Assembly (NCBI GenBank): GCA_936920195.1
Contig: CAKZHE010000229.1
Coordinates: forward strand, 1 to 63,802
Source: an uncultured cyanobacterium
GTDB taxonomy: Bacteria; Cyanobacteriota; Cyanobacteriia; Cyanobacteriales; FACHB-T130
Direction: 5' to 3'
DNA length: 63,802 nt
The notes below the pieces were generated by a model. The model ran no database searches and was not told the DNA's origin. It saw only the letters and a list, made by a program, of their open reading frames with translations. The translations under genes were made by a program, and so were the position numbers. Shown here in pieces: positions 1-63,802 of the stretch; the stretch's first letter is position 1; each line of letters opens with the position of its first letter.

Positions 1-127
1 AAGAAAATGAATAAATGGTTGGGTAGTTGGGCATTTTACCAGCAAGAGCAATTCCTGACTTACAAGGCAGAAGCTTTTATTGGTTTTAAATTTACAGATA
101 TTAGTTTGAATGCGATCGCCAGGGTGT

Positions 128-2938
128 ATGAAAAAAGTATTGAATTGGAGCGCGGTTGGATTTCGCCCAGCACTAAAAGGGAAACTGTGCGATCGCACAA
201 CTTACCAATGTATAAGAGCTAGCGCGATCGCTCTAACTTTTGCCCTACTTAATTGGGGTAGTGCTGTTGAGGCAAATCCCGTTAATCCAATCGTAGTTAA
301 TGGTAGCGTTACTTTTACTACTCCCGATGGACGTACCCTAGAAATTACTAATTCCAATGGCTCTATTATTAATTGGCAAAACTTCTCCATTGATGCTGGG
401 GAAATCACCCGATTTTTACAACCTAGTAGCGATAGCGCCGTTTTGAATCGGATAGTTGGCGGCAACCCTTCCCAAATTCTCGGTACGCTGCAATCGAATG
501 GACAAATATTTTTAATCAATCCCAATGGCATTATCTTTGGTGCTGGCTCCGTCGTCGATGCCCAAAGTTTAATTGCCTCAACTTTAAATTTAAGCGATCG
601 CGACTTCCTCAACGGCAATTATTGGTTTTTACAAACTGGCAGCGGTGCGCCGATAAGCGTGCAACCGGGAGCGCAAATAATTACTGCTAATGGTGGACAA
701 GTTTGGTTATTAGCCCCAAATATTACTCAGCAAGCAGGCAGTCAAATTACCGCACCAGGAGGACAAGTAGTTTTAGCGGCGGGGAGAGCAGTCAAAGTTG
801 CCGAATCAGCTTTGGGAAATATGATTTTTACTGTCACCACCGATGGCAATAATCAACTAGAAACTTTAGGCGCGATCGCGGTTGAACGGGGTGCTGCCGG
901 GTTATTTGCTGATAACATTAATCATGGTGGTAAAATCAACGCGGCGAGCGGACAAATTATACTAAATGCAGATCGAAATTTAACCCTTCAAAACAATGCT
1001 GTAATTAGTGCTGACAGCAATGATGGCAGCGATGCTGGGACAATTAATTTAACTGCGGGGAATCAATTAGAAATTCAGCGGTTAGCGACGGTTTCTGCCG
1101 ATGGTCATAGCAGCGGCGGTAACGGCGGTATAATCAACTTGACTGCCAACGATTTACGGGTGAGTGCCATTGCTAACGGTATGGGCAATATCCGGGCGGT
1201 AGCTCGTCATAGCAGCGCCAGTCATGGTAAAGTAACTTTAACCGAAACTGGGCAAAATAGTTATTTACCCGATGGCACAGAAACTCCAGTTAATAGTTTT
1301 ACCTCTGGTTCTCAAACAGCACCAGCGATCGCGACTTTAGCTGGAGGGAAAGTGGTCGTAACCTGGGAAAGTAATGGACAGGATACGACAGATAACATTT
1401 ACGCTCGCCTCTACGATCCCACCACGAATACTTGGAGTAGTGAATTTATCGTTAATCCTACCACAGCGGTAAGTCAAAATACCCCAGCGATCACCTCCTT
1501 AAACAATGGTAATTTTGTAGTTACTTGGCAAAGTAATGCCCAAGACGGTACAGATAATATTTATAGTCGGATTTACGACGGCAACGGCAATCCTGTCACC
1601 GGGGAATTGCTAATTAATACCACTACCGCTAACGACCAAGAAGATTCTAGCATTACCGCCCTCGCTAATGGCGGTTTTGTAGTCGCCTGGGAAAGTCAAG
1701 CCCAAGATGGTAATAATAAAGGTGTTTATGCCCGAATTTATGATGCTGGGGGCAATCCCCAAACGGGAGAGTTGCAAATTAATTTAACTACCTTTAAAAG
1801 TCAAGATAGCCCCGCGATCGCACCTTTGACAACTGGCGGTTTTGTCATTACTTGGCAAAGCAATGAACAGGACGGCGATCAAGAAGGAGTGTATGCCCGG
1901 ATTTATAATCAAAATGGCATTGCTCAAACTGGCGAAATTGCGGTTAATTCCACTACCGTTAACGAACAAAAAGCCCCTGCAATTACCACTTTAGCCAGCG
2001 GTAACTTTTTGATAACTTGGGATAGTCGGGAACAAGATGGTAACGATAATGCCGTGATTGGCAGAATATTTAGTCCTACTGGTAATCCCCTCAGCGGCGA
2101 ATTTCAAGTTAATACTTATACCCCTGACGCGCAAGATACATCCGCCATTTCTCCCTTAGCTGATGGTGGCTTTATTGTCAGTTGGGAAAGTTGGCAGCAA
2201 GACAGTACCGTTCAAAATGGGGTTTATGGACAAATTTTCAATGCTCAAGGTCATCCCGTGGGCAAAGAATTTCTAGTCAATACTAGAATTATTAACGATC
2301 AAGATAACCCGGCGATCGCCCTCCTCCCCAATGGTGGTTTTTTTGCCACTTGGGAAAGTTACCTGCAAGACGGTAGCAGTAACGGCATTTATAGTCAGCG
2401 TTACGCCAAAGTTACCAATCCCACTTTACCCAACCATCAGGCGACGGGCGAATTTCGTTTAGGTGCTAGTTGGAAAATTCGCCCCAATTTCAACCAACGT
2501 CCTTTAGCCACTCCCTTACCATCCCTGCAAAACTATCCCCAAATTACCGCCGCCTTAGCCACCAACTATGATAAATCTGCCATTCAGCCAAATGCCAGTC
2601 CGTCATCGGCTCAGATAGATTTGCCTGCCTCCCTTGACTGCACTTCCCCCCAACTGGTAGAAAAAAAGAGCGATCGCGAAGTTGAGGAAAAGTCCCATCT
2701 CCGGCATTGCCTTCACGAACAAGCATATAGTCAAATGGTAGGCGCTGCCGAATATCACCTTACCCAAGGAATGTCTTGGCAGGCACGTCAAGCCTATTGG
2801 CAAGAGCGCCAGCAAAAGCAATCTAGTCTGAATACGGCTGAATTTGCCACTTATCTAGAAAATCTGCGCCGCCAGCCAGAGGCAGAGCGCATCCAGTATT
2901 ACGAAACCCTAGCTAAAAATGTAATGGGTTTTAATTAA
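128..2938 (+). CDS. Filamentous-haemagglutinin-type exoprotein (two-partner secretion, TpsA)
   Basis: A 937-residue secreted protein. I chose the ATG at 128 (MKKVLNWSAV) because it opens a long extended signal peptide that ends near residues 45-50 (LLNWGSAVEANP). The TPS/haemagglutination domain follows to about residue 270, with the family signatures NPSQILGTLQSNG, LINPNGIIFG and SLIASTLNLS. Roughly residues 400-800 hold seven repeats of about 56 residues built on GG.FVVTWES..QDG...IYARIYD. The last 140 residues are polar and helical. In the family, an Omp85-type TpsB partner exports the protein through the outer membrane. No TpsB gene is in the window, so the partner must be elsewhere. The target of the exoprotein is unknown. 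Confidence 0.85.
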   Translation: MKKVLNWSAVGFRPALKGKLCDRTTYQCIRASAIALTFALLNWGSAVEANPVNPIVVNGSVTFTTPDGRTLEITNSNGSIINWQNFSIDAGEITRFLQPSSDSAVLNRIVGGNPSQILGTLQSNGQIFLINPNGIIFGAGSVVDAQSLIASTLNLSDRDFLNGNYWFLQTGSGAPISVQPGAQIITANGGQVWLLAPNITQQAGSQITAPGGQVVLAAGRAVKVAESALGNMIFTVTTDGNNQLETLGAIAVERGAAGLFADNINHGGKINAASGQIILNADRNLTLQNNAVISADSNDGSDAGTINLTAGNQLEIQRLATVSADGHSSGGNGGIINLTANDLRVSAIANGMGNIRAVARHSSASHGKVTLTETGQNSYLPDGTETPVNSFTSGSQTAPAIATLAGGKVVVTWESNGQDTTDNIYARLYDPTTNTWSSEFIVNPTTAVSQNTPAITSLNNGNFVVTWQSNAQDGTDNIYSRIYDGNGNPVTGELLINTTTANDQEDSSITALANGGFVVAWESQAQDGNNKGVYARIYDAGGNPQTGELQINLTTFKSQDSPAIAPLTTGGFVITWQSNEQDGDQEGVYARIYNQNGIAQTGEIAVNSTTVNEQKAPAITTLASGNFLITWDSREQDGNDNAVIGRIFSPTGNPLSGEFQVNTYTPDAQDTSAISPLADGGFIVSWESWQQDSTVQNGVYGQIFNAQGHPVGKEFLVNTRIINDQDNPAIALLPNGGFFATWESYLQDGSSNGIYSQRYAKVTNPTLPNHQATGEFRLGASWKIRPNFNQRPLATPLPSLQNYPQITAALATNYDKSAIQPNASPSSAQIDLPASLDCTSPQLVEKKSDREVEEKSHLRHCLHEQAYSQMVGAAEYHLTQGMSWQARQAYWQERQQKQSSLNTAEFATYLENLRRQPEAERIQYYETLAKNVMGFN

Positions 2939-2981
2939 AAGCCATTATAGAGAGATTGATAAAAGCACACCCTGATTGAAA

Positions 2982-3743
2982 TTAAACTGCTACTTGCTGT
3001 TCGGTTTCTGATTGCTTGGACTTTCGGCTGGCAGATAAGACTCCTAAACTGGTGAGTGCGATCGCGATCGCCATTCCTGGTTCCGGTATTTTGTTAGGAT
3101 CTCTGGGAGGCTTAACAGTACCTTTGCCTGTGCCGCTAGTGCCTAAGTTAGTCCCGCTAATGCTTTGATAGCGCACTCCAAAGTTACTCAGGGCAAATTG
3201 GGTGGCTCCTTGATTAAAGGCGAGTTTAGCAGAAAATGTTTGCGAATTTTGACCGCTGGCTGCCCCACCATTTTGTCCACCTTGGCAATTGTTGCCGTCG
3301 GTAAAGCAAACATCCAGAGCGCCAAATTGGTTGGGTAGAGAACCGTTCAAAATGGCATTGCTAAATAAACCCCCAGTCGCTACGCTAGCATTTTGCAGGG
3401 TGAGGTCTGTATCAAATCCTAGGGCAGATGTGCGAGAAGCGATCGCCCCTGTCGAAGTATTCTTAAGATCGATATCAAATTTAGCTTGGGTGAAGGAGCC
3501 GATATTTTCAAATCCTTGGAAGGTGAATGTAGCTAGGGAGGTGAGATCGCTGACATTTTGAGTTGCCACATTGCCATCAAAACTAACTTGAAAAGATTTG
3601 CCGATATCCGTTAAACCAACTCCAATACTACCATCGCTATTGAAACTAAAGGCTGAAGCTGGATTAGCTCCTAGGAATGAGGATAGTCCCACTGCCGATA
3701 GGAGAGATAGACCAAAAGTTGTTTTTAAAAGAGCTTTAAGCAT
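2982..3743 (-). CDS. PEP-CTERM sorting domain protein
   Basis: A 253-residue exported protein convergent with the preceding exoprotein. It has a clear N-terminal signal peptide (ALLKTTFGLSLLSAVGLSSF, ending ANPASA). The C-terminus reads KIPEPG, then a hydrophobic stretch (AIAIALTSLGVLSAS), then a basic tail (RKSK). This is the PEP-CTERM arrangement recognised by exosortase in the inner membrane. The central part is Gly/Ser/Asn-rich with two nearby cysteines (DVCFTDGNNCQGG). A GTSGTGKGT stretch before the anchor recalls the cistern PEP-CTERM subgroup, but I could not test that. Its role is unknown, probably surface-associated. Confidence 0.8.
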   Translation of the reverse strand: MLKALLKTTFGLSLLSAVGLSSFLGANPASAFSFNSDGSIGVGLTDIGKSFQVSFDGNVATQNVSDLTSLATFTFQGFENIGSFTQAKFDIDLKNTSTGAIASRTSALGFDTDLTLQNASVATGGLFSNAILNGSLPNQFGALDVCFTDGNNCQGGQNGGAASGQNSQTFSAKLAFNQGATQFALSNFGVRYQSISGTNLGTSGTGKGTVKPPRDPNKIPEPGMAIAIALTSLGVLSASRKSKQSETEQQVAV

Positions 3744-4014
3744 AAGACCGAGTTCCCTTTACTTAGGGCTTGCTGAATCACCAAGTGGCGACTGGACACC
3801 TGATTGCATTAGGATATTTTTTCTACCTTTCTTCCTGAAGCATAACTAGCTCTTAACTGGATTGTCCAGTACCCTGGACGCATCTTATTCATATCTTCAT
3901 ATAGGCGCTGTAGAAACTCCTAACTTTATTATCGATTTTTCTTCAGAAACAATTAAATACTCTGTAGAAATATAGACTTTTTCTACCACTGTCAGGATAG
4001 TTTAAGGGTGGGGT

Positions 4015-4332
4015 TTAGGGTTCAAGAATCCTGACTAGAATCTGCAAAAGATTCTCTAAATCAGCAGGAACACGGTAGAGATCGAGATCTTGAGTCACTT
4101 CACGAGATTGACGATCGAACTGTCCAAACTGCCAAATATTTCCGGTTGAAATTGCGCCTTGCAGGACGCTTTGCTCTGAGTCGATCCATTGATCGAGGGC
4201 AATTAGTTCGATCGCAAGTTGCACAAAGCCCCGTTCTAAGAAATACGCCAGGATGTCTTGCGGTGCAAAGTTGAGCTTAAAGTAATCGGCAAAAGTATAG
4301 GACTGATCGGGCTGAATAATGACTTTGGGCAT
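4015..4332 (-). CDS. Conserved hypothetical protein, 105 aa
   Basis: No family recognised. The start is placed at 4332 (MPKVIIQPDQSYTFADYF). The upstream in-frame extension to 4377 runs into AAAATTC heptamer repeats and looks non-coding. The sequence resembles small cyanobacterial proteins that open with a ProLys-Val-Ile strand followed by helices (FADYFKLNF, DILAYFLERGF, LEDLLQILV-like end). No signal peptide, membrane segment or cofactor motif is visible. It stands alone on the minus strand. Confidence 0.6.
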   Translation of the reverse strand: MPKVIIQPDQSYTFADYFKLNFAPQDILAYFLERGFVQLAIELIALDQWIDSEQSVLQGAISTGNIWQFGQFDRQSREVTQDLDLYRVPADLENLLQILVRILEP

Positions 4333-4376
4333 AATTAATATAGCGACCAAGTGACCTTTTTTGAATTCAAAAGGCA

Positions 4377-4536
4377 AAATTCAAAATTCAAAATGAAGAA
4401 TGGAAATAATTTTGAATTAATTAATTAATTCGCTTGTTCAAGCCCCCGCCACAATCTTTGATTTGGCGGTCTTCAATTAGTTGTGAGTTCAAGCTCCCAC
4501 TAATTGTCTTGAATTTTGAATTTTGAATTTTGAATT
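4377..4536. repeat. AAAATTC/GAATTTT heptamer tandem repeats
   Basis: Two short runs of a 7-bp unit bracket this intergenic stretch. AAAATTC runs lie at about 4377-4392, and GAATTTT x3 plus a partial unit at 4511-4536. A third run, GAATTTT x4, is at 55795-55827. This type of short tandem repeat is common in filamentous cyanobacteria. The DNA between the runs (4393-4510) contains no gene I can support. Confidence 0.75.
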
Positions 4537-4576
4537 GGAGCGAAGCGACTTGACGTGGCACTCGACACCCATCTCC

Positions 4577-6262
4577 CTAAATTGAGATAGCATAGCGGAC
4601 AAGCTGTGCCAGCCTTTGCCGCAGGGTTTCTAAGCCGAGGCGATCGCTAGCTGAAATAAATATCGCTTGGGGAAATTCCTCTTGTGCTAAGGTCAAAGTA
4701 TTGCCATCTACCCGATCGATTTTATTAAAAGCAATTAAAGCTGGACCGGGAGTAATCGGCATTTGGGTTAAAATTCCCATCACTGAACGAATTTGACTTT
4801 GCCAAGCGGGATGAGACAAGTCCACCACGTGCAGTAGGGCATCGGCTTCCGTGACTTCTTCTAGGGTGGCGCGGAAAGCATCCATTAAGGATGGGGGCAG
4901 TTCTCGAATGAAGCCTACGGTATCGGTGAGGACAATTTCCCGCAGTTCGCTGGTCAGGGGATCGGGGATGGTAAAGCGGCGGGTGGTAGGATCGAGGGTG
5001 GCAAATAGTTGATCGGCAGCGTAAATTTCCGCGTTGGTGAGGGCATTAAGCAAAGTGGATTTCCCGGCGTTGGTATAGCCAACAATGGCAATGGAGGGAA
5101 CTTCGCGATGCTGCCGTTGTTGCCGCATTCGGGAGCGATGGGCTTGCAGTTGATTAACTTCCGCTTGCAGTCGGGCAATCCGTCGCCCAATAGTCCGCCG
5201 TTCAGTTTCTAGTTTAGTTTCCCCTGGTCCGCGAGTCCCAATGCCACCCCCCAATCGAGACATGGCTTGTCCTCTTCCCGTCAGGCGGGGCAAGGTATAT
5301 TCCAATTGGGCTAGTTCAACTTGCAGTTTTCCGGCGCGGGATTGGGCGCGTTGGGCAAAGATGTCTAAAATTACTTCGGTGCGGTCAACTACGCGAATGC
5401 CAATTTTAACTTCTAAGTTGCGGATTTGGGCGGGGGAAAGATCGCGGTCAAAAACGATCAGGTTTGCGCCTAGGGTTTGGGCAGCCAGGGCAATTTCTTG
5501 GACTTTGCCTTCACCAACCACAGTTTGAGGATGGGGGCGCGATCGCTTTTGCTGTACTACTTCTAACACTTCTCCCCCAGCAGTATCAACTAACCGGGCG
5601 ATTTCTGCCAATCCATCTTGGAATTGTTGGGAGTCTAGTTGATCGGTCATTAAACCGACAATTAACACGCGATCGCGATCGCTGTCTACGGCTTGGGCAA
5701 TAAATTCCCGCTCAAATTCCGCTTCCAATCCTCCTACTAAGTCTAGGAAGTCTTGGCTGCTGGCAACTTCTAAACTTAAAGGGGGCGAAACTGTCCAATT
5801 AACTTCGGGATGGGGAACTAAATGGGCGAGATAGGTTTCTTTCACATAACCTGTGGCTCCCCCGCCGCGCCGTTCAAAACCTCCCCCAGTTAAAGTTAGT
5901 ACCAGTAAAGCATCCAAGCGCTGGACTGCCATTGCCGTTAAAGCTGCCTCATTGGGGGGTTCTAATTTCAGTTGGGTGGCAATACAGCGAATACCGCTCA
6001 GTCTTTCGGCTCCGTAGCGGGGTAATTCCAAGGGAGGAATTTGGGTTTGTTGGGGCGTACCCACACCAACGCGGATGGCTTGTCCCCGCCTGTTAAAATA
6101 GGCACAGATGGGCTGATTAATCTCTGTACTGATTGCGCCTAAGCGTTGGGCAAATTCGGGAGTAGTCAGGCAATCGACTGGGAGGCGATCGCGATAAAGT
6201 CGTTGCAGTTGCTTTAACTGGTTAGACTTTAACCCTTGTAGGTGACCGTAGATAGTTTCTAT
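4577..6262 (-). CDS. hflX: GTPase HflX, ribosome-associated
   Basis: About 561 residues. HflX is a GTPase that binds the 50S subunit and rescues or splits stalled ribosomes. Visible features are the N-terminal HflX domain, a basic coiled-coil linker (LETERRTIGRRIARLQAEV), the G1 loop GYTNAGKST, DTVGFIRELP (G3), NKID (G4) and a C-terminal SAS motif. The first ATG/GTG/TTG in frame is a GTG at 6064, but homologous sequence clearly continues upstream (ETIYGHLQGLKSNQLKQLQR). No standard start lies before that stretch and the stop at about 6328-6330. An ATA at 6260-6262 stands where the family start is expected, and AGGAG at 6271-6275 lies 8 bases before it. I therefore place the start at the ATA; a sequencing error or a mutated start is the alternative. 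Confidence 0.88.
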   Translation of the reverse strand: METIYGHLQGLKSNQLKQLQRLYRDRLPVDCLTTPEFAQRLGAISTEINQPICAYFNRRGQAIRVGVGTPQQTQIPPLELPRYGAERLSGIRCIATQLKLEPPNEAALTAMAVQRLDALLVLTLTGGGFERRGGGATGYVKETYLAHLVPHPEVNWTVSPPLSLEVASSQDFLDLVGGLEAEFEREFIAQAVDSDRDRVLIVGLMTDQLDSQQFQDGLAEIARLVDTAGGEVLEVVQQKRSRPHPQTVVGEGKVQEIALAAQTLGANLIVFDRDLSPAQIRNLEVKIGIRVVDRTEVILDIFAQRAQSRAGKLQVELAQLEYTLPRLTGRGQAMSRLGGGIGTRGPGETKLETERRTIGRRIARLQAEVNQLQAHRSRMRQQRQHREVPSIAIVGYTNAGKSTLLNALTNAEIYAADQLFATLDPTTRRFTIPDPLTSELREIVLTDTVGFIRELPPSLMDAFRATLEEVTEADALLHVVDLSHPAWQSQIRSVMGILTQMPITPGPALIAFNKIDRVDGNTLTLAQEEFPQAIFISASDRLGLETLRQRLAQLVRYAISI

Positions 6263-6325
6263 AGGCTTTTCTCCTGTAAGTTCATCAGTGATTGTACTCG
6301 CTAGTTCCTCACTCCTGATTTTAGC

Positions 6326-7438
6326 CTATTGTACGCATTGAATATTCGCCACGGTCGCTTTCTCGTAGCCAAATATTGGTTTGCCGCTAAAAGTTATCTC
6401 TTCTTGAGCTACTTTCCCAGGGGTTCTAACTCGGTGATAGATAAAATTACCGCATTGCAATTTTTCGTAGCGGTCGGCAAAAATATTTTTATTGACTAGG
6501 AATGGGACGTTTTTTTCAATCTCTTTTCTAGCCGCCAGAGATAGTTTACCTGCTTCTTCCGATTCCTTGGGTGGACATTGGGTATAGTCTAATGGGCATT
6601 CGTACAAGTACAGTTGCTTGGTATTATAATTCGGCTCTTTCTTTTTTATGCTAACAGTAATATTGACAACTCGGCTCTTATTATCTCCATCATAATAGTT
6701 TTCTTCTAAGGTCACTTTTTTTAACAGATTGCCAGTTTTGAGGCTATATTGCTGGTAATAAACACTCAAGTAGCTATTGGTTGAGTGACTCCAAACTGAC
6801 CAGATTGTATCTCCTTCTACATATCTGAGATGGTCTTTCAGATCGCAGTTATAATCCAGATTAGTATTACTATTAATTATTTCTTTGATTTCACCTGTCT
6901 GAACATCGATTTCTTCTACTTTGCAGTCAAATCTTTCATTTCGTTCGCTTTCCAGGTAATATTTGCCCTTGTCAACAATCATTTCTGAAAATGTTGTGGG
7001 ATTTTCTTGTAATTTAAAAATCTTGTTTTTGGTATCCCAAAAGCCAATCTTTTGATCGTAAATAAAATAAATGATGCCATCAACCACGATCGGGCTGCTT
7101 CTCTGATTCACCATTAAATATCCTACATCTACAGGTTGATTTTCTTGATCTAAAACTTGATATCTTTTCTTATTGCCAATAGAAGATTCGAGAATTAGCC
7201 AAGGTTTGGGAGGATAATTTTGCCCATTTAATATGGTTCCTTCTTCTGTAGCTGCCAAAACACTTTTCCAAGCAATTTCTTGCGCCGACGGAGCAATTTT
7301 TTTCGGCTTTCTTCTAGTCATAACTCGTACCACATAATTTTCTTTAATTTCCGTGGGAGTACAGCCTACCATTCCTACTATTAAGCTGGTTAGCAAAACA
7401 CTGAAACCGATTGCCCAAATGGATTTGATTTTGAACAC
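6326..7438 (-). CDS. Putative lipoprotein, unknown function
   Basis: 370 residues. The N-terminus is a lipoprotein signal (FSVLLTSLIVGMVGC), with Cys26 as the probable lipidated residue. The remainder is rich in lysine and beta-strand-like segments (GIIYFIYDQKIGFWDTK, YLSVYYQQYSLKTG) that suggest a beta-propeller-like or repeat fold, but no family was recognised. It carries several cysteines (e.g. DCKVEEI, YNCDLKD, YECPLDYTQCPP), consistent with disulphides in the periplasm. It lies upstream of hflX on the same strand but the gap (about 64 bp) does not prove an operon. Confidence 0.65.
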   Translation of the reverse strand: MFKIKSIWAIGFSVLLTSLIVGMVGCTPTEIKENYVVRVMTRRKPKKIAPSAQEIAWKSVLAATEEGTILNGQNYPPKPWLILESSIGNKKRYQVLDQENQPVDVGYLMVNQRSSPIVVDGIIYFIYDQKIGFWDTKNKIFKLQENPTTFSEMIVDKGKYYLESERNERFDCKVEEIDVQTGEIKEIINSNTNLDYNCDLKDHLRYVEGDTIWSVWSHSTNSYLSVYYQQYSLKTGNLLKKVTLEENYYDGDNKSRVVNITVSIKKKEPNYNTKQLYLYECPLDYTQCPPKESEEAGKLSLAARKEIEKNVPFLVNKNIFADRYEKLQCGNFIYHRVRTPGKVAQEEITFSGKPIFGYEKATVANIQCVQ

Positions 7439-7679
7439 AGTATCTGCACTAATCTAGTTAAAGATGGGTTTTGACTTTACCATCTCGATTCTAACGCGAT
7501 CGCCTGGAAAAATACCTCTGATTAAGAAAAATTATACCCGCAGGCGATCGCTATTAATTGATGGCTCATTCAAACCGGACTTACCCTAAATTCTCCTTCT
7601 TAAAGGTTATTTATAGAATTTATATCCCTTTCTAACTCTATAAGGAAGATGAAATCATACGCTTGAGGCGAGTATCCTA

Positions 7680-7711
7680 TTGACAAATCATTTTATTTGT
7701 GATTTGATAAT
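7680..7711 (+). promoter_or_regulatory. Candidate promoter/operator of the AAA+ cassette
   Basis: A TTGACA hexamer at 7680-7685 is followed by a GATAAT-like -10 at 7706-7711 with a rather long 20-bp spacer. Overlapping it is a nested inverted repeat: CAAATCA (7684-7690) pairs with TGATTTG (7700-7706), and ACAAAT pairs with ATTTGT inside. This is the only conspicuous palindrome in the 380-bp gap between the lipoprotein gene and the AAA+ ATPase. It could be an operator. The rest of the gap (7439-7679 and 7712-7819) has HIP1 sites and nothing else I can support. Confidence 0.35.
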
Positions 7712-7819
7712 ATGGATCGCATGACTAGGCAGCTTTATCAGGGGAAAAGTAGTTTATTTGTTGTAAAAGTAGGCAGCTACGAAAAAGTATAAACGCTTGA
7801 ATAAAGACAAAAATGTTGT

Positions 7820-8737
7820 ATGGGTGGATATATTTACGAAACCAGTGGTCTAGTTCAAATATCTCATGCTGAAATAGAAAAGCGAATCTTCCAGCACAGA
7901 TTATTTGGACTAGATTCCCTTCAAGAGCATTTGTTTCAGTTCTGTAAGGCTGTTCTGATAGCAGATAGTGAAAGAATTCAGGATTTTATCTTTTACGATC
8001 TGGCTCCTTCTATACTTCTTTACGGATCGCCAAACACAGGTAAAACAACTCTTTGTAATTTGCTGTTTGACCGTCTAAAAAAAGAAGTCACCAACGAAAT
8101 AAATTTTTACACTATTGATATTGGAAAGATGCTTGATCCGGCTTTAGGACAGTCATCCCGTAATTTAGAAGAAGCATTTGAGGATCTACGGAAAGCTTGT
8201 TCAGATGGCTCATCGGCATTTTTAGTGCTAGATGAACTGGATTCTTTCTGTATGAGTCGTAGCCGTATTCAAGAACACGATGCTATCCGTCGAGCAATGA
8301 CAACTCTAATATTGGAGCTTGATCGTTTACATCCATCTTCCACAAGAAAATTGATTTTGTGTGGGATCACTAATGTGGAAGATCTCATAGACACAGCAGT
8401 GGTACGTAGATTCTCATTGAAGCATTTTGTTGATGCTAATCTTGACTGGGATGACTTTCGTTGTTATATTGAATATTTGAGTAGGCCAATTAAATACATT
8501 CCTCAAGATCAAGACTTGGAGCAACTATATGATATTTACAAAGGCCGAGCATTCAAATCTGGTGATATAAAAGCTCTTTATAAAACTCTGTTAATTGATG
8601 TAATTTGTGAAGGCAAAAAAATTTCAATTAGGGATAATTTATTCAAGCTTTTTAAAGAGGGTTTTTCTACTAGCGAACATTTAGCTAAAACTTATGGAGA
8701 ATTTGCAAATGGCAGACAGAGAATGGCAAACCGATGA
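7820..8737 (+). CDS. AAA+ ATPase, first gene of a four-gene cassette
   Basis: 305 residues with a single AAA+ module: Walker A GSPNTGKTT (about residues 69-77), Walker B FLVLDELDSF (about 134-143), sensor-1 region CGITNVEDL, and a probable Arg finger in AVVRRFSLKHF. The C-terminal lid is helical. The short N-terminus (about 60 residues) has no recognised domain. It resembles the classical AAA/ORC-like group rather than MoxR or Lon, but I cannot assign a family. The next gene overlaps its end, and three small genes follow on the same strand. The cassette has no HIP1 octamer and looks A+T-richer than its neighbours, suggesting transfer. Inferred role: ATP-driven component of a defence or conflict module. 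Confidence 0.75.
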   Translation: MGGYIYETSGLVQISHAEIEKRIFQHRLFGLDSLQEHLFQFCKAVLIADSERIQDFIFYDLAPSILLYGSPNTGKTTLCNLLFDRLKKEVTNEINFYTIDIGKMLDPALGQSSRNLEEAFEDLRKACSDGSSAFLVLDELDSFCMSRSRIQEHDAIRRAMTTLILELDRLHPSSTRKLILCGITNVEDLIDTAVVRRFSLKHFVDANLDWDDFRCYIEYLSRPIKYIPQDQDLEQLYDIYKGRAFKSGDIKALYKTLLIDVICEGKKISIRDNLFKLFKEGFSTSEHLAKTYGEFANGRQRMANR

Positions 8738-8933
8738 GGATAGAATGATTAACCGCTTAGAAGCTCATAGAGATTTTATTACTTGGGTTATCAAAAGGTT
8801 GAAGGCAGAGGGAATTGATTGTAAGAGAACAACGGGGAATGATTCTAGGGGTGACATTCTTTACTACAAACCTGAAGATGAACCAAGAGTGAAAGAAATT
8901 GTCCGTAAAATTAACTCGGAGTTCAATCAGTAG
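8694..8933 (+). CDS. Small cassette protein 2, 79 aa
   Basis: It overlaps the AAA+ gene by 44 bp, suggesting translational coupling. An alternative start is the ATG at 8709 (MADREWQTDEDR). The protein is charged and helical at first (RLEAHRDFITWVIKRLKAEG), then reads IDCKRTTGNDSRGDILYYK, followed by a final helix. The segment TGNDSRGDIL, after a helix and strand, resembles the region around the first acidic residue of PD-(D/E)xK nucleases. That is an inference from pattern only. No family is recognised. Confidence 0.6.
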   Translation: MENLQMADREWQTDEDRMINRLEAHRDFITWVIKRLKAEGIDCKRTTGNDSRGDILYYKPEDEPRVKEIVRKINSEFNQ

Positions 8934-8945
8934 TAGGAATTTTAG

Positions 8946-9152
8946 ATGCCATACATTGAAATTAAAACCCGCAAACAGATAGATTCGACCTTAGCACAGA
9001 AGATTATTAACAAGCAATGTGTGTCCGCTGTTCTAACTACAGGGGTAATTACAAAGCCAGCCAAAAAACTTTTTGACGACAATGATGTTGCATATGCAGA
9101 AAATGTCCCGGAAAGAATTTTTATGGAATCTGAAGCTCAGGAGGAAGGCTAA
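8946..9152 (+). CDS. Small cassette protein 3, 68 aa, Mrr-like segment
   Basis: Starts 12 bp after gene 2. It begins with YIEIKTRK, containing a Glu-x-Lys pair in a predicted strand, then a helix, then CVSAVLTTGVITKPAKKLFD and a final DVAYAEN strand. The order ExK strand, helix, AVLTTG..TKPAK resembles the second half of Mrr-type restriction-endonuclease folds. If real, genes 2 and 3 would be the two halves of one split nuclease. It could equally be an unrelated small protein. Its stop overlaps the next ATG (TAATG at 9150-9154). Confidence 0.6.
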   Translation: MPYIEIKTRKQIDSTLAQKIINKQCVSAVLTTGVITKPAKKLFDDNDVAYAENVPERIFMESEAQEEG

Positions 9153-9514
9153 TGTTAGAAATGACATTTTATTCACATGACAAAGACACAGTTGAAGTAG
9201 TGGAATTTTCAGAGGAGTTCTATAAGTGGTTGATTAACTCAGATTTCTCCAAAATTGGAAAGTCTGAAGAAAAGGAGATGAAAGGAGATGAAGAAGTTGT
9301 AAAAATTCCAGTGGTTGTTCTTGAAGGTCAAAATCGGAGAAAATTCAGCAATTTCTTTCGCGATGCAATTGTCCAGGCAAGTGATGATATGTTAAGCAAA
9401 CTAGGTAATTCACCTTCAAAGCAGGAATACTTAGATGCTTCCTATTCTCTGAAAATGTTGCAAGAATTACGCAAATTTGTAGAGGATGAAAAAATCAAGT
9501 ATTTGAGCCGATAA
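9152..9514 (+). CDS. Small cassette protein 4, 120 aa
   Basis: Translationally coupled to the preceding gene through a TAATG overlap, with a strong GGAGGAAGG Shine-Dalgarno at 9140-9148. The N-terminal part is strand-rich (EMTFYSHDKDTVEVVEFS). A charged loop (EEKEMKGDEE) follows, and then two amphipathic helices. No known domain, signal peptide or membrane segment is visible. It is acidic and probably soluble, perhaps a partner of the AAA+ ATPase. Function unknown. Confidence 0.6.
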   Translation: MLEMTFYSHDKDTVEVVEFSEEFYKWLINSDFSKIGKSEEKEMKGDEEVVKIPVVVLEGQNRRKFSNFFRDAIVQASDDMLSKLGNSPSKQEYLDASYSLKMLQELRKFVEDEKIKYLSR

Positions 9515-9628
9515 CTACAGAAAAACAGCGATCGCCTGAATGTACTATGGGATTTAAATGATTCAGATTGGCGATTCTGTAATTCTAGCAGTTAGAATAA
9601 AAGATGAGTTCGCCGTTGAGTTTGCGCC

Positions 9629-11560
9629 ATGACCATAAGTTTACCTGTAGAATTCCAAGATGCCTTTGATGTTGTAGTGGTGGGAGCCGGACATTCTGGC
9701 TGCGAAGCGGCACTGGCAACGGCTCGATTGGGCTGTCGCACCCTGCTGCTAACTTTGAACTTGGATAAAATTGCTTGGCAACCTTGTAACCCCGCCGTGG
9801 GAGGACCAGCCAAATCCCAACTTACTAATGAAGTGGATGCGCTGGGGGGGGAAATTGGTAAAATGGCAGACCGCACCTATTTGCAAAAGCGGGTATTAAA
9901 CTCTTCGCGGGGACCAGCGGTTTGGGCATTGCGAGCGCAAACCGATAAGCGGGAATATGCCGCTGTGATGAAAAATATTGTGGAAAATCAAGCTAATTTG
10001 ACCATTCGGGAAGGAATGGCGACGGACTTGGTTTTAAATGCCAATAATGAAATTATTGGGGTGGAAACTTACTTTGGCGTGGCTTTTCAATGCCAAGCAG
10101 TGATTTTAACCACAGGAACTTTTTTAGGTGGGAAAATTTGGGTAGGCAATAAATCAATGTCCGCTGGGAGAGCAGGGGAGTTTGCGGCAACTGGGTTAAC
10201 CGAAACTTTGAATCGATTGGGTTTTGAAACTGGTAGGTTAAAGACAGGAACTCCGGCGCGAGTAGACCGACGTTCAGTCGATTATAGTCAGATGGAGCCG
10301 CAACCGGGAGATACGGAAGTGCGCTGGTTTAGTTTTGATCCCGAAGTGTGGGTAGAACGGGAGCAAATGAATTGCTATTTAACTCGAACTACGGAAAAAA
10401 CCCATCAATTAATTCGCGATAATTTACATTTATCTCCGGTTTATGGCGGTTGGGTAGATGCCAAGGGACCGCGCTATTGTCCCAGCATTGAAGATAAAAT
10501 TGTCCGCTTTGCCGATAAGGAAAGTCACCAGATTTTTGTGGAACCGGAAGGACGAGATATTCCCGAACTTTATATTCAAGGGTTTTCTACTGGGTTGCCG
10601 GAAAACTTACAATTGGAAATGCTGCGATCGCTTCCTGGTTTGGAACAATGCGCGATGCTGCGTCCTGCCTATGCGGTGGAGTATGACTATTTGCCAGCAA
10701 CTCAGTGCTACCCCACTTTAATGACCAAAAAGATTCCGGGGTTATTCTGTGCCGGACAAATTAATGGGACTACGGGTTACGAAGAAGCGGCGGCTCAAGG
10801 CTTAGTGGCGGGAATTAATGCTGCCAGATTTGTTCGGCATCAGGAAATGATTATTTTCCCTCGCGAACAAAGTTATATCGGCACTTTAGTTGATGATTTA
10901 TGTACTAAAGATTTGCGCGAACCTTACCGAATGCTCACCAGCCGTTCTGAATACCGTTTGTTATTGCGTTCTGACAATGCGGACAGACGGTTAACCCCTT
11001 TAGGCAGGGAAATTGGTTTGATTGATGACCGTCGCTGGCAATTATATGAATCCAAACAGGAACAAATTGCCACGGAAAAAGACCGACTCTATGGGACTAG
11101 AGTAAAGGAAAATGAGGAAGTTGGGAAGGCGATCGCTGCCGATACCCAACAAGCCATCAAGGGTTCCATTACTCTAGCTGACTTATTGCGCCGTCCGGGT
11201 ATCCACTATCTTGACCTCAATCGCTACGGTTTAGGCAACCCAGAATTGAACATTGCCGAGCGAGAAGGCGTGGAAATTGACTTGAAATATTCTGGTTATC
11301 TACAACGGCAACAGCATCAAATTGACCAAATTGCCAAGCAAGAACATCGTCCCTTGCCCCCAGATTTAGATTATGCTGCTATTGCCACGCTTTCCAAAGA
11401 ATCGCGGGAAAAACTTGCCAAAGTCAAACCCCTGACTATTGGGCAAGCAGCGCGGATTGGTGGCGTTAATCCTGCTGATGTGAATGCCTTGCTAGTCTAT
11501 TTAGAAATCCGCAATCGAGGTGTTTCCACGGAAAAATCTCGGCAAATTGCTACTGTTTAG
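9629..11560 (+). CDS. mnmG: tRNA uridine-5-carboxymethylaminomethyl modification enzyme MnmG (GidA)
   Basis: 643 residues, normal family length. With MnmE, this FAD enzyme installs carboxymethylaminomethyl groups at U34 of certain tRNAs. The N-terminal FAD site [15 protein letters not shown] is at about residues 13-27. The family blocks [49 protein letters not shown] and [17 protein letters not shown] are all present. The helical C-terminal tRNA-binding domain ends [14 protein letters not shown]. It lies downstream of the AAA+ cassette after a 114-bp gap that contains a HIP1 site. It appears to be a housekeeping gene unrelated to the cassette. Confidence 0.98.
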
Positions 11561-11572
11561 CCTGCTACTAGA

Positions 11573-11631
11573 AAGTTCGTAGTTGGGCTTCAGCCCTCTC
11601 CGGATTAGGGCTGAAGCCCAACTACGAACTT
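11573..11631. repeat. Palindromic dispersed repeat, copy 1
   Basis: Perfect 25-bp inverted arms (AAGTTCGTAGTTGGGCTTCA... at 11573-11597 and its complement at 11607-11631) around a 9-bp loop. Near-identical copies are at 21954-22010 and 51904-51959. All three lie just outside coding regions. Probably a non-autonomous mobile palindrome; this copy could also act as a transcription terminator for mnmG. Confidence 0.85.
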
Positions 11632-11690
11632 AGTTAACTGAACTGTATTGCATTATAGCGTTTCTCGATTTAGTGCGGTACGCCTGTAGA

Positions 11691-11854
11691 CGTAGGTTGG
11701 GTTGAAACGATAGTGAAAACCCAACATTTATCAGTGGTTTGTTGGGTTTTGCTGTCGCGCAACCCAACCTACGGTTATCATCAAGTTATTGATTTTTTCA
11801 TTCCTAAGCCGTAGTTAACTGGTAGGCGGTGCGTTAGCGCCAGCGTAACGCACC
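11691..11854. repeat. Two further palindromic repeats
   Basis: CGTAGGTTGGGTT (11691-11703) pairs with AACCCAACCTACG (11761-11773), and inside it AAAACCCAACA (11716-11726) pairs with TGTTGGGTTTT (11740-11750). The result is one long cruciform-type element. A second palindrome, GGTGCGTTA...TAACGCACC, lies at 11828-11854, and a related sequence recurs at about 35549-35575. With the palindrome at 11573 they fill the 320-bp gap between mnmG and the convergent ATPase gene. Confidence 0.75.
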
Positions 11855-11880
11855 ATCTGGAGTAGCTGCTTAAGTCCTGT

Positions 11881-13284
11881 CTAATTATTTCTGAGTAAAT
11901 CAGTCAGATATGTCCGCAATTCATCAGCAGTGAAATACTGTTCTTCTCCATCATGTTTAGCTCGCACTACCCAAGGTTTTGCTGGAGTTGGCGCGATCGC
12001 AGGAATTGTATCGGTTGACTTGCTAAAATCTATACTAGGATAAGGTGTCGATTGACCGCAATAATACAAGAGTTTTGCTTCAACAGCACGAATACACAAG
12101 TCAAGAAGTTTGTCTTCAGAACTGCTCGCAGTTCCGTCTCTCCTGTAAGGCATAGTTTGACTACCGGAAGGTGCTGGGGGATAATCTGGAATTGATGATG
12201 GGTTGTGAGGAGCATGAGACATGGCAGAACCTAATGAACAATCTAGAACAAATATATCCTCTTTATGGACTTGGCTCAAGACTTGGGGAGAGTGAGTAGT
12301 AATAATAAATTGACAATTAGGGAAAGTTCGCCTCAGTGCAGGAATGATTTTTCGTTGCCAACTCGGATGTAAATGCTGTTCAATTTCATCAATTAATACT
12401 ACTGCACTAGCTTGACAAGGATCTGATAAACTAGGATTGGCGATCGCTAGTCTTCTAGCTAAATCCCCAGTCATTGCCAGCAGGCTTTTTTCTCCATCAG
12501 ACAACTGGTTAACAATTAACTCCTCATTTTGCTTTTTAACCGTCATCACTAGCGGATTGCGCCGCACCCGCAAATCGCTGAAGTCTTCTCCCAAGAGAGA
12601 ATATATAGATTTTCTTACCGCCTCCAATTGTTTGTCTATATAGTTGAAGTCATCCCGTCTTTTTTCATTTTCCCAATCCTCGATTGTCCGAAACCATTCA
12701 AAGAAATTTTTAAAGCTAATTTGTACTCCTTCAAGAGCGCCATCATAAGCTTCAGTTTGTTTGAATACATATTTTTCTTTTGCTTTTAAAGATATTTCTT
12801 CTACTGTCCGTTTAACTGGATAGTAAACTGCCAAAGGAACATCAAATAAAGCATTATTTTGCAATTCATTATGAATTTTATTTCCTATTCTATATAATGA
12901 TTTTGATTCGTCAATTTTAGCTTTATCGCTGTTGTCTGTGCGTTCTTTACTTATATTCCAGTCATAAAATTCCGATCCGTCAAGAGAAATTATAATTTTG
13001 CAAAATGTTCGATCGGTTTGGTTTTTAATATCTTGTTCGCTTAAATAATTACCATCAGAAGGATTTTTCTCTCCTCTTAGGGATGTCAATACACTACTTC
13101 TTATTCTTTTAGGAAATTGAATTTTTGCTATCAACCAAGATAGAAGAATTGCCAAGCAGTCAAGAATGCTAGATTTGCCTGAACCGTTAATACCGATTAA
13201 TACAATCAGATTGCGATCGCCAAAATCCAGCGTTAAATCTTCAATGCCTCGAAAATTCTGAATTACTAGCTGATTAACTTTCAT
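11881..13284 (-). CDS. AAA family ATPase (AAA_21/OLD-RecF-like), paired with a DNA methyltransferase
   Basis: 467 residues. The ATG at 13284 has GAGGTGA (13293-13299) at good spacing, so I prefer it to the GTG at 13296. ABC-type head: FRGIEDLTLDFG near the N-terminus, Walker A GINGSGKSS (about residues 31-39), signature LSDGEKSLLAMTGDLA, Walker B VVLIDEIEQHLHP, and switch His in IITTHSPQVLS. The segment between about residues 355 and 400 is Pro/Ser-rich, and the C-terminal 90 residues (ending ADELRTYLTDLLRNN) match nothing I know. No TOPRIM domain is visible. It lies 59 bp downstream of the methyltransferase on the same strand, so the two are probably co-transcribed. HIP1 sites inside it suggest long residence in this lineage. 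Confidence 0.85.
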   Translation of the reverse strand: MKVNQLVIQNFRGIEDLTLDFGDRNLIVLIGINGSGKSSILDCLAILLSWLIAKIQFPKRIRSSVLTSLRGEKNPSDGNYLSEQDIKNQTDRTFCKIIISLDGSEFYDWNISKERTDNSDKAKIDESKSLYRIGNKIHNELQNNALFDVPLAVYYPVKRTVEEISLKAKEKYVFKQTEAYDGALEGVQISFKNFFEWFRTIEDWENEKRRDDFNYIDKQLEAVRKSIYSLLGEDFSDLRVRRNPLVMTVKKQNEELIVNQLSDGEKSLLAMTGDLARRLAIANPSLSDPCQASAVVLIDEIEQHLHPSWQRKIIPALRRTFPNCQFIITTHSPQVLSQVHKEDIFVLDCSLGSAMSHAPHNPSSIPDYPPAPSGSQTMPYRRDGTASSSEDKLLDLCIRAVEAKLLYYCGQSTPYPSIDFSKSTDTIPAIAPTPAKPWVVRAKHDGEEQYFTADELRTYLTDLLRNN

Positions 13285-13343
13285 AATTATCTTCACCTCA
13301 ACCTAATCAAGCGATTTTTTGTCCTGCCCCAAACCAACATCTT

Positions 13344-14282
13344 TTATCTAATAGATTCCCGCCTTTCGGCATTTTTACGATCCAGAAATATCCATTCTTC
13401 CTTGGTCATCCGAGAAACATTTGCTATCCGGTTGAATGCCCAATCATTATATTCCATATTAAGATCGCATCCCATCCAATAACGATTGAGTTGTTCGGCA
13501 ACCACCAACGTTGTTCCTGAACCGGAAAATGGATCTATCACTAAATCTCCTTCATTAGAAGACGCAAGCACCAACTTCCTTAATAACTCTTCCGGCTTTT
13601 GCGTCGGGTGAGGTGTGGTTTCACCCATGCCATTACAAGTAGTAGGAATTTCTATGACATCTTTAGGTTTTGCTCCTTTGGGATGGGGTGTCCAATGGCC
13701 ATATTTTTTAGTTGCTCCTTTTCCGTAAGCACTGGTTGTCGCCTGGGGATGGGAGGGATATTTCAAGGTATGGGCGCTATAGGGAATTCGTACATCGTCC
13801 ATATTTATTTTGACATAATTAGATTTACGAAAATGAATAATACTTTCATGCGATCGCCCCCAGTCATTGCCCAAATTTGCCTTGTTTTTATAGTGCCAAA
13901 TTAACCAACGACAACCCTTAAAATACTTTGCTGCTAGATATTTGATATCAGCTAGAATTTCCGAAAAGCCACAAATATATAGAGAACCTGTTGATTTCAG
14001 AATCCGCGCCGCTTCCTGAATCCATTGCAACGACCATTCAAGATACTGAGCTTGATTTTCAAAGTTATCCCAATCCGCCTTCTTAAGATTATAAGGGGGA
14101 TCGGCAAAAATCAAATCCGCACTTTCAGTTTCCAGAGATCTCAGCCAATCAAGGGAATTTCCTTGATAAATTTGTCCATGAAGATGGGAATAGTGAACTT
14201 GAAAACCTTGGGTTAACGGTTTGATCTCTGGCAGTCTCATTTGTCTGGCTTCACTGACAAGCTCTAGCGAGGGTTGCTTCAT
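13344..14282 (-). CDS. Site-specific DNA methyltransferase, beta class (N6-adenine or N4-cytosine)
   Basis: 312 residues. Motif IV DPPYNL (in LIFADPPYNLKKADW) comes before motif I DPFSGSGTT. That order and the TPHPTQKPEELL block define the beta class (M.HinfI/CcrM-like). DPPY favours N6-adenine methylation. The recognition sequence cannot be read from the protein. No restriction endonuclease is adjacent; the only partner is the ATPase downstream. It may be an orphan methylase or part of an unusual restriction system with that ATPase. Confidence 0.9.
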   Translation of the reverse strand: MKQPSLELVSEARQMRLPEIKPLTQGFQVHYSHLHGQIYQGNSLDWLRSLETESADLIFADPPYNLKKADWDNFENQAQYLEWSLQWIQEAARILKSTGSLYICGFSEILADIKYLAAKYFKGCRWLIWHYKNKANLGNDWGRSHESIIHFRKSNYVKINMDDVRIPYSAHTLKYPSHPQATTSAYGKGATKKYGHWTPHPKGAKPKDVIEIPTTCNGMGETTPHPTQKPEELLRKLVLASSNEGDLVIDPFSGSGTTLVVAEQLNRYWMGCDLNMEYNDWAFNRIANVSRMTKEEWIFLDRKNAERRESIR

Positions 14283-14374
14283 ATTCCAAGCTATCTGTAC
14301 GCTCTCTCAACGATTGTACCCTCAGACCTTAAACAGAAGTGGTAGAATCCCAGAAGAAGCAAGTTTATGTCAAA

Positions 14375-14595
14375 CAGGACTTACGCACTTTAACGAGATC
14401 CTGTCATTCTGTTGGCGAAGCCCGCCGCAGGCTACGGAGCGATAGCGAAGTGTTCGCGTTCGCGAAGCGTGGCGTTAGCCATAGCGTTTGCGATAGCAAA
14501 TAGAATCTCCGAGATCCTATTTGCTAGCGCAAACGCTCCGCGAACGCTACACTGCGTTTCGCTCAGGATGACAATCAGTGCCTGCGTAAGTCCTG
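14375..14595. mobile_element. MITE copy A (CAGGACTTACGCA termini)
   Basis: 221 bp bounded by CAGGACTTACGCA and its complement TGCGTAAGTCCTG. It is flanked on both sides by GTCAAA, a 6-bp target duplication. The interior is rich in small palindromes (TTCGCGAAGCG, GCAAACGCT) and shares most of its sequence with copy B at 54492-54664. It encodes no transposase, so it would depend on one supplied in trans. It occupies most of the 337-bp gap before the next gene. Confidence 0.85.
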
Positions 14596-14619
14596 GTCAA
14601 AGCTTAAGGAGACTCCAGA

Positions 14620-14835
14620 ATGTTCTTAGACGAACTCAACCCCATTTTTAAAGAACTCGCCCAACAGCCAGTCGCCTTCTTGGGTGGCTTAGTCTCCGGT
14701 CTTTTGCGCCTGAAACTAGATGAAGACCCCGTAAGAACCTGGCTAGACCGTCAAGCAGGTATTTCTACCGATTCTGCCACCCCTGCGAAAGACAACGGCA
14801 AAACCAGCGGTCCTCAACCAATTTCCATCGACTAA
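14620..14835 (+). CDS. Small conserved cyanobacterial protein, 71 aa
   Basis: Begins MFLDELNPIFKELAQQPVAF and contains FLGGLVSGLLRLKLDEDPV, then a disordered Ser/Thr/Pro-rich tail. The pattern is familiar from uncharacterised cyanobacterial proteins of this length. AAGGAGACTCCAGA precedes the start and gives a good Shine-Dalgarno. Function unknown. It lies just after MITE copy A, which may affect its promoter. Confidence 0.75.
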   Translation: MFLDELNPIFKELAQQPVAFLGGLVSGLLRLKLDEDPVRTWLDRQAGISTDSATPAKDNGKTSGPQPISID

Positions 14836-15065
14836 AATCAGGGCGATCGCTCCCTAAATCACCTTGTACCCTAAATAACCGTCCAGAATCGGGTTCTTAG
14901 GCTATCATAAAACGAAAGTAAAAAAGTTCAGTTCCATTGCTGGTGGATTTTGAGCGCCGCCCAGCCGACTAGGTTGGCGATCGCCATCATTTACCATTGG
15001 TAAATCAGACCGATTTTCAGTTTCGGCTACTGAACTCCAGTTCCTCGTTCAGCCTTATCGACCCC

Positions 15066-15347
15066 ATGACCATTTACATCGGAAACCTGTCCTACCAAGC
15101 CAACGAAGAAGACTTAAAGGCCGTATTTGCTGAATACGGTAATGTTAAGCGAGTTGTGTTACCGACCGACCGCGAAACCGGACGGATGCGCGGATTTGCT
15201 TTTGTCGAAATGTCCGACGACAGTCACGAAGATAAAGCCATTTCAGAATTGGATGGCGCTGAGTGGATGGGTCGGCAACTCAAAGTCAATAAAGCTAGAC
15301 CCCGCGAAGATAATCGAGATGGGGGTGGACGACGCGAAAGATATTAG
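15066..15347 (+). CDS. RNA-binding protein, single RRM domain (Rbp family)
   Basis: 93 residues. I chose the ATG at 15066 because MTIYIGNLSY starts the RRM exactly; the upstream in-frame extension is leader sequence. RNP2 is IYIGNL and RNP1 is MRGFAFVEM, with a short Gly/Arg-rich tail (RDGGGRRERY). Cyanobacterial Rbp proteins of this type bind RNA, often rise in the cold, and act in mRNA stability or localisation. The 230-bp leader (14836-15065) is long enough for post-transcriptional control, but I see no specific element in it. Confidence 0.95.
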   Translation: MTIYIGNLSYQANEEDLKAVFAEYGNVKRVVLPTDRETGRMRGFAFVEMSDDSHEDKAISELDGAEWMGRQLKVNKARPREDNRDGGGRRERY

Positions 15348-15640
15348 TTAATCCCAACACCAACAATCACTTCGATCTAGTTCGACGAGTAGCTAGGATT
15401 CTTTTCCCTGCTACTCTTTCTTTCTTTTACAAAAATAAATATTATTTATGTAATACAAGATTAAATAATTTATTCCTAACCTTTCCCAACACTAATTCTT
15501 TATTTCATCTAAAGTTCCGCTCCCGATCGGGAATGCCTCCCTAAGATAGTTAAAGTAAAGATCGGCGGACGCTATAACTGTAAGAGCAAGCCCGCTGCCA
15601 TCTACTCGCCTGCGAGTAACTCTACAGGGAGGAAGAAAAA

Positions 15641-16678
15641 ATGTTTGACGCAGATAACTTAGCTCAAAAATATGCCCTTGACCGGGATTGCACAACTCTA
15701 TCGCGTCACGTTTTGCAGCAACTCCAGAGTTTCTCCCCAGACGCTCAAGACTTGAGCGCCTTGATGAATCGGATTGCCCTCGCCGCCAAACTCATTGCAC
15801 GCCGCCTCAGTAGAGCCGGACTACTAGAAGACGCGCTAGGATTTACTGGCAATGTGAACGTCCAGGGAGAATCCGTCAAAAAAATGGATATCTTTGCCAA
15901 TGAGGTCTTCATCTCCGTCTTCAAGCAAAGCGGTTTAGTTTGCCGTCTAGCTTCCGAAGAAATGGAAAAACCTTATTACATCCCCGAAAACTGCCCCATT
16001 GGACGTTACACCCTACTTTATGACCCCATTGATGGTTCCTCCAATGTTGATATCAATTTAAACGTTGGCTCGATATTTTCCATTCGCCAACAAGAAGGCA
16101 TTGATATCGATGGTTCAGCCCAAGATTTGCTGCAAAATGGGCGCAAACAAATCGCCGCTGGTTACGTCCTCTACGGACCTAGCACCGTCTTAGTTTATTC
16201 CATCGGGAAGGGAGTACACGCCTTTACCCTCGACCCCAGTCTAGGGGAATTTATTCTTTCTCACGAAAACATTCAAGTTCCAGTCCACGGCCCAATTTAT
16301 AGCGTCAATGAGGGTAATTTCTGGCAGTGGGATGAACCCTTACGCGACTATATTCGCTACGTCCATCGCCATGAAGGTTACACCGCTCGTTATGGTGGGG
16401 CGCTAGTGGGAGACTTTCATCGGATTTTGTTCCAGGGAGGTGTATTTCTGTATCCCGGTACTGTCAAAAAACCCGAAGGAAAATTGCGCCTACTTTATGA
16501 ATCTGCCCCCTTAGCTTTCCTGATAGAACAAGCTGGCGGGAAAGCAAGTACCGGAGAGAAAGTGCTTTTAGATGTTGTTCCCAATGCCTTGCACGCTCGC
16601 ACCCCCCTAGTCATTGGGAGCAAAGAAGATGTGGAGCTAGTAGAATCTTTTATAAGAGATACCCTGAAAACCCTGTAA
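15641..16678 (+). CDS. fbp: Fructose-1,6-bisphosphatase class I
   Basis: 345 residues. Hydrolyses fructose-1,6-bisphosphate to fructose-6-phosphate (gluconeogenesis, Calvin cycle). Family motifs: ASEEMEKP, the metal-binding [38 protein letters not shown] and [25 protein letters not shown] lies just before the ATG. The order fbp-tal-zwf-opcA is the known cyanobacterial oxidative pentose-phosphate cluster; here a TnpB fragment separates fbp from tal. The 293 bp upstream are A+T-rich with no certain regulator site. Confidence 0.97.
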
Positions 16679-16801
16679 CTTTAGTCCAGGGATGAAAGGG
16701 TCAGGCAGGATTTATTCTGCCTACTCTCTCCGCCGCCCCAATGTAAAAATTAACTGTTTCTGTACAGATATTCCCCGCAGTAGAGACAGTGTATAATCAA
16801 C

Positions 16802-17377
16802 ATGGTACAACCAAAGGTAAATAATGTGTATGCAGTCCAAAAAGATGTTTGGCATTTAACCGGACTCGATAAAACCATTGTCGAGCAACTGCTGAGATGG
16901 TCAAACAACCTGTTTAATGTCGGAACTTACGAGAGTCGGCAACGGTACTTTCAGTCCCAAGGCGCAATTAAATATCCGGACTTGTACAAAATAGCCAAGA
17001 CTAATGAAAATTACGCCTTACTCTATTCTCAAGTCGCGCAACAATCTTTAAAGTCCGTTGCTGAATCCTTTAGCTCTTTCCGAGCTTTGTCCAAGTTAGC
17101 CAAGAAAGGAGAACTTAATCAAAAACCGAGACTACCCAAGTACAGGACTAAAGGCGGTATGTACCAGATTTCCTATCCGGGACAAGCCTTAAAAATAGTC
17201 GGCAATCGGGTGAGGCTACCTCTCGGAATCAAAGGAAAGGAATACTTTGGGACAGATGCTCTCTGGGTGAATTTACCAGAACGGCTGAAAAATTGCCGGA
17301 TTAAAGAACTGAGGTTAATCCCTAGAAATGGTGAAGTCTGGGTTGAATATGTCCACGAATCTCTGTTTAAGAATTAG
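16802..17377 (+). pseudogene. TnpB fragment (N-terminal part only), IS200/IS605 type
   Basis: 191 residues matching only the N-terminal, RNA-recognition half of a TnpB RNA-guided nuclease (QSLKSVAESFSSFRALSKLA, KPRLPKYRTKGGMYQISYPG, EVWVEYVHE). The frame ends at FKN just where the RuvC half (GIDLG...) should begin. No RuvC residue or zinc ribbon is present, and I see no continuation before tal. It therefore cannot cleave DNA and is a relic, although its start region still looks expressible (TATAAT at 16792). It interrupts the fbp-tal cluster. It is a different TnpB from the remnant at 28.3-29.3 kb. Confidence 0.85.
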
Positions 17378-17484
17378 TAAACGGTAGCGTATCTAGCGGG
17401 AAAATAGGGTAATAAATCTGAAAATAAAACTAACCTGCTCGCTGGCAACTAGAAACTTTTCCGAAATTGTATTGGAGTAACAAA

Positions 17485-18639
17485 ATGACAGCAACAGCAA
17501 GCAACCCGTTATTTACCATTGAACAAGAATACGGGCAAAGCATTTGGATGGATAACTTAACCCGTGACTTGGTAAAATCTGGCGAACTGCAACGGTTAAT
17601 TGAAACTCGCGCTCTCCGAGGCATTACTTCCAATCCCAGTATTTTTGAAAAAGCGATTGTCGGCAATAAAATTTATGATGCTGATATTGAAGCTGGAATT
17701 CGGGCGGGGAAATCAGTCCTAGAAATTTATGAATCCCTAGTATTTGCAGATATCCGAGATGCTTGCGATATCTTCTTGCCAGTTTATGAAGAAACCAAGG
17801 GCTTAGACGGTTATATCAGCATCGAAGTCCCCCCCACCATTGCCCGCGACACCGCCCAAACTATTTCCGAAGCTCGCCGCTATTACCAAGCCATTGACCG
17901 CAAAAATGTCATGATCAAGATTCCGGGAACTCCCCAGGGATTGCCAGCGGTTGAGCAAGTAATTTCTGAAGGCATCAACGTCAATATTACCCTACTATTT
18001 TCCGTGGAAAGTTACGTGGAAACGGCTTGGGCTTATATTCGCGGTTTAGAAAAATTCGTGGCGGCTGGGGGCGATGCCAGCCAAGTTGCCTCGGTTGCCA
18101 GCTTCTTTATCAGCCGGATTGATGTCAACGTGGATAGCCGGATTGAGGCCAAACTGAAAGAAACCACCGATAGCAGCCAACAGGGGAAATTGCAAGCGAT
18201 TAAAGGTAAAGTAGCGATCGCCAATGCCAAAATTGCCTATCAGAAGTATAAAGAAATCATCAACAGCGATCGCTGGCAAGCCCTAGCCGCCAAAGGAGCC
18301 AACGTACAGCGCCTGCTCTGGGCAAGCACCAGCACCAAAAACCCCGAATACAAAGATGTCATCTACGTTGATGAACTCGTTGGCCCAGAAACCGTTAACA
18401 CCCTACCCCCAGCCACCATTGAAGCTTGTGCCGACCATTGCGACCCCGCCAATCGGATCGAAGCTGATATTCCCGAAGCTTACCAAATAATTGACAGCCT
18501 GAAAGATCCCGACATCAACATCAATCTAGATCAAGTCATGGACGAATTACTAGCCGAAGGCATTGAAAAATTCATTCAACCCTTCGAGTCCTTAACCAAC
18601 TCCCTAGAAACCAAAGTCAAACAACTTACCCCCGCCTAA
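17485..18639 (+). CDS. tal: Transaldolase
   Basis: 384 residues, the long TalB-like form of cyanobacteria. Transfers a dihydroxyacetone unit between sugar phosphates in the pentose-phosphate pathway. Active-site Schiff-base lysine is in VMIKIPGTPQG; further family blocks are RGITSNPSIFEKAI, NVNITLLFS and LWASTSTKNP. The ATG at 17485 follows GGAG at 17474-17477; the in-frame TTG at 17467 is less likely. It forms the fbp-tal-zwf-opcA set. Confidence 0.97.
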   Translation: MTATASNPLFTIEQEYGQSIWMDNLTRDLVKSGELQRLIETRALRGITSNPSIFEKAIVGNKIYDADIEAGIRAGKSVLEIYESLVFADIRDACDIFLPVYEETKGLDGYISIEVPPTIARDTAQTISEARRYYQAIDRKNVMIKIPGTPQGLPAVEQVISEGINVNITLLFSVESYVETAWAYIRGLEKFVAAGGDASQVASVASFFISRIDVNVDSRIEAKLKETTDSSQQGKLQAIKGKVAIANAKIAYQKYKEIINSDRWQALAAKGANVQRLLWASTSTKNPEYKDVIYVDELVGPETVNTLPPATIEACADHCDPANRIEADIPEAYQIIDSLKDPDININLDQVMDELLAEGIEKFIQPFESLTNSLETKVKQLTPA

Positions 18640-18675
18640 AAATTATCCCTGTCGGCGCAAACAGCATTCATTTCT

Positions 18676-18862
18676 CCTCGTCCTAGGCTCTGCCTGGGAA
18701 CGCCATCGAGAGTCTCTGCCTAGGCTGTTGACTTTGCGAGTTTTACTCGTTTACTCGTTCCCAGGCTCTGCCTGGGAATGCCCATGGAGAGGCTCTGCCT
18801 CGGATGAGCGCCAAGCGAGGCAGAGCCTCTCGATATCGGTTCCCAGGCAGAGCCTAGGAACC
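18676..18862. repeat. AGGCTCTGCCTGGGAA palindromic repeat cluster
   Basis: The tal-zwf gap (366 bp) contains several copies, in both orientations, of a module around GGCTCTGCCTGGGAA and GAGAGGCTCTGCCTCG. CTCTGCCTCG and CGAGGCAGAG face each other around 18792-18825. Related copies are at 44913-44972, 51455-51512 and 63718-63756. A dispersed cyanobacterial repeat family with strong hairpin potential. It may separate tal and zwf transcription. Confidence 0.8.
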
Positions 18863-19005
18863 AGTTAAACGGTAGTCAGAAAAGTCAATTAGGGGCGTTA
18901 GCGCAGCCATACCCGCTAGGGCTATATAGCATTCGCCCTCACCAAATTTCAATTTTTTCTCAGTCCTGTAAAACTTGGGCAAAACCCACCAACACAATTT
19001 TTGAT

Positions 19006-20535
19006 ATGGTTGCATTATTAGAAAATCCCCTGCGCGTTGGGTTACGACAGGAACGGATGCCCGAACCCCTAATCATCGTCATTTTTGGAGCATCAGGCGA
19101 CCTCACCCAACGCAAGCTAGTACCAGCCATTTATAACCTCAAACGGGAACGCCGCCTGCCACCAGAACTAACCATAGTTGGTGTTGCCCGTCGCGACTGG
19201 AGCGATGACTACTTTCGCGCCCAAATGCGAGAAGGAGTCGAACAATTTTCTGATGGAGTAGGATCGGATGAAATCTGGCAAGACTTCGCCCAAGGACTAT
19301 TTTACTGCTCCGGCGACATCGACAATCCCGAAAGTTACCAAAAACTCAAAACCCTTTTAGCCGAACTAGATGAGAAGCGCGGAACCAGGGGAAATCGCGT
19401 CTTTTACTTAGCCGTTGCCCCCAAATTCTTCCCCGAATCCATCAAACAACTAGGGGCAGCCGAAATGCTGGAAGACCCCGTAAAACAAAGGTTAGTCATT
19501 GAAAAACCCTTTGGACGGGATCTCAGTTCTGCCCAAGCCCTGAACCAAGTAGTTCGTCAAGTTTGCAAAGAAGAACAAGTTTATCGGATTGACCACTACC
19601 TAGGCAAAGAAACCGTTCAAAACCTGTTGGTATTTCGTTTCGCCAACGCCATCTTTGAACCCCTGTGGAACCGTCAATTTGTCGATCACGTCCAAATTAC
19701 CGTTGCCGAAACCGTCGGCGTTGAAGACCGCGCTGGCTACTACGAAACCTCCGGGGCGTTGCGGGATATGGTCCAGAACCACCTCATGCAACTATTTTGC
19801 CTCACCGCAATGGAGCCGCCCAACTCCCTCGATGCCGATAGCGTCCGCACCGAGAAAGTCAAAGTAATTCAAGCTACCCACCTAGCCAACATCCACAACT
19901 TAGAACAGTCGGCAATTCGCGGTCAATACTCCGCTGGCTGGATGAAAGGGAAACAAGTCCAAGGTTACAGGCAGGAGCCAGGAGTTAATCCCGAATCCAC
20001 CACTCCGACCTATGTGGCGATGAAACTAATGATAGATAACTGGCGCTGGAAAGGCGTACCATTCTATCTTCGCACCGGGAAACGACTGCCCAAGAAAGTG
20101 ACGGAAATTGCCATTCAATTCCGGGAAGTTCCGGTACTGATCTTTCAATCAGCCGCGCAACAGGCTAACCCCAACGTTTTAACTATGCGCCTGCAACCCA
20201 ATGAAGGGATTTCCATGCGCTTTGAAGTCAAAATGCCTGGACCAGAACTCCGTACCCGTCCGGTAGATATGGATTTCCGCTATGGTTCTTCCTTTGGCAA
20301 AACTTCTGGAGACGCTTACGATCGCCTATTACTAGATTGCATGATTGGCGACCAAACTTTATTTACCCGCGCCGACGAAGTAGAAGCCGCTTGGCGAGTT
20401 GTTACCCCTGCCCTCACCGTCTGGGAAGCGCCGACAGACCCTGCTTCCATTCCCCAATACGAAGCCGGAACCTGGGAACCCAAAGAAGCAGAAGAATTAA
20501 TCAATCGCGATGGTCGTCGCTGGCGCAGACTTTAA
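19006..20535 (+). CDS. zwf: Glucose-6-phosphate 1-dehydrogenase
   Basis: 509 residues, full length. First step of the oxidative pentose-phosphate pathway, main source of NADPH in the dark. NADP-binding [11 protein letters not shown] (about residues 28-38), catalytic block [16 protein letters not shown], and [11 protein letters not shown] are present. It is followed after 27 bp by opcA, its known activator, so the pair is almost certainly one transcript. Confidence 0.98.
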
Positions 20536-20562
20536 AATCACTCCATTACCCTACTAGAAATT

Positions 20563-21933
20563 ATGGCAACCCAATCAGCACCATTAGTTTCTCTGCAAGC
20601 TCCTAAAGATGTTTCTCTGAGCGAAATTGAAAAGGAACTGAGTAAAATCTGGCAAAGTTACAGTTCCGCTAGCGAGGATGGAGCATTTCCCTCTGCCACC
20701 AGAGCGGCTACCTTCACCCTAGTAATTTACGAAACCGAAGAAACCCAACAACTGTTAGCTGCCTTGGGATTTTATAGCGGTCCGGTAGATGGTATTGGCG
20801 GTCCCCGCACTGATGCCGCTCTGAGAACTGCCCAGGAAACCTACGGACTAAAAGTAACTGGCAAAAGTAACCCCGAAACCCTAGCCAAACTGCGGGAAGA
20901 ATTTGCTCAAGGTCGCGTGAATGGCAGAGGCCATAACAATGTTAAATCCCAGTATGCTTTAGATGCTAGAGGTTCGGGGGTAGCAGATGCGATCGCCGCC
21001 CAAAATCCCTGCCGAATTATTGCCCTCTGCCCCACCTCCGGCGAAGATCGCGGCGTTACCGCCCAAGTTTCGGCCTATTGTCCCATCCAAAAACAAAGTC
21101 GTAGCGTCCTCGTTTGCTGCGAATATATTACCCTAACAGGAACAGAAGCTGCCCTAGAAAGAATCAGCGGCATAGTTTCTTCCCTCCTAATTCCCGAACT
21201 ACCCAAATTTTTCTGGTGGAAAGCTACCCCCGATCCCAATCAAGGCATCTTTCAAAAATTAGCTGATTTATCCAGTTGCGTAATCGTAGATTCTAGCTTT
21301 TTTCACGAACCAGAGGCCGATATTCTCAGAGTTAAAAACCTAATTGAACAGGGAATTAATCTTGCCGATCTTAACTGGCGGCGGTTAGCGGCTTGGCAAG
21401 AACTCAGTGCCGAAGCCTTTGATCCCCCAGAACGTCGTGCCGCCCTCAAAGAAGTAGACCGAGTAACCATTGATTACGAACAGGGTAATGCTACCCAAGC
21501 CTTAATGTTTTTAGGTTGGTTGGCAAGTCGGCTCCAATGGCATCCAATTTCTTATCATCAAGAAGAAGGCGATTACCATATTAAGCGAATTCAATTGGCC
21601 TCTGTAGATCAACGCCTAGTAGAAGTGGAATTAGCCGCTATTCCTACTGCTGATGTGGGCGAAGTGCCAGGAGATTTACTGGGTTTGCGCCTCACTTCCA
21701 CTAATATAGAAGCTGATTGTTGCACAATTCTATGTTCCGAAACCTTGGGTTGTATGCGAATGGAAGCAGGCGGTGGCGCTCAATCTTGTCGCATCAATCA
21801 AGTCACTACCCTCGCCGATCAAAAAGCTGAATCCTTACTCGGACAGCAATTACAACGTTGGGGACGGGATATTTTGTATGCAGAAAGTTTGGCAGTCACA
21901 GCACAGATCATTAGACTGAAAGACGAAGAATAG
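20563..21933 (+). CDS. opcA: Glucose-6-phosphate dehydrogenase assembly/activator protein OpcA
   Basis: 456 residues. OpcA activates and helps oligomerise Zwf and is redox-controlled in cyanobacteria. The N-terminal part carries the cyanobacterial peptidoglycan-binding-like insertion (LGFYSGPVDGIGGPRTDAAL, residues about 65-85). The OpcA core follows (RIIALCPTSGED, PELPKFFWWKATP, DSSFFHEPEADILRV). Cysteines suitable for redox control are visible (ADCCTILC). A palindromic repeat copy lies directly after it. Confidence 0.97.
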   Translation: MATQSAPLVSLQAPKDVSLSEIEKELSKIWQSYSSASEDGAFPSATRAATFTLVIYETEETQQLLAALGFYSGPVDGIGGPRTDAALRTAQETYGLKVTGKSNPETLAKLREEFAQGRVNGRGHNNVKSQYALDARGSGVADAIAAQNPCRIIALCPTSGEDRGVTAQVSAYCPIQKQSRSVLVCCEYITLTGTEAALERISGIVSSLLIPELPKFFWWKATPDPNQGIFQKLADLSSCVIVDSSFFHEPEADILRVKNLIEQGINLADLNWRRLAAWQELSAEAFDPPERRAALKEVDRVTIDYEQGNATQALMFLGWLASRLQWHPISYHQEEGDYHIKRIQLASVDQRLVEVELAAIPTADVGEVPGDLLGLRLTSTNIEADCCTILCSETLGCMRMEAGGGAQSCRINQVTTLADQKAESLLGQQLQRWGRDILYAESLAVTAQIIRLKDEE

Positions 21934-21953
21934 TTAACGCGAGATAATCACTG

Positions 21954-22010
21954 AAGTTTGTAGTTGGGCTTCAGCCCTCCGGATTGGGGCTGAAGCCCAA
22001 CTACAAGCTT
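21954..22010. repeat. Palindromic dispersed repeat, copy 2
   Basis: Same family as 11573-11631 and 51904-51959. Arms run from AAGTTTGTAGTTGGGCTTCA to its near-complement ending CTACAAGCTT, around a short loop. It directly follows opcA and could form the 3' hairpin of the zwf-opcA transcript. Confidence 0.85.
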
Positions 22011-22055
22011 TTCCTTTAGAATCAGTCTCATTCAAACACCTCGCTTGTACAAGCT

Positions 22056-22931
22056 ATGGTTAACCTCACCTACAGTACCAATCGCATTCTTCCCACTGCT
22101 GAAGAATTGCCATCATCTGACGAAAAGCCAGTGGATAATCAGTTACAAAACGACATTCCCAATCTACTACTCAGTTTATTAGCCTTAATTTGGGCAAATC
22201 GGGATGACTGGTATTTTGGTGTAGATATGGGTGTTTATTATCACCCGGATGAACCAGCAATTGTTCCCGATGGATTTTTAGCAATTGGGGTAAAACGCGA
22301 TACAGGAGAAAAAGGCAGATTGAGCTATTTGCGTTGGGCAGAAAATAATATCATGCCGATTTTGTCCTTGGAAGTAGTTTCGGAAACATATAACAGTGAA
22401 TATGAGAAAAAGTTTGAGGATTACCAAAATTTAGGAATTCTTTATTATGCAATTTACAATCCTTTGATCGGCAGAAAAGGTAGGTTTAAAAATAGACAAA
22501 AATTGGAAGTGTATCGGTTAATAGAGGAAAAATATGAACTTTTGCCAAGTGAGAATAATCGAGTGTGGTTGCCAGAGATTGCGTTAGCGCTGGGATACGA
22601 AAATGGGGAACATATTGGCTGGTATCGCGAATGGCTCTATTGGTACGATGCGTCAGGAAATCGGTATTTAACTGCGAATGAAAGAGCGATTAATGCGGAA
22701 GCGATCGCCACTCAAGAACGCTTGATTGCTAACCAAGAACGTCTGGCGAAACAAGAAGCTGAGGCGATCGCTCTTCAAGAACGCCTGATTGCTAACCAAG
22801 AACGTCTGGCTAAACAAGAGGCTGAGGCGATCGCCCTTCAAGAACGTCTAGCGAAACAAGCAGCCGAGGAAAAAAACCAACGACTTGCCGAAAGACTCAG
22901 AGCGCTGGGAATTAACCCGGATGAAATCTAA
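22056..22931 (+). CDS. Uma2 family (DUF820) putative endonuclease with coiled-coil tail
   Basis: 291 residues. Residues 1-190 are a Uma2 domain with the PD-(D/E)xK-type core: Asp in IVPDGFLAIG and the acidic strand PILSLEVVSE. Cyanobacteria carry many such paralogues, and their function is not established. The C-terminal 80 residues contain near-identical repeats of IALQERLIANQERLAKQEAE that predict a coiled coil. At DNA level they are tandem repeats with HIP1 sites. It ends LRALGINPDEI, like the Uma2 paralogue at 26725. Confidence 0.85.
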   Translation: MVNLTYSTNRILPTAEELPSSDEKPVDNQLQNDIPNLLLSLLALIWANRDDWYFGVDMGVYYHPDEPAIVPDGFLAIGVKRDTGEKGRLSYLRWAENNIMPILSLEVVSETYNSEYEKKFEDYQNLGILYYAIYNPLIGRKGRFKNRQKLEVYRLIEEKYELLPSENNRVWLPEIALALGYENGEHIGWYREWLYWYDASGNRYLTANERAINAEAIATQERLIANQERLAKQEAEAIALQERLIANQERLAKQEAEAIALQERLAKQAAEEKNQRLAERLRALGINPDEI

Positions 22932-23049
22932 CCAGAACCATTTTGCTAACAGTCTTTCGGTGCTGATTATTCTACCAGTTTTTTGCGCGATCGCCCTAAA
23001 GTTGTGCTACCTTCACTTTTGGCATCTGAAATCTCAAGTTGATTGATTT

Positions 23050-23817
23050 ATGACTTATTGCTTGGGCATCATTACCGAATCTGGTTTAGTTATGGCTTCT
23101 GACTCGCGCACTAATGCCGGAGTCGATCAAATCTCTACTTACCAAAAACTGTTTGATTTTTCCTGTCCTGGAGAGCGCGTCGTGCTAATCTGTACCTCCG
23201 GGAATCTTTCCATTACTCAGGGGGTAATGAATTGGCTAACCAAAGATATTAAAACTAAAGCCGATAATAATTTACATTCATTGCCCACTCTCTATGAAAT
23301 CAGTAACTATATTGGCGCAAAGAGTCGCCAGGTGCAACAAAAAGATGCTGAATGGCTAGACAAAGATGGCGTTGATTATAAATGCAATTTTTTAGTGGGC
23401 GGGCAAATTAAAGGTGAAGAATTGCAACTTTATCGGATTTACAGTCAAGGCAACTGCATTCAAGCTACTCCCGAAACTCCTTTCTTGCAATTGGGAGAAA
23501 CTAAGTATGGGAAACCAATATTAGACCGGACTCTGAATTACCAAACTTCCCTGGAAGCAGCGGCGAAAGCTGCTTTGCTGTCGATTGATTCCACCATGAA
23601 ATCAAATATTTCCGTTGGTCCGCCAATTAGTATCGCTATGTACGAAACAGATACCTTTGTGGTTAAACATCAATTGCAATTGCGCTTAGGCGATCCCTAT
23701 TTAGCCAAGATGCGGAAATTGTGGGAAGAATCCTTGAAACAAGCTTTTGATAATATGCCGAATATTGAATGGCAGCACCCTGCGGACAGTGTTGCAGAGG
23801 ATTTGCCAACGGATTGA
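23050..23817 (+). CDS. Proteasome-type protease, Anbu-like
   Basis: 255 residues. MTYCLGIITESGLVMASDSRTNAG is the start of an N-terminal nucleophile hydrolase; removal of Met would expose Thr2 as nucleophile. The length and overall pattern (YLGAKSRQ-like, FLVGGQIKGEELQLYRIYSQG) match the bacterial Anbu (ancestral beta subunit) family rather than HslV. Anbu genes often sit with an ATP-grasp, an alpha-E and a transglutaminase gene; none is here. Substrate unknown. Confidence 0.85.
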   Translation: MTYCLGIITESGLVMASDSRTNAGVDQISTYQKLFDFSCPGERVVLICTSGNLSITQGVMNWLTKDIKTKADNNLHSLPTLYEISNYIGAKSRQVQQKDAEWLDKDGVDYKCNFLVGGQIKGEELQLYRIYSQGNCIQATPETPFLQLGETKYGKPILDRTLNYQTSLEAAAKAALLSIDSTMKSNISVGPPISIAMYETDTFVVKHQLQLRLGDPYLAKMRKLWEESLKQAFDNMPNIEWQHPADSVAEDLPTD

Positions 23818-23883
23818 TCGTTATTCTTTGTGCCTTTGTGCCTTTGTGTTTTTCCCACTAAGGTACAAAGAGACTAAGAAATT

Positions 23884-24162
23884 TCAATAACGATGTTTTT
23901 TAGTAGCTTCTTCTTCTAACCTGATGGCTAGATCAATAAATAATTTGATGTGACTAACCGTTCCCGAAATCCCCGCCTCGCCAATCGAGCAGCCATAGCG
24001 AGGAAAGCTTTCTTGGGGATGCTGCCAGCGCACCCACAATTTGCCATTAATTACCTTTGAGCTAATTCGCCAGCCCTTATATTGGGTGGGAATTAGGGAG
24101 AGATCGTTGGAGGGGAAATCGGGGAATTCTGAGAATTGGGATTGATTGGGTAAGAGCATCAT
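23884..24162 (-). CDS. Conserved hypothetical protein, 92 aa
   Basis: Not recognised as a named family. Contains GWRISSKVINGKLWVRWQHP and PRYGCSIGEAGISGTVSHIK, a compact alpha/beta-looking small protein ending in a helix (IDLAIRLEEEATKK). No signal or membrane segment. Convergent with the Anbu-like gene. The 276 bp between it and petM have HIP1 sites and nothing else I can support. Confidence 0.55.
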   Translation of the reverse strand: MMLLPNQSQFSEFPDFPSNDLSLIPTQYKGWRISSKVINGKLWVRWQHPQESFPRYGCSIGEAGISGTVSHIKLFIDLAIRLEEEATKKHRY

Positions 24163-24438
24163 TAGCCGAAACGAAGAACGCGATGCTCTTCATAATCCGT
24201 GAAAATACAGTGGTAAGTCGCGATCGCGTTCGCTACTTTAAGGTGATTTTTCGGGTGCGATCGCGTGAGTTGAAGGGTGGTTGCGGCGTGACGAACCCGC
24301 CGCGATTAATGTGACTAAACTCACATAGCTAGGCTAATCGGGCTGAAACCTCTACCAATCGGTGCGGGGAGTGTCAATTCTGACCCCCATTCCGGTACTC
24401 TATTCCTAGTCTAAAAGATTGCCAAGGAGCCTGAAGCA

Positions 24439-24543
24439 ATGAGCGCTGAGATTTTTAATACAGCTATTCTATCAATTACCTTAACGATGGTGGGCTTGGG
24501 ATTGGGCTTTCTGTTCTTGAAAATCCAAGGTAAAGCCGAGTAG
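24439..24543 (+). CDS. petM: Cytochrome b6f complex subunit PetM (subunit VII)
   Basis: A 34-residue protein. After MSAEIFNTAILS comes a single membrane helix (ITLTMVGLGLGFLFLKI) and a short polar end QGKAE, the PetM pattern. The preceding AAGGAGCCTGAAGCA has a good Shine-Dalgarno. PetM is a small peripheral-helix subunit of the thylakoid b6f complex. It is followed by ycf39, a frequent cyanobacterial neighbour. Confidence 0.93.
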   Translation: MSAEIFNTAILSITLTMVGLGLGFLFLKIQGKAE

Positions 24544-24553
24544 CAACGGTAGA

Positions 24554-24603
24554 GGGCAGGATTGGGGGGAGGAATTTCCACTATTCCTGCCCCTTTTTCT
24601 TTT
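24554..24603 (+). terminator. Rho-independent terminator after petM
   Basis: GGGCAGGA (24554-24561) pairs with TCCTGCCC (24585-24592). A T-rich tract (CTTTTTCTTTTT) follows immediately. It lies 10 bp after the petM stop and separates petM from ycf39. Confidence 0.8.
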
Positions 24604-24677
24604 TAGCTACTGGGACAACGCCCAAATTTCTGATAATCTTAGAGAAAGTTTAAGATTCTTTACGAAAAATTGCTTTG

Positions 24678-25661
24678 ATGAGCATATTAATTGTTGGTGC
24701 CACAGGCACTCTAGGCAGACAGGTAGCTAAACGCGCCTTGGATGAAGGCCACAAAGTCCGCTGTTTGATCCGCAACCCCAAAAAGGCGGCATTCTTAAAA
24801 GAGTGGGGGGCAGACTTAGTGCAGGGCAATCTCTGCAAACCAGAAACCCTCGCCGCTGCTCTAGCTGGGGCAACTGCCATTATTGATGCCTCCACCACCA
24901 GACCGACAGATTCCTGGAGTATTAAGCAGGTAGACTGGGAAGGCAAGGTATCTCTAATCCAAGCTGCCAAAGCTGCCGGAGTAGACCGCTATATTTTCTT
25001 TTCTTGGCTGGGGGCTGAAGAGTTTCCCAACGTACCGCTGATGGAAATTAAGCGTTCTACAGAACTATTTTTAGCCGAGTCGGGATTAAACTATACAATT
25101 CTGCGTCCCTGCGGCTTTCTGCAAGGTTTAATTAACGAGTACGCGATTCCAATTTTAGAAGGACAGGCGGTTTGGGTGACGGGCAATAGCTCGGCAGTTG
25201 CTTACATCGATACGCAAGATGCCGCCAAATTTGCCATTCGCGCCCTCTCCGTGCCAGCCACTGAAAAGAGAACTTTTCCCCTAGTGGGGACTCGTCCGTG
25301 GGATGCTTACGAAATTATCCGGTTGTGCGAGCGTCTTTCCGGGAAAGAGGCTAAAATTTCTAAAATGCCCCTGGGTTTTTTGCGTTCGGTACGGCAGGTA
25401 ACGAAATTCTTCCAGTGGAGTTGGAATGTTGCTGATAGGTTGGCTTTTGCTGAAGTGATGGCAACTGGTAAGCCACTGACAGCCCCAATGGATGAGGTTT
25501 ATGAAGTTTTTGGCCTCAAGGTCGAAGAAACGACTACTCTAGAAGATTACCTGCAAGACTATTTCAACCGGATTTTGAAGAAACTCAAAGAGTTGGATTA
25601 CGAGCAGAATAAAAATAAAAGCCAGAAACCCGCTAAAAAGAAAATGCTGTTTCCTTTCTAG
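24678..25661 (+). CDS. ycf39: Ycf39-type atypical SDR (photosystem II assembly factor)
   Basis: 327 residues. NmrA-like Rossmann protein with GATGTLGRQVAK at residues 7-18. The sequence NYTILRPCGFLQGLINEYA and the C-terminal extension with a basic tail (SQKPAKKK) match cyanobacterial and plastid Ycf39. That protein acts with Hlip proteins in delivering chlorophyll to D1 and assembling PSII. I take the ATG at 24678 rather than the TTG at 24675. The neighbouring petM supports the assignment. Confidence 0.93.
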   Translation: MSILIVGATGTLGRQVAKRALDEGHKVRCLIRNPKKAAFLKEWGADLVQGNLCKPETLAAALAGATAIIDASTTRPTDSWSIKQVDWEGKVSLIQAAKAAGVDRYIFFSWLGAEEFPNVPLMEIKRSTELFLAESGLNYTILRPCGFLQGLINEYAIPILEGQAVWVTGNSSAVAYIDTQDAAKFAIRALSVPATEKRTFPLVGTRPWDAYEIIRLCERLSGKEAKISKMPLGFLRSVRQVTKFFQWSWNVADRLAFAEVMATGKPLTAPMDEVYEVFGLKVEETTTLEDYLQDYFNRILKKLKELDYEQNKNKSQKPAKKKMLFPF

Positions 25662-25723
25662 GGACGGCGATCGCACTTTAGCTACAAGTTGCCAATTTTT
25701 GCCACCATCACTTTAATACGAGC

Positions 25724-26641
25724 GTGCCGAAAGCAGGGATTATTTATAACGATGTGAAACCTGTAGCTTGTCGAATTGCCCACGAGGTCAAAGACAAGCT
25801 AATTGAGTCTGGCTGGGAAGTTTGCCTCACTTCTGGGAGTGGCGGCATTCTCGGTTATTCCCACCCAGATCGCCCCATCTGCCATACTACGATTGATTCC
25901 CTCATTCCTCCCGGTTTTGACGAAGAAATGAGTTTTGCCATTGTCTTTGGGGGCGATGGCACTGTCTTAGCAGCTTTTCGCCAAGTGGCACCCTGCGGAG
26001 TGCCGTTACTAGCAGTGAATACGGGACACATGGGTTTTTTGACCGAAACCTATGTCAATAATTTGCCCCAGGCGTTGGAATTGGTAATGGCGGGGAATTA
26101 TGAGATTGAGGAACGGGCGATGCTGTCGGTACAGCTGTTTGACCAGGATTTTCTCCTCTGGCAAGCCCTCTGCCTCAATGAAATGGTGATTCATCGGGAA
26201 CCCCTAACCAGTATGTGCCATTTTGAGGTGCAAGTAGGACGGCACGCCCCGGTTGATATTGCTGCCGATGGGTTAATTGTGTCTACACCCACTGGTTCCA
26301 CGGCTTATTCTCTCAGTGCTGGGGGACCAGTGGTGACACCAGGAGTGCCAACTTTGCAACTGGTACCAATTTGTCCCCATTCCCTGGCATCACGAGCCTT
26401 GGTGTTTGCCAATACGGAGCCAGTGACGATTTATCCCGCCAATCCCAATCGGTTAGTTATGGTGGTGGATGGTAATGGGGGGTGTTATGTATTGCCAGAA
26501 TTTCGGGTAAAGTTAGAGCGATCGCCATATTCTGCCCGATTTATCCGCTTGCAACCCCCGGAGTTTTTCAAGATTCTCCGAGAAAAGTTGGGTTGGGGTT
26601 TGCCGCACATTGCCAAGCCAACTTCGGTGGAGTTGCCTTAA
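25724..26641 (+). CDS. nadK: NAD kinase
   Basis: 305 residues, GTG start at 25724. Phosphorylates NAD to NADP. Motifs: [13 protein letters not shown] (GGDG active site), [21 protein letters not shown], and the glycine-rich [21 protein letters not shown]. Many cyanobacteria have two NAD kinases; I cannot tell which one this is. The next gene starts 83 bp downstream. Confidence 0.97.
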
Positions 26642-26724
26642 AAAACCGGGCGATCGCCCTGAAATTCCTGAAAAAGCAGGCGATCGCCTATAATATAAAA
26701 CTAGCTGCATCAAGGGCGATCGCC

Positions 26725-27567
26725 ATGACTGAGATATTAACTCCCATAGATCTGCCACCTCAATTTCCCGATCATACCCAACTGCCAGAAGAAGATGGTA
26801 CGTTTGTGAAGAATTTTCAGGAGCATCCCCAAAGCATTATTCTCACTGATTCCCTCAGTTCGGTTTTACAGCAGTTGCATCCCGATGGACAATACTGCAT
26901 TGGACAAGATTCTGGGATCTATTGGCGAGAAACTGAACCGCCAGAAAAAGGAGCCGAAGCCCCGGATTGGTTTTATGTGTCGAATGTCCCACCGAAATTA
27001 GATGGTAAGATTCGCCGTTCCTATGTGTTTTGGCGAGAATTTAAACCCCCTCTAATTGCTTTGGAATTTGTCAGCGGTAATGGTGCAGAAGAACGGGATA
27101 AAACTCCTTTATGGGTTTCTGGGACAGGAACTACTCAGAAACCAGGGAAATTCTGGGTCTACGAGCAGATTATTCGCATTCCCTACTACGGTATCTATGA
27201 AATTCATAGCGGCAAGTTAGAAGTTTATCACCTGATTGATTTTACTTACCACCAACTAGAACCAAACGAACGGGGACATTACCCAATTCCCCTTTTACAA
27301 GTTGAATTGGGATTATGGCAAGGCAGCTATCAAAATCAAACCCAATTGTGGTTGCGCTGGTGGGATTTGGAAGGTAACTTGTTGCTGACTGGTAGGGAAC
27401 AAGCCGAATTGGAAAGCCACCGTGCCGAGCAAGAACACCAACGTGCCGAATTGGAACGCCAACGTGCGGAATTGGAACGCCAACGCGCCGAAATTGCGGA
27501 ACAAAAAAATGCACAATTATTAGAGTTGCTGCGAGCTAGGGGAATTGACCCAGATGCTTTGAGTTGA
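26725..27567 (+). CDS. Uma2 family (DUF820) putative endonuclease with coiled-coil tail
   Basis: 280 residues from the ATG at 26725; the longer in-frame extension overlaps nadK and is rejected. Uma2 core with ALEFVSGNGAEERDK replacing the usual LEVVSE strand, and APDWFYVSN as the first acidic strand. The C-terminal helix has repeated QRAELERQRAELERQRAE blocks and ends LLRARGIDPDAL, like the paralogue at 22056. Function unproven. Confidence 0.85.
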   Translation: MTEILTPIDLPPQFPDHTQLPEEDGTFVKNFQEHPQSIILTDSLSSVLQQLHPDGQYCIGQDSGIYWRETEPPEKGAEAPDWFYVSNVPPKLDGKIRRSYVFWREFKPPLIALEFVSGNGAEERDKTPLWVSGTGTTQKPGKFWVYEQIIRIPYYGIYEIHSGKLEVYHLIDFTYHQLEPNERGHYPIPLLQVELGLWQGSYQNQTQLWLRWWDLEGNLLLTGREQAELESHRAEQEHQRAELERQRAELERQRAEIAEQKNAQLLELLRARGIDPDALS

Positions 27568-27682
27568 AATCGGAGAGATAACCTAATAGACTGACTCAGA
27601 AATATGGAAACAGTCCGGAGTAGGAAATTCTAACCTGGATATTGGTTGCGATTGACTGGCGAACATTTAAGGAAGAAAATCT

Positions 27683-28243
27683 GTGCAATGTCCCAAAGAT
27701 AAAAAAATTACCCTAGAAGATGGCTTTTTGGCAGGAAACTTGGCAGTGAAGCAATGCCCTGATTGTAAGGGAACGTGGATACCTGCCACCAACTACGAAC
27801 AGTGGCAAGAGAGACAAGTTCCATCAGCCGTACCGCCAGAAACTTTGGTAAAACGTTTAGATGTGGACTTCGTGCAGTCACCTTTGGATACTAGAGCGGC
27901 ATTGTGTCCGGAGTGCAATCGCTATTTGGCAAGGGCAAAGGTGATGCTGAAGTCGCCATTTTATGTGGAACGCTGTCCCAATTGCAACGGAATTTGGTGC
28001 GATCGCGGTGAGTGGGAAATTTTGACTAAACTAGGATTGCACGCCACCATCCAACAACTATTTTCTAATGAATGGCAGGCGCGAGTAATGCGATCGCACC
28101 AAACTGAAAAGGAAAAGCAAGCCACAGCAGATAAACTAGGAGCAGAACTAGCAGAGCGATTATTTGAGCTAGCCGATTTGCTGGAAAATCATCCCAATGG
28201 AGATTTTGGCGTGGCCTATCTGATGCGAAGGTTTAACAATTGA
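27683..28243 (+). CDS. zf-TFIIB domain protein (two zinc ribbons)
   Basis: 186 residues, GTG start at 27683 after AAGGAAGAA. Two zinc-ribbon units: MQCPKDKK...KQCPDCKGTWIP at the N-terminus, and LCPECNRYL...RCPNCNGIWCDRGEWEIL at about residues 75-112. Then a helical C-terminus. The family (transcription-factor zinc-finger, DUF-like) has no firm function in bacteria. Its stop codon TGA coincides with the first bases of the TnpB element end (TGACACTCCC), so the last residues may have been altered by that insertion. Confidence 0.85.
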   Translation: MQCPKDKKITLEDGFLAGNLAVKQCPDCKGTWIPATNYEQWQERQVPSAVPPETLVKRLDVDFVQSPLDTRAALCPECNRYLARAKVMLKSPFYVERCPNCNGIWCDRGEWEILTKLGLHATIQQLFSNEWQARVMRSHQTEKEKQATADKLGAELAERLFELADLLENHPNGDFGVAYLMRRFNN

Positions 28244-28275
28244 CACTCCCATGCCTAAAGGCGATGGGATTCTTG
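28241..28275 (-). ncRNA. IS200/IS605 right-end hairpin, probable 3' part of an omega-RNA
   Basis: CCCATGCC (28248-28255), loop TAAA, GGCGATGGG (28260-28268) form a hairpin with one bulged base, placed just after the tnpB stop. This is the typical right-end structure of IS200/IS605-type elements. In active TnpB systems, the transcript over this end provides the guide RNA. Here it is retained although the tnpB 5' end is gone. RNA function is inferred, not shown. Confidence 0.6.
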
Positions 28276-28277
28276 AA

Positions 28278-29300
28278 TCAATGACCAAATTTAACTAATT
28301 CCGATCGCTCAGAACTAACCAGAGATTCAGTCTCCTCAAGCGTAGAAATTCCGGTGTGTCCCACCGTATTTTTTAACTCTAACCCTCTCGCTAAAATATT
28401 CTTGGCAGCGTTTAAATCCCGATGTTCAACTAATCCACAACTAGGACATTGATGAGTTCGAGTAGATAAAGATTTCTCTACTCTTATCCCACATTGATGA
28501 CAATCCTGAGATGTGAAATGGGGTGCTACTGCCATCACCTGAACGCCACATATTTTGGCAAAATAATCTACCCAATTTATGAACATCGACCAGGCTGCAT
28601 CAGATATTGATTGAGCTAGTTTATGGTTCTTGACCAGATTTGACACTTTTAAGTCTTCATAGACAATCACATCGCTAGATGTTACTAACCGCCGTGCAGT
28701 TCTGACTGCAAATTCTCGACGTTGCCTACTAACTTTTAAGTGTTTCCTTGCCATTTTATTAATGGCTTTTTTTAGGTTATTAGAGCCTTGCTTTTTCCGA
28801 GAAACCTTTCGCTGTAGTCGCTTTAAAGCCTTTTCTGATTTCCTTAAGAATCTCGGATTTTCGATTTGATTTCCTTCGGAATCAGTGTAGAAATACTCTA
28901 AGCCTAGATCGATCCCAACTGCTTTACCTGTTGGGGGTTGGGCTTCGGAGCGTTCGACGTTGATTAAGAATTGACTATAGTACCCATCGGCTCTTTTCAC
29001 CACCCTGACTCTTTTGATTTGGTCAATCTGATAGAAGTTTAGATCTCGACTCCCGATTAGTTTGAAAGTCCCAGCTTTAAACCCATCGGTGAATGTCAGC
29101 TTTTGACGACATTCAGACAGGGACCACCCAGTTTGTTTATACTCAACCGATCTGCCCCGTTTTTTGAACTTGGGGTATCCTTTTTTCGGTTTCTTCCCTC
29201 TACAGTTTTGATAGAATCGAGCAATTCCTGTCCAAGCTCTATCAGCGGATGCTTGTCTGGCTTGGGAATTTAGTTTCTTCGCCCATTCAAACTCTTTAGC
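28278..29300 (-). pseudogene. tnpB: TnpB, 5'-truncated but with intact RuvC domain
   Basis: The frame is open from about 29300 (AKEFEWAKKLNSQARQASAD) to 28278. The usual first 40-50 residues are missing: a TGA at 29301-29303 cuts the frame and the DNA beyond it is unrelated. The largest ORF with a standard start begins at a GTG at 29003. The RuvC residues look complete (GIDLGLEYF, VIVYEDLKV, HRDLNAAKN), and so does the zinc ribbon (CHQCG...CPSCG). It represents a decayed IS200/IS605-type element that lacks TnpA and its left end. It lies between the zinc-ribbon gene and ahcY. Confidence 0.88.
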
Positions 29301-29383
29301 TCAAGTGCTGCTATGCCAACAACTATTGACCTCGACTTCGGACAATAGGTGGAAACTTGTGCTAAAAAGTGTGAGATAGATAA

Positions 29384-30673
<1,290 letters not shown>

Positions 30674-30690
30674 TTCCTTTTTTACTCTGT

Positions 30691-30782
30691 AGCAATCCTA
30701 TCCTGCCCTTTCCCTGGAAAAGTGATTGGCGACTGCTGCTAATCCTCAGCCAATGGTAAGGGCAGTTGATAATAGGATTGCT
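30691..30782. repeat. Extended three-stem inverted repeat (92 bp)
   Basis: Three nested pairings: AGCAATCCTAT (30691-30701) with ATAGGATTGCT (30772-30782), CTGCCCTT (30703-30710) with AAGGGCAG (30758-30765), and ATTGGC (30725-30730) with GCCAAT (30749-30754). It fills the ahcY-exoD gap. It could be a terminator-like structure, a small RNA or a mobile palindrome. No long T-run follows. Confidence 0.7.
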
Positions 30783-30833
30783 TGATGACTGAGCGACAAG
30801 AGAGCAACATTCCTGTTTATTTACTGGTAAATT

Positions 30834-31457
30834 GTGGCTAGACTTTCATTAGAACTAGAACGGTTCTTTTTTGAAGAAGAAAGACCACCTCAAGTAACAC
30901 TTGCAGATATTTTGCTCATTGCCGGAGAGCGAATTTTTGGGTTTTTATTTGTGATGTTGGCATTTCCATCGGCATTGCCTTTGCCAGCACCGGGCTATTC
31001 CACACCCTTTGGAATGGTAATTTTCTTATTAGCTGTGCAGCTAATCGCTGGAGCCAACACTCCTTGGTTACCAGAAAAGATTCGGAATCGTCCTATTGAA
31101 CTGACACAAGTACAAGGCGTTCTGAAAGTCGGACTTCCTTGGTTGCGAAGAATTGAAACAATTTCTCGGCCTCGATTGACTTATATTTGCAATAGCCTAC
31201 CTGGTCGGGTAACAATTGGGATGGCGATCGCACTGATGGCAATTTCCATGATGATTCCTATTCCTGGAACCAATACCTTACCAGCTATGGGAATTTTTGT
31301 CACGGGATTTGGGTTGTTAGATGATGATGGGGCAATCAGTCTCAGTGGTTTAGTTTTGTGTTTAATGGGTGCTATTCTCACTTCTTCCATTTTATTTGCC
31401 TTGTTCGCTGGTGGTTCCAGCTTGCTAGACTGGCTCAAAGCTTGGCTTGGTCGCTAA
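30834..31457 (+). CDS. ExoD family membrane protein
   Basis: 207 residues, GTG start at 30834. ExoD-like proteins are linked to exopolysaccharide production. Several membrane helices are visible (IFGFLFVMLAFPSALPLPAP, FGMVIFLLAVQLIAG, IGMAIALMAISMMIPIP, LVLCLMGAILTSSILFALF) and the family block PLPAPGYSTPFG is present. A dedA-like gene follows after 57 bp on the same strand; both are inner-membrane proteins and may share a transcript. Confidence 0.85.
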   Translation: MARLSLELERFFFEEERPPQVTLADILLIAGERIFGFLFVMLAFPSALPLPAPGYSTPFGMVIFLLAVQLIAGANTPWLPEKIRNRPIELTQVQGVLKVGLPWLRRIETISRPRLTYICNSLPGRVTIGMAIALMAISMMIPIPGTNTLPAMGIFVTGFGLLDDDGAISLSGLVLCLMGAILTSSILFALFAGGSSLLDWLKAWLGR

Positions 31458-31514
31458 TTTTTAAAAACCTTTGAACAGCCATTAACCTAATCAAATTAGC
31501 TGGACACTTCTCCT

Positions 31515-32147
31515 ATGCCTTTAGACTTACAAAACCTACAAGATCTCATTAAAACCTATGGTGCTGTCTTTGGCTATTTAGTGATTTGGGGAATTATCTT
31601 TGCGGAATCGGGATTATTTTTTGGCTTTTTCTTGCCTGGAGATACTTTGCTCATTGTTGCCGGAGTCTTGGCTTCTCCTCAAATTGGAGTTTTGAATATT
31701 TGGGTATTAGTATTTGGATGTTTTGTCTTTGCGGTTTTAGGTGATAACGTCGGTTATGCAACTGGCTATAGATTTGGCAGAAAACTATTTCAGAAAGAGG
31801 ATTCTTGGCTGTTTAAAAAGCAGCATTTAATTACGGCTGAGAATTTTTATGAAAAACATGGTAAAAAAGCTATTGTCCTCGCTAGATTCATGCCCATTGT
31901 CCGCACATTTGCCCCGATTGTTGCCGGAATTGCGGCGATGCACTATCGAACTTTTATGGCCTATAATCTGATTGGGGGATTACTGTGGGCAGTGGGAGTA
32001 ACCTTCTTAGGATATTTACTGGTAGGCATGATTCCACCGGAGTTATTGGATAAATATCTGTTGGGAATTATTGCGGTTGTAATTGTATTGTCTTTCTTAC
32101 CATCAGTTTTCCACATTATTCAAGAACGCAATTCCCACAAAGAATAA
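31515..32147 (+). CDS. DedA family membrane protein
   Basis: 210 residues. DedA proteins act in envelope lipid handling, some as undecaprenyl-phosphate flippases. Family features: GIIFAESGLFFGFFLPGDTLL, GDNVGYATGYRFGRKLF, the FYEKHGKKAIVLARFMPIVRTFAPIVAGI block with its conserved Arg, and C-terminal membrane helices. The stop is only 2 bp before the TTG start of the large NERD/helicase gene, so the two are probably transcribed together. Confidence 0.93.
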   Translation: MPLDLQNLQDLIKTYGAVFGYLVIWGIIFAESGLFFGFFLPGDTLLIVAGVLASPQIGVLNIWVLVFGCFVFAVLGDNVGYATGYRFGRKLFQKEDSWLFKKQHLITAENFYEKHGKKAIVLARFMPIVRTFAPIVAGIAAMHYRTFMAYNLIGGLLWAVGVTFLGYLLVGMIPPELLDKYLLGIIAVVIVLSFLPSVFHIIQERNSHKE

Positions 32148-32149
32148 AA

Positions 32150-34738
32150 TTGGATGATGAAGGCTACAAATTTATTACCACTGAACCATTAGGTAAAGGC
32201 GGACAAAGGGGCGAAAGACAAGTTTGGCAAGCAGTGCAAACTGTCTTCGCTACCAGGGAATGTCTCGCCTATTGGCGCTATCCAATTTTTTCGCAAGTGG
32301 GCAGCAGTCGGAAGGAGCCAGATATTTTAATTATTGACCGAGAACTGGGTTTAATTATTATTGAAGTTAAATCAATTACCATCGATCAAATTGTCGGAAT
32401 TTCCGGGCATCGCTGGCAACTTAAAAACTTCTATACTAAGAGTATTAACCCCTACGAACAGGCCGAAAATCAACTTTTTGCTTTGTTGGGGTATTGCGAT
32501 CGCGAACCCACCTTGCGCCGCCAAATTAGCGGACGCGCCCTAGTTGCTTTGCCTTTAATTACATCAGTTCAATGGCAACAAACTAACTGGCATCAATTAC
32601 CCAGTTGTCCGCCGTTGATTTTTCAAGATCACTTAAATTTATTCTCCAAAGTTCACCAAACTCCCCCGGTAATTAAAGGCAAAAATATTAATGACGAACA
32701 ATGGCAATTATTATTAGCTGTCATTGGCGGCAATCCAGTTTATCGTCAGCCCAAAACTACGATTGAACCACCTCCCAATAGTCGCGGGAGCATTTTGGTA
32801 GCGGCACGAAATTGGCTGGCAGAAATTGACTGGCAACAAGAATGTATTGGTAAACAAATCCCTCCTGGCCCCCAACGAATTCGCGGTATTGCTGGTTCGG
32901 GAAAAACAGTGCTGTTATGCCAAAAAGCTGCTTGTATGCACTTAAAATATCCCGATTGGCACATTGCTCTAGTATTTTTCAGCCGCAGTTTATACGAACC
33001 GATGGTGAGACAATTAGACAAATGGTTGCGGCGATTTAGCAGTAATGAAGTCAGCTATGATGCCCAAAATCCTAAATTACAAGTTCTCCATGCTTGGGGC
33101 GCAAAAGAGCGTCCAGGACTTTATAGCCTGCTCTGCGAAGCCGCTGGCGTGAAGCGATTAACTGTTTTCAATACTGATAGAAAACAACCCCAAGAAGCTT
33201 TAGCCGAAGTTTGCAGCCAGTTATTACAAGCGGTAACTATTCCCCAAGTTTTTGATGCCATCTTAATTGATGAAGGACAGGATTTAATTGTTAATGATAA
33301 TTTGAAATTTTATGACAAACAGCCCTTTTATTGGATGGCATATCAAGCCTTAATTCCGGTTGGCCCCCAAAATCCCGATCAAAGAAGATTAATTTGGGCT
33401 TATGATGAGGCTCAAAGTCTAGATAATTTAAGCATTCCTACGGCTAGCGAATTGTTTGGGGATGAGTTGGCGCATTTGGTAACGGGGCGGTATTCAGAAG
33501 GAATTAAAAAGAGCGAAGTGATGCACCGTTGCTATCGCACTCCTAGTCAAATACTGACAGTGGCGCGAGCTTTGGGTATGGGTTTATTGCGTCCGAGGGG
33601 AATGTTGGCAGGAATTACCAGAACAGAAGATTGGCAGGCGATTGGCTATGAAGTGAAAGGGCGATTTACCAGGGGACAACAGGTAACTTTACAGCGGTTA
33701 AATAATCATCCTGTACATAGAGTTGCCCAACTTTGGCAGGGGCAGGTTTTAGAAATGGAAATTTATGGCGATCGCCAGTCAGAATTAACTGCTTTAGCCG
33801 ATAATATTCGCTATAATCTGCAACAAGATGGTTTGCAACCTAGTCGAGAAATTTTGGTGATAGTTTTAGGCAATAGTTTTGAAGCGATGCAGTTGGAGAT
33901 GCACGTAGCCGAATTCTTACTTGCCCAAGGAATTAAAATTTTTATTCCTGGTACTGCCAGCCCAAATACGTTAAAATCAGATCTGGAAAATCGTAACCCC
34001 AACAAGTTTTGGCATCCCGGTGCTGTGACAGTTTCCCGCGTTCATCGCGCCAAGGGTAACGAGGCAGATATGGTTTATGTCTTGGGTATCGATCGAGTTG
34101 CCGAAAATGAAAGTAAAATTGGTTATCGCAACCAATTATTTGTCGCTTTAACCAGGACGCGGGGTTGGGTAAAATTAAGTGGGATTGGCAAGTATAGTTT
34201 TTATCAGGAAATTCAGCGGGTAATTGCCAGCGGCGATACTTTTACTTTCACTTTTAATTATCCTCCCCAACGAGAAATCAGCGTTACCGATGCCGGAGAA
34301 CTATTACAGCGGTATGCGGCTGGGGATAGAAATTTTCAAGGCGCAGATTTACGGGGGATTCAGTTGGCGGGGGCTGATTTACGAAATGTTAATTTAATTA
34401 ATGGGCAACTAGCGGGGGCAGATTTGCGGAAAGTGAGGTTGGATGGTGCTAAACTAGCGATCGCTGACTTAACCAATGCTAACTTAAGCGATGCCAGTTT
34501 GCGAAAAGCCAATTTAGTGGGAGCCGTTTTACAGGGAGCTAAATTGAATTTTGCTGACTTGACTCGTGCCGACTTCAGCGATGCCGATTTAAGCCATGTG
34601 CAGTTAATTGGGGCAAATTTGACAGGGGCAAATCTCAGCGCTGCCGATCTTAGTGGGGCGAATTTAACAGGTGCTAATCTAGAAGCAGTAGAATTAACCG
34701 ATGCTAATTTAACTGGGACAATTATGCCAGATCATTAG
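32150..34738 (+). CDS. NERD nuclease / SF1 helicase / pentapeptide-repeat fusion
   Basis: 862 residues, TTG start at 32150, the only usable start. Residues about 15-125 are a NERD domain with the nuclease-like core EPDILIIDRELGLIIIEVKS (Asp, then Glu-x-Lys). From about residue 235 a UvrD/Rep-type SF1 motor follows: Walker A GIAGSGKTVLL (about 244), Walker B AILIDEGQD (about 369), RCYRTP, SRVHRAKGNEADMVYVLG and LFVALTRTRGWV. From about residue 727 to the end are pentapeptide repeats (A(D/N)LxxA: ADLSGANLTGANLEAVEL). NERD-helicases are known in DNA repair and antiphage immunity (Nhi-like). The pentapeptide tail, which folds as a DNA-mimic-like helix in other families, is unusual here. HIP1 sites inside suggest a resident gene. 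Confidence 0.92.
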   Translation: MDDEGYKFITTEPLGKGGQRGERQVWQAVQTVFATRECLAYWRYPIFSQVGSSRKEPDILIIDRELGLIIIEVKSITIDQIVGISGHRWQLKNFYTKSINPYEQAENQLFALLGYCDREPTLRRQISGRALVALPLITSVQWQQTNWHQLPSCPPLIFQDHLNLFSKVHQTPPVIKGKNINDEQWQLLLAVIGGNPVYRQPKTTIEPPPNSRGSILVAARNWLAEIDWQQECIGKQIPPGPQRIRGIAGSGKTVLLCQKAACMHLKYPDWHIALVFFSRSLYEPMVRQLDKWLRRFSSNEVSYDAQNPKLQVLHAWGAKERPGLYSLLCEAAGVKRLTVFNTDRKQPQEALAEVCSQLLQAVTIPQVFDAILIDEGQDLIVNDNLKFYDKQPFYWMAYQALIPVGPQNPDQRRLIWAYDEAQSLDNLSIPTASELFGDELAHLVTGRYSEGIKKSEVMHRCYRTPSQILTVARALGMGLLRPRGMLAGITRTEDWQAIGYEVKGRFTRGQQVTLQRLNNHPVHRVAQLWQGQVLEMEIYGDRQSELTALADNIRYNLQQDGLQPSREILVIVLGNSFEAMQLEMHVAEFLLAQGIKIFIPGTASPNTLKSDLENRNPNKFWHPGAVTVSRVHRAKGNEADMVYVLGIDRVAENESKIGYRNQLFVALTRTRGWVKLSGIGKYSFYQEIQRVIASGDTFTFTFNYPPQREISVTDAGELLQRYAAGDRNFQGADLRGIQLAGADLRNVNLINGQLAGADLRKVRLDGAKLAIADLTNANLSDASLRKANLVGAVLQGAKLNFADLTRADFSDADLSHVQLIGANLTGANLSAADLSGANLTGANLEAVELTDANLTGTIMPDH

Positions 34739-34795
34739 CATTGCTGAAGTCCTGTCCAAGAATACTTCTCCCGCTAATACCCAAGAATTCATCAA

Positions 34796-35470
34796 TTATT
34801 CGGTTTTTTCTAAGTTTTGCACTTTTTCTTGTACCCAAAGCCGCAAAGACTTACTAGCTTTTACTTCATCCAATTTTCCTTCAGCGAGAAATTGGTAAAG
34901 TCGCTCTTTGATTTCCCAAGAAAATGTCGGACTGTTTTCAACTTCCACATACTGACTATTTTGAAGTTGATAAATTCGCAGTATTTTACCGTTATAGCGC
35001 CAAAACTCAGGGACTCCCATACTAGCATACAAACTAAGTTTGTTAATGTTGGTATGGGTAATATCTATTTCGGCAATTAAGTCTGGGGGAGGGTCAGTTT
35101 TGAGATCGACAATTTTACCCGCAACTTTGGGTTGATTTTGAATATAATAGCAATCATCCGGTTCTGAGCCTTTTTGTAAATCGGGACGGTTTAAAGTGGT
35201 TGAACCCATAGTTTTGATTTTTAATTCCAACTCTTCTACCAAAACCCGAATAAAGAGTTCAATCAACCGTACGCCACTTTCATGTTCTTCTAAAGGCATG
35301 GTAATTTCCAATGTTCCTTGGTCATAGGTAAGTCGAGAGGAGCGGTTGTTACCTAGAGCCGCTAAAATTTGTTCATAGCTTTGCCAACTGATGTTGTAAA
35401 AAACTACCCGTTGTTCTGCTAAAGTAATTTCTGTGGGAATAGTAGTAATTTTCTCGGCTGTAGCAATCAT
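34796..35470 (-). CDS. Uma2 family (DUF820) putative endonuclease
   Basis: 224 residues from the ATG at 35470 (MIATAEKITTIPTEITLAEQ). The longer frame to 35536 runs into a MITE terminus and is rejected. Uma2 core: EPDDCYYIQN and the acidic strand PPDLIAEIDITHTN, then LYASMGVPEFWRYNG. No coiled-coil tail, unlike the other two Uma2 genes here. It is convergent with the helicase gene. Confidence 0.87.
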   Translation of the reverse strand: MIATAEKITTIPTEITLAEQRVVFYNISWQSYEQILAALGNNRSSRLTYDQGTLEITMPLEEHESGVRLIELFIRVLVEELELKIKTMGSTTLNRPDLQKGSEPDDCYYIQNQPKVAGKIVDLKTDPPPDLIAEIDITHTNINKLSLYASMGVPEFWRYNGKILRIYQLQNSQYVEVENSPTFSWEIKERLYQFLAEGKLDEVKASKSLRLWVQEKVQNLEKTE

Positions 35471-35511
35471 ACTGGCCTCCGGATTTAGCTGCAATTGTAT
35501 AGTTATGCTGA

Positions 35512-35709
35512 CAGGACTTACGCAGTTGCTCCGCATATAGCGTTGATGGTGCGTTACGCTGGCGCTAACACACCCTACTAGACTGTTTCAGCTAATTTGA
35601 TGCAATAGAAAACCGCAGCAAGTCAGATAATCAGAGCTTGTGGGGATTTTCTTAATGCCCCATTTTAGCTGAAACAGTCCACTACGAATAGAGGCGTTGC
35701 GTAAGTCCT
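35512..35709. mobile_element. MITE copy C with a nested palindrome
   Basis: Bounded by CAGGACTTACGCA (35512-35524) and TGCGTAAGTCCT (35698-35709). No target duplication is visible. The interior is unlike copies A and B. It carries the GGTGCGTTACGCTGGCGCTAA motif related to 11828-11854 and a nested inverted repeat, GACTGTTTCAGCTAA (35581-35595) and TTAGCTGAAACAGTC (35665-35679). It looks like one palindromic element inserted in another. Confidence 0.75.
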
Positions 35710-36097
35710 ATTAATAATAAGAGCTTTTTTAGAAAAACTGAGCGCTACCAATACCAAATGAATGGCATTTCGCGCTCAGTTAGAGTGGGGTACTTGCCCC
35801 GAAAACAGTTGGTTGCCCCTTCGGAAATCCCTCTGGACTAGATTGCTCAACTCAAGTAGGCTGCGGTGCTACCGCGTCCATTAGCTTGTCGCAAGCCCTA
35901 CCGGAATACGCGGTAGCACCGACAGCCAACACAGTTAAGAGCAGGCTAGTGATGCGTAATTCAACTAACGACACGGACAGCGATCCACTGCCCAAATTGC
36001 AAGGCTGTTTGCCAACTGGATTGACTTGGCAATCTCTATTCTATTTCAGATCGGGCAACTTTTGCTAAATTTTCAAAAATCACTGCGATCGCGCTTT
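35710..36097. other. Non-coding or decayed region with a 13-bp palindrome
   Basis: CGGTGCTACCGCG (35864-35876) and CGCGGTAGCACCG (35909-35921) are perfect inverted arms around 32 bp. A frame is open from about 35820 to 36068 on the plus strand (it includes APTANTVKSRLVMRNSTNDT), without a convincing start or Shine-Dalgarno. It could be the tail of a lost gene. I see no recognisable domain, so I do not call it a gene. Confidence 0.45.
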
Positions 36098-37207
36098 ATG
36101 ACTAGATTTATTCACGACAGGTTCGCCAAGGACTATTTAGAAGAGGCACTTTCTCCTTTGGGGATAGTCACTCTCAATCTTGAAGTCTCCTCAGAAGTTC
36201 GGTTTGTGGATGTTTTTTTCACTCCCACTACCGTCGCCTCAGATTATACTGAAAGATTAGGGACGCTAGGCAAAATGGCAACATCCCCTGCCATTTTTGA
36301 ACCATTTCGCAATCCCGTCAGTAACGCTGGGATTTCCAGTTGTTTAGGTAAATTGTTCGATGTTAGAGCCGAGTTAGAGCGGCGAGGCAGAAGAGAAAAT
36401 TTGCGAGTTGATGAGATTGCCCTGCCTAATTTATGGATTCTGACACCAACCGCATCAGCAGATTTGTTAGAGGGATTCCATGCTACCCTGGATCTCAATA
36501 ACTGGTTGCCGGGAATCTATTTTTTAGGTAAGTATCTCCGAAGTGCGATTGTGGCAATTCATCAGCTACCAGTCACAGAGGAAACTTTATGGTTGAGGCT
36601 TTTAGGCCGAGGGAAAGTGCAACAACAAGCGATCGCCGAATTAACAAGTTTACCTTTCGATAACCCACTGCGAACCAACGCGCTAGAATTAGTCTATCAG
36701 TTGCAGTCTAATCTGGCAACAAATCAATCGCAGTCATTAGACAGAGAAGATCGGGAGTTGGTTATGGCAATCGCCCCAGTTTTTCAGCAAAAACTAGCAG
36801 AAGCGGAACAAAAAGGACGGCAGGAAGGTAGACAAGAAGGTACTGAACAAGGAAGACAGGAAGCACAACGTTCGATGCTAGAAAATTTCTGGCAGGTGCG
36901 GTTTGGCAAATTAGATCTGGGGATAACCGACTGGTTTGCCCCGGTATCAGTTTTACCTGCGGCGGAATTTACTACCTTGTTTCTACAGTTATCAACCATC
37001 TCAGCCGATGAGACGGGTAAGCCACAAGCACTCAGGTTACTAGCCGAAAATGTGTTGAAATTTTACTTGGGGGAATTTGACGACAGTCTTGCCAATCTGA
37101 TTTCAATTTTACTAGAGCGATCGCCTGAAGATTTATCTCTATTGTTGCCCCAACTCCCCCAATTATCGATTGAAGAGTTGCGAGCTTGGTTGAACGATGG
37201 GAAATAA
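36098..37207 (+). CDS. Rpn-like cyanobacterial family protein, paralogue 1
   Basis: 369 residues from the ATG at 36098 (MTRFIHDRFAKDYLEEALSP). This family is common in cyanobacteria, related to the Rpn/PD-(D/E)xK transposase-associated group and often misnamed flagellar assembly protein H. The N-terminal half has EVRFVDVFFTPT and PNLWILTPTASADLLEGF. Then comes a Gln/Gly repeat (GRQEGRQEGTEQGRQE) and a helical end (ENFWQVRFGKLD). A close paralogue is at 40371. Activity is unproven. The 3' end is followed by a palindrome that terminates lexA on the other strand. Confidence 0.75.
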   Translation: MTRFIHDRFAKDYLEEALSPLGIVTLNLEVSSEVRFVDVFFTPTTVASDYTERLGTLGKMATSPAIFEPFRNPVSNAGISSCLGKLFDVRAELERRGRRENLRVDEIALPNLWILTPTASADLLEGFHATLDLNNWLPGIYFLGKYLRSAIVAIHQLPVTEETLWLRLLGRGKVQQQAIAELTSLPFDNPLRTNALELVYQLQSNLATNQSQSLDREDRELVMAIAPVFQQKLAEAEQKGRQEGRQEGTEQGRQEAQRSMLENFWQVRFGKLDLGITDWFAPVSVLPAAEFTTLFLQLSTISADETGKPQALRLLAENVLKFYLGEFDDSLANLISILLERSPEDLSLLLPQLPQLSIEELRAWLNDGK

Positions 37208-37223
37208 TTCTACTAAGCTTTAC

Positions 37224-37255
37224 TAAAAATAGCGGTAATTGATTAATTACCGCTA
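37224..37255 (-). terminator. Rho-independent terminator of lexA
   Basis: TAGCGGTAAT (37230-37239) and ATTACCGCTA (37246-37255) form a perfect 10-bp stem with a 6-base loop. Read on the minus strand the stem is followed by TTTTTAGT. It lies about 47 bp after the lexA stop. Confidence 0.8.
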
Positions 37256-37301
37256 GGGGAAAACCAGATTTTCAGTTACACCTTGGTTAAATCCTGATGC
37301 T

Positions 37302-37934
37302 TTAAAACCGCTTGCGAGGGGGTAGTGCCATCTCGTAGTCGCGCCACACACCCACCAGAACCCCTTGTAAATGTACGTCAATTGCCTTGGCTTCAATCGG
37401 TTGGTACTTGGGATTGGCAGGTTTGAGGGTGACTTGTTCTCCCTTACGGTAAAAGTGTTTCAGGGTAGTTCCATGTCCTTCCACTCGCGCCGCCACAATG
37501 GTGCCATTTTTGATCGTTTCCGGGGCAGAGACGGGCTGCATGATTGCTAAATCCCCTTCGGCAATGTGATCCTCAATCATGCTATCTCCGTGAACTTTCA
37601 AGGCAAAAAAGTTAGGTTGCCGGAAAATGCTGCCTAAATCTAGATGTTCTGGGGCATCAGTAAAGGGTTCCACTAAACCACCAGCAGCGATCGCGCCTAA
37701 AACTGGCAATCCACCAGCATTCGATCTGGTAATTCTAATCGTCCGAGCTTGACCTTCTAACCAATCAATATAACCCTTCCGACGCAAATGATCTAGCCTG
37801 CTTTGAATGGGTGCTGGCGACTTGAGAGACATGGCTCTCATCATCTGCCGAATCGACGGGGCGTGTTGGTGTTCGTGAATATAAGCAACTAACCAATCAT
37901 AAAGTTGTTGTTGCGGTTCAGTTAAAATTTCCAT
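37302..37934 (-). CDS. lexA: LexA repressor
   Basis: 210 residues from the ATG at 37934 (MEILTEPQQQLYDWL). N-terminal winged helix (PSIRQMMRAMSLKSPAPIQSRLDHL) and C-terminal S24 peptidase domain. The Ala-Gly self-cleavage site (GAIAAGGLVEP), the catalytic Ser (HGDSMIEDHI) and the catalytic Lys (TTLKHFYR) are all present, so RecA-stimulated self-cleavage should be possible. Several cyanobacterial LexA proteins have lost these residues. A LexA box lies 42 bp upstream of the start, indicating autoregulation. Confidence 0.95.
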   Translation of the reverse strand: MEILTEPQQQLYDWLVAYIHEHQHAPSIRQMMRAMSLKSPAPIQSRLDHLRRKGYIDWLEGQARTIRITRSNAGGLPVLGAIAAGGLVEPFTDAPEHLDLGSIFRQPNFFALKVHGDSMIEDHIAEGDLAIMQPVSAPETIKNGTIVAARVEGHGTTLKHFYRKGEQVTLKPANPKYQPIEAKAIDVHLQGVLVGVWRDYEMALPPRKRF

Positions 37935-37975
37935 AACTCGGCATAATGGAAGGAGGGTAAAGAATGATCCTTCTA

Positions 37976-37989
37976 AGAACATTCGTACT
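37976..37989 (-). promoter_or_regulatory. LexA box upstream of lexA
   Basis: On the minus strand the sequence is AGTACGAATGTTCT. It fits the cyanobacterial LexA consensus RGTACNNNDGTWCB at every defined position. It is the only such site I noticed in the window. Confidence 0.8.
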
Positions 37990-38125
37990 ACTAAATTGCC
38001 CTATTTGTCCAGTATTTCAACCACCACTATGTCATTTTTTATCCCTAAGCTGAAGTTAGGGGGATAAAAAACTGCCGGACTTTGCGAACAAAATCATCCT
38101 GGAGTGCGAGAACCCCGGCCTTTTT

Positions 38126-38389
38126 TCACCAGGGGATGAACCGTAATTCGACAAGTTTTAACTTGCCGGAAAAACCTTGGGGAGTATGGCTGCAACCTGA
38201 GTAGCAACATCCGTTCAGAATCAACTTTTTTTCAAGGCAAAATATTTTTTCCCCTTGACTTCCCAAGGCGTTTTTAGTGCCGATAGCGCAGCGTGGCGAC
38301 AGCCATAGAATCGAAACAATAATAGCAATTATAGTGGCAACTGCACTAACTCCCTGCCAAAAAGGGTTTTGAAGATTGAATTTAGTCAA
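38126..38389 (-). pseudogene. Possible remnant of a small membrane protein
   Basis: The first 30 residues (TKFNLQNPFWQGVSAVATII...) look like a real cytoplasmic anchor with a membrane helix (VSAVATIIAIIVSILWL). The remainder is unlike a protein and includes many cysteines. The start is a TTG without a Shine-Dalgarno. I read it as a broken fragment. The surrounding gap between lexA and the porin gene (37990-38578) has nothing else I can support. Confidence 0.25.
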
Positions 38390-38578
38390 AAATTACTCAT
38401 ATATAAAATCCTTGCATTACAACATTGATTGTCAGAAAGTTATCATGCAGACAAATAGGATTAACACACTGCGTCATAATTTCCGGTTCCTTATGCCCTG
38501 ATAACCAATGTTACCGAAAATGGTGCAACATATCTACAACTCTGATAAAGTTTACCGGAGGGTCAACAACTCAAGTGT

Positions 38579-40261
38579 ATGAAGAACATATTTCGGTGTG
38601 GAGTCGGTTTAATCGTTTTGGCACTAGCCAGCATCCCTGCCCAAGCAAATTCCGCTGAGGCAGAAAATCATCATATCGTGACAGAAAGCGCGATCGCCCA
38701 GGAACCCTTGGCAGTTCCCCCCCTGGATGCCGAGGAAACAGACACTGCCACCATGGAACAAGTTACCTCAGTCGATCAATTATCAGACATTCCCCCCGGA
38801 CATTGGGCGCAGGAATCCCTGGTAATGCTTTCCGAACGTTACAATTGTTTGCCCGCTCCCCGCGCCAATGGTAAATTTAGAGGCGATCGCGCCCTCACCC
38901 GTTACGAATTTGCCGCCGCCTTCAAAGCCTGTTTGGACACCATCGATAAATTCCTGGCAGAACAGGTAGAACGCAAGCGCAACCCAGAAGAATTAGTCAT
39001 TCTGAAAAGATTAAATCAGGAATTTGAGCAAGAAATTGCCCGCACTGCCGAATCGCGCCTCGATCCCATCGGCGATCGCATCGCCTTCTTGGAAAATCAT
39101 CAATTTTCCACCACCACTAAACTCTTTGGTCAAGTAATTGTTGGAGTCCAAGGACGGAGCAACAACACTAGGGATATTTCCCCTCGGGATGGTATCAAAG
39201 AAACTGCCGATTCCAGCACTCAAATTAACGTCATCAGCAACGTTCAATTAGGCTTAATTTCCCAATTTCCTGATAATAGTATCCTATTTACCGGATTGCA
39301 GTCAGGTAATGGTAGCACCGATTCTAACCTCATCAATGATGTTCGCCTAGGCTATGAAGACAATACCAATAACAGCTTGAAAATTAGCGATTTATCCTAT
39401 CGCTTCTACACCGGGAAAAAATTTGCCATTACCGTTGGACCCGCTGGTGTCAATGCTATTACAGTCTTTCGCGGACAAAACCGCTTTGAAACCGCTGGCA
39501 GTGGACCCATTTCTGCCTTTGCCCAACGCAATCCAATTTTGAGTATTGGTAGTGGTAACGGCGGTAATGGCAGCGGCGGTATTGGCTTTGATTGGCAAAT
39601 GGACCCCCGCGTCAGTATGCAAGGAATTTTTTCCGCAGCAACTCCCGGCAATCAAGGCAACAGACAAGGTTTATTTAATGGCGGCTATGCCACTGGATTG
39701 CAACTTACCCTTAACCCTGCCAACAAACTAGATACCGCCCTGTACTACATTCATGCCTATTCCCCCTTGGGTTTTCTGGGGACACAAATTGGCGACGATC
39801 AATTAGCTGGAAAAGGATTTCCTCTACTCACAAATGCTGTGGGAGCCAGTGCAAATTGGCAGATTGCACCAGAAATTACTTTAGGCACTTGGGGCGGCTA
39901 TAGTAGTTCCTTTATGCCGGGATTGCGAGGAACCGTAGAAACTACTAATTGGATGGCCTATATCAATTTCCCAGACTTGTTTGGCAGAGGTAATTTGGGG
40001 GGAATTTATGTTGGGCAGCCACCCAAAATTACTGGCAGTAACTTACCCACGGGTTTTAATGTACCAGGATTGTTGAATAATTCAGTTGGTAGTCCCGGAG
40101 GAGAACCAGGTACGACTACCCATGTTGAGGCTTTTTATCGCTGGCAAATCAATGATAACATTAGCATTACACCGGGATTTTTGTTGATTTTCCAGCCCCG
40201 GCATACCCCTGCCAGTGATAATATTAGCGTTGGTTTGTTGCGGACTACTTTCCAGTTTTAA
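38579..40261 (+). CDS. SLH-OprB outer-membrane porin (iron-uptake/carbohydrate porin family)
   Basis: 560 residues. Signal peptide (VGLIVLALASIPAQA), then an SLH domain (QLSDIPPGHWAQESLVMLSERYNC...ALTRYEFAAAFKACLD), a coiled-coil linker (EELVILKRLNQEFEQEIA) and an OprB-type beta-barrel ending in the aromatic residue of RTTFQF. This is the dominant cyanobacterial outer-membrane protein type, binding pyruvylated peptidoglycan through SLH. Members conduct inorganic ions including iron. Confidence 0.93.
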   Translation: MKNIFRCGVGLIVLALASIPAQANSAEAENHHIVTESAIAQEPLAVPPLDAEETDTATMEQVTSVDQLSDIPPGHWAQESLVMLSERYNCLPAPRANGKFRGDRALTRYEFAAAFKACLDTIDKFLAEQVERKRNPEELVILKRLNQEFEQEIARTAESRLDPIGDRIAFLENHQFSTTTKLFGQVIVGVQGRSNNTRDISPRDGIKETADSSTQINVISNVQLGLISQFPDNSILFTGLQSGNGSTDSNLINDVRLGYEDNTNNSLKISDLSYRFYTGKKFAITVGPAGVNAITVFRGQNRFETAGSGPISAFAQRNPILSIGSGNGGNGSGGIGFDWQMDPRVSMQGIFSAATPGNQGNRQGLFNGGYATGLQLTLNPANKLDTALYYIHAYSPLGFLGTQIGDDQLAGKGFPLLTNAVGASANWQIAPEITLGTWGGYSSSFMPGLRGTVETTNWMAYINFPDLFGRGNLGGIYVGQPPKITGSNLPTGFNVPGLLNNSVGSPGGEPGTTTHVEAFYRWQINDNISITPGFLLIFQPRHTPASDNISVGLLRTTFQF

Positions 40262-40370
40262 AAGGGGAAAGTAACTAAATTCAGATCTGACTGTAAATCT
40301 AAATGTGAAGAGAGAGGTAAATTCCCATTTGCCTCTCCCAATGATCAAAAATCTCCCTGCCTGAAGGATT

Positions 40371-41348
40371 ATGACTAGGTTTATTCACGACCAATTTGCT
40401 AAAGATTACCTCAAAGAACTATTATTATCTTTAGGAGAGGTAGAAACTAGCCACAATCTAGCCGGAGAAGTTCGAGAAATAGATGTTTGGTTTGTTCCAA
40501 CATTAGAACCAACAGGCGATTTTCCTCCGGGAACGGTTCGCGATCGCCAAAGTCTAGGATTATTAGGAAAGTTGGCGACGACGGCGGCAATTTTTGAACC
40601 ATTCCGCAATCCCGTCACCCCTAGCCAAGTTCGCAGCTGTATGGGTAAACTGTTTGATATCCACGCAGATTTGGAGCGACAAGCTAAACGAGAAAACACC
40701 AAAGTTAATCCAGATAACTTACCCCAGCTATGGATTTTGACTCCCACCGCCTCAGTAACTTTATTAGATGATTTTAGAGCGATCGCCAATGAAAATAACT
40801 GGCTACCAGGAGTCTATTTTCTTGGCAACCAGCTAAAAACAGCCATAGTTGCCATCCACCAGTTACCACGTACCCCCGAAACACTATGGTTGAGAATTTT
40901 AGGTAAAGGTACAGTCCAAAAACAAGCAATTGCCGAACTAAAACTACTGCCAGAATCGAACCTATTCCGCGCCAATGCGCTAGAGTTACTGTATAACTTG
41001 CAGGCGCACTTACAAGCCAATCAAGAATTGGATGAAGAGGAGAAAGTTTTAATTATGGAATTAGCCCCACTTTATTGGCAACAGATGGATGCAATTAAAC
41101 AACAGTCAAGGCAAGAAGGCATTCAACAAGGGATACAACAAGGTATGCAACAAGGTATGCAACAAGGTATACAACAAGCGCAGCAAGTGATTGTAGAAAA
41201 CTTGCTCAAAGTTCGCTTTGGTTCAGTAGATGCAGAACTTTCAGGGATCATTGCCCCTTTGTTACAGTTGCCGCCAGAGGAATTTACCTTATTGCTGATG
41301 CAATTATCTCGCGAAGAACTTTTAACTAGGTTTAGATCGCCTGATTAG
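40371..41348 (+). CDS. Rpn-like cyanobacterial family protein, paralogue 2
   Basis: 325 residues, paralogue of the gene at 36098 (MTRFIHDQFAKDYLKELLLSLGEV). It shares VREIDVWFVPT, the AIFEPFRNPVTPSQVRSCMGKLFD block and PQLWILTPTASVTLLDDF. The Gln-rich repeat IQQGIQQGMQQGMQQGIQQ is encoded by near-identical 12-bp units, so copy number may vary. The C-terminal VENLLKVRFGSVDAEL is DUF4351-like. No catalytic residues can be asserted. Confidence 0.75.
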   Translation: MTRFIHDQFAKDYLKELLLSLGEVETSHNLAGEVREIDVWFVPTLEPTGDFPPGTVRDRQSLGLLGKLATTAAIFEPFRNPVTPSQVRSCMGKLFDIHADLERQAKRENTKVNPDNLPQLWILTPTASVTLLDDFRAIANENNWLPGVYFLGNQLKTAIVAIHQLPRTPETLWLRILGKGTVQKQAIAELKLLPESNLFRANALELLYNLQAHLQANQELDEEEKVLIMELAPLYWQQMDAIKQQSRQEGIQQGIQQGMQQGMQQGIQQAQQVIVENLLKVRFGSVDAELSGIIAPLLQLPPEEFTLLLMQLSREELLTRFRSPD

Positions 41349-41364
41349 TATTTAAAAACCAAAA

Positions 41365-42099
41365 CTAAACTACTTCAATTTCTTGGAGGTGAGCGATCGC
41401 CACATTAGCCTTCTTCAAATAAGATGGGATGGGCGGTTTCCAGCAAATCCCGATGCTGCCAGCGGCTCCCGCCCGGTTTGCCATTTCAATATCTCCCGCC
41501 GCATCCCCCACCATCAAGGTAGCATTTGGCGCTACCCCCAACCGCTGACAAGCTTGTAAAAACAGTTGAGGATCTGGTTTGCTCAAACCATCTTCTACCC
41601 CCATTGCCAATTGCAGAATATCCTCTAATTGATGGTGTTGGACAAAGGATTGTACTGAGGCGGGGGGAGCAGCAGAGAGAATCCCTAATTTCAATCCTGC
41701 CTGGGAAAGCTTTTGCAATACTGCCAAACTGCCGGGAAAGACTGGTGAGGGAGCAGATTTTTGGATAACTAATTCAGCTTCCGTAAAGGCACGATGAGCG
41801 ATCGCTTGTGATTCTAACCAACTTCGCCCAGTTTCGGCAACATAAGCCGCCGCTGCAATTTCGCATTCCCGCCGACTGCCTACGGCAAATAACCCTGCCG
41901 CATCAATGGTACTGCCATTAATCCCAAAAGACATTAATAAAGGATCGCCAATTCCCGGTACTTGGGCATCAATTAGGCGAGCTACCTTTTGAGCTAAATT
42001 CCGTAAGGAATCCTGAGAATCTTCTAAAGTGCCATCTTTATCAAACAGAATTGCTTGAATATTGGTAAAGTTGACTGCACCGCAGCGAATTGTGACCAA
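41365..42099 (-). CDS. HAD-superfamily hydrolase (phosphoglycolate-phosphatase-like)
   Basis: 244 residues. Motif I FDKDGTLEDS (nucleophile Asp and acid Asp), motif II LGILSAAP, Lys in GLSKPDPQLF and motif IV MVGDAAGDIEMANRAGA. A Gph-like sugar-phosphate phosphatase; substrate unknown. A small ORF upstream on the same strand ends 7 bp before the start. Confidence 0.92.
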   Translation of the reverse strand: MVTIRCGAVNFTNIQAILFDKDGTLEDSQDSLRNLAQKVARLIDAQVPGIGDPLLMSFGINGSTIDAAGLFAVGSRRECEIAAAAYVAETGRSWLESQAIAHRAFTEAELVIQKSAPSPVFPGSLAVLQKLSQAGLKLGILSAAPPASVQSFVQHHQLEDILQLAMGVEDGLSKPDPQLFLQACQRLGVAPNATLMVGDAAGDIEMANRAGAAGSIGICWKPPIPSYLKKANVAIAHLQEIEVV

Positions 42100-42106
42100 T
42101 TGTTTT

Positions 42107-42421
42107 TCACTCCTGATATGGCGCGTTTAAATCATTTCCTACCCCAATGACCTGCCGAGGCTGAATAAGAGTTGTTTGCGGTGGAGTTGCTTGTTCTAAC
42201 GTGGTGACGCTGGAGGTGACGCTGCCTTGCTCGATTTGATATTGAAACGTCAAGCCAGAGCGACCGCAGAAGAGAGTATTTGCATCCATTCGGATGAGAC
42301 GATCGAGCATCTGAATCGGTGGCGTATCAGGAGTCAATTCATCACTCACGCTAACACTGCTGCCGTGAATCAGCAAGCATTTGAAGTTGTCCTGCATCCA
42401 GCGATCGCACATAAGGCACAT
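42107..42421 (-). CDS. Small hypothetical protein, 104 aa, divergent from the Fur-like site
   Basis: The ATG at 42421 (MCLMCDRWMQDNF) is chosen. The frame is open to 42640, but that would overlap the divergent flavoprotein gene. The sequence (TPPIQMLDRLIRMDANTLFCGRSGLTFQYQIEQG) looks protein-like but matches no family I know. It ends 7 bp before the HAD gene. Uncertain; it could be a remnant. Confidence 0.45.
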   Translation of the reverse strand: MCLMCDRWMQDNFKCLLIHGSSVSVSDELTPDTPPIQMLDRLIRMDANTLFCGRSGLTFQYQIEQGSVTSSVTTLEQATPPQTTLIQPRQVIGVGNDLNAPYQE

Positions 42422-42456
42422 GAGTGTGACCGCAAAACACTGCCCTATGATACAGC

Positions 42457-42475
42457 TAAGATGATAATCATTCTC
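42457..42475. promoter_or_regulatory. Fur-box-like palindrome
   Basis: TAAGATGATAATCATTCTC matches the 19-bp Fur consensus GATAATGATAATCATTATC at 15 positions, including the central ATGATAATCATT. It ends 20 bp before the flavoprotein ATG and about 36 bp from the divergent start, so it could repress both under iron sufficiency. Confidence 0.65.
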
Positions 42476-42494
42476 GTAGTCTAGCAATTTATTC

Positions 42495-43760
42495 ATGCCT
42501 GATACTGTGTTGGCGCTACCAAACTCGATTGAACTGGCGATCGTTGGCGCGGGACCCCATGCCCTGACGCTGGTAACGCACCTGTTAAAAAAGAAAAAAT
42601 CGATGCGGGGACGGTTTCTCGTCTTCGACCCTAGCGGCACGTGGATGAGTTGCTGGAATCATCAGTTTGCGGCGTTGGAAATTCCTCACTTGCGATCGCC
42701 CGCTGTTCATCACCCCGATCCCGATCCCCATGCCCTTCGCACCTTTGCCGAGTCTCGCCCCAACGAACTGTTTCCCCCCTACGACCTGCCGGGAACTCAA
42801 TTGTTTCAGGACTTTTGCCGGGATGCGATCCGTCGCTGGCAGCTACAGACTTGCGTGTATCCCGCTCAAGTCAAGCGGATTGAGCCACTGAGCCATCGGC
42901 GTTCTCAGTTTGGTCTGGAATTATCCAATGGTGAAATGGTCGTTGCCCGCCGAGTCGTCATTGCCAACGGGGGTGGAATCCCTCAGCTTCCAGCATGGGT
43001 TAGTCAGATTCCCATGAGTTATCCATCCAATCGCCTCTTGCATTCTAGCCAGATTGATTTACGTGGATTGGAACTTCGAGGCGAACGAATCCTAATTATC
43101 GGTGGGGGATTGACCAGCGGACACCTGGCTGTCGGAGCAATTGGTCGAGGCGCACAGGTGTTGCTCATGTCTCGCCGCACCGTTTACGAGAAACTGTTTG
43201 ATGCCGATCCGGGCTGGCTAGGGCCGAAATATCTCAAAAATTTTTGGGCAGAACCCGATTGGCATACTCGCTGGCAAATGATTCAACAGGCACGAAATGG
43301 GGGTTCTATGACCCCAGCGATGCTGACACAGTTGCGCCGTTTGGAGCGAGATGGGCGGATCGTGTTTTATGAGCAGTGTCAGGTTTCTCAAGCCAGGTGG
43401 AATGGAGACCACTGGCAGGTAAGTTGCGATCGCGCAGCCCTGCATGAGTGCATTCCGACTCAAAAAATCGCTTCTGCTTTGCCCGTGGATTGCGATCGCA
43501 TCTGGTGCGCTACAGGCACTAAGTTAGATGCAACCAAACACCCACTCTTGAAAGATGTTTTAGACGCTTATCCCACCGATGTTGTGAACGGATTGCCTGT
43601 TGTGGATGAATGCCTACGCTGGCGAAACTGCGAACTATTTATTATGGGCGGGTTAGCGGCATTACGCACCGGCCCAACAGCGCGGAATTTATCAGGGGCA
43701 AGGGCAGTTAGCGATCGCATCGTTCCCGCTCTAACCAAATCTAGTTTAGCGTTAAGCTGA
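42495..43760 (+). CDS. FAD/NAD(P)-binding protein, SidA/IucD/PvdA type
   Basis: 421 residues. N-terminal FAD site IVGAGPHALTLVTHLL (about residues 15-30), second nucleotide site ILIIGGGLTSGHLAV (about 198-212), the substrate-channel block IPHLRSPAVHHPDP and a C-terminal ATGT-like end (IWCATGTKLD). It resembles flavin N-monooxygenases that hydroxylate lysine or ornithine, but the GxGPHxL subgroup also contains enzymes of unknown substrate. The Fur-like site in front suggests iron control. No siderophore synthetase is near. Confidence 0.8.
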   Translation: MPDTVLALPNSIELAIVGAGPHALTLVTHLLKKKKSMRGRFLVFDPSGTWMSCWNHQFAALEIPHLRSPAVHHPDPDPHALRTFAESRPNELFPPYDLPGTQLFQDFCRDAIRRWQLQTCVYPAQVKRIEPLSHRRSQFGLELSNGEMVVARRVVIANGGGIPQLPAWVSQIPMSYPSNRLLHSSQIDLRGLELRGERILIIGGGLTSGHLAVGAIGRGAQVLLMSRRTVYEKLFDADPGWLGPKYLKNFWAEPDWHTRWQMIQQARNGGSMTPAMLTQLRRLERDGRIVFYEQCQVSQARWNGDHWQVSCDRAALHECIPTQKIASALPVDCDRIWCATGTKLDATKHPLLKDVLDAYPTDVVNGLPVVDECLRWRNCELFIMGGLAALRTGPTARNLSGARAVSDRIVPALTKSSLALS

Positions 43761-43893
43761 AAAAATCCTCAAAGAATTTGGCAAGAACTATCGGGTATTA
43801 CCAGTGCGGCAATTAGTCATTTCAATCCTAAAAAACTAGCGCTACTAGACAAACTAAGCTCCATAGCGCCAACGCAAATATTCGCCACAAAAC

Positions 43894-44322
43894 TTAACTG
43901 CGTTTTAAGAAACTTTTAAATTTAGCTTGGAGTTGGGCGATCGCCTGTTGAATTACACTCGCTGGACTAGGCTTGGGGCGTACTGCCAGCTGAATCGGCT
44001 CGTCGGCAAACTCCTTGCCCTTCAGCTTATAACCGTATTCCAACTCAGTCTTAGGATTGCGGAATGCCGGATACAACCGTGCTGCTCCCCGACGCAAATT
44101 TTCCTCCTCTTGGAAAATCGCCCCATTAATCTGCTTGCTCCGCTCCACTGCCAAGGAGCCAGCGGGAACCCAATTATCCTTACCCTGCATCCGAATGAAA
44201 ATATTAAACTCCGGCGCGCCATCAGCCTTCATTTGGTCGTATTTTTGGGAGGCTTGAACGCGCTTTTTCGTTGATTTACCAGTTTTCTTGGGGGTTTGAA
44301 CCTTGCCGAAGCCACCAGCCAT
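43894..44322 (-). CDS. HHL1-like protein
   Basis: 142 residues. Basic N-terminus (AGGFGKVQTPKKTGKSTKKR), then QKYDQMKADGAPEFNIFIRM, NWVPAGSLAVERSKQINGAIF, LEYGYKLKGKEF and DEPIQLAVRP. These blocks match plant HHL1 (hypersensitive to high light 1) and its cyanobacterial relatives, which act in photosystem II stability. No membrane helix is visible. Confidence 0.85.
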   Translation of the reverse strand: MAGGFGKVQTPKKTGKSTKKRVQASQKYDQMKADGAPEFNIFIRMQGKDNWVPAGSLAVERSKQINGAIFQEEENLRRGAARLYPAFRNPKTELEYGYKLKGKEFADEPIQLAVRPKPSPASVIQQAIAQLQAKFKSFLKRS

Positions 44323-44407
44323 AAATAAATTTTTCCCTTACTCTCTTGACAGAAGTTTATACTATTTTCAGAATATCCACCATCGATCGGGTCAAGGAAC
44401 CTAAAAC

Positions 44408-44875
44408 ATGGCAGAATATCGGATCAGGGTAGCCAAGGACAAAGCTGATTTAGTCAAAGGATTAATTACTTCTACCCAAACCACTGGACCATTCCAAACC
44501 TATGCGGATGCGATCGCCTTTGCTGCCATTTTAGGAGCGCAGCGGCAAAAACGAATCCCCCTAGGGGAAATTGCTCGCAAAGAACCCGCCCCGATTAGTA
44601 TCGACATCTTTATTTCTAGAGGGTACGATCTAGCTTTAAAATTATTGGCGATCGCCGAAAATAACAGTCTGGAAGTTCTGGTTACTACCGAAGAAGAAAC
44701 CAAAGAGAAATCCTATCGCATTTTTGAAGAATACGCCAACGGTGGCCTAGAAATCTTGCGGGAAGAATTGCGGGGAGCCATTGACTATTCCGAGCGAATT
44801 TTATTACTATTAATGTCCACCAAATTTGAGAAAGAAACCGATTTAGACGATTTTGATTTAAGCAAACTGCTCTAA
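44408..44875 (+). CDS. dnd system-associated protein 4 (orphan)
   Basis: 155 residues. Blocks GPFQTYADAIAFAAILGAQR and IFEEYANGGLEILREEL are typical of the dnd-associated protein 4 family, found beside DNA phosphorothioation (Dnd) loci. No dndA-E or dptF-H gene is in the window. Function unknown. It lies next to a broken C5 methyltransferase. Confidence 0.85.
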   Translation: MAEYRIRVAKDKADLVKGLITSTQTTGPFQTYADAIAFAAILGAQRQKRIPLGEIARKEPAPISIDIFISRGYDLALKLLAIAENNSLEVLVTTEEETKEKSYRIFEEYANGGLEILREELRGAIDYSERILLLLMSTKFEKETDLDDFDLSKLL

Positions 44876-44912
44876 TGCAGTTACTTCGCAGAGTAGGAAC
44901 CTAAAAATTTTC

Positions 44913-45049
44913 ACTCGTTCCTAGGCTCTGCCTAGGAATGCCTATCGAGAGGCTCTGCCTCGACGAGAACCAAGTTTAAACCTGCGTCGGGGCGGGTTTA
45001 TTCAGGTTATTGGCAAGGATTAAAATTCCTGCCCAAACCCGCCCCTACA
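44913..45049. repeat. Two dispersed repeats
   Basis: 44913-44972 is a copy of the CTCTGCCTAGGAA family (see 18676). 44985-45049 (GGGGCGGGTTTATTCAGGTTATTGG...) is an inverted-orientation relative of the sequence at 54196-54253. Both lie in the gap between the dnd4-like gene and the methyltransferase remnant. Confidence 0.7.
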
Positions 45050-45819
45050 TCAATCATCGTTAATAACTGAATACCTAGAAACTGTATGGACAGAAAACCT
45101 TTGATTAGAGTCTAAATAAGTACGCACGCTAGCCGCAAGATGAAAGGCAAACAAAGGCGAAACTGCATTACCTATTTGATTAAAACAACTTGTTTCTGTT
45201 CCCACAAAATCAAACCAATCTGGAAAAGTTTGTAATCGCGCTGCTTCTCTTAAAATTAATCTTCGCCTTCTGCCATCTGCTAATTTAATCCGGTGCATAT
45301 CTCCTGTCGCTGCGGAAATATTTCGACAAGTTAAAGTTCTGGCAGGTAGATCTAGATGCAGATCGCGAGGACGCTTGCAAAAAGACGCTTTTTCGTATTT
45401 GGCGATATATTCATCCATGCTAGGTGTGAGAAATTTAGATTCGGGAGGTGCTTGAAAAGCTAGTTCCCCTAAAGCTTCCCCCGCACTAATTTTTCTGGCT
45501 CGTATTTTGGGAAAAGTAAAATTACCTCGATGTCCTACTACTATGACTCGTTCTCGATTTGGCATGGTGGTCCGCCAATTAATATTGGCGCAGAGGGCAA
45601 ATTAGTATCTGTAGTTAAAAGAGTTTGGGTACATTCACCAGTTAAGTTTTGACGATAGGTGGCACAGCTATCAACATCCATTTCAAAACCGTGGGTTTGA
45701 AACCCTTGGGCTTCAAACCCCAAAGATAATCCACCGCATCCAGCAAATAAGTCAATGACTAGGGGATGTTGAGTAATGGCTGGTTTGAGTAGATGGTCGA
45801 TCTTGTCGATGTAACCCAT
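45050..45819 (-). pseudogene. C5-cytosine DNA methyltransferase with internal deletion
   Basis: 45819-45541 encodes the N-terminal part: motif I VIDLFAGCGGLSLGFEAQGF and motif IV ending in GGPPCQ. 45565-45050 encodes the C-terminal part in another frame, from NRERVIVVGHRGNF (motif VIII region) to motif X QIGNAVSPLFAFHL. The 75-80 residues normally between them, including motif VI (ENV), are missing. The join lies at about 45555, at CCAA, consistent with deletion between short matching sequences. The enzyme must be inactive. Confidence 0.9.
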
Positions 45820-45869
45820 AATTAGGTAAAATATGAATGAATATTAATTACATGATAAGGCAGAAGGGA

Positions 45870-46922
45870 ATGATTTCAGTCAACTTGCACGAACTATTTA
45901 ACACTATCGAAGAATTGGTAATGCACCACTCTCCTAGTGGGGTGGAGGGAGAAATTGACCAATTGTTAATGAGTCGCTTTGCGGAATTGGGGGTGGAGGC
46001 ATGGTTAGATCGGGCAGGAAATGCGATCGCCAAAATTCCCGGCAAAAGTTCGGAAAGAGCGATCGCTATTACCGCCCATAAAGATGAAATTGGCGCAATT
46101 GTCAAAAGTGTCGGCAAACACGGTAAAGTCTACGTCAGAAGGCTAGGCGGCTCTTTTCCTTGGGTATATGGAGAAGGGGCAGTGGATTTGTTAGGCGATC
46201 GCGCAACTATTCGCGGCGTTCTCAGTTTTGGTTCTCGCCACGTTTCCCACGAATCTTTTCAAAAAATGCAGCAGGAAGACAAACCTGTAATTTGGGAAGA
46301 TGTCTGGATTGAAACTAAATGTACCAGCGAAGAATTAGACGTGGCGGGAATTCGCCCCGGTACGCGGATGGTAATTAGCAAGCATCGCAAGCGCCCCATC
46401 AGAATGAAAGATTATATTGCCAGTTATACTCTAGATAATAAAGCTTCCGTCGCCATTTTACTCTATTTAGCCGCTAATTTAAAAGCTCCTGCCGTGGATA
46501 CCTATTTGGTAGCTTCTGCTAAAGAAGAAGTGGGGGCAATTGGAGCCATGTTTTTTACTCAACGGCAACCCTTAGATGCCTTAATTGCCTTAGAAATTTG
46601 TCCATTAGCACCAGAATATCCCGTTGTCGATGGAATTGCCCCCGTGTTGCTTTCCCAAGATGGTTATGGTATTTACGATGAAGGATTAAATGCAGAAATT
46701 AGCCAAGTAGCTGAAGAGTTGCAGATTCCGGTGCAATTAGCTGCCCTAGGTAGTTTTGGTAGTGATGCTTCCATTACCATGAAATTTGGACACGTTGCTC
46801 GCGCTGCCTGTTTAGCTTTTCCGACTCAAAATACCCACGGTTATGAAATTGCTCATTTAGGTGCGATCGCCAACTGTTTGCAAATTCTCAATGCCTACGC
46901 CGTTGTCGATTGGCAAGTTTAG
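45870..46922 (+). CDS. M42 family metallopeptidase
   Basis: 350 residues from the ATG at 45870 (MISVNLHELFNTIEELV); upstream in-frame starts at 45837 and 45852 are possible. Dinuclear-zinc aminopeptidase family. Metal and catalytic residues: ITAHKDEIG, TLDNKASVAI, SAKEEVGAIGA, ALEICP and the C-terminal NTHGYEIAH. Probably cytoplasmic peptide recycling. It separates the methyltransferase remnant from the ATPase-nuclease pair. Confidence 0.9.
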   Translation: MISVNLHELFNTIEELVMHHSPSGVEGEIDQLLMSRFAELGVEAWLDRAGNAIAKIPGKSSERAIAITAHKDEIGAIVKSVGKHGKVYVRRLGGSFPWVYGEGAVDLLGDRATIRGVLSFGSRHVSHESFQKMQQEDKPVIWEDVWIETKCTSEELDVAGIRPGTRMVISKHRKRPIRMKDYIASYTLDNKASVAILLYLAANLKAPAVDTYLVASAKEEVGAIGAMFFTQRQPLDALIALEICPLAPEYPVVDGIAPVLLSQDGYGIYDEGLNAEISQVAEELQIPVQLAALGSFGSDASITMKFGHVARAACLAFPTQNTHGYEIAHLGAIANCLQILNAYAVVDWQV

Positions 46923-46998
46923 AAGTTAATTTTCTATATGGCGCGTCTGAATCATTTGTTTTGTAGGGGTAGCGCCCCCGTGCCTACCCCAATTTAGA

Positions 46999-47601
46999 CT
47001 AGATACGTCCAATTAAACGATTGAATTCAATATAACGTGGGGAATTAATTTTCAGCATCCGCTCTGGGCGATTGTGAATATCAGGCTTTGATTGTCCTTT
47101 AGTCTTTTTAAGACTATCATTTTTTAATTCTTTTGTAGTTCTTACATCAACATTATTAATATTTCTAATATTAACGAAGCGATACATATACCCATTAAGA
47201 AAATCTTTTTCCTCCCAAAACACTTTGCCAACTTGCTGACAATAGCCAACAAAACATTGTGCGCCCTTAAGTTGCTGAATGATTTCCCACTCTAGACTTG
47301 TTCCAGCCTTCGCCTTCATCTCAATACAGATAATCACTTTTTTTACTTCAGTATTAGCAATAATGATAAAATCTGCCCGTTTACACTCACCTTTTGAGCC
47401 AGCAAATACTGTTCTTGGGGCAACAAAAGCATCAGCCTTAATGACAATAACTTGATCGTCGCTGGGCATTCCATTAATTGTCACTGAGCAATCAGGAAGA
47501 TCCGGTTCTCTGAGGATAACTCTATTTCTATTTCCGTTACTTTCCAATGGCACTTTAGCCGCATCCAAGATCATCGCTTGAAGAATCTCAATATCGCCCA
47601 T
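46999..47601 (-). CDS. PD-(D/E)xK-like putative nuclease, partner of the ATPase
   Basis: 200 residues from the ATG at 47601. The start overlaps the ATPase stop (TAATG), implying translational coupling. The core ADFIIIANTEVKKVIICIEMK has Asp77 and Glu94-x-Lys96 with typical spacing for a restriction-endonuclease fold, followed by a helix containing QQLKGAQ. The C-terminal part is basic (KKTKGQSKPDIHNRPERML). I infer DNA or RNA cleavage as the effector of the pair. It has no HIP1 site. The exact family is not recognised. Confidence 0.75.
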   Translation of the reverse strand: MGDIEILQAMILDAAKVPLESNGNRNRVILREPDLPDCSVTINGMPSDDQVIVIKADAFVAPRTVFAGSKGECKRADFIIIANTEVKKVIICIEMKAKAGTSLEWEIIQQLKGAQCFVGYCQQVGKVFWEEKDFLNGYMYRFVNIRNINNVDVRTTKELKNDSLKKTKGQSKPDIHNRPERMLKINSPRYIEFNRLIGRI

Positions 47602-48992
47602 TAATCCTTGCCCCAAACAATTGCTTCTTGAATACGATTCATGGTTTCAATGGTTTTGTCAAAACTGCGAGCTTCAATACCCATTTCTGGATCGATATCC
47701 GCAGGTGTCAGGGTTTGGCATTTAGTTTTTTTTGTTTGTCCTTCTAGGATAATTGATGCCTTTTCTGCAATATAAACTTTGATTTTTTCAGCAGAGATCA
47801 ATTCTTCGGCTCGATAACCTTCTTCTTCCGCAATGCGCTTCAGATGAGGTTGATCGTGGTTGAGCATAATCAGTGTATTTAGTTCTTTGATAATATAATT
47901 GCTGTGGGTAGTGATGAAAACCTTAATACCGAGGTTTACCAGTCGAGCAAAAAGCCTTGCCACCCGCCGCTGATTTTCAGGATGTAGATTTAATTCTGGT
48001 TCATCTACCATTAGTAAATCGCCAACTTCGGCTTCATGTTTCAAGTAGAAGCCGATGTCTAGTAAAGAACGCACGCCGCTAGAACTTTCATCCATAGAAA
48101 GTTTGATTCGTTTACCTTTTGGCTGATAATAAAGTTGATCGTTTTGGGTAACTTTGTATTCACCACCAATGATGTCAGCAAAATCTGCTAGAATATCAGG
48201 ATGGTTTTCAGCGATGAAACTACTTTTTTTGACTACATTTTCTAGTTGTTGATTAAAAGAGACATTTTGCTTGATTGGTAAAGCATAATCTTCATAGTTT
48301 TTAAACAAAAGCTCCCTGGGATCTATACTTGCGTCAGCTTGCCATATTTCTTCAAGCAGGCGATTGCGGGAGAAATTCAACTCTTTACGAAAAATAGCAG
48401 ATCCAGTTCTTTCAGCGCTGGCAATGAAAGGGCGAGGAAAAAGTGGAAGAAAAATAATATCTTTCATATTGCTAATAATCATTTCTTTAATGATATTAAT
48501 TGGAATACTTAATTTCTCTTTATCAATCAATAAAGTAATTATTGTTTTTGTGCTTCCTGGACTTTTTGTTATTGATAAAAAGTCTATTATTCCTAATTTA
48601 TATTTTGTTTCAATGCCAATATTATCTGGAAAAGTAATACTATTTAAATCAAGTATAGCCTCAAATTTTGTCACCTTAAATTGTTCTGCCTGGGATGCAA
48701 AAACCTTTGGTAATTGCTTGGTATATAACTGACAAGCTTGGGCAACAATTTGATCGATTTTTTCAACATATTCTTGTAAATCAAGATGAATTACTCCATC
48801 AGTAAGAAGTTGCTCAATTTTGTTACTGCTGATGTCAATTGACAAGAACTCCTGCCAAGTAGACAAAAAGCCATATAGGGCGTAGGTGGCGTAGGTTTTA
48901 CCTGTATTGTTGCCGCCACAAATGATTGTCAAGTCGCCTAGGGTAAATTCGGCTTGCTTTAAAACGCCAAGATTTTTAACTTTGATTTTCAT
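47601..48992 (-). CDS. AAA_21/SMC-like ATPase, first gene of a two-gene module
   Basis: 463 residues from the ATG at 48992 (MKIKVKNLGVLKQAEFTLGD); the upstream in-frame start at 49034 lies in repeat DNA. ABC-type head: Walker A GGNNTGKTY (about residues 25-33), signature-like MDESSSGVRSLLDIGFYL, Walker B LLMVDEPELNLHP, and switch His FITTHSNYIIKEL. The long middle (about residues 60-270) is helical and probably forms the hinge or coiled coil. Translationally coupled to a putative PD-(D/E)xK nuclease, the layout of several antiphage systems. No HIP1 site in either gene. Confidence 0.88.
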   Translation of the reverse strand: MKIKVKNLGVLKQAEFTLGDLTIICGGNNTGKTYATYALYGFLSTWQEFLSIDISSNKIEQLLTDGVIHLDLQEYVEKIDQIVAQACQLYTKQLPKVFASQAEQFKVTKFEAILDLNSITFPDNIGIETKYKLGIIDFLSITKSPGSTKTIITLLIDKEKLSIPINIIKEMIISNMKDIIFLPLFPRPFIASAERTGSAIFRKELNFSRNRLLEEIWQADASIDPRELLFKNYEDYALPIKQNVSFNQQLENVVKKSSFIAENHPDILADFADIIGGEYKVTQNDQLYYQPKGKRIKLSMDESSSGVRSLLDIGFYLKHEAEVGDLLMVDEPELNLHPENQRRVARLFARLVNLGIKVFITTHSNYIIKELNTLIMLNHDQPHLKRIAEEEGYRAEELISAEKIKVYIAEKASIILEGQTKKTKCQTLTPADIDPEMGIEARSFDKTIETMNRIQEAIVWGKD

Positions 48993-49008
48993 TGTTCTAT
49001 AGTTCAGT

Positions 49009-49079
49009 TGTAGGGTGGGCAATGCTGATGGCAATCTGAGAACGTTATGTTAACATTTGAGAGCATTGCCCACCCTACA
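49009..49079. repeat. 18-bp inverted repeat bordering the ATPase module
   Basis: TGTAGGGTGGGCAATGCT (49009-49026) and its exact complement (49062-49079). The element sits between the ATPase gene and the methyltransferase. Its right arm contains the stop codon of the methyltransferase (49075-49077). Likely a mobile palindrome and possible transcription barrier. Confidence 0.8.
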
Positions 49080-49824
49080 GATCTTTCGCACCTAATTTTA
49101 AGTGAATAGGCCAATAAATCGGTTTTCTCTGGTGGGGATCTCCCCAAATCTCGGCTAAACTAGCTTTGATCAAATCTGTCCCCAGCGATTGATATTGCTC
49201 AAAGTAACGTTGACTGGATGACCAAGATTCTAAGTAGCCAATTAATTCGGATAAATTCAACGCCGTCTCAATTTTAAACTTGGGGGCAGCTAGCTGTGGA
49301 AAAGGAAAGTTGATATTTTGGTATTCTTCCTCGATTAACTTTCTTTCGGGAGGCCAAAAGGGACCCACAATTTCTGAATAATATCGAGCGATCATGGGAG
49401 ATATTTCTGGATCAATTTCCATGAAGCTGTAGCACCAAACGGCTAAAATCCCTCCTGGTTTCAGAACTCGATTTACTTCTAGATAAAATTCTGGTAAATT
49501 AAACCAATGTAATGCTTGGGCAACAGTTATTAAATCGATGGACTCTGGCTCAAAGTGAGTTTTTTCAGCTTGGGCGACGGAATAGGTAATTTGGGGATGG
49601 GCGATCGCTTGGGCAATTTGTTGAGCGCTGGCATCCGTCGCCCATACCTTTTGAAAGAACGGAACTAGACTAATTGCGGCTTGTCCATTCCCCGTGGCAC
49701 AATCCCAAGCCGTATCCCTCACCGCCACCACTTGACTGAGATAGTCAAAAAGTTCCGGGGGATATTGGGGACGAAATTTAGCATAAGTAGTGGAGTGGTT
49801 GGAAAAATAATCTTTAAAATTCAT
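49075..49824 (-). CDS. Class I SAM-dependent methyltransferase
   Basis: 249 residues. Methyltransferase_11-type fold: AWDCATGNGQAAISLV (SAM motif I), SIDLITVAQALHWFNLPEFYLE, and RVLKPGGILAVWCYS. Substrate unknown, probably a small molecule. Its final residues (KLGAKDL) run into the inverted repeat at 49062-49079, which supplies the stop codon, so the last residues may have been changed by insertion of that repeat. Confidence 0.88.
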   Translation of the reverse strand: MNFKDYFSNHSTTYAKFRPQYPPELFDYLSQVVAVRDTAWDCATGNGQAAISLVPFFQKVWATDASAQQIAQAIAHPQITYSVAQAEKTHFEPESIDLITVAQALHWFNLPEFYLEVNRVLKPGGILAVWCYSFMEIDPEISPMIARYYSEIVGPFWPPERKLIEEEYQNINFPFPQLAAPKFKIETALNLSELIGYLESWSSSQRYFEQYQSLGTDLIKASLAEIWGDPHQRKPIYWPIHLKLGAKDL

Positions 49825-49978
49825 ATTTTTTCATTGCCCAAATAAGGAAAATATGCCATTTAATATACCATGAAACTGGTCAAAAACCCTTTCGTTATTT
49901 TTTGTAAATCCGGTTAGATTGCTGCGGGGAATTCCCTAAAATTAAACTAGGGAATCGAATCGGAGGCGATAGCCAACC

Positions 49979-50437
49979 ATGCCCAAATTAGTTGCTGATA
50001 TTATGAGCCGCGATCCCATCTTGGTGCGGCCTGAAACCCCTCTCAACGAGGCGATTAAAATTCTAGCCGAAAAACACATTAGTGGCTTGCCAGTGGTGGA
50101 TGGAGCCGGGAAATTGGTGGGAGTGCTATCGGAAACTGATTTAATGTGGCGAGAAACTGGGGTCACACCCCCCGCCTACATCATGATTTTGGATAGCGTG
50201 ATTTACCTGCAAAATCCTGGGGATTACGATCGCGATCTTCACAAAGCCCTAGGGCAAACTGTCGGGGAGGTGATGACTAGCCATCCCATTAGTATCGCTG
50301 CCGATAAGCCCCTGCGAGAAGCGGCGCGGGTAATGCACGACAAAAGCATTCGCCGCTTGCCTGTGCTGGATGCACAAGGGCAAGTAGTGGGCATTATCAC
50401 GCGGGGGGATATTGTCCGGGCGATGGCAGCGGAGTAA
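49979..50437 (+). CDS. CBS-pair domain protein
   Basis: 152 residues with two CBS motifs: VADIMSRDPILVRPETPLNEA...LPVVDGAGKLVGVLSETDL and VGEVMTSHPISIAADKPLREA...LPVLDAQGQVVGIITRGDIV. The inserted segment between them (YIMILDSVIYLQNPGDYDRDL) is typical of cyanobacterial single-module CBS proteins. Such proteins sense adenine nucleotides; the partner is unknown. The NblB-like gene follows after 89 bp. Confidence 0.93.
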   Translation: MPKLVADIMSRDPILVRPETPLNEAIKILAEKHISGLPVVDGAGKLVGVLSETDLMWRETGVTPPAYIMILDSVIYLQNPGDYDRDLHKALGQTVGEVMTSHPISIAADKPLREAARVMHDKSIRRLPVLDAQGQVVGIITRGDIVRAMAAE

Positions 50438-50526
50438 TTCCGATCCCCAATGCAGAACTTTTGGAAAATGGCCTCTTCCAAAATGAGAGAATTAAAAATC
50501 TTTCTTCTGTCATCATCCTGGAAACC

Positions 50527-51189
50527 ATGAGCGTTACTTCTGAGTCCGTTAGACAACTGCTGAATTCGGCAGATTTTGGCGATCGCTTGCGCGGGACAAA
50601 CCAACTCCGACAGTTGGAACCCGCGATCGCCTTTGAATTAGTACAGATCGCGATCGCCGACAGCAATCCGCGAGTGCGGTATTCTGGTGTCAGTATCATC
50701 GGCTCCTTGGGCGAACAAGACCGCGCCAAAAGTTTAGAGATTTTGCGCGATCGACTATTTCACGATTCGGAATTAGATGTGCAAGCTGCTGCCGCCGATT
50801 CAATGGCAGCATTGCATTTCACCGAAGCCTTTGAAGATTTGTTAGAAGTTTATCAAAAATCCACCGAATGGCTAGTGCAATTTAGTATTATTGCTGCCTT
50901 GGGAGAATTGGGAGAACCGCGAGCCTTTGAAGTCTTAGTAGAAGCGATCGCCGATCCTAACGAACTGGTTTGTAATGCCGCCATTGGTTCCTTGGGCGAA
51001 TTAGGAGATCCGCGAGCGATCGCCATTTTAGCCCCCTATGCCAGCAATCCCGATTGGCAACTTCGCTACCGAGTTGTCCAAGCGCTCAAGCATCTAGGCA
51101 CAGAAGCCCATACTCTTTTGCAAGACTTGGCAAAAGATCCAGTGGAGGCAGTTGCCCAAGAAGCTCGCGCCAGTTTAGCCACAGCTTGA
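50527..51189 (+). CDS. nblB: HEAT-repeat protein, NblB-like (phycobilisome degradation)
   Basis: 220 residues from the ATG at 50527. Built of HEAT/PBS-lyase repeats (VRYSGVSIIGSLGEQDRAKS, WLVQFSIIAALGELGEPRAF, ELVCNAAIGSLGELGDPRAI). Length and the N-terminal ESVRQLLNSADFGDRLRG match NblB, needed for phycobilisome breakdown in nutrient starvation. Other HEAT-repeat lyase-chaperones are related, so the symbol is probable rather than certain. Confidence 0.8.
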   Translation: MSVTSESVRQLLNSADFGDRLRGTNQLRQLEPAIAFELVQIAIADSNPRVRYSGVSIIGSLGEQDRAKSLEILRDRLFHDSELDVQAAAADSMAALHFTEAFEDLLEVYQKSTEWLVQFSIIAALGELGEPRAFEVLVEAIADPNELVCNAAIGSLGELGDPRAIAILAPYASNPDWQLRYRVVQALKHLGTEAHTLLQDLAKDPVEAVAQEARASLATA

Positions 51190-51581
51190 TTTTTAAAAAC
51201 TTGAGCGGGAGCGCCCCCTAAATCCCCCAATTCTGGGGGACTTTGAACCTTCGGCATATCCTGTTCCCCCCAAAGTTGGGGGGTTAGGGGGGCGATTATC
51301 ATCCCGAAAATCACAGGACTTACGCAGACCCTCTATATATAGCGTTTTGTAGGGGCAATCCCCCCGTGGTTGCCCCTATTGCTAGGATAGTTGCGTAAGT
51401 CCTGAATCAGTTCAGAAACTGTATGAACAGAAAACCGCTAAAAAGGCACAAAGTCAACAGCCTAGACAGAGCCTCTTGATGGGCGTTCCTAGGCTCCACC
51501 TGGGAACGAGTAAAACATATTGACAATGTAAATATATCTTATCTACACTACCAGATATGGATGTGTATTGCGTAATCAATT
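51190..51581. repeat. Repeat-filled intergenic region with MITE copy D
   Basis: 51205-51290 holds a GC-rich palindromic repeat (CCCCCAATTCTGGGGG and CCCCCCAAAGTTGGGGGG). MITE copy D is 51314-51404: it has CAGGACTTACGCA termini, an AATCA duplication on both sides, and an interior with GTAGGGGCAATCCCCCCGTGG that is shared with copy E. 51455-51512 is another CTCTGCCTGGGAA-family repeat. No gene is visible. Confidence 0.8.
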
Positions 51582-51866
51582 ATGAAAGTTGAAGCATTAA
51601 AAAAGCGGTTGGATAGAAATCGTCCCATGACAACAATTGCTATTCGTATTCCCGAAGATGTAATTGAAGATTTGAAGCGAGTCGCCCTATTACTTGGTTT
51701 TTCTGATTATCAGCCTTTAGTGCGTACCTATATTGGACAAGGACTCCGCTCCGATCTTGAGCGTCTAGAAGGGGATACGGTTTCGGCTCTGATTGCCAGT
51801 TTAAAACGTCAGGGAGTGACCGATGAAATTATTCAAGAGGCACTTGGTGAAGTTAATCAACATTAG
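51582..51866 (+). CDS. Ribbon-helix-helix antitoxin-like protein (CopG/BrnA type), orphan
   Basis: 94 residues. TTIAIRIPEDVIEDLKRVALLLGFSDYQPLVRTYIGQGL is a typical RHH DNA-binding pattern with strand, helix, turn and helix. The end is charged. Proteins of this type are antitoxins in toxin-antitoxin pairs. No toxin gene is adjacent (the next is the NACHT gene 144 bp on, beyond a repeat). The start at 51582 could also be the ATG at 51627 (MTTIAIRIP). Confidence 0.7.
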   Translation: MKVEALKKRLDRNRPMTTIAIRIPEDVIEDLKRVALLLGFSDYQPLVRTYIGQGLRSDLERLEGDTVSALIASLKRQGVTDEIIQEALGEVNQH

Positions 51867-51903
51867 CCCTAATATAAATGAGGGAACTGGGAATGCTTTC
51901 TTC

Positions 51904-51959
51904 AGTTCGTAGTTGGGCTTCAGCCCTCCGGATTAGGGCTGAAGCCCAACTACAAACTT
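51904..51959. repeat. Palindromic dispersed repeat, copy 3
   Basis: Same family as 11573-11631 and 21954-22010, with arms around AGTTGGGCTTCAGCCCT and its complement. It lies between the antitoxin-like gene and the NACHT gene. Confidence 0.85.
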
Positions 51960-52010
51960 CCTTATTTCTAGGGATTTTGGATAACTTTTAAATTACTTTC
52001 TGAAGCTTTT

Positions 52011-54128
52011 ATGACAGGTATAGAATCAGTAGCTTTAACAGCAGCAGTTAACGGCATTGCCCTCACCGTTTTTAAGACGATTTGGGAAGGAGGTGGCAAG
52101 TTTTTAGGGATGTTTGGTAAAAAGTTGGATGAAAAAGCTAGACAAATCATCCACACCGCTTCCGGGCAGTACGTCCAAAACTATACCAAACGTCACGGGA
52201 TTTTGAAAGTGCTGGGAATGCGAGAACCTGTGCCATTGGAATCTGTTTATACCGCCGTGCAGTTTTTGGACGAGCAGGATTTGCGGCGTTATGATTCTGT
52301 GGAAGGTTTAGAAACAGCTTATCGCGAAGCCAAAAAACGCAGTTTTCAAAAAAGTTGCCCGCGCCAAGAAGGGTTGAAAGTCGCCAATGAAAAGCAATAT
52401 TTGATGATTTTAGGTAGTCCGGGTGCAGGCAAGTCTACATTTTTACGCAAGATGGGACTAGAAGCAATTCGAGGTAAACGGGGAAAATTTCAACACCAAT
52501 GTATTCCAGTTTTTATTGAGTTAAAACGATTTGATATTTCCAAGGAAATCAAGGATTATATTGTCGAAGAGTTTGAAACTTGTGGTTTCCCCTCTGCTCA
52601 AGAATTTACCGATAAGGCTTTAGAACAAGGTAAGTTGCTGATTTTGCTAGATGGGTTGGATGAAGTACCAACGGATAATATGAGCGAGGCAATTCGCCAG
52701 ATTCAAGACTTTGTAGACCAACACAATAAAAATCGCTTCATTGCTTCCTGTCGAGTGGCAGCCTATCGGCATAACTTTAAAAGGTTTACTGATGTGGCAA
52801 TGGCAGATTTTGATGACGTGCAAATTCAGCAGTTCATTAATAATTGGTTTGGCGATCAAACTGAGACAGGCAAAGATTGCTGGAAAAAATTAAATAGCAA
52901 TGAAAACGCGGCTGCGAAAGAATTGACGCAAACGCCTTTATTGTTGACCTTAGTTTGTCTGTTATATCAGCGTTCTCGTCAGTTTCCGAGTAACCGTGCC
53001 ACGCTGTACGAAAAAGCTTTGCGTGTTTTACTAGAAGAATGGGCAGGAGAAAAAGAACTAGCCCAAGAACCAATCTACAAAGGACTGGATACTAAACGGA
53101 AGGAATTGTTACTTTCCCAAATTGCTTATCAGGCTTATCAGGCTGACCGCTTATTTTTACCTCGGCGGGAGGTGAGCAACCAAATTGAAGAGTTGTTAAA
53201 AGAAATTTTGCCAGAAGAAAAACTAACTAATGGCGCTGATGTGCTGAGAACAATTGAAGTGCAGCATGGGATATTAGTGGAAAGGGCAGAGGGAATTTAC
53301 TCTTTTTCCCATTTAACCCTCCAAGAATATTTAACTGCCCAATATATTGACGATCATCATCAAATCGAAACATTAGTTACGGAACATTTGACAGATCGAC
53401 GTTGGCGAGAGGTGTTTTTCTTAGTAGCAGGTTTGATGCGCGGTGGTGCGGATAAGTTGCTGTTGTCGATAGAAAAAGCGGCACAAAAGTATATTAATAC
53501 TCCTAAGTTAAAAGCTTTACTTCTCTGGGCAGAACAGGTAACATCTGGATCTGAAGGAAATTTTAAACCTGTGGGTAAACGTGCGATCGCCATCGCCATC
53601 GCCAATGCCAATACTGACGCTAATGCTAACGCCTACGCCATCGCTAATGCCATTGCTATCGCCATCACCAATGCCGTCGTCAACGTCAACGCATACGCTA
53701 ACACCATCGCCATCGCCTACGGCTACGCGAACGCCTACAGCTATGCCATCGCCACCACCACCACAATCGCCAACGCCATCGCTAAATCTATAGACTACTT
53801 TTCCCACCTTGAACAACTAAAGGTATTCAAAGATGTAGACTTTAAGAATTTGATTGCACAATTAAAACTATTAAATTCTAAAATTCCTGACGATGGAGAA
53901 CCACGGGAAATACGTCAAAAATTTGCCGATGGCTTCTTGCAAACCTGTCTGCAAGCTTTTAACCTAGACCGAGAAATAGTGAATTTATCTGATAAAGAAT
54001 TAGAGGCATGGAACAATTATTTTTATGCTAATTTATTAATAATTCAATGCAAGCAAGCAGCCGTGTGGGTGTCGCCGCCAACTTGGGCAGCAATTGAAGA
54101 TAGAATGTTGTTGCCTCCCCAGGATTAA
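52011..54128 (+). CDS. NACHT-domain STAND ATPase with alternating-alanine repeat
   Basis: 705 residues. An N-terminal helical domain (about 1-120) precedes a NACHT module: Walker A ILGSPGAGKST (about 133-143), Walker B LLILLDGLDEVP, SCRVAAYRHNF, the LLLTLVCLLY winged-helix region, and FSHLTLQEYLTAQYI. Residues about 525-594 alternate Ala with Ile, Asn, Tyr, Val or Thr (AIAIANANTDANANAYAIAN). A helical C-terminus follows. Bacterial NACHT proteins can be antiphage receptors related to NLRs, with variable C-terminal sensors. I infer that role here; the sensing ligand is unknown. It contains a HIP1 site at the repeat start. Confidence 0.88.
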   Translation: MTGIESVALTAAVNGIALTVFKTIWEGGGKFLGMFGKKLDEKARQIIHTASGQYVQNYTKRHGILKVLGMREPVPLESVYTAVQFLDEQDLRRYDSVEGLETAYREAKKRSFQKSCPRQEGLKVANEKQYLMILGSPGAGKSTFLRKMGLEAIRGKRGKFQHQCIPVFIELKRFDISKEIKDYIVEEFETCGFPSAQEFTDKALEQGKLLILLDGLDEVPTDNMSEAIRQIQDFVDQHNKNRFIASCRVAAYRHNFKRFTDVAMADFDDVQIQQFINNWFGDQTETGKDCWKKLNSNENAAAKELTQTPLLLTLVCLLYQRSRQFPSNRATLYEKALRVLLEEWAGEKELAQEPIYKGLDTKRKELLLSQIAYQAYQADRLFLPRREVSNQIEELLKEILPEEKLTNGADVLRTIEVQHGILVERAEGIYSFSHLTLQEYLTAQYIDDHHQIETLVTEHLTDRRWREVFFLVAGLMRGGADKLLLSIEKAAQKYINTPKLKALLLWAEQVTSGSEGNFKPVGKRAIAIAIANANTDANANAYAIANAIAIAITNAVVNVNAYANTIAIAYGYANAYSYAIATTTTIANAIAKSIDYFSHLEQLKVFKDVDFKNLIAQLKLLNSKIPDDGEPREIRQKFADGFLQTCLQAFNLDREIVNLSDKELEAWNNYFYANLLIIQCKQAAVWVSPPTWAAIEDRMLLPPQD

Positions 54129-54189
54129 TTCAATTCTTCCTTGAAGATCGTAGGTTGTGTTACAATTTCATTCCCGTTGATTGACCGCA

Positions 54190-54353
54190 ATCTATGTAGG
54201 GGCGGGTTTGGGGATGAATTTTAATATTCACCAATAACCTGAATAAACCCACCCTCGACGCACCGTTGAAGTCAATTAATGCTAAATTTTCAACCATCTA
54301 GGGCGGGTTCAGATAATTTGTTGATGGATATCAAAGATCTGAGTGAACCCGCC
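54190..54353. repeat. Dispersed GGGCGGGTT repeats
   Basis: 54196-54253 (GTAGGGGCGGGTTTGGGGATG...) is the inverted relative of 44985-45049. 54301-54353 is an imperfect palindrome with GGGCGGGTTCA and TGAACCCGCCC arms. The NACHT-RDD gap of about 570 bp consists of these repeats, a MITE and no gene that I can support. Confidence 0.7.
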
Positions 54354-54491
54354 CTTTGTGTCTTTGTGCCTTGGTGGTGTCAGAATATTTTCATAACACA
54401 AGAGCCTCGCCCTTGACATTCAAGACAGTCGCTACAAAATACAAACTTGGGTTAATAATTTAGACCCAGTATAATGACATAGTTATTGGTG

Positions 54492-54664
54492 CAGGACTTA
54501 CGCACTTTAACGAGATTCTGTCATTCTGTTGGCGAAGCCCGCCGCAGGCTACGGAGCGACAGCGAAGTGAAGAATCTCCGAGATCCTATTTGCTGGCGCA
54601 AACGCTTCGCGAACGCTACACTGCGTTTCGCTCATGATGACAATAAGTGCCTGCGTAAGTCCTG
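54492..54664. mobile_element. MITE copy B (CAGGACTTACGCA termini)
   Basis: 173 bp with perfect 13-bp termini CAGGACTTACGCA and TGCGTAAGTCCTG, flanked by the direct repeat TGGTG. The interior is the same as copy A at 14375 apart from a shorter middle. It sits 37 bp before the RDD gene. Confidence 0.85.
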
Positions 54665-54701
54665 TGGTGGATGCTATGAAAGTCAAAAAATCTCTTATCC
54701 T

Positions 54702-55235
54702 ATGGAACCTGAATTTACTCCAACTCGCTTTCCCAAAGTCCCGATTTGGCGCAGAGGCGCTGCCTTTGCCATTGACTTTGTGGCAGTGTTGCTGATTTCC
54801 CTGCCCTTTGCTGGCTGGGGATTTGTGCAAATACTGGTGTTTGCAGCGGCGTGGTTGGGAATGCGAGTCGTATATGCCACCAGCAATCACGGACAAACTT
54901 TAGGACGCTGGGCATTGGATATGAAAGTGATTGATGCCAAATACCATCGGATTCCCGGCATCTTGGAACTCACCAAACGGGAAGGGATTACCCTGTTGGG
55001 AGCAATTTTGATCCTTTTTGGCTTGGGCGCTGCCCTGCAAAACCTATTTTTCGCCTTTTTGCTGGGGATACCCCTGGGGGCAGATTTTAGCTTGGCGTGG
55101 GCAGATCCCGAACGGCAGCAAGCCTTTCACGATAATGTGGCGCGGACAATGGTGGTGCAATCCCGCCGGGGCTACTCCCTAGATTTACGAGTAAAAAAAT
55201 TAGTTGCCATGTTGCAGCAACGTATGAAACAATAG
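54702..55235 (+). CDS. RDD family membrane protein
   Basis: 177 residues from the ATG at 54702 (MEPEFTPTRFPKVPIWRRGA); the in-frame extension runs into MITE copy B and is rejected. RDD signature RRGAAFAIDFVAVLLISLPF, membrane helices (WGFVQILVFAAAWLGMRVVY, LLGAILILFGLGAALQNLFF), TLGRWALDMKVI and ERQQAFHDNVARTMVV. Transport of unknown solutes is suggested for the family. It is followed by rpmG on the same strand. Confidence 0.88.
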   Translation: MEPEFTPTRFPKVPIWRRGAAFAIDFVAVLLISLPFAGWGFVQILVFAAAWLGMRVVYATSNHGQTLGRWALDMKVIDAKYHRIPGILELTKREGITLLGAILILFGLGAALQNLFFAFLLGIPLGADFSLAWADPERQQAFHDNVARTMVVQSRRGYSLDLRVKKLVAMLQQRMKQ

Positions 55236-55276
55236 TAGTTTGCGTATAATTTTGTTCAGCCTGTAGATCTAGAAAT

Positions 55277-55471
55277 ATGGCAAGTAAGAAAGGTGTTCGC
55301 CTGATTATCAATCTGGAATGCACCGAATGTCGCACGAACATTGACAAGCGATCGCCTGGTGTGTCTCGCTATACCACCACCAAGAATCGCCGCAATACCA
55401 CCGCCCGGTTGGAACTGAAAAAGTTCTGCCCCCACTGCAACAAGCACACCATCCACAAGGAAATTAAGTAA
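55277..55471 (+). CDS. rpmG: Ribosomal protein bL33
   Basis: 64 residues. [37 protein letters not shown], and [14 protein letters not shown]. Both zinc-binding CxxC pairs are present, so it is the zinc-containing form. Next gene rpsR is 47 bp downstream, the usual cyanobacterial order. Confidence 0.98.
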
Positions 55472-55518
55472 TTGCCTTGCCCTGTGGCTGAATATTCATT
55501 GACTACCGACAAAGAGAC

Positions 55519-55734
55519 ATGACTTACTATCGCCGCCGCCTTTCTCCGATTAAGCCCGAAGACCCCATTGATTACAAGGACATTGAACTGCTGAGGAAGT
55601 TTATCACCGAACGCGGGAAAATCCTGCCTCGGCGCATCACTGGCTTAACTGCCAAACAACAGCGCGACCTGACATTGGCGATTAAACGCGCCAGAATATT
55701 AGCTATGCTGCCCTTTATTAACCAAGAAGGTTAG
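55519..55734 (+). CDS. rpsR: Ribosomal protein bS18
   Basis: 71 residues. [39 protein letters not shown], and [23 protein letters not shown] are the S18 signature. Ordered rpmG-rpsR-rnb as in other cyanobacteria. Confidence 0.98.
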
Positions 55735-55794
55735 AACCAGGGCGCAATTTCCCATCCAGTCGCTGCCCTCCAATTCAAAATTCTTCTTCATGTG

Positions 55795-55827
55795 GAATTT
55801 TGAATTTTGAATTTTGAATTTTGAATT
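55795..55827. repeat. GAATTTT heptamer tandem repeat
   Basis: Four GAATTTT units and a partial one, same motif as at 4377-4536. It lies between rpsR and the exoribonuclease gene. Confidence 0.8.
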
Positions 55828-55903
55828 CAATAGCGATCGCCCCGATCGGAGATAGACTGAATAACAAGCATCCGCATCAAAGTTACCAAGGATATCGAAG
55901 CTG

Positions 55904-57913
55904 GTGGAGAAGGGAACGCTGATTGAATTTTGGCAGAATGGAGAGCGTCGTCTAGCTGTGATTGACCGTCCCGAAGGCAAAAAGCATTTGATTGCCATTG
56001 ACGAACGCGGTCAATCTCATACTATCCATCCCCGCCAAATAACATATAATGTTACAGGTCAAACCTTCAAAAACTCTGATATTGCGCGGTTTCTCCAACA
56101 AGTCAAACCGTTAATTGACCCTTCTAGTTTAGAAGTAGCTTGGGAAATTTTGGTGGAAGAGGGAGAAGCAGTCGATCCGGCGGGGATGGCTTTGCTATTA
56201 TTTTCCGATGGCAGTCCGGTGATGTGTTATGCCGCCCACTGCTTGCTATCGGAAGATAAACTCTATTTTAAAAATAAAGGGGAACGTTACGAACCCCGTC
56301 CGGCATCCCAGCTAGCGGAAATTAAGCACCAGCAAGCGGTGGAAGAACAGCGCCGTCGGGAACAACAGGAATTTTTAGACCGGGTACAGCGGCGGATCGC
56401 AGGCGAACAGGTAGAATGGCAGGACAGCGATCGCTCTCGTCTCGATCTTTTAGAAAAGCTTGCCCTGCAACCAGAGTTTACTTCCAAAGCTGCCCAAGAT
56501 AACTTAGTTGCCCTCGGTAGACCCCAAAATTCCGAAGGAGCCAGAAAGCTTTTAATTGATGTTGGCTTGTGGAGCGAACACGAAAATCTGTTCCTCCGCC
56601 GCGCTCAGATTCCCGTTAACTTTGATCGCAAGGTAATCGAATTGGCCCAGCGTTTTCTGGATTCCCCGCCGCCAGACTCTAATCCTGAACGGCTAGATTT
56701 GACTCATCTGAAGGTTTATACCATTGACGACGAAAGCACTCAAGAGATTGATGATGGCTTGAGTTTAGAACAGTTAGCCGATGGTCGTCAAAAGTTGTGG
56801 ATTCATATTGCTGACCCCAGTCGCTTAGTTGTCCCAGGGGATGAATTAGACTTGGAAGCACGGCGGCGCAGTACCACAGTATATTTGCCGACGGGAACAA
56901 TTCCCATGTTTCCCTTCCAGTTGGCGGCGGGACCAATGAGTTTAGTTCAGGGGAAAATTTGTTGCGCCCTGAGCTTTGCCGTCATTTTAGATGAATTGGG
57001 GGCAATTCAGGAATACAGCATCCATGCCAGCCAGATTAAACCAACTTACCGCCTCACCTACGAAGATGTGGATGAAATGCTGCATTTGGGGGTAATTGCG
57101 GAACCAGAAATTACTGCGATCGCCAGTTGGTCAAATCGCCGCTATGCTTGGAGACAATCCCAAGGCTCCATTGCCATCCATATGCCGGAATCGGTGATTA
57201 AAGTTCAAGACGATGAAATTGCCATTGATGTCTTAGATAATTCCCAATCCCGGCAATTAGTCGCCGAAATGATGATTTTAGCTGGGGAAGTGGCAGGACG
57301 TTATGGACAAGAACAAAATTTAGCTTTGCCTTTCCGCTCCCAACCCCAACCCGAATTACCTCCCGAAGAAGAATTACTGCAATTACCCGCCGGATTTGTC
57401 CGCTTCTGTGCCATGCGCCGTTGTATGCCGCGCAGCGAAATGGGGATTACTCCGGCTCGTCACGCCGGGTTAGGATTAAACACTTATACTCAGGTAACAT
57501 CGCCCATTCGTCGCTACAGCGATTTGTTGGCACACTTCCAAATTAAAGCCCATTTGCGAGGGGATGACCTACCTTTTACCCCAGAAACCTTACAAGCAAT
57601 GATCCTCACCGCCAGTAATGCTGCCTACGAAGCTACTTTGGTAGAACGGCAAACCAATCGCTATTGGGGATTGGAATATTTACGCCGGAATAGCGATCGC
57701 ATTTGGCAAGCCATTCTACTACGATGGTTGCGGGAAGACGATCGTCTAGGGTTGATTTTACTAGAAGATTTAGGTTTAGAATTGGCAATGAGGTTTACTC
57801 GCGGGATAGCATTAGGCGATCGCTTAGAAGTGCAAGTGAGTCAAGTCGATCCTCGGCAAGATATAATTCAATTCCGCGAAACCTTTACCGCTGCCCAACC
57901 TGCCATTTCCTAA
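55904..57913 (+). CDS. RNase II/R family exoribonuclease
   Basis: 669 residues, GTG start at 55904. RNB catalytic domain: YTIDDESTQEIDDGLSLEQL with the metal-binding aspartates, WIHIADPSRLV, YLPTGTIPMFP, ALSFAVILDELG and the TQVTSPIRRYSDLLAH block. The S1 domain at the C-terminus is short and the N-terminal region is distinctive of the cyanobacterial form. It degrades RNA 3' to 5'. Linked to rpmG-rpsR. Confidence 0.95.
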   Translation: MEKGTLIEFWQNGERRLAVIDRPEGKKHLIAIDERGQSHTIHPRQITYNVTGQTFKNSDIARFLQQVKPLIDPSSLEVAWEILVEEGEAVDPAGMALLLFSDGSPVMCYAAHCLLSEDKLYFKNKGERYEPRPASQLAEIKHQQAVEEQRRREQQEFLDRVQRRIAGEQVEWQDSDRSRLDLLEKLALQPEFTSKAAQDNLVALGRPQNSEGARKLLIDVGLWSEHENLFLRRAQIPVNFDRKVIELAQRFLDSPPPDSNPERLDLTHLKVYTIDDESTQEIDDGLSLEQLADGRQKLWIHIADPSRLVVPGDELDLEARRRSTTVYLPTGTIPMFPFQLAAGPMSLVQGKICCALSFAVILDELGAIQEYSIHASQIKPTYRLTYEDVDEMLHLGVIAEPEITAIASWSNRRYAWRQSQGSIAIHMPESVIKVQDDEIAIDVLDNSQSRQLVAEMMILAGEVAGRYGQEQNLALPFRSQPQPELPPEEELLQLPAGFVRFCAMRRCMPRSEMGITPARHAGLGLNTYTQVTSPIRRYSDLLAHFQIKAHLRGDDLPFTPETLQAMILTASNAAYEATLVERQTNRYWGLEYLRRNSDRIWQAILLRWLREDDRLGLILLEDLGLELAMRFTRGIALGDRLEVQVSQVDPRQDIIQFRETFTAAQPAIS

Positions 57914-58224
57914 AATCTATCATGGTTAGCCAGCGCTTCATTTTTTCAAAATGGAGCCTTGGGCAAAGCTGGTTTTTCGCGGATGGGTAGGTGTAGAAAA
58001 AGGCTGGTGAAGTTTTGGGGCTGAAACTCTTGCTTGGCAAGAGTTTGGCGCTTTTCAACTCCCAAATCGATCCGCGCAACTTCTGTAAACCTAGTGGTGA
58101 CAGGCTTTTGGTTTTTTAATTTGATTTAGGGGCTTGCCAAGCAATGGCTGTAATGCTAATATTAGATTCATCCGCGAAATCGAACCTTGAAAATCAAATA
58201 CAGTCAGCTTTGCAGGCTTCCGGG
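57914..58224 (+). promoter_or_regulatory. CRISPR leader region
   Basis: 310 bp between the RNase gene and the first repeat. It carries a perfect hairpin AAACTCTTGC (58024-58033) / GCAAGAGTTT (58037-58046), a T-rich tract, and, shortly before the array, GATTCATCCGCGAAATCGAA, which resembles leaders of cyanobacterial class 1 arrays. No ORF is supported. Confidence 0.55.
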
Positions 58225-58690
58225 CTTGCAAAAACCATTAATCCCTTTTAGGGATTGAAACATTGCCCACGGGATTTTCGGGTTTTCAGGATCGGGACTT
58301 GCAAAAACCATTAATCCCTTTTAGGGATTGAAACACGAACATCAATTGCTTTTTGGTCAGTATCCTGAACTTGCAAAAACCATTAATCCCTTTTAGGGAT
58401 TGAAACCACATAATCCAATCCTGGTATGGACGAATTGCTGGCACTTGCAAAAACCATTAATCCCTTTTAGGGATTGAAACCCCTTCCCCGGCGACTCTGA
58501 TCGCGAACTGGGCTTGCAAAAACCATTAATCCCTTTTAGGGATTGAAACAACAAACGGTTTTTAGTTCTAGGGGAAAGTGGGAACTTGCAAAAACAATTA
58601 ATCCCTTTTAGGGATTGAAACTCACTGGCAGAACAACTCAAGGAGAAGATGCTAGCTTGCAAAAACAATTAATCCCTTTTAGGGATTGAA
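58225..58690 (+). CRISPR. CRISPR array, 7 repeats of 37 bp, 6 spacers
   Basis: Repeat CTTGCAAAAACCATTAATCC continuing CTTTTAGGGATTGAAAC. Repeat starts are 58225, 58298, 58370, 58444, 58513, 58585 and 58656. Spacers are 36, 35, 37, 32, 35 and 34 bp. AATCCC and GGGATT pair within the repeat. The 3' end GATTGAAAC indicates plus-strand transcription. Repeats 6 and 7 share a C to A change at position 12, and repeat 7 loses its last bases, so the right end is the old end. No cas gene is in the window. Confidence 0.97.
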
Positions 58691-58718
58691 GAATCTGTAA
58701 TAATTGAAGGCGATAACC

Positions 58719-58967
58719 ATGATCGACAACACCGCCAAATTGCTAGACATTGTAGCCTTGACTATTGATCTTCCCCAATACAATCTGTGGCGGGGACAAG
58801 TTGGTACAGTGGTAGAAATATTAGCGAATGGGGCAGCGTTTGAAGTTGAATTCAGTGACAGAAATGGTCGTACCTACGAGTCTTTAGGCTTGCGTCCAGA
58901 GCAAATTATGATTCTGCATTTTGAGCCAGTATCACCCGATGCTAAATCTGAAGCGATCGCAGTATAA
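58719..58967 (+). CDS. DUF4926 domain protein
   Basis: 82 residues from the ATG at 58719 (MIDNTAKLLDIVALTIDLPQ). YNLWRGQVGTVVEILANGAAFEVEFSD is the DUF4926 core. Many such genes sit near toxin-antitoxin-like pairs. It starts 28 bp after the CRISPR array and ends with a HIP1 site. Function unknown. Confidence 0.8.
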   Translation: MIDNTAKLLDIVALTIDLPQYNLWRGQVGTVVEILANGAAFEVEFSDRNGRTYESLGLRPEQIMILHFEPVSPDAKSEAIAV

Positions 58968-59027
58968 ACTGGATAACAAACTTTATGAATATTTTTCTCG
59001 TAATTCAGAAAAAACTTGAGATGATGA

Positions 59028-59116
59028 CAGGACTTACGCAGATCATCTACATATAGTGTTTTGTAGGGGCAATCCCCCCGTGGTTGCCCCTATTCCTAGG
59101 ATAGTTGCGTAAGTCC
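59028..59116. mobile_element. MITE copy E, inserted in an antitoxin gene
   Basis: 89 bp from CAGGACTTACGCA to TGCGTAAGTCC, flanked on both sides by AGATGATGA, a 9-bp target duplication. The interior (TGTAGGGGCAATCCCCCCGTGG) matches copy D at 51314. The insertion lies over the 3' end of the minus-strand antitoxin gene. Confidence 0.85.
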
Positions 59117-59311
59117 AGATGATGACTCTCCAATCGCTGTGTTGTCATTAATGTCCTGTAACCGTTGGGTTAATTCCTGCTCCCAAGCCATTTCTAAATT
59201 ATCATCTACACCCTCATCTAGAGAATGAATTAAAAAATAGGCGATTTCAGCCCGCTCTTTGATAGAAAGTTGAGAAAGTTCGAGCTTGAGTTTTTCGGCA
59301 GTTTCACTCAT
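59096..59311 (-). pseudogene. Addiction-module antitoxin, truncated by a MITE
   Basis: 71 residues: MSETAEKLKLELSQLSIKER, AEIAYFLIHSLDEGVDD and NLEMAWEQELTQRLQDINDN match the addiction-module component family (about 75 residues, partner of RelE/ParE-type toxins). The last residues (SSSGLTQLS) come from the MITE terminus at 59096-59116, replacing the usual end. No toxin gene is downstream. Confidence 0.75.
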
Positions 59312-59350
59312 TTTGCATTCTCCTCAACAATTCTAAAATTGGGGCGTATA

Positions 59351-59470
59351 GTAGGGGCAATCCCCCCGTGGTTGCCCCCTATATTTGTAGTATATACTAG
59401 GGTGGGCAGAACTTCTGCCTATATTCACGAAGGAGACTTGACGATAGCAGTGGCAGCTAGCATAGTGAAA
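59351..59470 (+). pseudogene. Decayed ccmK leader and start, with a stray repeat
   Basis: 59393-59470 aligns with 61501-61578, the leader and first codons of the ccmK gene, at about 83 percent identity over 78 bp by eye. It includes GAAGGAGA and the first codons, but the start reads ATA (59444-59446) instead of ATG. 59351-59382 is a lone copy of the GGGGCAATCCCCCCGTGG segment seen in MITEs D and E. The methyltransferase ATG lies at the end of the aligned part. Confidence 0.75.
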
Positions 59471-60687
59471 TGGCAACCAAAGTTAATTCTCAACTCACCG
59501 AAGTAACAATTTATCAAGCTGCCGAAATCTTAGGTCTATCGCCTGATATCATCCGTCGATGGGAGAAAAAGCAACTGATTAGGGGCAAACCCTCCCCACA
59601 GCACCAGCGATTATTTGATCTGCAAGAACTATCTAGAGTCCAAAATAAATATCTGGGGAAAGAACCAAACCCCCCATTCCAAGTTTTTAAAAACCAGGAA
59701 ACTGAATATAGCATCATAGAATTATTTTCTGGTTGTGGTGGTATGGCATTAGGTTTCGAGAATGCTGGCTTGCAAAATCGGCTGTTAGTCGAGATAGATA
59801 AGGACTGTATCGCCACATTGCAAAAAAATCGTCCCAACTGGCAAGCAATTCATCAAAGCGTCAGTGAAATTGACTTTAAACCTTATAAAAATCAAATTGA
59901 TATTGTTGCTGGTGGCTCCCCTTGTCAATCATTTAGTTATGCCGGGTTGGGCAAGGGATTTGATGATATTCGAGGAACTTTATTTTTTGAACTGGCAAGA
60001 TCGATTGCCGAAATTCAACCTAAAATTGCAGTAGTTGAAAATGTGCGAGGACTGATTCAGCACGATGGTGGCAAAACTCTCAAGGTGATGTTGAAGACCT
60101 TGGAAAATCTTGGATATAAACCTGCCTATAAATTATTAAAAAGCCAATTTCTTGATGTTCCCCAAAAGCGGGAAAGAATTATTATTATCGGAGTGCGGCA
60201 GGATTTGAAGATGCCAATCATTTTCCCTCAAGAAAAAAACTATACCATTTCTCTTCGGGAAGCTTTAAAAAATTGTCCTCCGTCTATAGGTTATAAATAT
60301 GCTGCCAGAAAACAGCAAATTATGGAACTTATTCCTCCTGGTGGTTATTGGCGAGATTTACCAATTGAGATTCAGAAAGAATATATGCAAAAAAGTTTCT
60401 ATTTAGGGGGTGGCAAGACTGGTATGGCAAGACGATTATCCTGGGATGAACCTTCTTTAACAATTACTTGTAGTCCCTGTCAAAAACAAACCGAAAGATG
60501 TCATCCAGAAGAAACTCGTCCCCTGACAGTGCGAGAATATGCGCGGATTCAAACTTTTCCCGATGAGTGGGAATTTGCCGGATCTTTATCTTCTCAGTAT
60601 AAACAAATTGGCAATGCTGTTCCCGTCAATCTGGCTTATCATCTGGGTAGATGTTTAATCAAAATGTTGCAAGTGAGAGGTGAATAA
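59470..60687 (+). CDS. C5-cytosine DNA methyltransferase with N-terminal MerR-type HTH
   Basis: 405 residues. Residues about 11-60 form a MerR-like helix-turn-helix (TIYQAAEILGLSPDIIRRWEKKQL, then SPQHQRLFDLQELSRVQ). From about residue 80 a C5 methyltransferase follows: motif I IIELFSGCGGMALGFE, motif IV GGSPCQSFSYAG with the catalytic Cys, motif VI VVENVRGL, motif VIII PQKRERIIIIGV, and motif X QIGNAVPVNLAYHL. All key motifs are intact. The HTH may autoregulate the operon, as in other HTH-methyltransferases, but MerR-type fusion is unusual. No HIP1 site inside. Followed 5 bp later by a membrane-anchored protein; no restriction enzyme recognised. Confidence 0.93.
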   Translation: MATKVNSQLTEVTIYQAAEILGLSPDIIRRWEKKQLIRGKPSPQHQRLFDLQELSRVQNKYLGKEPNPPFQVFKNQETEYSIIELFSGCGGMALGFENAGLQNRLLVEIDKDCIATLQKNRPNWQAIHQSVSEIDFKPYKNQIDIVAGGSPCQSFSYAGLGKGFDDIRGTLFFELARSIAEIQPKIAVVENVRGLIQHDGGKTLKVMLKTLENLGYKPAYKLLKSQFLDVPQKRERIIIIGVRQDLKMPIIFPQEKNYTISLREALKNCPPSIGYKYAARKQQIMELIPPGGYWRDLPIEIQKEYMQKSFYLGGGKTGMARRLSWDEPSLTITCSPCQKQTERCHPEETRPLTVREYARIQTFPDEWEFAGSLSSQYKQIGNAVPVNLAYHLGRCLIKMLQVRGE

Positions 60688-60692
60688 CTGTT

Positions 60693-61376
60693 ATGGCTGA
60701 CAACAAAAAGACAGAAAATGGTTTTAATTTTCTAGGCATTTTTTCTGGATTTACGTTACTTTATTTCATAATTAAATTTATAGTTTTTCCCATTGCCAAT
60801 CATAAAGAAAAGCTGGCGATTCCAGATCTCACATTCCCTGATCTTACTTTAATTGCCATTGTTTTATTATTTCAACCACAAACTGCAAAGATTTTTGAAT
60901 CCTTGGATTTCTCACCGCAAGGAGGACTGAAAGCTGAATTCAAAAAGATGGAAGCGAAAGTAGATCATAACGAACAGGCAATAGACGACCTTCAACAACA
61001 GCAAATCGAACTTCAACGAGAGCAAATCGAGAGGGTTGAAAAAATTATCCGCTGTATTTACCCATTGATTCTCTTACCTGGAGAAATTAAAATATTGGAA
61101 AATCTTAAGAAACATGGTGAAGAAAACACATTTTTTGAATTTTATGTTACTCACGATGCAGCAGGAAATCTGAGGCGATTAAGGGACTCAAAATTAATCA
61201 AACTCAAGCCTCCCTATCGACACATTAGCGATTTAGAAAAGGCGAGTAATTATGCCAAAACAGACAAAGATTTCATTGATTTGGCGCAATATTGTGAAAT
61301 AACTCCAGAAGGAGGAGAATTTTTGGACAAACTCAAGGAAATTCTGGCGCAAAGCCAGCCATCTACTGCCCAATAA
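60693..61376 (+). CDS. Membrane-anchored coiled-coil protein, methyltransferase partner
   Basis: 227 residues, starting 5 bp after the methyltransferase stop, so one operon. Two hydrophobic stretches near the N-terminus (FLGIFSGFTLLYFIIKFIVF and LTLIAIVLLF) suggest a membrane hairpin. A coiled coil follows (KMEAKVDHNEQAIDDLQQQQ, then QLQREQIERVEK-like). The C-terminal about 90 residues (ILENLKKHGEENTFFEFYV...LRRLRDSKLIKLKPPYRHI) look like a winged-helix-type region. No nuclease motif is visible. It could be an effector or an unrelated passenger. Confidence 0.7.
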   Translation: MADNKKTENGFNFLGIFSGFTLLYFIIKFIVFPIANHKEKLAIPDLTFPDLTLIAIVLLFQPQTAKIFESLDFSPQGGLKAEFKKMEAKVDHNEQAIDDLQQQQIELQREQIERVEKIIRCIYPLILLPGEIKILENLKKHGEENTFFEFYVTHDAAGNLRRLRDSKLIKLKPPYRHISDLEKASNYAKTDKDFIDLAQYCEITPEGGEFLDKLKEILAQSQPSTAQ

Positions 61377-61408
61377 GCGATCGCTAAACTATACTTCTTA
61401 TTAGCAAA

Positions 61409-61464
61409 TCACCCCATCTCCCCATCACCCCATCACCCCATCTCCCTATCACCCCATCACCCCA
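61409..61464. repeat. TCACCCCA 8-bp tandem repeat
   Basis: Seven consecutive 8-bp units, TCACCCCA with a few substitutions (TCTCCCCA, TCTCCCTA). It lies between the methyltransferase operon and ccmK. Simple-sequence tract; potentially variable in length. Confidence 0.85.
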
Positions 61465-61551
61465 TCCCAAACTCGCTAAATTAAATCCCCCACAGCTTAA
61501 TATACTAAGGTAGGCAGAATTTACGCCTATGTTCAGGAAGGAGATTTGACG

Positions 61552-61872
61552 ATGGCAGTGGCAGTTGGCATGGTGGAAGTGAAGGGACTCCCCCCGGCAC
61601 TCGCAGTAGCAGATGCAATGGTGAAGGCGGCGCGAGTCACCTTGGTGGGTTATACAGTTGTCAGCAGCGCTCGCTATACAGTGATTGTCCGAGGTGATGT
61701 TTCCGAGGTGAAAACCTCCGTGGAAGCTGGGGTGGAAGCGGTGCGAAAAGTGAATGCGGTGGCAGGAGAGGATTTACTCCTGTCTCATCACTACATTCCT
61801 CGTCCCCACGAAAATATCGAATGCGTTTTACCAATTGCTTATACTGAGGCAACGGCGGATTTTAGGGTTTAA
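61552..61872 (+). CDS. ccmK: BMC-domain carboxysome shell protein, CcmK family
   Basis: 106 residues. [33 protein letters not shown] and [17 protein letters not shown] are the shell-hexamer signature; [11 protein letters not shown] follows. The C-terminus is short, so it forms a flat hexamer-type subunit of the beta-carboxysome. I cannot say which CcmK paralogue it is. It stands alone, away from the main ccm operon, as many accessory ccmK genes do. GAAGGAGA precedes the ATG. A decayed copy of its leader and start is at 59393-59470. Confidence 0.93.
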
Positions 61873-61892
61873 AGCTATTTTGGGGTGGTGTT

Positions 61893-63704
61893 TTGTCTGG
61901 TTTGTTCTCCCGGTTTTCGACTCAAGGCAATTTGAGCGGTGCGGTACATCCCCTCCAGCGCTTGCTCAAGTATGGACGCAAGTATCGCCAGCAGATTAGA
62001 CTGGCGATCGCTTGTTCGATTTTGAATAAGTTTTTTGACTTAGCGCCACCAGTTTTGATTGGTATGGCGGTGGATGTGGTTGTCCAAAAACAGGATTCCC
62101 TAATTGCCCATTTTGGGGTGAAAGACATTTCTGGACAGTTTATTATCCTCTCGTTGTTGTCGCTGATTATTTGGAGTTTGGAATCGGCTTTTCAATACGC
62201 CTACGATGTCTTATGGCGAAATCTTGCCCAATCCATTCAGCACAAGTTGCGCCAAGATACCTACAATCATTTGCAGGAGTTGGAATTAGCCTATTTTGAG
62301 GAGCGCAGTACAGGCGGGTTAATGTCCATTCTCAATGATGATATTAACCAGTTGGAAAGGTTTCTGAATGGGGGAGCTAATGATGTTGTTCAGGTAGCCA
62401 CCACGGTAGTTTTAATTGGGGGAGCCTTTTTTATTCTCGCTCCCAGCGTGGCATGGCTGGCAATGCTGCCGATGCCCTTTATTCTTTGGGGTTCAATTAG
62501 TTTTCAAAATTTGCTCGCTCCCCGCTATGCCGAAGTCCGGGAAAAAGTCGGCTTACTGAATAGCCAGTTGGCAAATAATTTGAGCGGAATGACGACGATT
62601 AAAAGCTTTACTACTGAGGCTTACGAGTCCCGGAGAATTGAGTTAGAAAGCGAGGCGTATAGGGAGAGCAATCGGAGAGCGATCGCCCTTTCTGCGGCTT
62701 TTATTCCCTTAATTCGGATTATCATTTTAGTAGGCTTCACGGCTACTCTGTTGATTGGCGGTATCGAAGCGGTGGCAGGCAATTTGTCTGTCGGAACTTA
62801 CAGCGTTTTAGTTTTTCTTACCCAACGACTGCTTTGGCCTTTAACTAGATTAGGGGAAACTCTGGATCAATATCAACGAGCGATGGCTTCCACCAATCGA
62901 GCCATGAATTTATTAGATACTCCCATTGCCATTCCTTCGGGACATATTTCCCTACCTGTGAAAAAAGTGCGGGGAGAATTAATTTTCAAGGAGGTCACTT
63001 TTGCTTATCAAGATCGTCCTGCCGTAGTTGAAAATCTCTCTTTAGAAATTCCCGCTGGTAAAACAATTGCCATTGTTGGCTCCACAGGTTCGGGAAAAAG
63101 CACTTTGGTAAAGTTGATTTTGCGCCTTTATGAAATCCAACGCGGGAGCATTACCCTAGATGGGATTGAGTTGCGGGATTTAAAATTACAGGATTTGCGG
63201 CAAGCCATTGGTTTAGTTAGCCAAGATGTATTTTTATTTCACGGTACTGTCCGGGAAAATATTGCCTATGGAACTCCCGATGCCAGTTTAACCGAAGTCA
63301 TTGCCGCCGCCAAGATTGCCGAAGCCCACGACTTTATTATCCAGTTACCCCAGGATTATGAAACGATTGTGGGGGAAAGGGGACAAAAACTATCGGGCGG
63401 ACAAAGACAACGGATTGCGATCGCTCGTGCTATCCTCAAAGATCCTCCCATCCTGATTTTAGATGAGGCAACATCAGCAGTCGATAACGAAACCGAAGCC
63501 GCTATTCAACGCTCCTTAGAACAAATTACCGCCCATCGGACTACAATTGCGATCGCTCATCGTCTTTCTACTGTTCGCAATGCCCATTGTATCTATGTAA
63601 TGGAACAGGGGCAATTAGTGGAAAGTGGCAAACACGAGGCATTGTTGGAGCAAAATGGCATTTATGCCAGCCTGTGGCGAGTACAAACCGGAATTAGAGA
63701 ATAG
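61893..63704 (+). CDS. ABC exporter, fused membrane and ATPase domains (MsbA/HlyB type)
   Basis: 603 residues, TTG start at 61893, 20 bp after ccmK. Six-helix transmembrane domain (about residues 30-320), then the nucleotide-binding domain: Walker [10 protein letters not shown] (about 391-400), Q-loop VSQDVFLF, signature [14 protein letters not shown], Walker [13 protein letters not shown] and switch AHRLSTV. Exports a lipid, peptide or drug-like substrate; not identifiable. A homodimer is expected. Confidence 0.95.
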
Positions 63705-63717
63705 GAAATATTTGCAC

Positions 63718-63756
63718 TGGTTCCTAGGCAGAGCCTAGGCTGTTGACTTTGCAAGT
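63718..63756. repeat. GGCAGAGCCTAGG dispersed repeat
   Basis: GGTTCCTAGGCAGAGCCTAG followed by GCTGTTGACTTTGCAAG, the same family as 18676-18862, 44913-44972 and 51455-51512. The window ends shortly after it. Confidence 0.75.
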
Positions 63757-63802
63757 TTTTGAGCGATTTTATTCATACAATAACTATGTCATCATACTGG
63801 GT

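What the first reader, a model, noticed from the sequence alone, without database searches (positions are those of the whole stretch)
7680..9514. Four-gene AAA+ cassette with a possible split PD-(D/E)xK nuclease
Seen: an AAA+ ATPase followed by three small genes joined by a 44-bp overlap, a 12-bp gap and a TAATG overlap. A palindromic operator-like site precedes them, and the cassette has no HIP1 octamer. Gene 2 has TGNDSRGDIL. Gene 3 has IEIK followed by AVLTTGVITKPAK, resembling the second half of Mrr-type nucleases. Inference: genes 2 and 3 may form one nuclease in two pieces, assembled or loaded by the ATPase, with gene 4 as an unknown partner. I know no described system with this exact composition.
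Basis: partly seen in the sequence, partly recalled or inferred. Interest (0 to 1): 0.78.

Follow-up and report, generated by a model that had tools for sequence, protein, structure and literature searches.

The report
Nuclease domain split across two genes
A small gene cluster, mostly in cyanobacteria, appears to encode a DNA-cutting enzyme whose single active site is divided between two separate tiny proteins, nearly always accompanied by a third protein and sometimes by an ATP-driven helper; this would be an unusual way to keep a dangerous nuclease under control.

Summary
The four genes are real. Searches found genes 2, 3 and 4, or their remains, at 38 distinct loci: 35 in cyanobacteria, one each in assemblies labelled Chloroflexota, Spirochaetota and Pseudomonadota. 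One cyanobacterium (G059) carries genes 2 and 3 as a single 153-codon gene. AlphaFold predicts that natural fusion as one domain (pLDDT 90.7, pTM 0.85), and 12 of its first 20 structural matches are proteins I recall as having the PD-(D/E)xK fold (AF1548, NucS, Cdn1, MspJI, Hjc and others). The putative catalytic Asp lies in gene 2 (24 of 24 rows) and the (D/E)xK in gene 3 (25 of 25), so neither protein alone carries the whole site.

The AAA+ gene is less central than proposed: intact in 10 loci, degraded in 2, absent in 26; no close copy elsewhere in 14 AAA-less genomes tested. The core is 2-3-4. Gene 4 has no family match or convincing fold match; it is intact in 6 of 7 loci whose nuclease genes are broken, which hints at an inhibitor or antitoxin role, unproven. 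Sequence support for the fold comes mainly from gene 3. Cleavage and anti-phage function are untested. A new variant of a known kind.

The parts
7820..8737 (+). gene 1: minimal AAA+ ATPase (305 aa), accessory partner
   Evidence: PF00004 E 1.4e-20; Walker A GSPNTGKT, Walker B LVLDELD, TN and RRF seen in A13, 10 rows; intact at 10 of 38 loci
8709..8933 (+). gene 2: N-terminal half of the split nuclease domain (74 aa from ATG 8709; 79 aa if ATG 8694 is used)
   Evidence: A12, 24 rows, H20 T41 G48 D49 D57 invariant; fused to gene 3 in L051
8853..8855 (+). codon of Asp49 of gene 2, putative catalytic Asp at the start of the second strand
   Evidence: invariant in 24 of 24 rows; lies just before strand 50-52 of the model; aligned near the Mrr Asp in the profile comparison
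8946..9152 (+). gene 3: C-terminal half of the split nuclease domain (68 aa)
   Evidence: A11, 25 rows; AGGA seven bases before its ATG and three in-frame TAG codons between the end of gene 2 and its ATG
8958..8966 (+). codons of Glu5-Ile6-Lys7 of gene 3, putative (D/E)xK motif
   Evidence: K7 in 25 of 25 rows, E5 in 24 of 25 with D in the remaining row, L066; lies in strand 93-97 of the model
9152..9514 (+). gene 4: constant partner, no family match (120 aa)
   Evidence: A10, 27 rows; model pLDDT 93.6, no convincing fold match; intact at 37 of 38 loci
7678..7712 (.). imperfect inverted repeat upstream of the operon, possible operator
   Evidence: 13-nt arms, 85% complementary, 9 nt apart; none like it seen by eye upstream of the closest relative

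Best explanation
Genes 2 and 3 encode the two halves of one small Mrr/NucS-like PD-(D/E)xK nuclease domain, split between the second strand (Asp) and the third strand ((D/E)xK), so an active site exists only when both proteins are bound together. Gene 4 is a constant partner, most likely a protein that holds or inhibits the nuclease (antitoxin or immunity-like), less likely a targeting subunit. The AAA+ protein is an ancestral but dispensable accessory that probably remodels this complex, for example by freeing the nuclease from gene 4. The whole is most likely a conflict module acting on foreign nucleic acid. Shown here by computation: operon, conservation, natural fusion, predicted fold, conserved triad, purifying selection, patchy presence of the AAA+ gene. 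Inferred: physical pairing as two chains, cleavage activity, role of gene 4, role and ancestry of the AAA protein, defence function.
For: Order 2-3-4 wherever the three genes are found. Genes 2 and 3 are one continuous ORF in G059/L051. AlphaFold of that natural fusion: pLDDT 90.7, pTM 0.85, order a-b-b-a-b-a-b-a-b with Asp49 just before strand 50-52 and Glu95-x-Lys97 in strand 93-97. VIA-align rows: AF1548 Z 8.1 (99 aligned, 3.7 A), NucS Z 7.2 (94, 2.9 A), VC1899 6.5, Cdn1 6.3, EndoMS 5.9, MspJI 5.4, AspBHI 5.2, Hjc 4.9. Viral predicted structures: five of the first eight hits are named restriction endonuclease (one of them Mrr-domain), the other three have no name; E 6e-3 to 4e-2. An Mrr profile of 15 cyanobacterial rows finds MspJI, AspBHI, AF1548 and, weakly, Rpb5 by sequence, kinds of chain that also head the fold list. 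Profile-profile comparison with 22 Mrr rows aligns 96 columns with ExK on QxK and the two Asp regions together (Prob 27, pairwise E 6.5e-4; reversed control Prob 0.8). Triad conserved. dN/dS below 0.5 in 29 of the 32 gene comparisons where it could be computed. Gene 4 intact at 6 of 7 loci with a broken nuclease pair. Restriction-type neighbours for 4 of 9 chosen neighbour proteins.
Against: No Foldseek match to a solved structure at E <= 0.001; the first hits are chaperonin chains. Z 8.1 is within what unrelated models can reach (note). Gene 2 alone has no profile signal to Mrr above the reversed control (Prob 0.79 against 1.36 with all rows; up to 6.9 with one reversed subset), so the sequence link rests on gene 3 (Prob 33 alone); Mrr subsets taken apart give the fusion family only Prob 0.3-6.7, and for one subset the reversed control is as good (3.3 against 3.8). 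The session tool's hhalign with 15 Mrr rows gave Prob 12.6 over 20 columns of gene 3. Pfam hits to Mrr_cat and NucS_C are chance level, one of 41 members each at E 0.043 and 0.084. The fusion is known from one genome. AAA is missing at most loci. Many loci lie between housekeeping genes. No biochemical data.
Confidence: 0.6

Rival explanations
1. A toxin-antitoxin module: the split nuclease attacks the host when released and gene 4 is the antitoxin; the AAA+ protein or a protease sets the release. Phage defence would be one use among others.
For: Compact operon at scattered chromosomal sites; gene 4 the last to decay (intact at 6 of 7 loci with broken nuclease genes) and with a second copy, whole or broken, at seven loci; patchy spread.
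Against: Toxin-antitoxin pairs rarely split the toxin in two (recalled); no family match of gene 4 to an antitoxin.
Confidence: 0.25
2. The restriction-endonuclease fold is kept only as a scaffold, as recalled for Rpb5, and binds nucleic acid or protein without cutting.
For: Six of the first 20 fold matches are RNA polymerase chains that I take to be Rpb5; no activity is known.
Against: Asp, Glu/Asp and Lys are kept even in L040 and L046, whose gene 2 is 20-27% identical to the window's, and the one change seen, E to D, is the one the motif allows.
Confidence: 0.12
3. A vertically kept DNA-repair or DNA-processing nuclease, like NucS/EndoMS, rather than a conflict system.
For: NucS and EndoMS are among the first five fold matches; the site between purA and rplY recurs in several genera.
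Against: Patchy: 14 of 386 cyanobacterial genomes, and only the already known genome in samples of 247 and 201 from the phyla of L067 and L064; decay at 7 of 38 loci.
Confidence: 0.13
4. Genes 2 and 3 are separate proteins with separate tasks; the fusion in G059 and the one-domain model are misleading.
For: Only one fusion among 34 loci with both genes; the alignment given to AlphaFold held 9 read-through rows that present the halves as one chain; gene 2 alone shows no similarity to Mrr above control.
Against: The query was a natural single gene; the first fold matches run across both halves (model residues 19..150, 19..145, 20..148 of 153); the motif residues of one site are divided between them.
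Confidence: 0.08

Closest known systems
Mrr-type PD-(D/E)xK nucleases (PF04471 Mrr_cat; solved relatives by profile: MspJI, AspBHI, AF1548)
   Same: Predicted fold, order of the Asp and xK motifs, and the TTG..T..AK strand-helix after the xK strand
   Different: Two genes instead of one; ExK rather than QxK; a helix of gene 2 and the chain break lie between strands 2 and 3; no added domain; no Pfam match above chance
NucS/EndoMS repair endonuclease
   Same: Among the first five fold matches, over both halves (Z 7.2 and 5.9)
   Different: One chain (recalled); sequence match only one of 41 members at E 0.084 to NucS_C
BbvCI and other two-subunit restriction enzymes
   Same: A nuclease made from two gene products
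   Different: In BbvCI each subunit contains one catalytic site (abstract of PMC6326814); here one site would be shared by two chains
McrBC and other AAA+/GTPase plus PD-(D/E)xK systems (recalled)
   Same: A ring ATPase gene beside a PD-(D/E)xK nuclease
   Different: Gene 1 matches PF00004 and no McrB model is listed for it; it is absent from most loci
IetAS (AAA+ ATPase IetA with a protease; partner recalled)
   Same: IetA models are the best PADLOC hits of gene 1 (E 1e-19)
   Different: 61 bits against a cut-off of 510 for the NCBI model; the partner genes here are unrelated small proteins

Membership tests
PD-(D/E)xK nuclease superfamily (genes 2+3 together) | restriction-endonuclease core fold | tested here: met
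   AlphaFold model of the natural fusion with VIA-align and viral Foldseek matches; predicted, not solved, and Foldseek against PDB gave nothing at E <= 0.001
PD-(D/E)xK nuclease superfamily (genes 2+3 together) | conserved Asp ... (D/E)xK | tested here: met
   D49 in 24 of 24 rows; E or D at 5 and K at 7 in 25 of 25 rows; distances in the model could not be measured
PD-(D/E)xK nuclease superfamily (genes 2+3 together) | metal-dependent phosphodiester cleavage | not testable with these tools
   needs protein
Mrr_cat (PF04471) | score over the Pfam cut-off | tested here: not met
   one of 41 members at E 0.043
Mrr_cat (PF04471) | profile-profile similarity over the catalytic core | tested here: inconclusive
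   Prob 27, E 6.5e-4 over 96 columns with 22 Mrr rows, carried by gene 3 (33 alone) and not by gene 2 (0.8 alone); Prob 12.6 over 20 columns with 15 rows
IetA antiphage ATPase | score over the NCBIfam cut-off | tested here: not met
   61.2 bits against 510
IetA antiphage ATPase | adjacent protease IetS (recalled) | tested here: not met
   the adjacent genes are 2-4, without a protease match
toxin-antitoxin module | toxin neutralised by antitoxin | not testable with these tools
   only an indirect decay pattern
anti-phage defence system | enrichment beside defence genes | tested here: inconclusive
   restriction-type matches for 4 of 9 chosen neighbours and near the window cassette; housekeeping genes at many loci; no formal test

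The most novel reading that the evidence does not exclude
A nuclease controlled by assembly: the active site is cut between two polypeptides that must be brought together, gene 4 holds them off or idle, and an AAA+ machine, where present, switches the complex. This would be a defence or abortive module in which completing the catalytic site is itself the switch.
Probability: 0.3. Interest if true: 0.82.

Novelty: new variant of a known kind. Interest (0 to 1): 0.62.

Why it matters
Two-subunit restriction enzymes are known, but in the one I looked up each subunit has its own catalytic site. A natural split through the core of the PD-(D/E)xK fold, kept across cyanobacteria and seen in assemblies of three other phyla, would show that cells use division of an active site as a safety device, would offer a natural split nuclease of about 140 residues for engineering conditional cutting, and would give three orphan protein families a testable function.

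Tried and rejected
Rejected or led nowhere: (1) Viral or plasmid origin: no relatives of gene 1 or gene 3 in viral contigs, none of gene 3 or 4 in plasmids, none of gene 3 in phages; gene 1 matches 169 plasmid records, all under 60% identity, the listed ones 24-29% and where named CDC48-type or other ATPases. (2) Four weak gene 3 matches in small-genome cyanobacteria of family f47 are longer proteins resembling DUF1893 (name recalled), without a trio; dropped before counting (18 matches to 14). A match in G579 is an unrelated 183-aa protein, thioesterase-like (recalled); dropped. (3) Family searches of genes 2-4: nothing credible in Pfam, PADLOC, PHROGs or NCBIfam; single chance-level hits of gene 3 relatives to nuclease families (PHROG restriction endonuclease E 0.018; NucS E 0.062). 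(4) Gene 4 fold: only loose matches such as PadR, Z 5.6; one odd profile hit to the ATP synthase subunit ATPTB3 at E 4e-4, unexplained. (5) Chaperonin apical domain as the fold: head of the Foldseek list, but Z 4.7 or less. (6) Empty insertion site next to mnmG: in none of 11 relatives do the window's neighbours or flanks match upstream of mnmG, apart from very short stretches, so no empty site could be shown. (7) Operator and HIP1 arguments: weak. (8) AAA presence and nuclease integrity: nuclease pair broken at 0 of 10 AAA-intact and 7 of 28 other loci; Fisher one-sided p about 0.09 by my own arithmetic; not significant, not corrected for kinship. (9) Sparing of gene 4 at six decayed loci: about 0.02 if breaks fell by gene length (my arithmetic), but the loci are related, several are draft or metagenome assemblies, and most were found through gene 3. 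(10) Rows dropped: the gene 2 rows of L040 and L046 were left out of A9 because they misaligned in A8, and some gene 3 rows were trimmed at the N-terminus there; L040 and L046 have no gene 4 in A10 and enter the tree with gaps.
Full report
What is there. The window lies in a 5.7 Mb draft genome of 326 contigs; its relatives are cyanobacteria. Between an ORF on the other strand (6326-7438) and mnmG (name recalled; 9629-11560) lie four + strand genes: an AAA+ ATPase of 305 aa, and small genes of 74 (or 79), 68 and 120 aa. Only gene 1 matches known families: PF00004, with generic AAA+ models such as IetA, TRIP13 and CDC48 behind it. Genes 2, 3 and 4 have no credible match in Pfam, PADLOC, PHROGs or NCBIfam.

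The cluster elsewhere. A gene 3 profile has matches in 18 of 386 cyanobacterial genomes; four are unrelated, leaving 14 with the window's own, one of them (G231) a remnant. A gene 4 profile over the phylum sample of the same size finds 12 genomes, all among those 14; the two not found, G011 and G223, have a divergent gene 4. A pattern scan of one genome for each of 84,980 bacterial and archaeal species gives 27 loci: 24 cyanobacterial, and one each in assemblies labelled Litorilinea (Chloroflexota), Leptospiraceae (Spirochaetota) and Thiomargarita (Pseudomonadota), all three metagenome-assembled, so mislabelled contigs are possible. With 11 loci from the first searches (14 genomes less four seen again in the scan, plus G036) that makes 38 distinct loci; one species, Microcoleus LEGE 07076, has two. 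Samples of 247 and 201 genomes from the phyla of the Leptospiraceae and Litorilinea loci hold only those same genomes. No relatives in viral contigs, phages or plasmids by the searches made.

The split nuclease. Genes 2 and 3 are both recognisable at 34 of the 38 loci. At 33 they are separate genes, in the same reading frame at 11 and in different frames at 22, so the split is natural and not a sequencing error. At one, G059 (L051, 8162-8623 on the - strand), they form one open reading frame of 153 codons. That natural protein, with 40 other rows (9 read through between the genes, 14 of gene 2 alone, 17 of gene 3 alone), gives an AlphaFold model of pLDDT 90.7 and pTM 0.85, elements in the order a-b-b-a-b-a-b-a-b. 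Asp49, invariant in gene 2, lies just before the second strand and Glu95-x-Lys97 in the third, the classical places of the PD-(D/E)xK motif (recalled). In the structural comparison 12 of the first 20 entries are proteins I recall as PD-(D/E)xK: AF1548, NucS, VC1899, Cdn1 (two entries), EndoMS, MspJI (two), EcoT38I, AspBHI, Avs4 and Hjc; six more are RNA polymerase chains that I take to be Rpb5, a recalled relative of this fold; the other two are HcgD. The best Z, 8.1, is not beyond background by itself; the agreement of the list is the argument. In predicted viral structures five of the first eight hits are named restriction endonuclease, one of them Mrr-domain, and the other three have no name. 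A profile of 15 cyanobacterial Mrr rows finds MspJI, AspBHI, AF1548 and, weakly (E 0.1), Rpb5 in the PDB by sequence, which ties the fold list to the Mrr branch.

Limits of the sequence evidence. Profile-profile alignment of the fusion family with 22 Mrr rows (three of 25 fetched were left out) covers 96 columns, with ExK on QxK (Prob 27, pairwise E 6.5e-4; reversed control Prob 0.8). The signal sits in gene 3 (Prob 33 alone); gene 2 alone is no better than the reversed controls (0.8 against 1.4, and 6.9 for one reversed subset), and smaller Mrr subsets give 0.3-6.7. Foldseek on PDB finds nothing at E <= 0.001 and lists chaperonins first. The case for gene 2 rests on the fusion, the model and the invariant Asp.

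Conservation. Over 24 gene 2 rows His20, Thr41, Gly48, Asp49 and Asp57 never vary. Over 25 gene 3 rows Lys7, Ala17 and Glu52 never vary, and position 5 is Glu in 24 and Asp in one, Calothrix L066. This includes the divergent loci L040 and L046. Of 34 pairwise gene comparisons dN/dS could be computed in 32 and is below 0.5 in 29; the others are L061/L069 gene 2 (1.40) and gene 3 (0.59) and L042/L043 gene 3 (0.50), all pairs with few changes.

The AAA+ gene. It is intact at 10 of 38 loci, degraded at 2 (L056, L083) and without trace at 26. A profile search of 14 genomes from the AAA-less group finds no close copy elsewhere: the best match is E 1e-23, against 1e-112 or better for the true members in the same call. 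On a tree of 27 loci the label needs 5 changes, at least 2 forced by well supported branches (midpoint root only). Because it occurs on both sides of the deepest split, and because two loci hold remnants, I read it as ancestral and repeatedly lost; this is inference. The ATPase motifs are present, but the pore-loop position reads ALG, SLG or ELG in place of the aromatic residue that I recall for threading AAA+ proteins. So the idea that the ATPase assembles the nuclease is not generally tenable; a modulating role is.

Gene 4. It follows gene 3 wherever both are found and is intact at 37 of 38 loci. The model is confident (pLDDT 93.6), two strand pairs and two long helices, without a convincing match. 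At seven loci the nuclease pair is broken: gene 2 alone at L049, L070, L071 and L080, gene 3 alone at L078, both at L050 and L083. Gene 4 is intact at six of these seven. Seven loci carry a second gene 4 copy, whole at L071, L073, L075 and L079 and broken at L072, L076 and L078. I counted as intact L047, whose gene 3 ends early, and L079, whose gene 3 stops four codons short. The pattern is what one would expect of an inhibitor, but the sample is small and related.

Setting. Several loci sit between purA and rplY, others beside acnB, lpxB, proB or 5-oxoprolinase genes (purA, rplY and acnB named by Pfam at one locus each, the rest recognised by eye). Some have restriction-type neighbours: a type ISP restriction-modification ORF that begins directly after gene 4 in L067, a C5 methyltransferase converging on gene 4 in L057, an HNH protein upstream in L063, a DndB/DpdB-like protein 1.4 kb upstream in L062, and in the window a PtuA-like ATPase and a type II methyltransferase 2.4-4.8 kb downstream. 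Four of nine neighbours that I had picked as promising matched PADLOC; this is no enrichment test.

Verdict. Most likely a two-piece Mrr/NucS-like nuclease with a constant partner and an optional AAA+ helper, acting against foreign DNA or as a toxin-type module. I hold the fold and the split at about 0.9, catalytic activity at about 0.7, the whole explanation at 0.6; the checking of this report mended counts but did not move these odds. Literature searches in open-access PMC found no description (of PMC6326814 I saw the abstract and outline; other papers only in listings).

Noticed in passing
window 11881-14282 (-): A PtuA-like AAA ATPase (PADLOC PtuA E 2e-123) next to a type II DNA methyltransferase (E 8e-68); I did not look for a PtuB or restriction enzyme beside them.
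   Followed up: no
window 16802-17377 (+): A 191-aa ORF that looks like the N-terminal part of a TnpB/IS605-type protein (recalled), apparently truncated.
   Followed up: no
L044 13642-14438: A XisH gene (PF08814, E 5e-50) followed by what looks like XisI (recalled), another small two-gene cassette of unclear function; a similar XisI-like ORF lies downstream of the trio in L060 (8432-8752).
   Followed up: partly
L035-L038 (same places as L052-L055): Proteins of about 160-290 aa from small-genome cyanobacteria with a weak local match to gene 3, resembling DUF1893 (recalled).
   Followed up: partly
L071, L072, L073, L075, L076, L078, L079: A second gene 4 copy directly downstream of the first, whole at four loci and broken at three.
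   Followed up: partly
L044, L062, L083: The cassette or its remnant lies beside an aconitase B gene at three loci, as the purA-rplY site recurs at others: a few fixed chromosomal sites seem to be reused or inherited.
   Followed up: no
gene 4, window 9152-9514; profile A10: Profile hit to the ATP synthase subunit ATPTB3 (6tdu_B) at E 4e-4, without an explanation.
   Followed up: no
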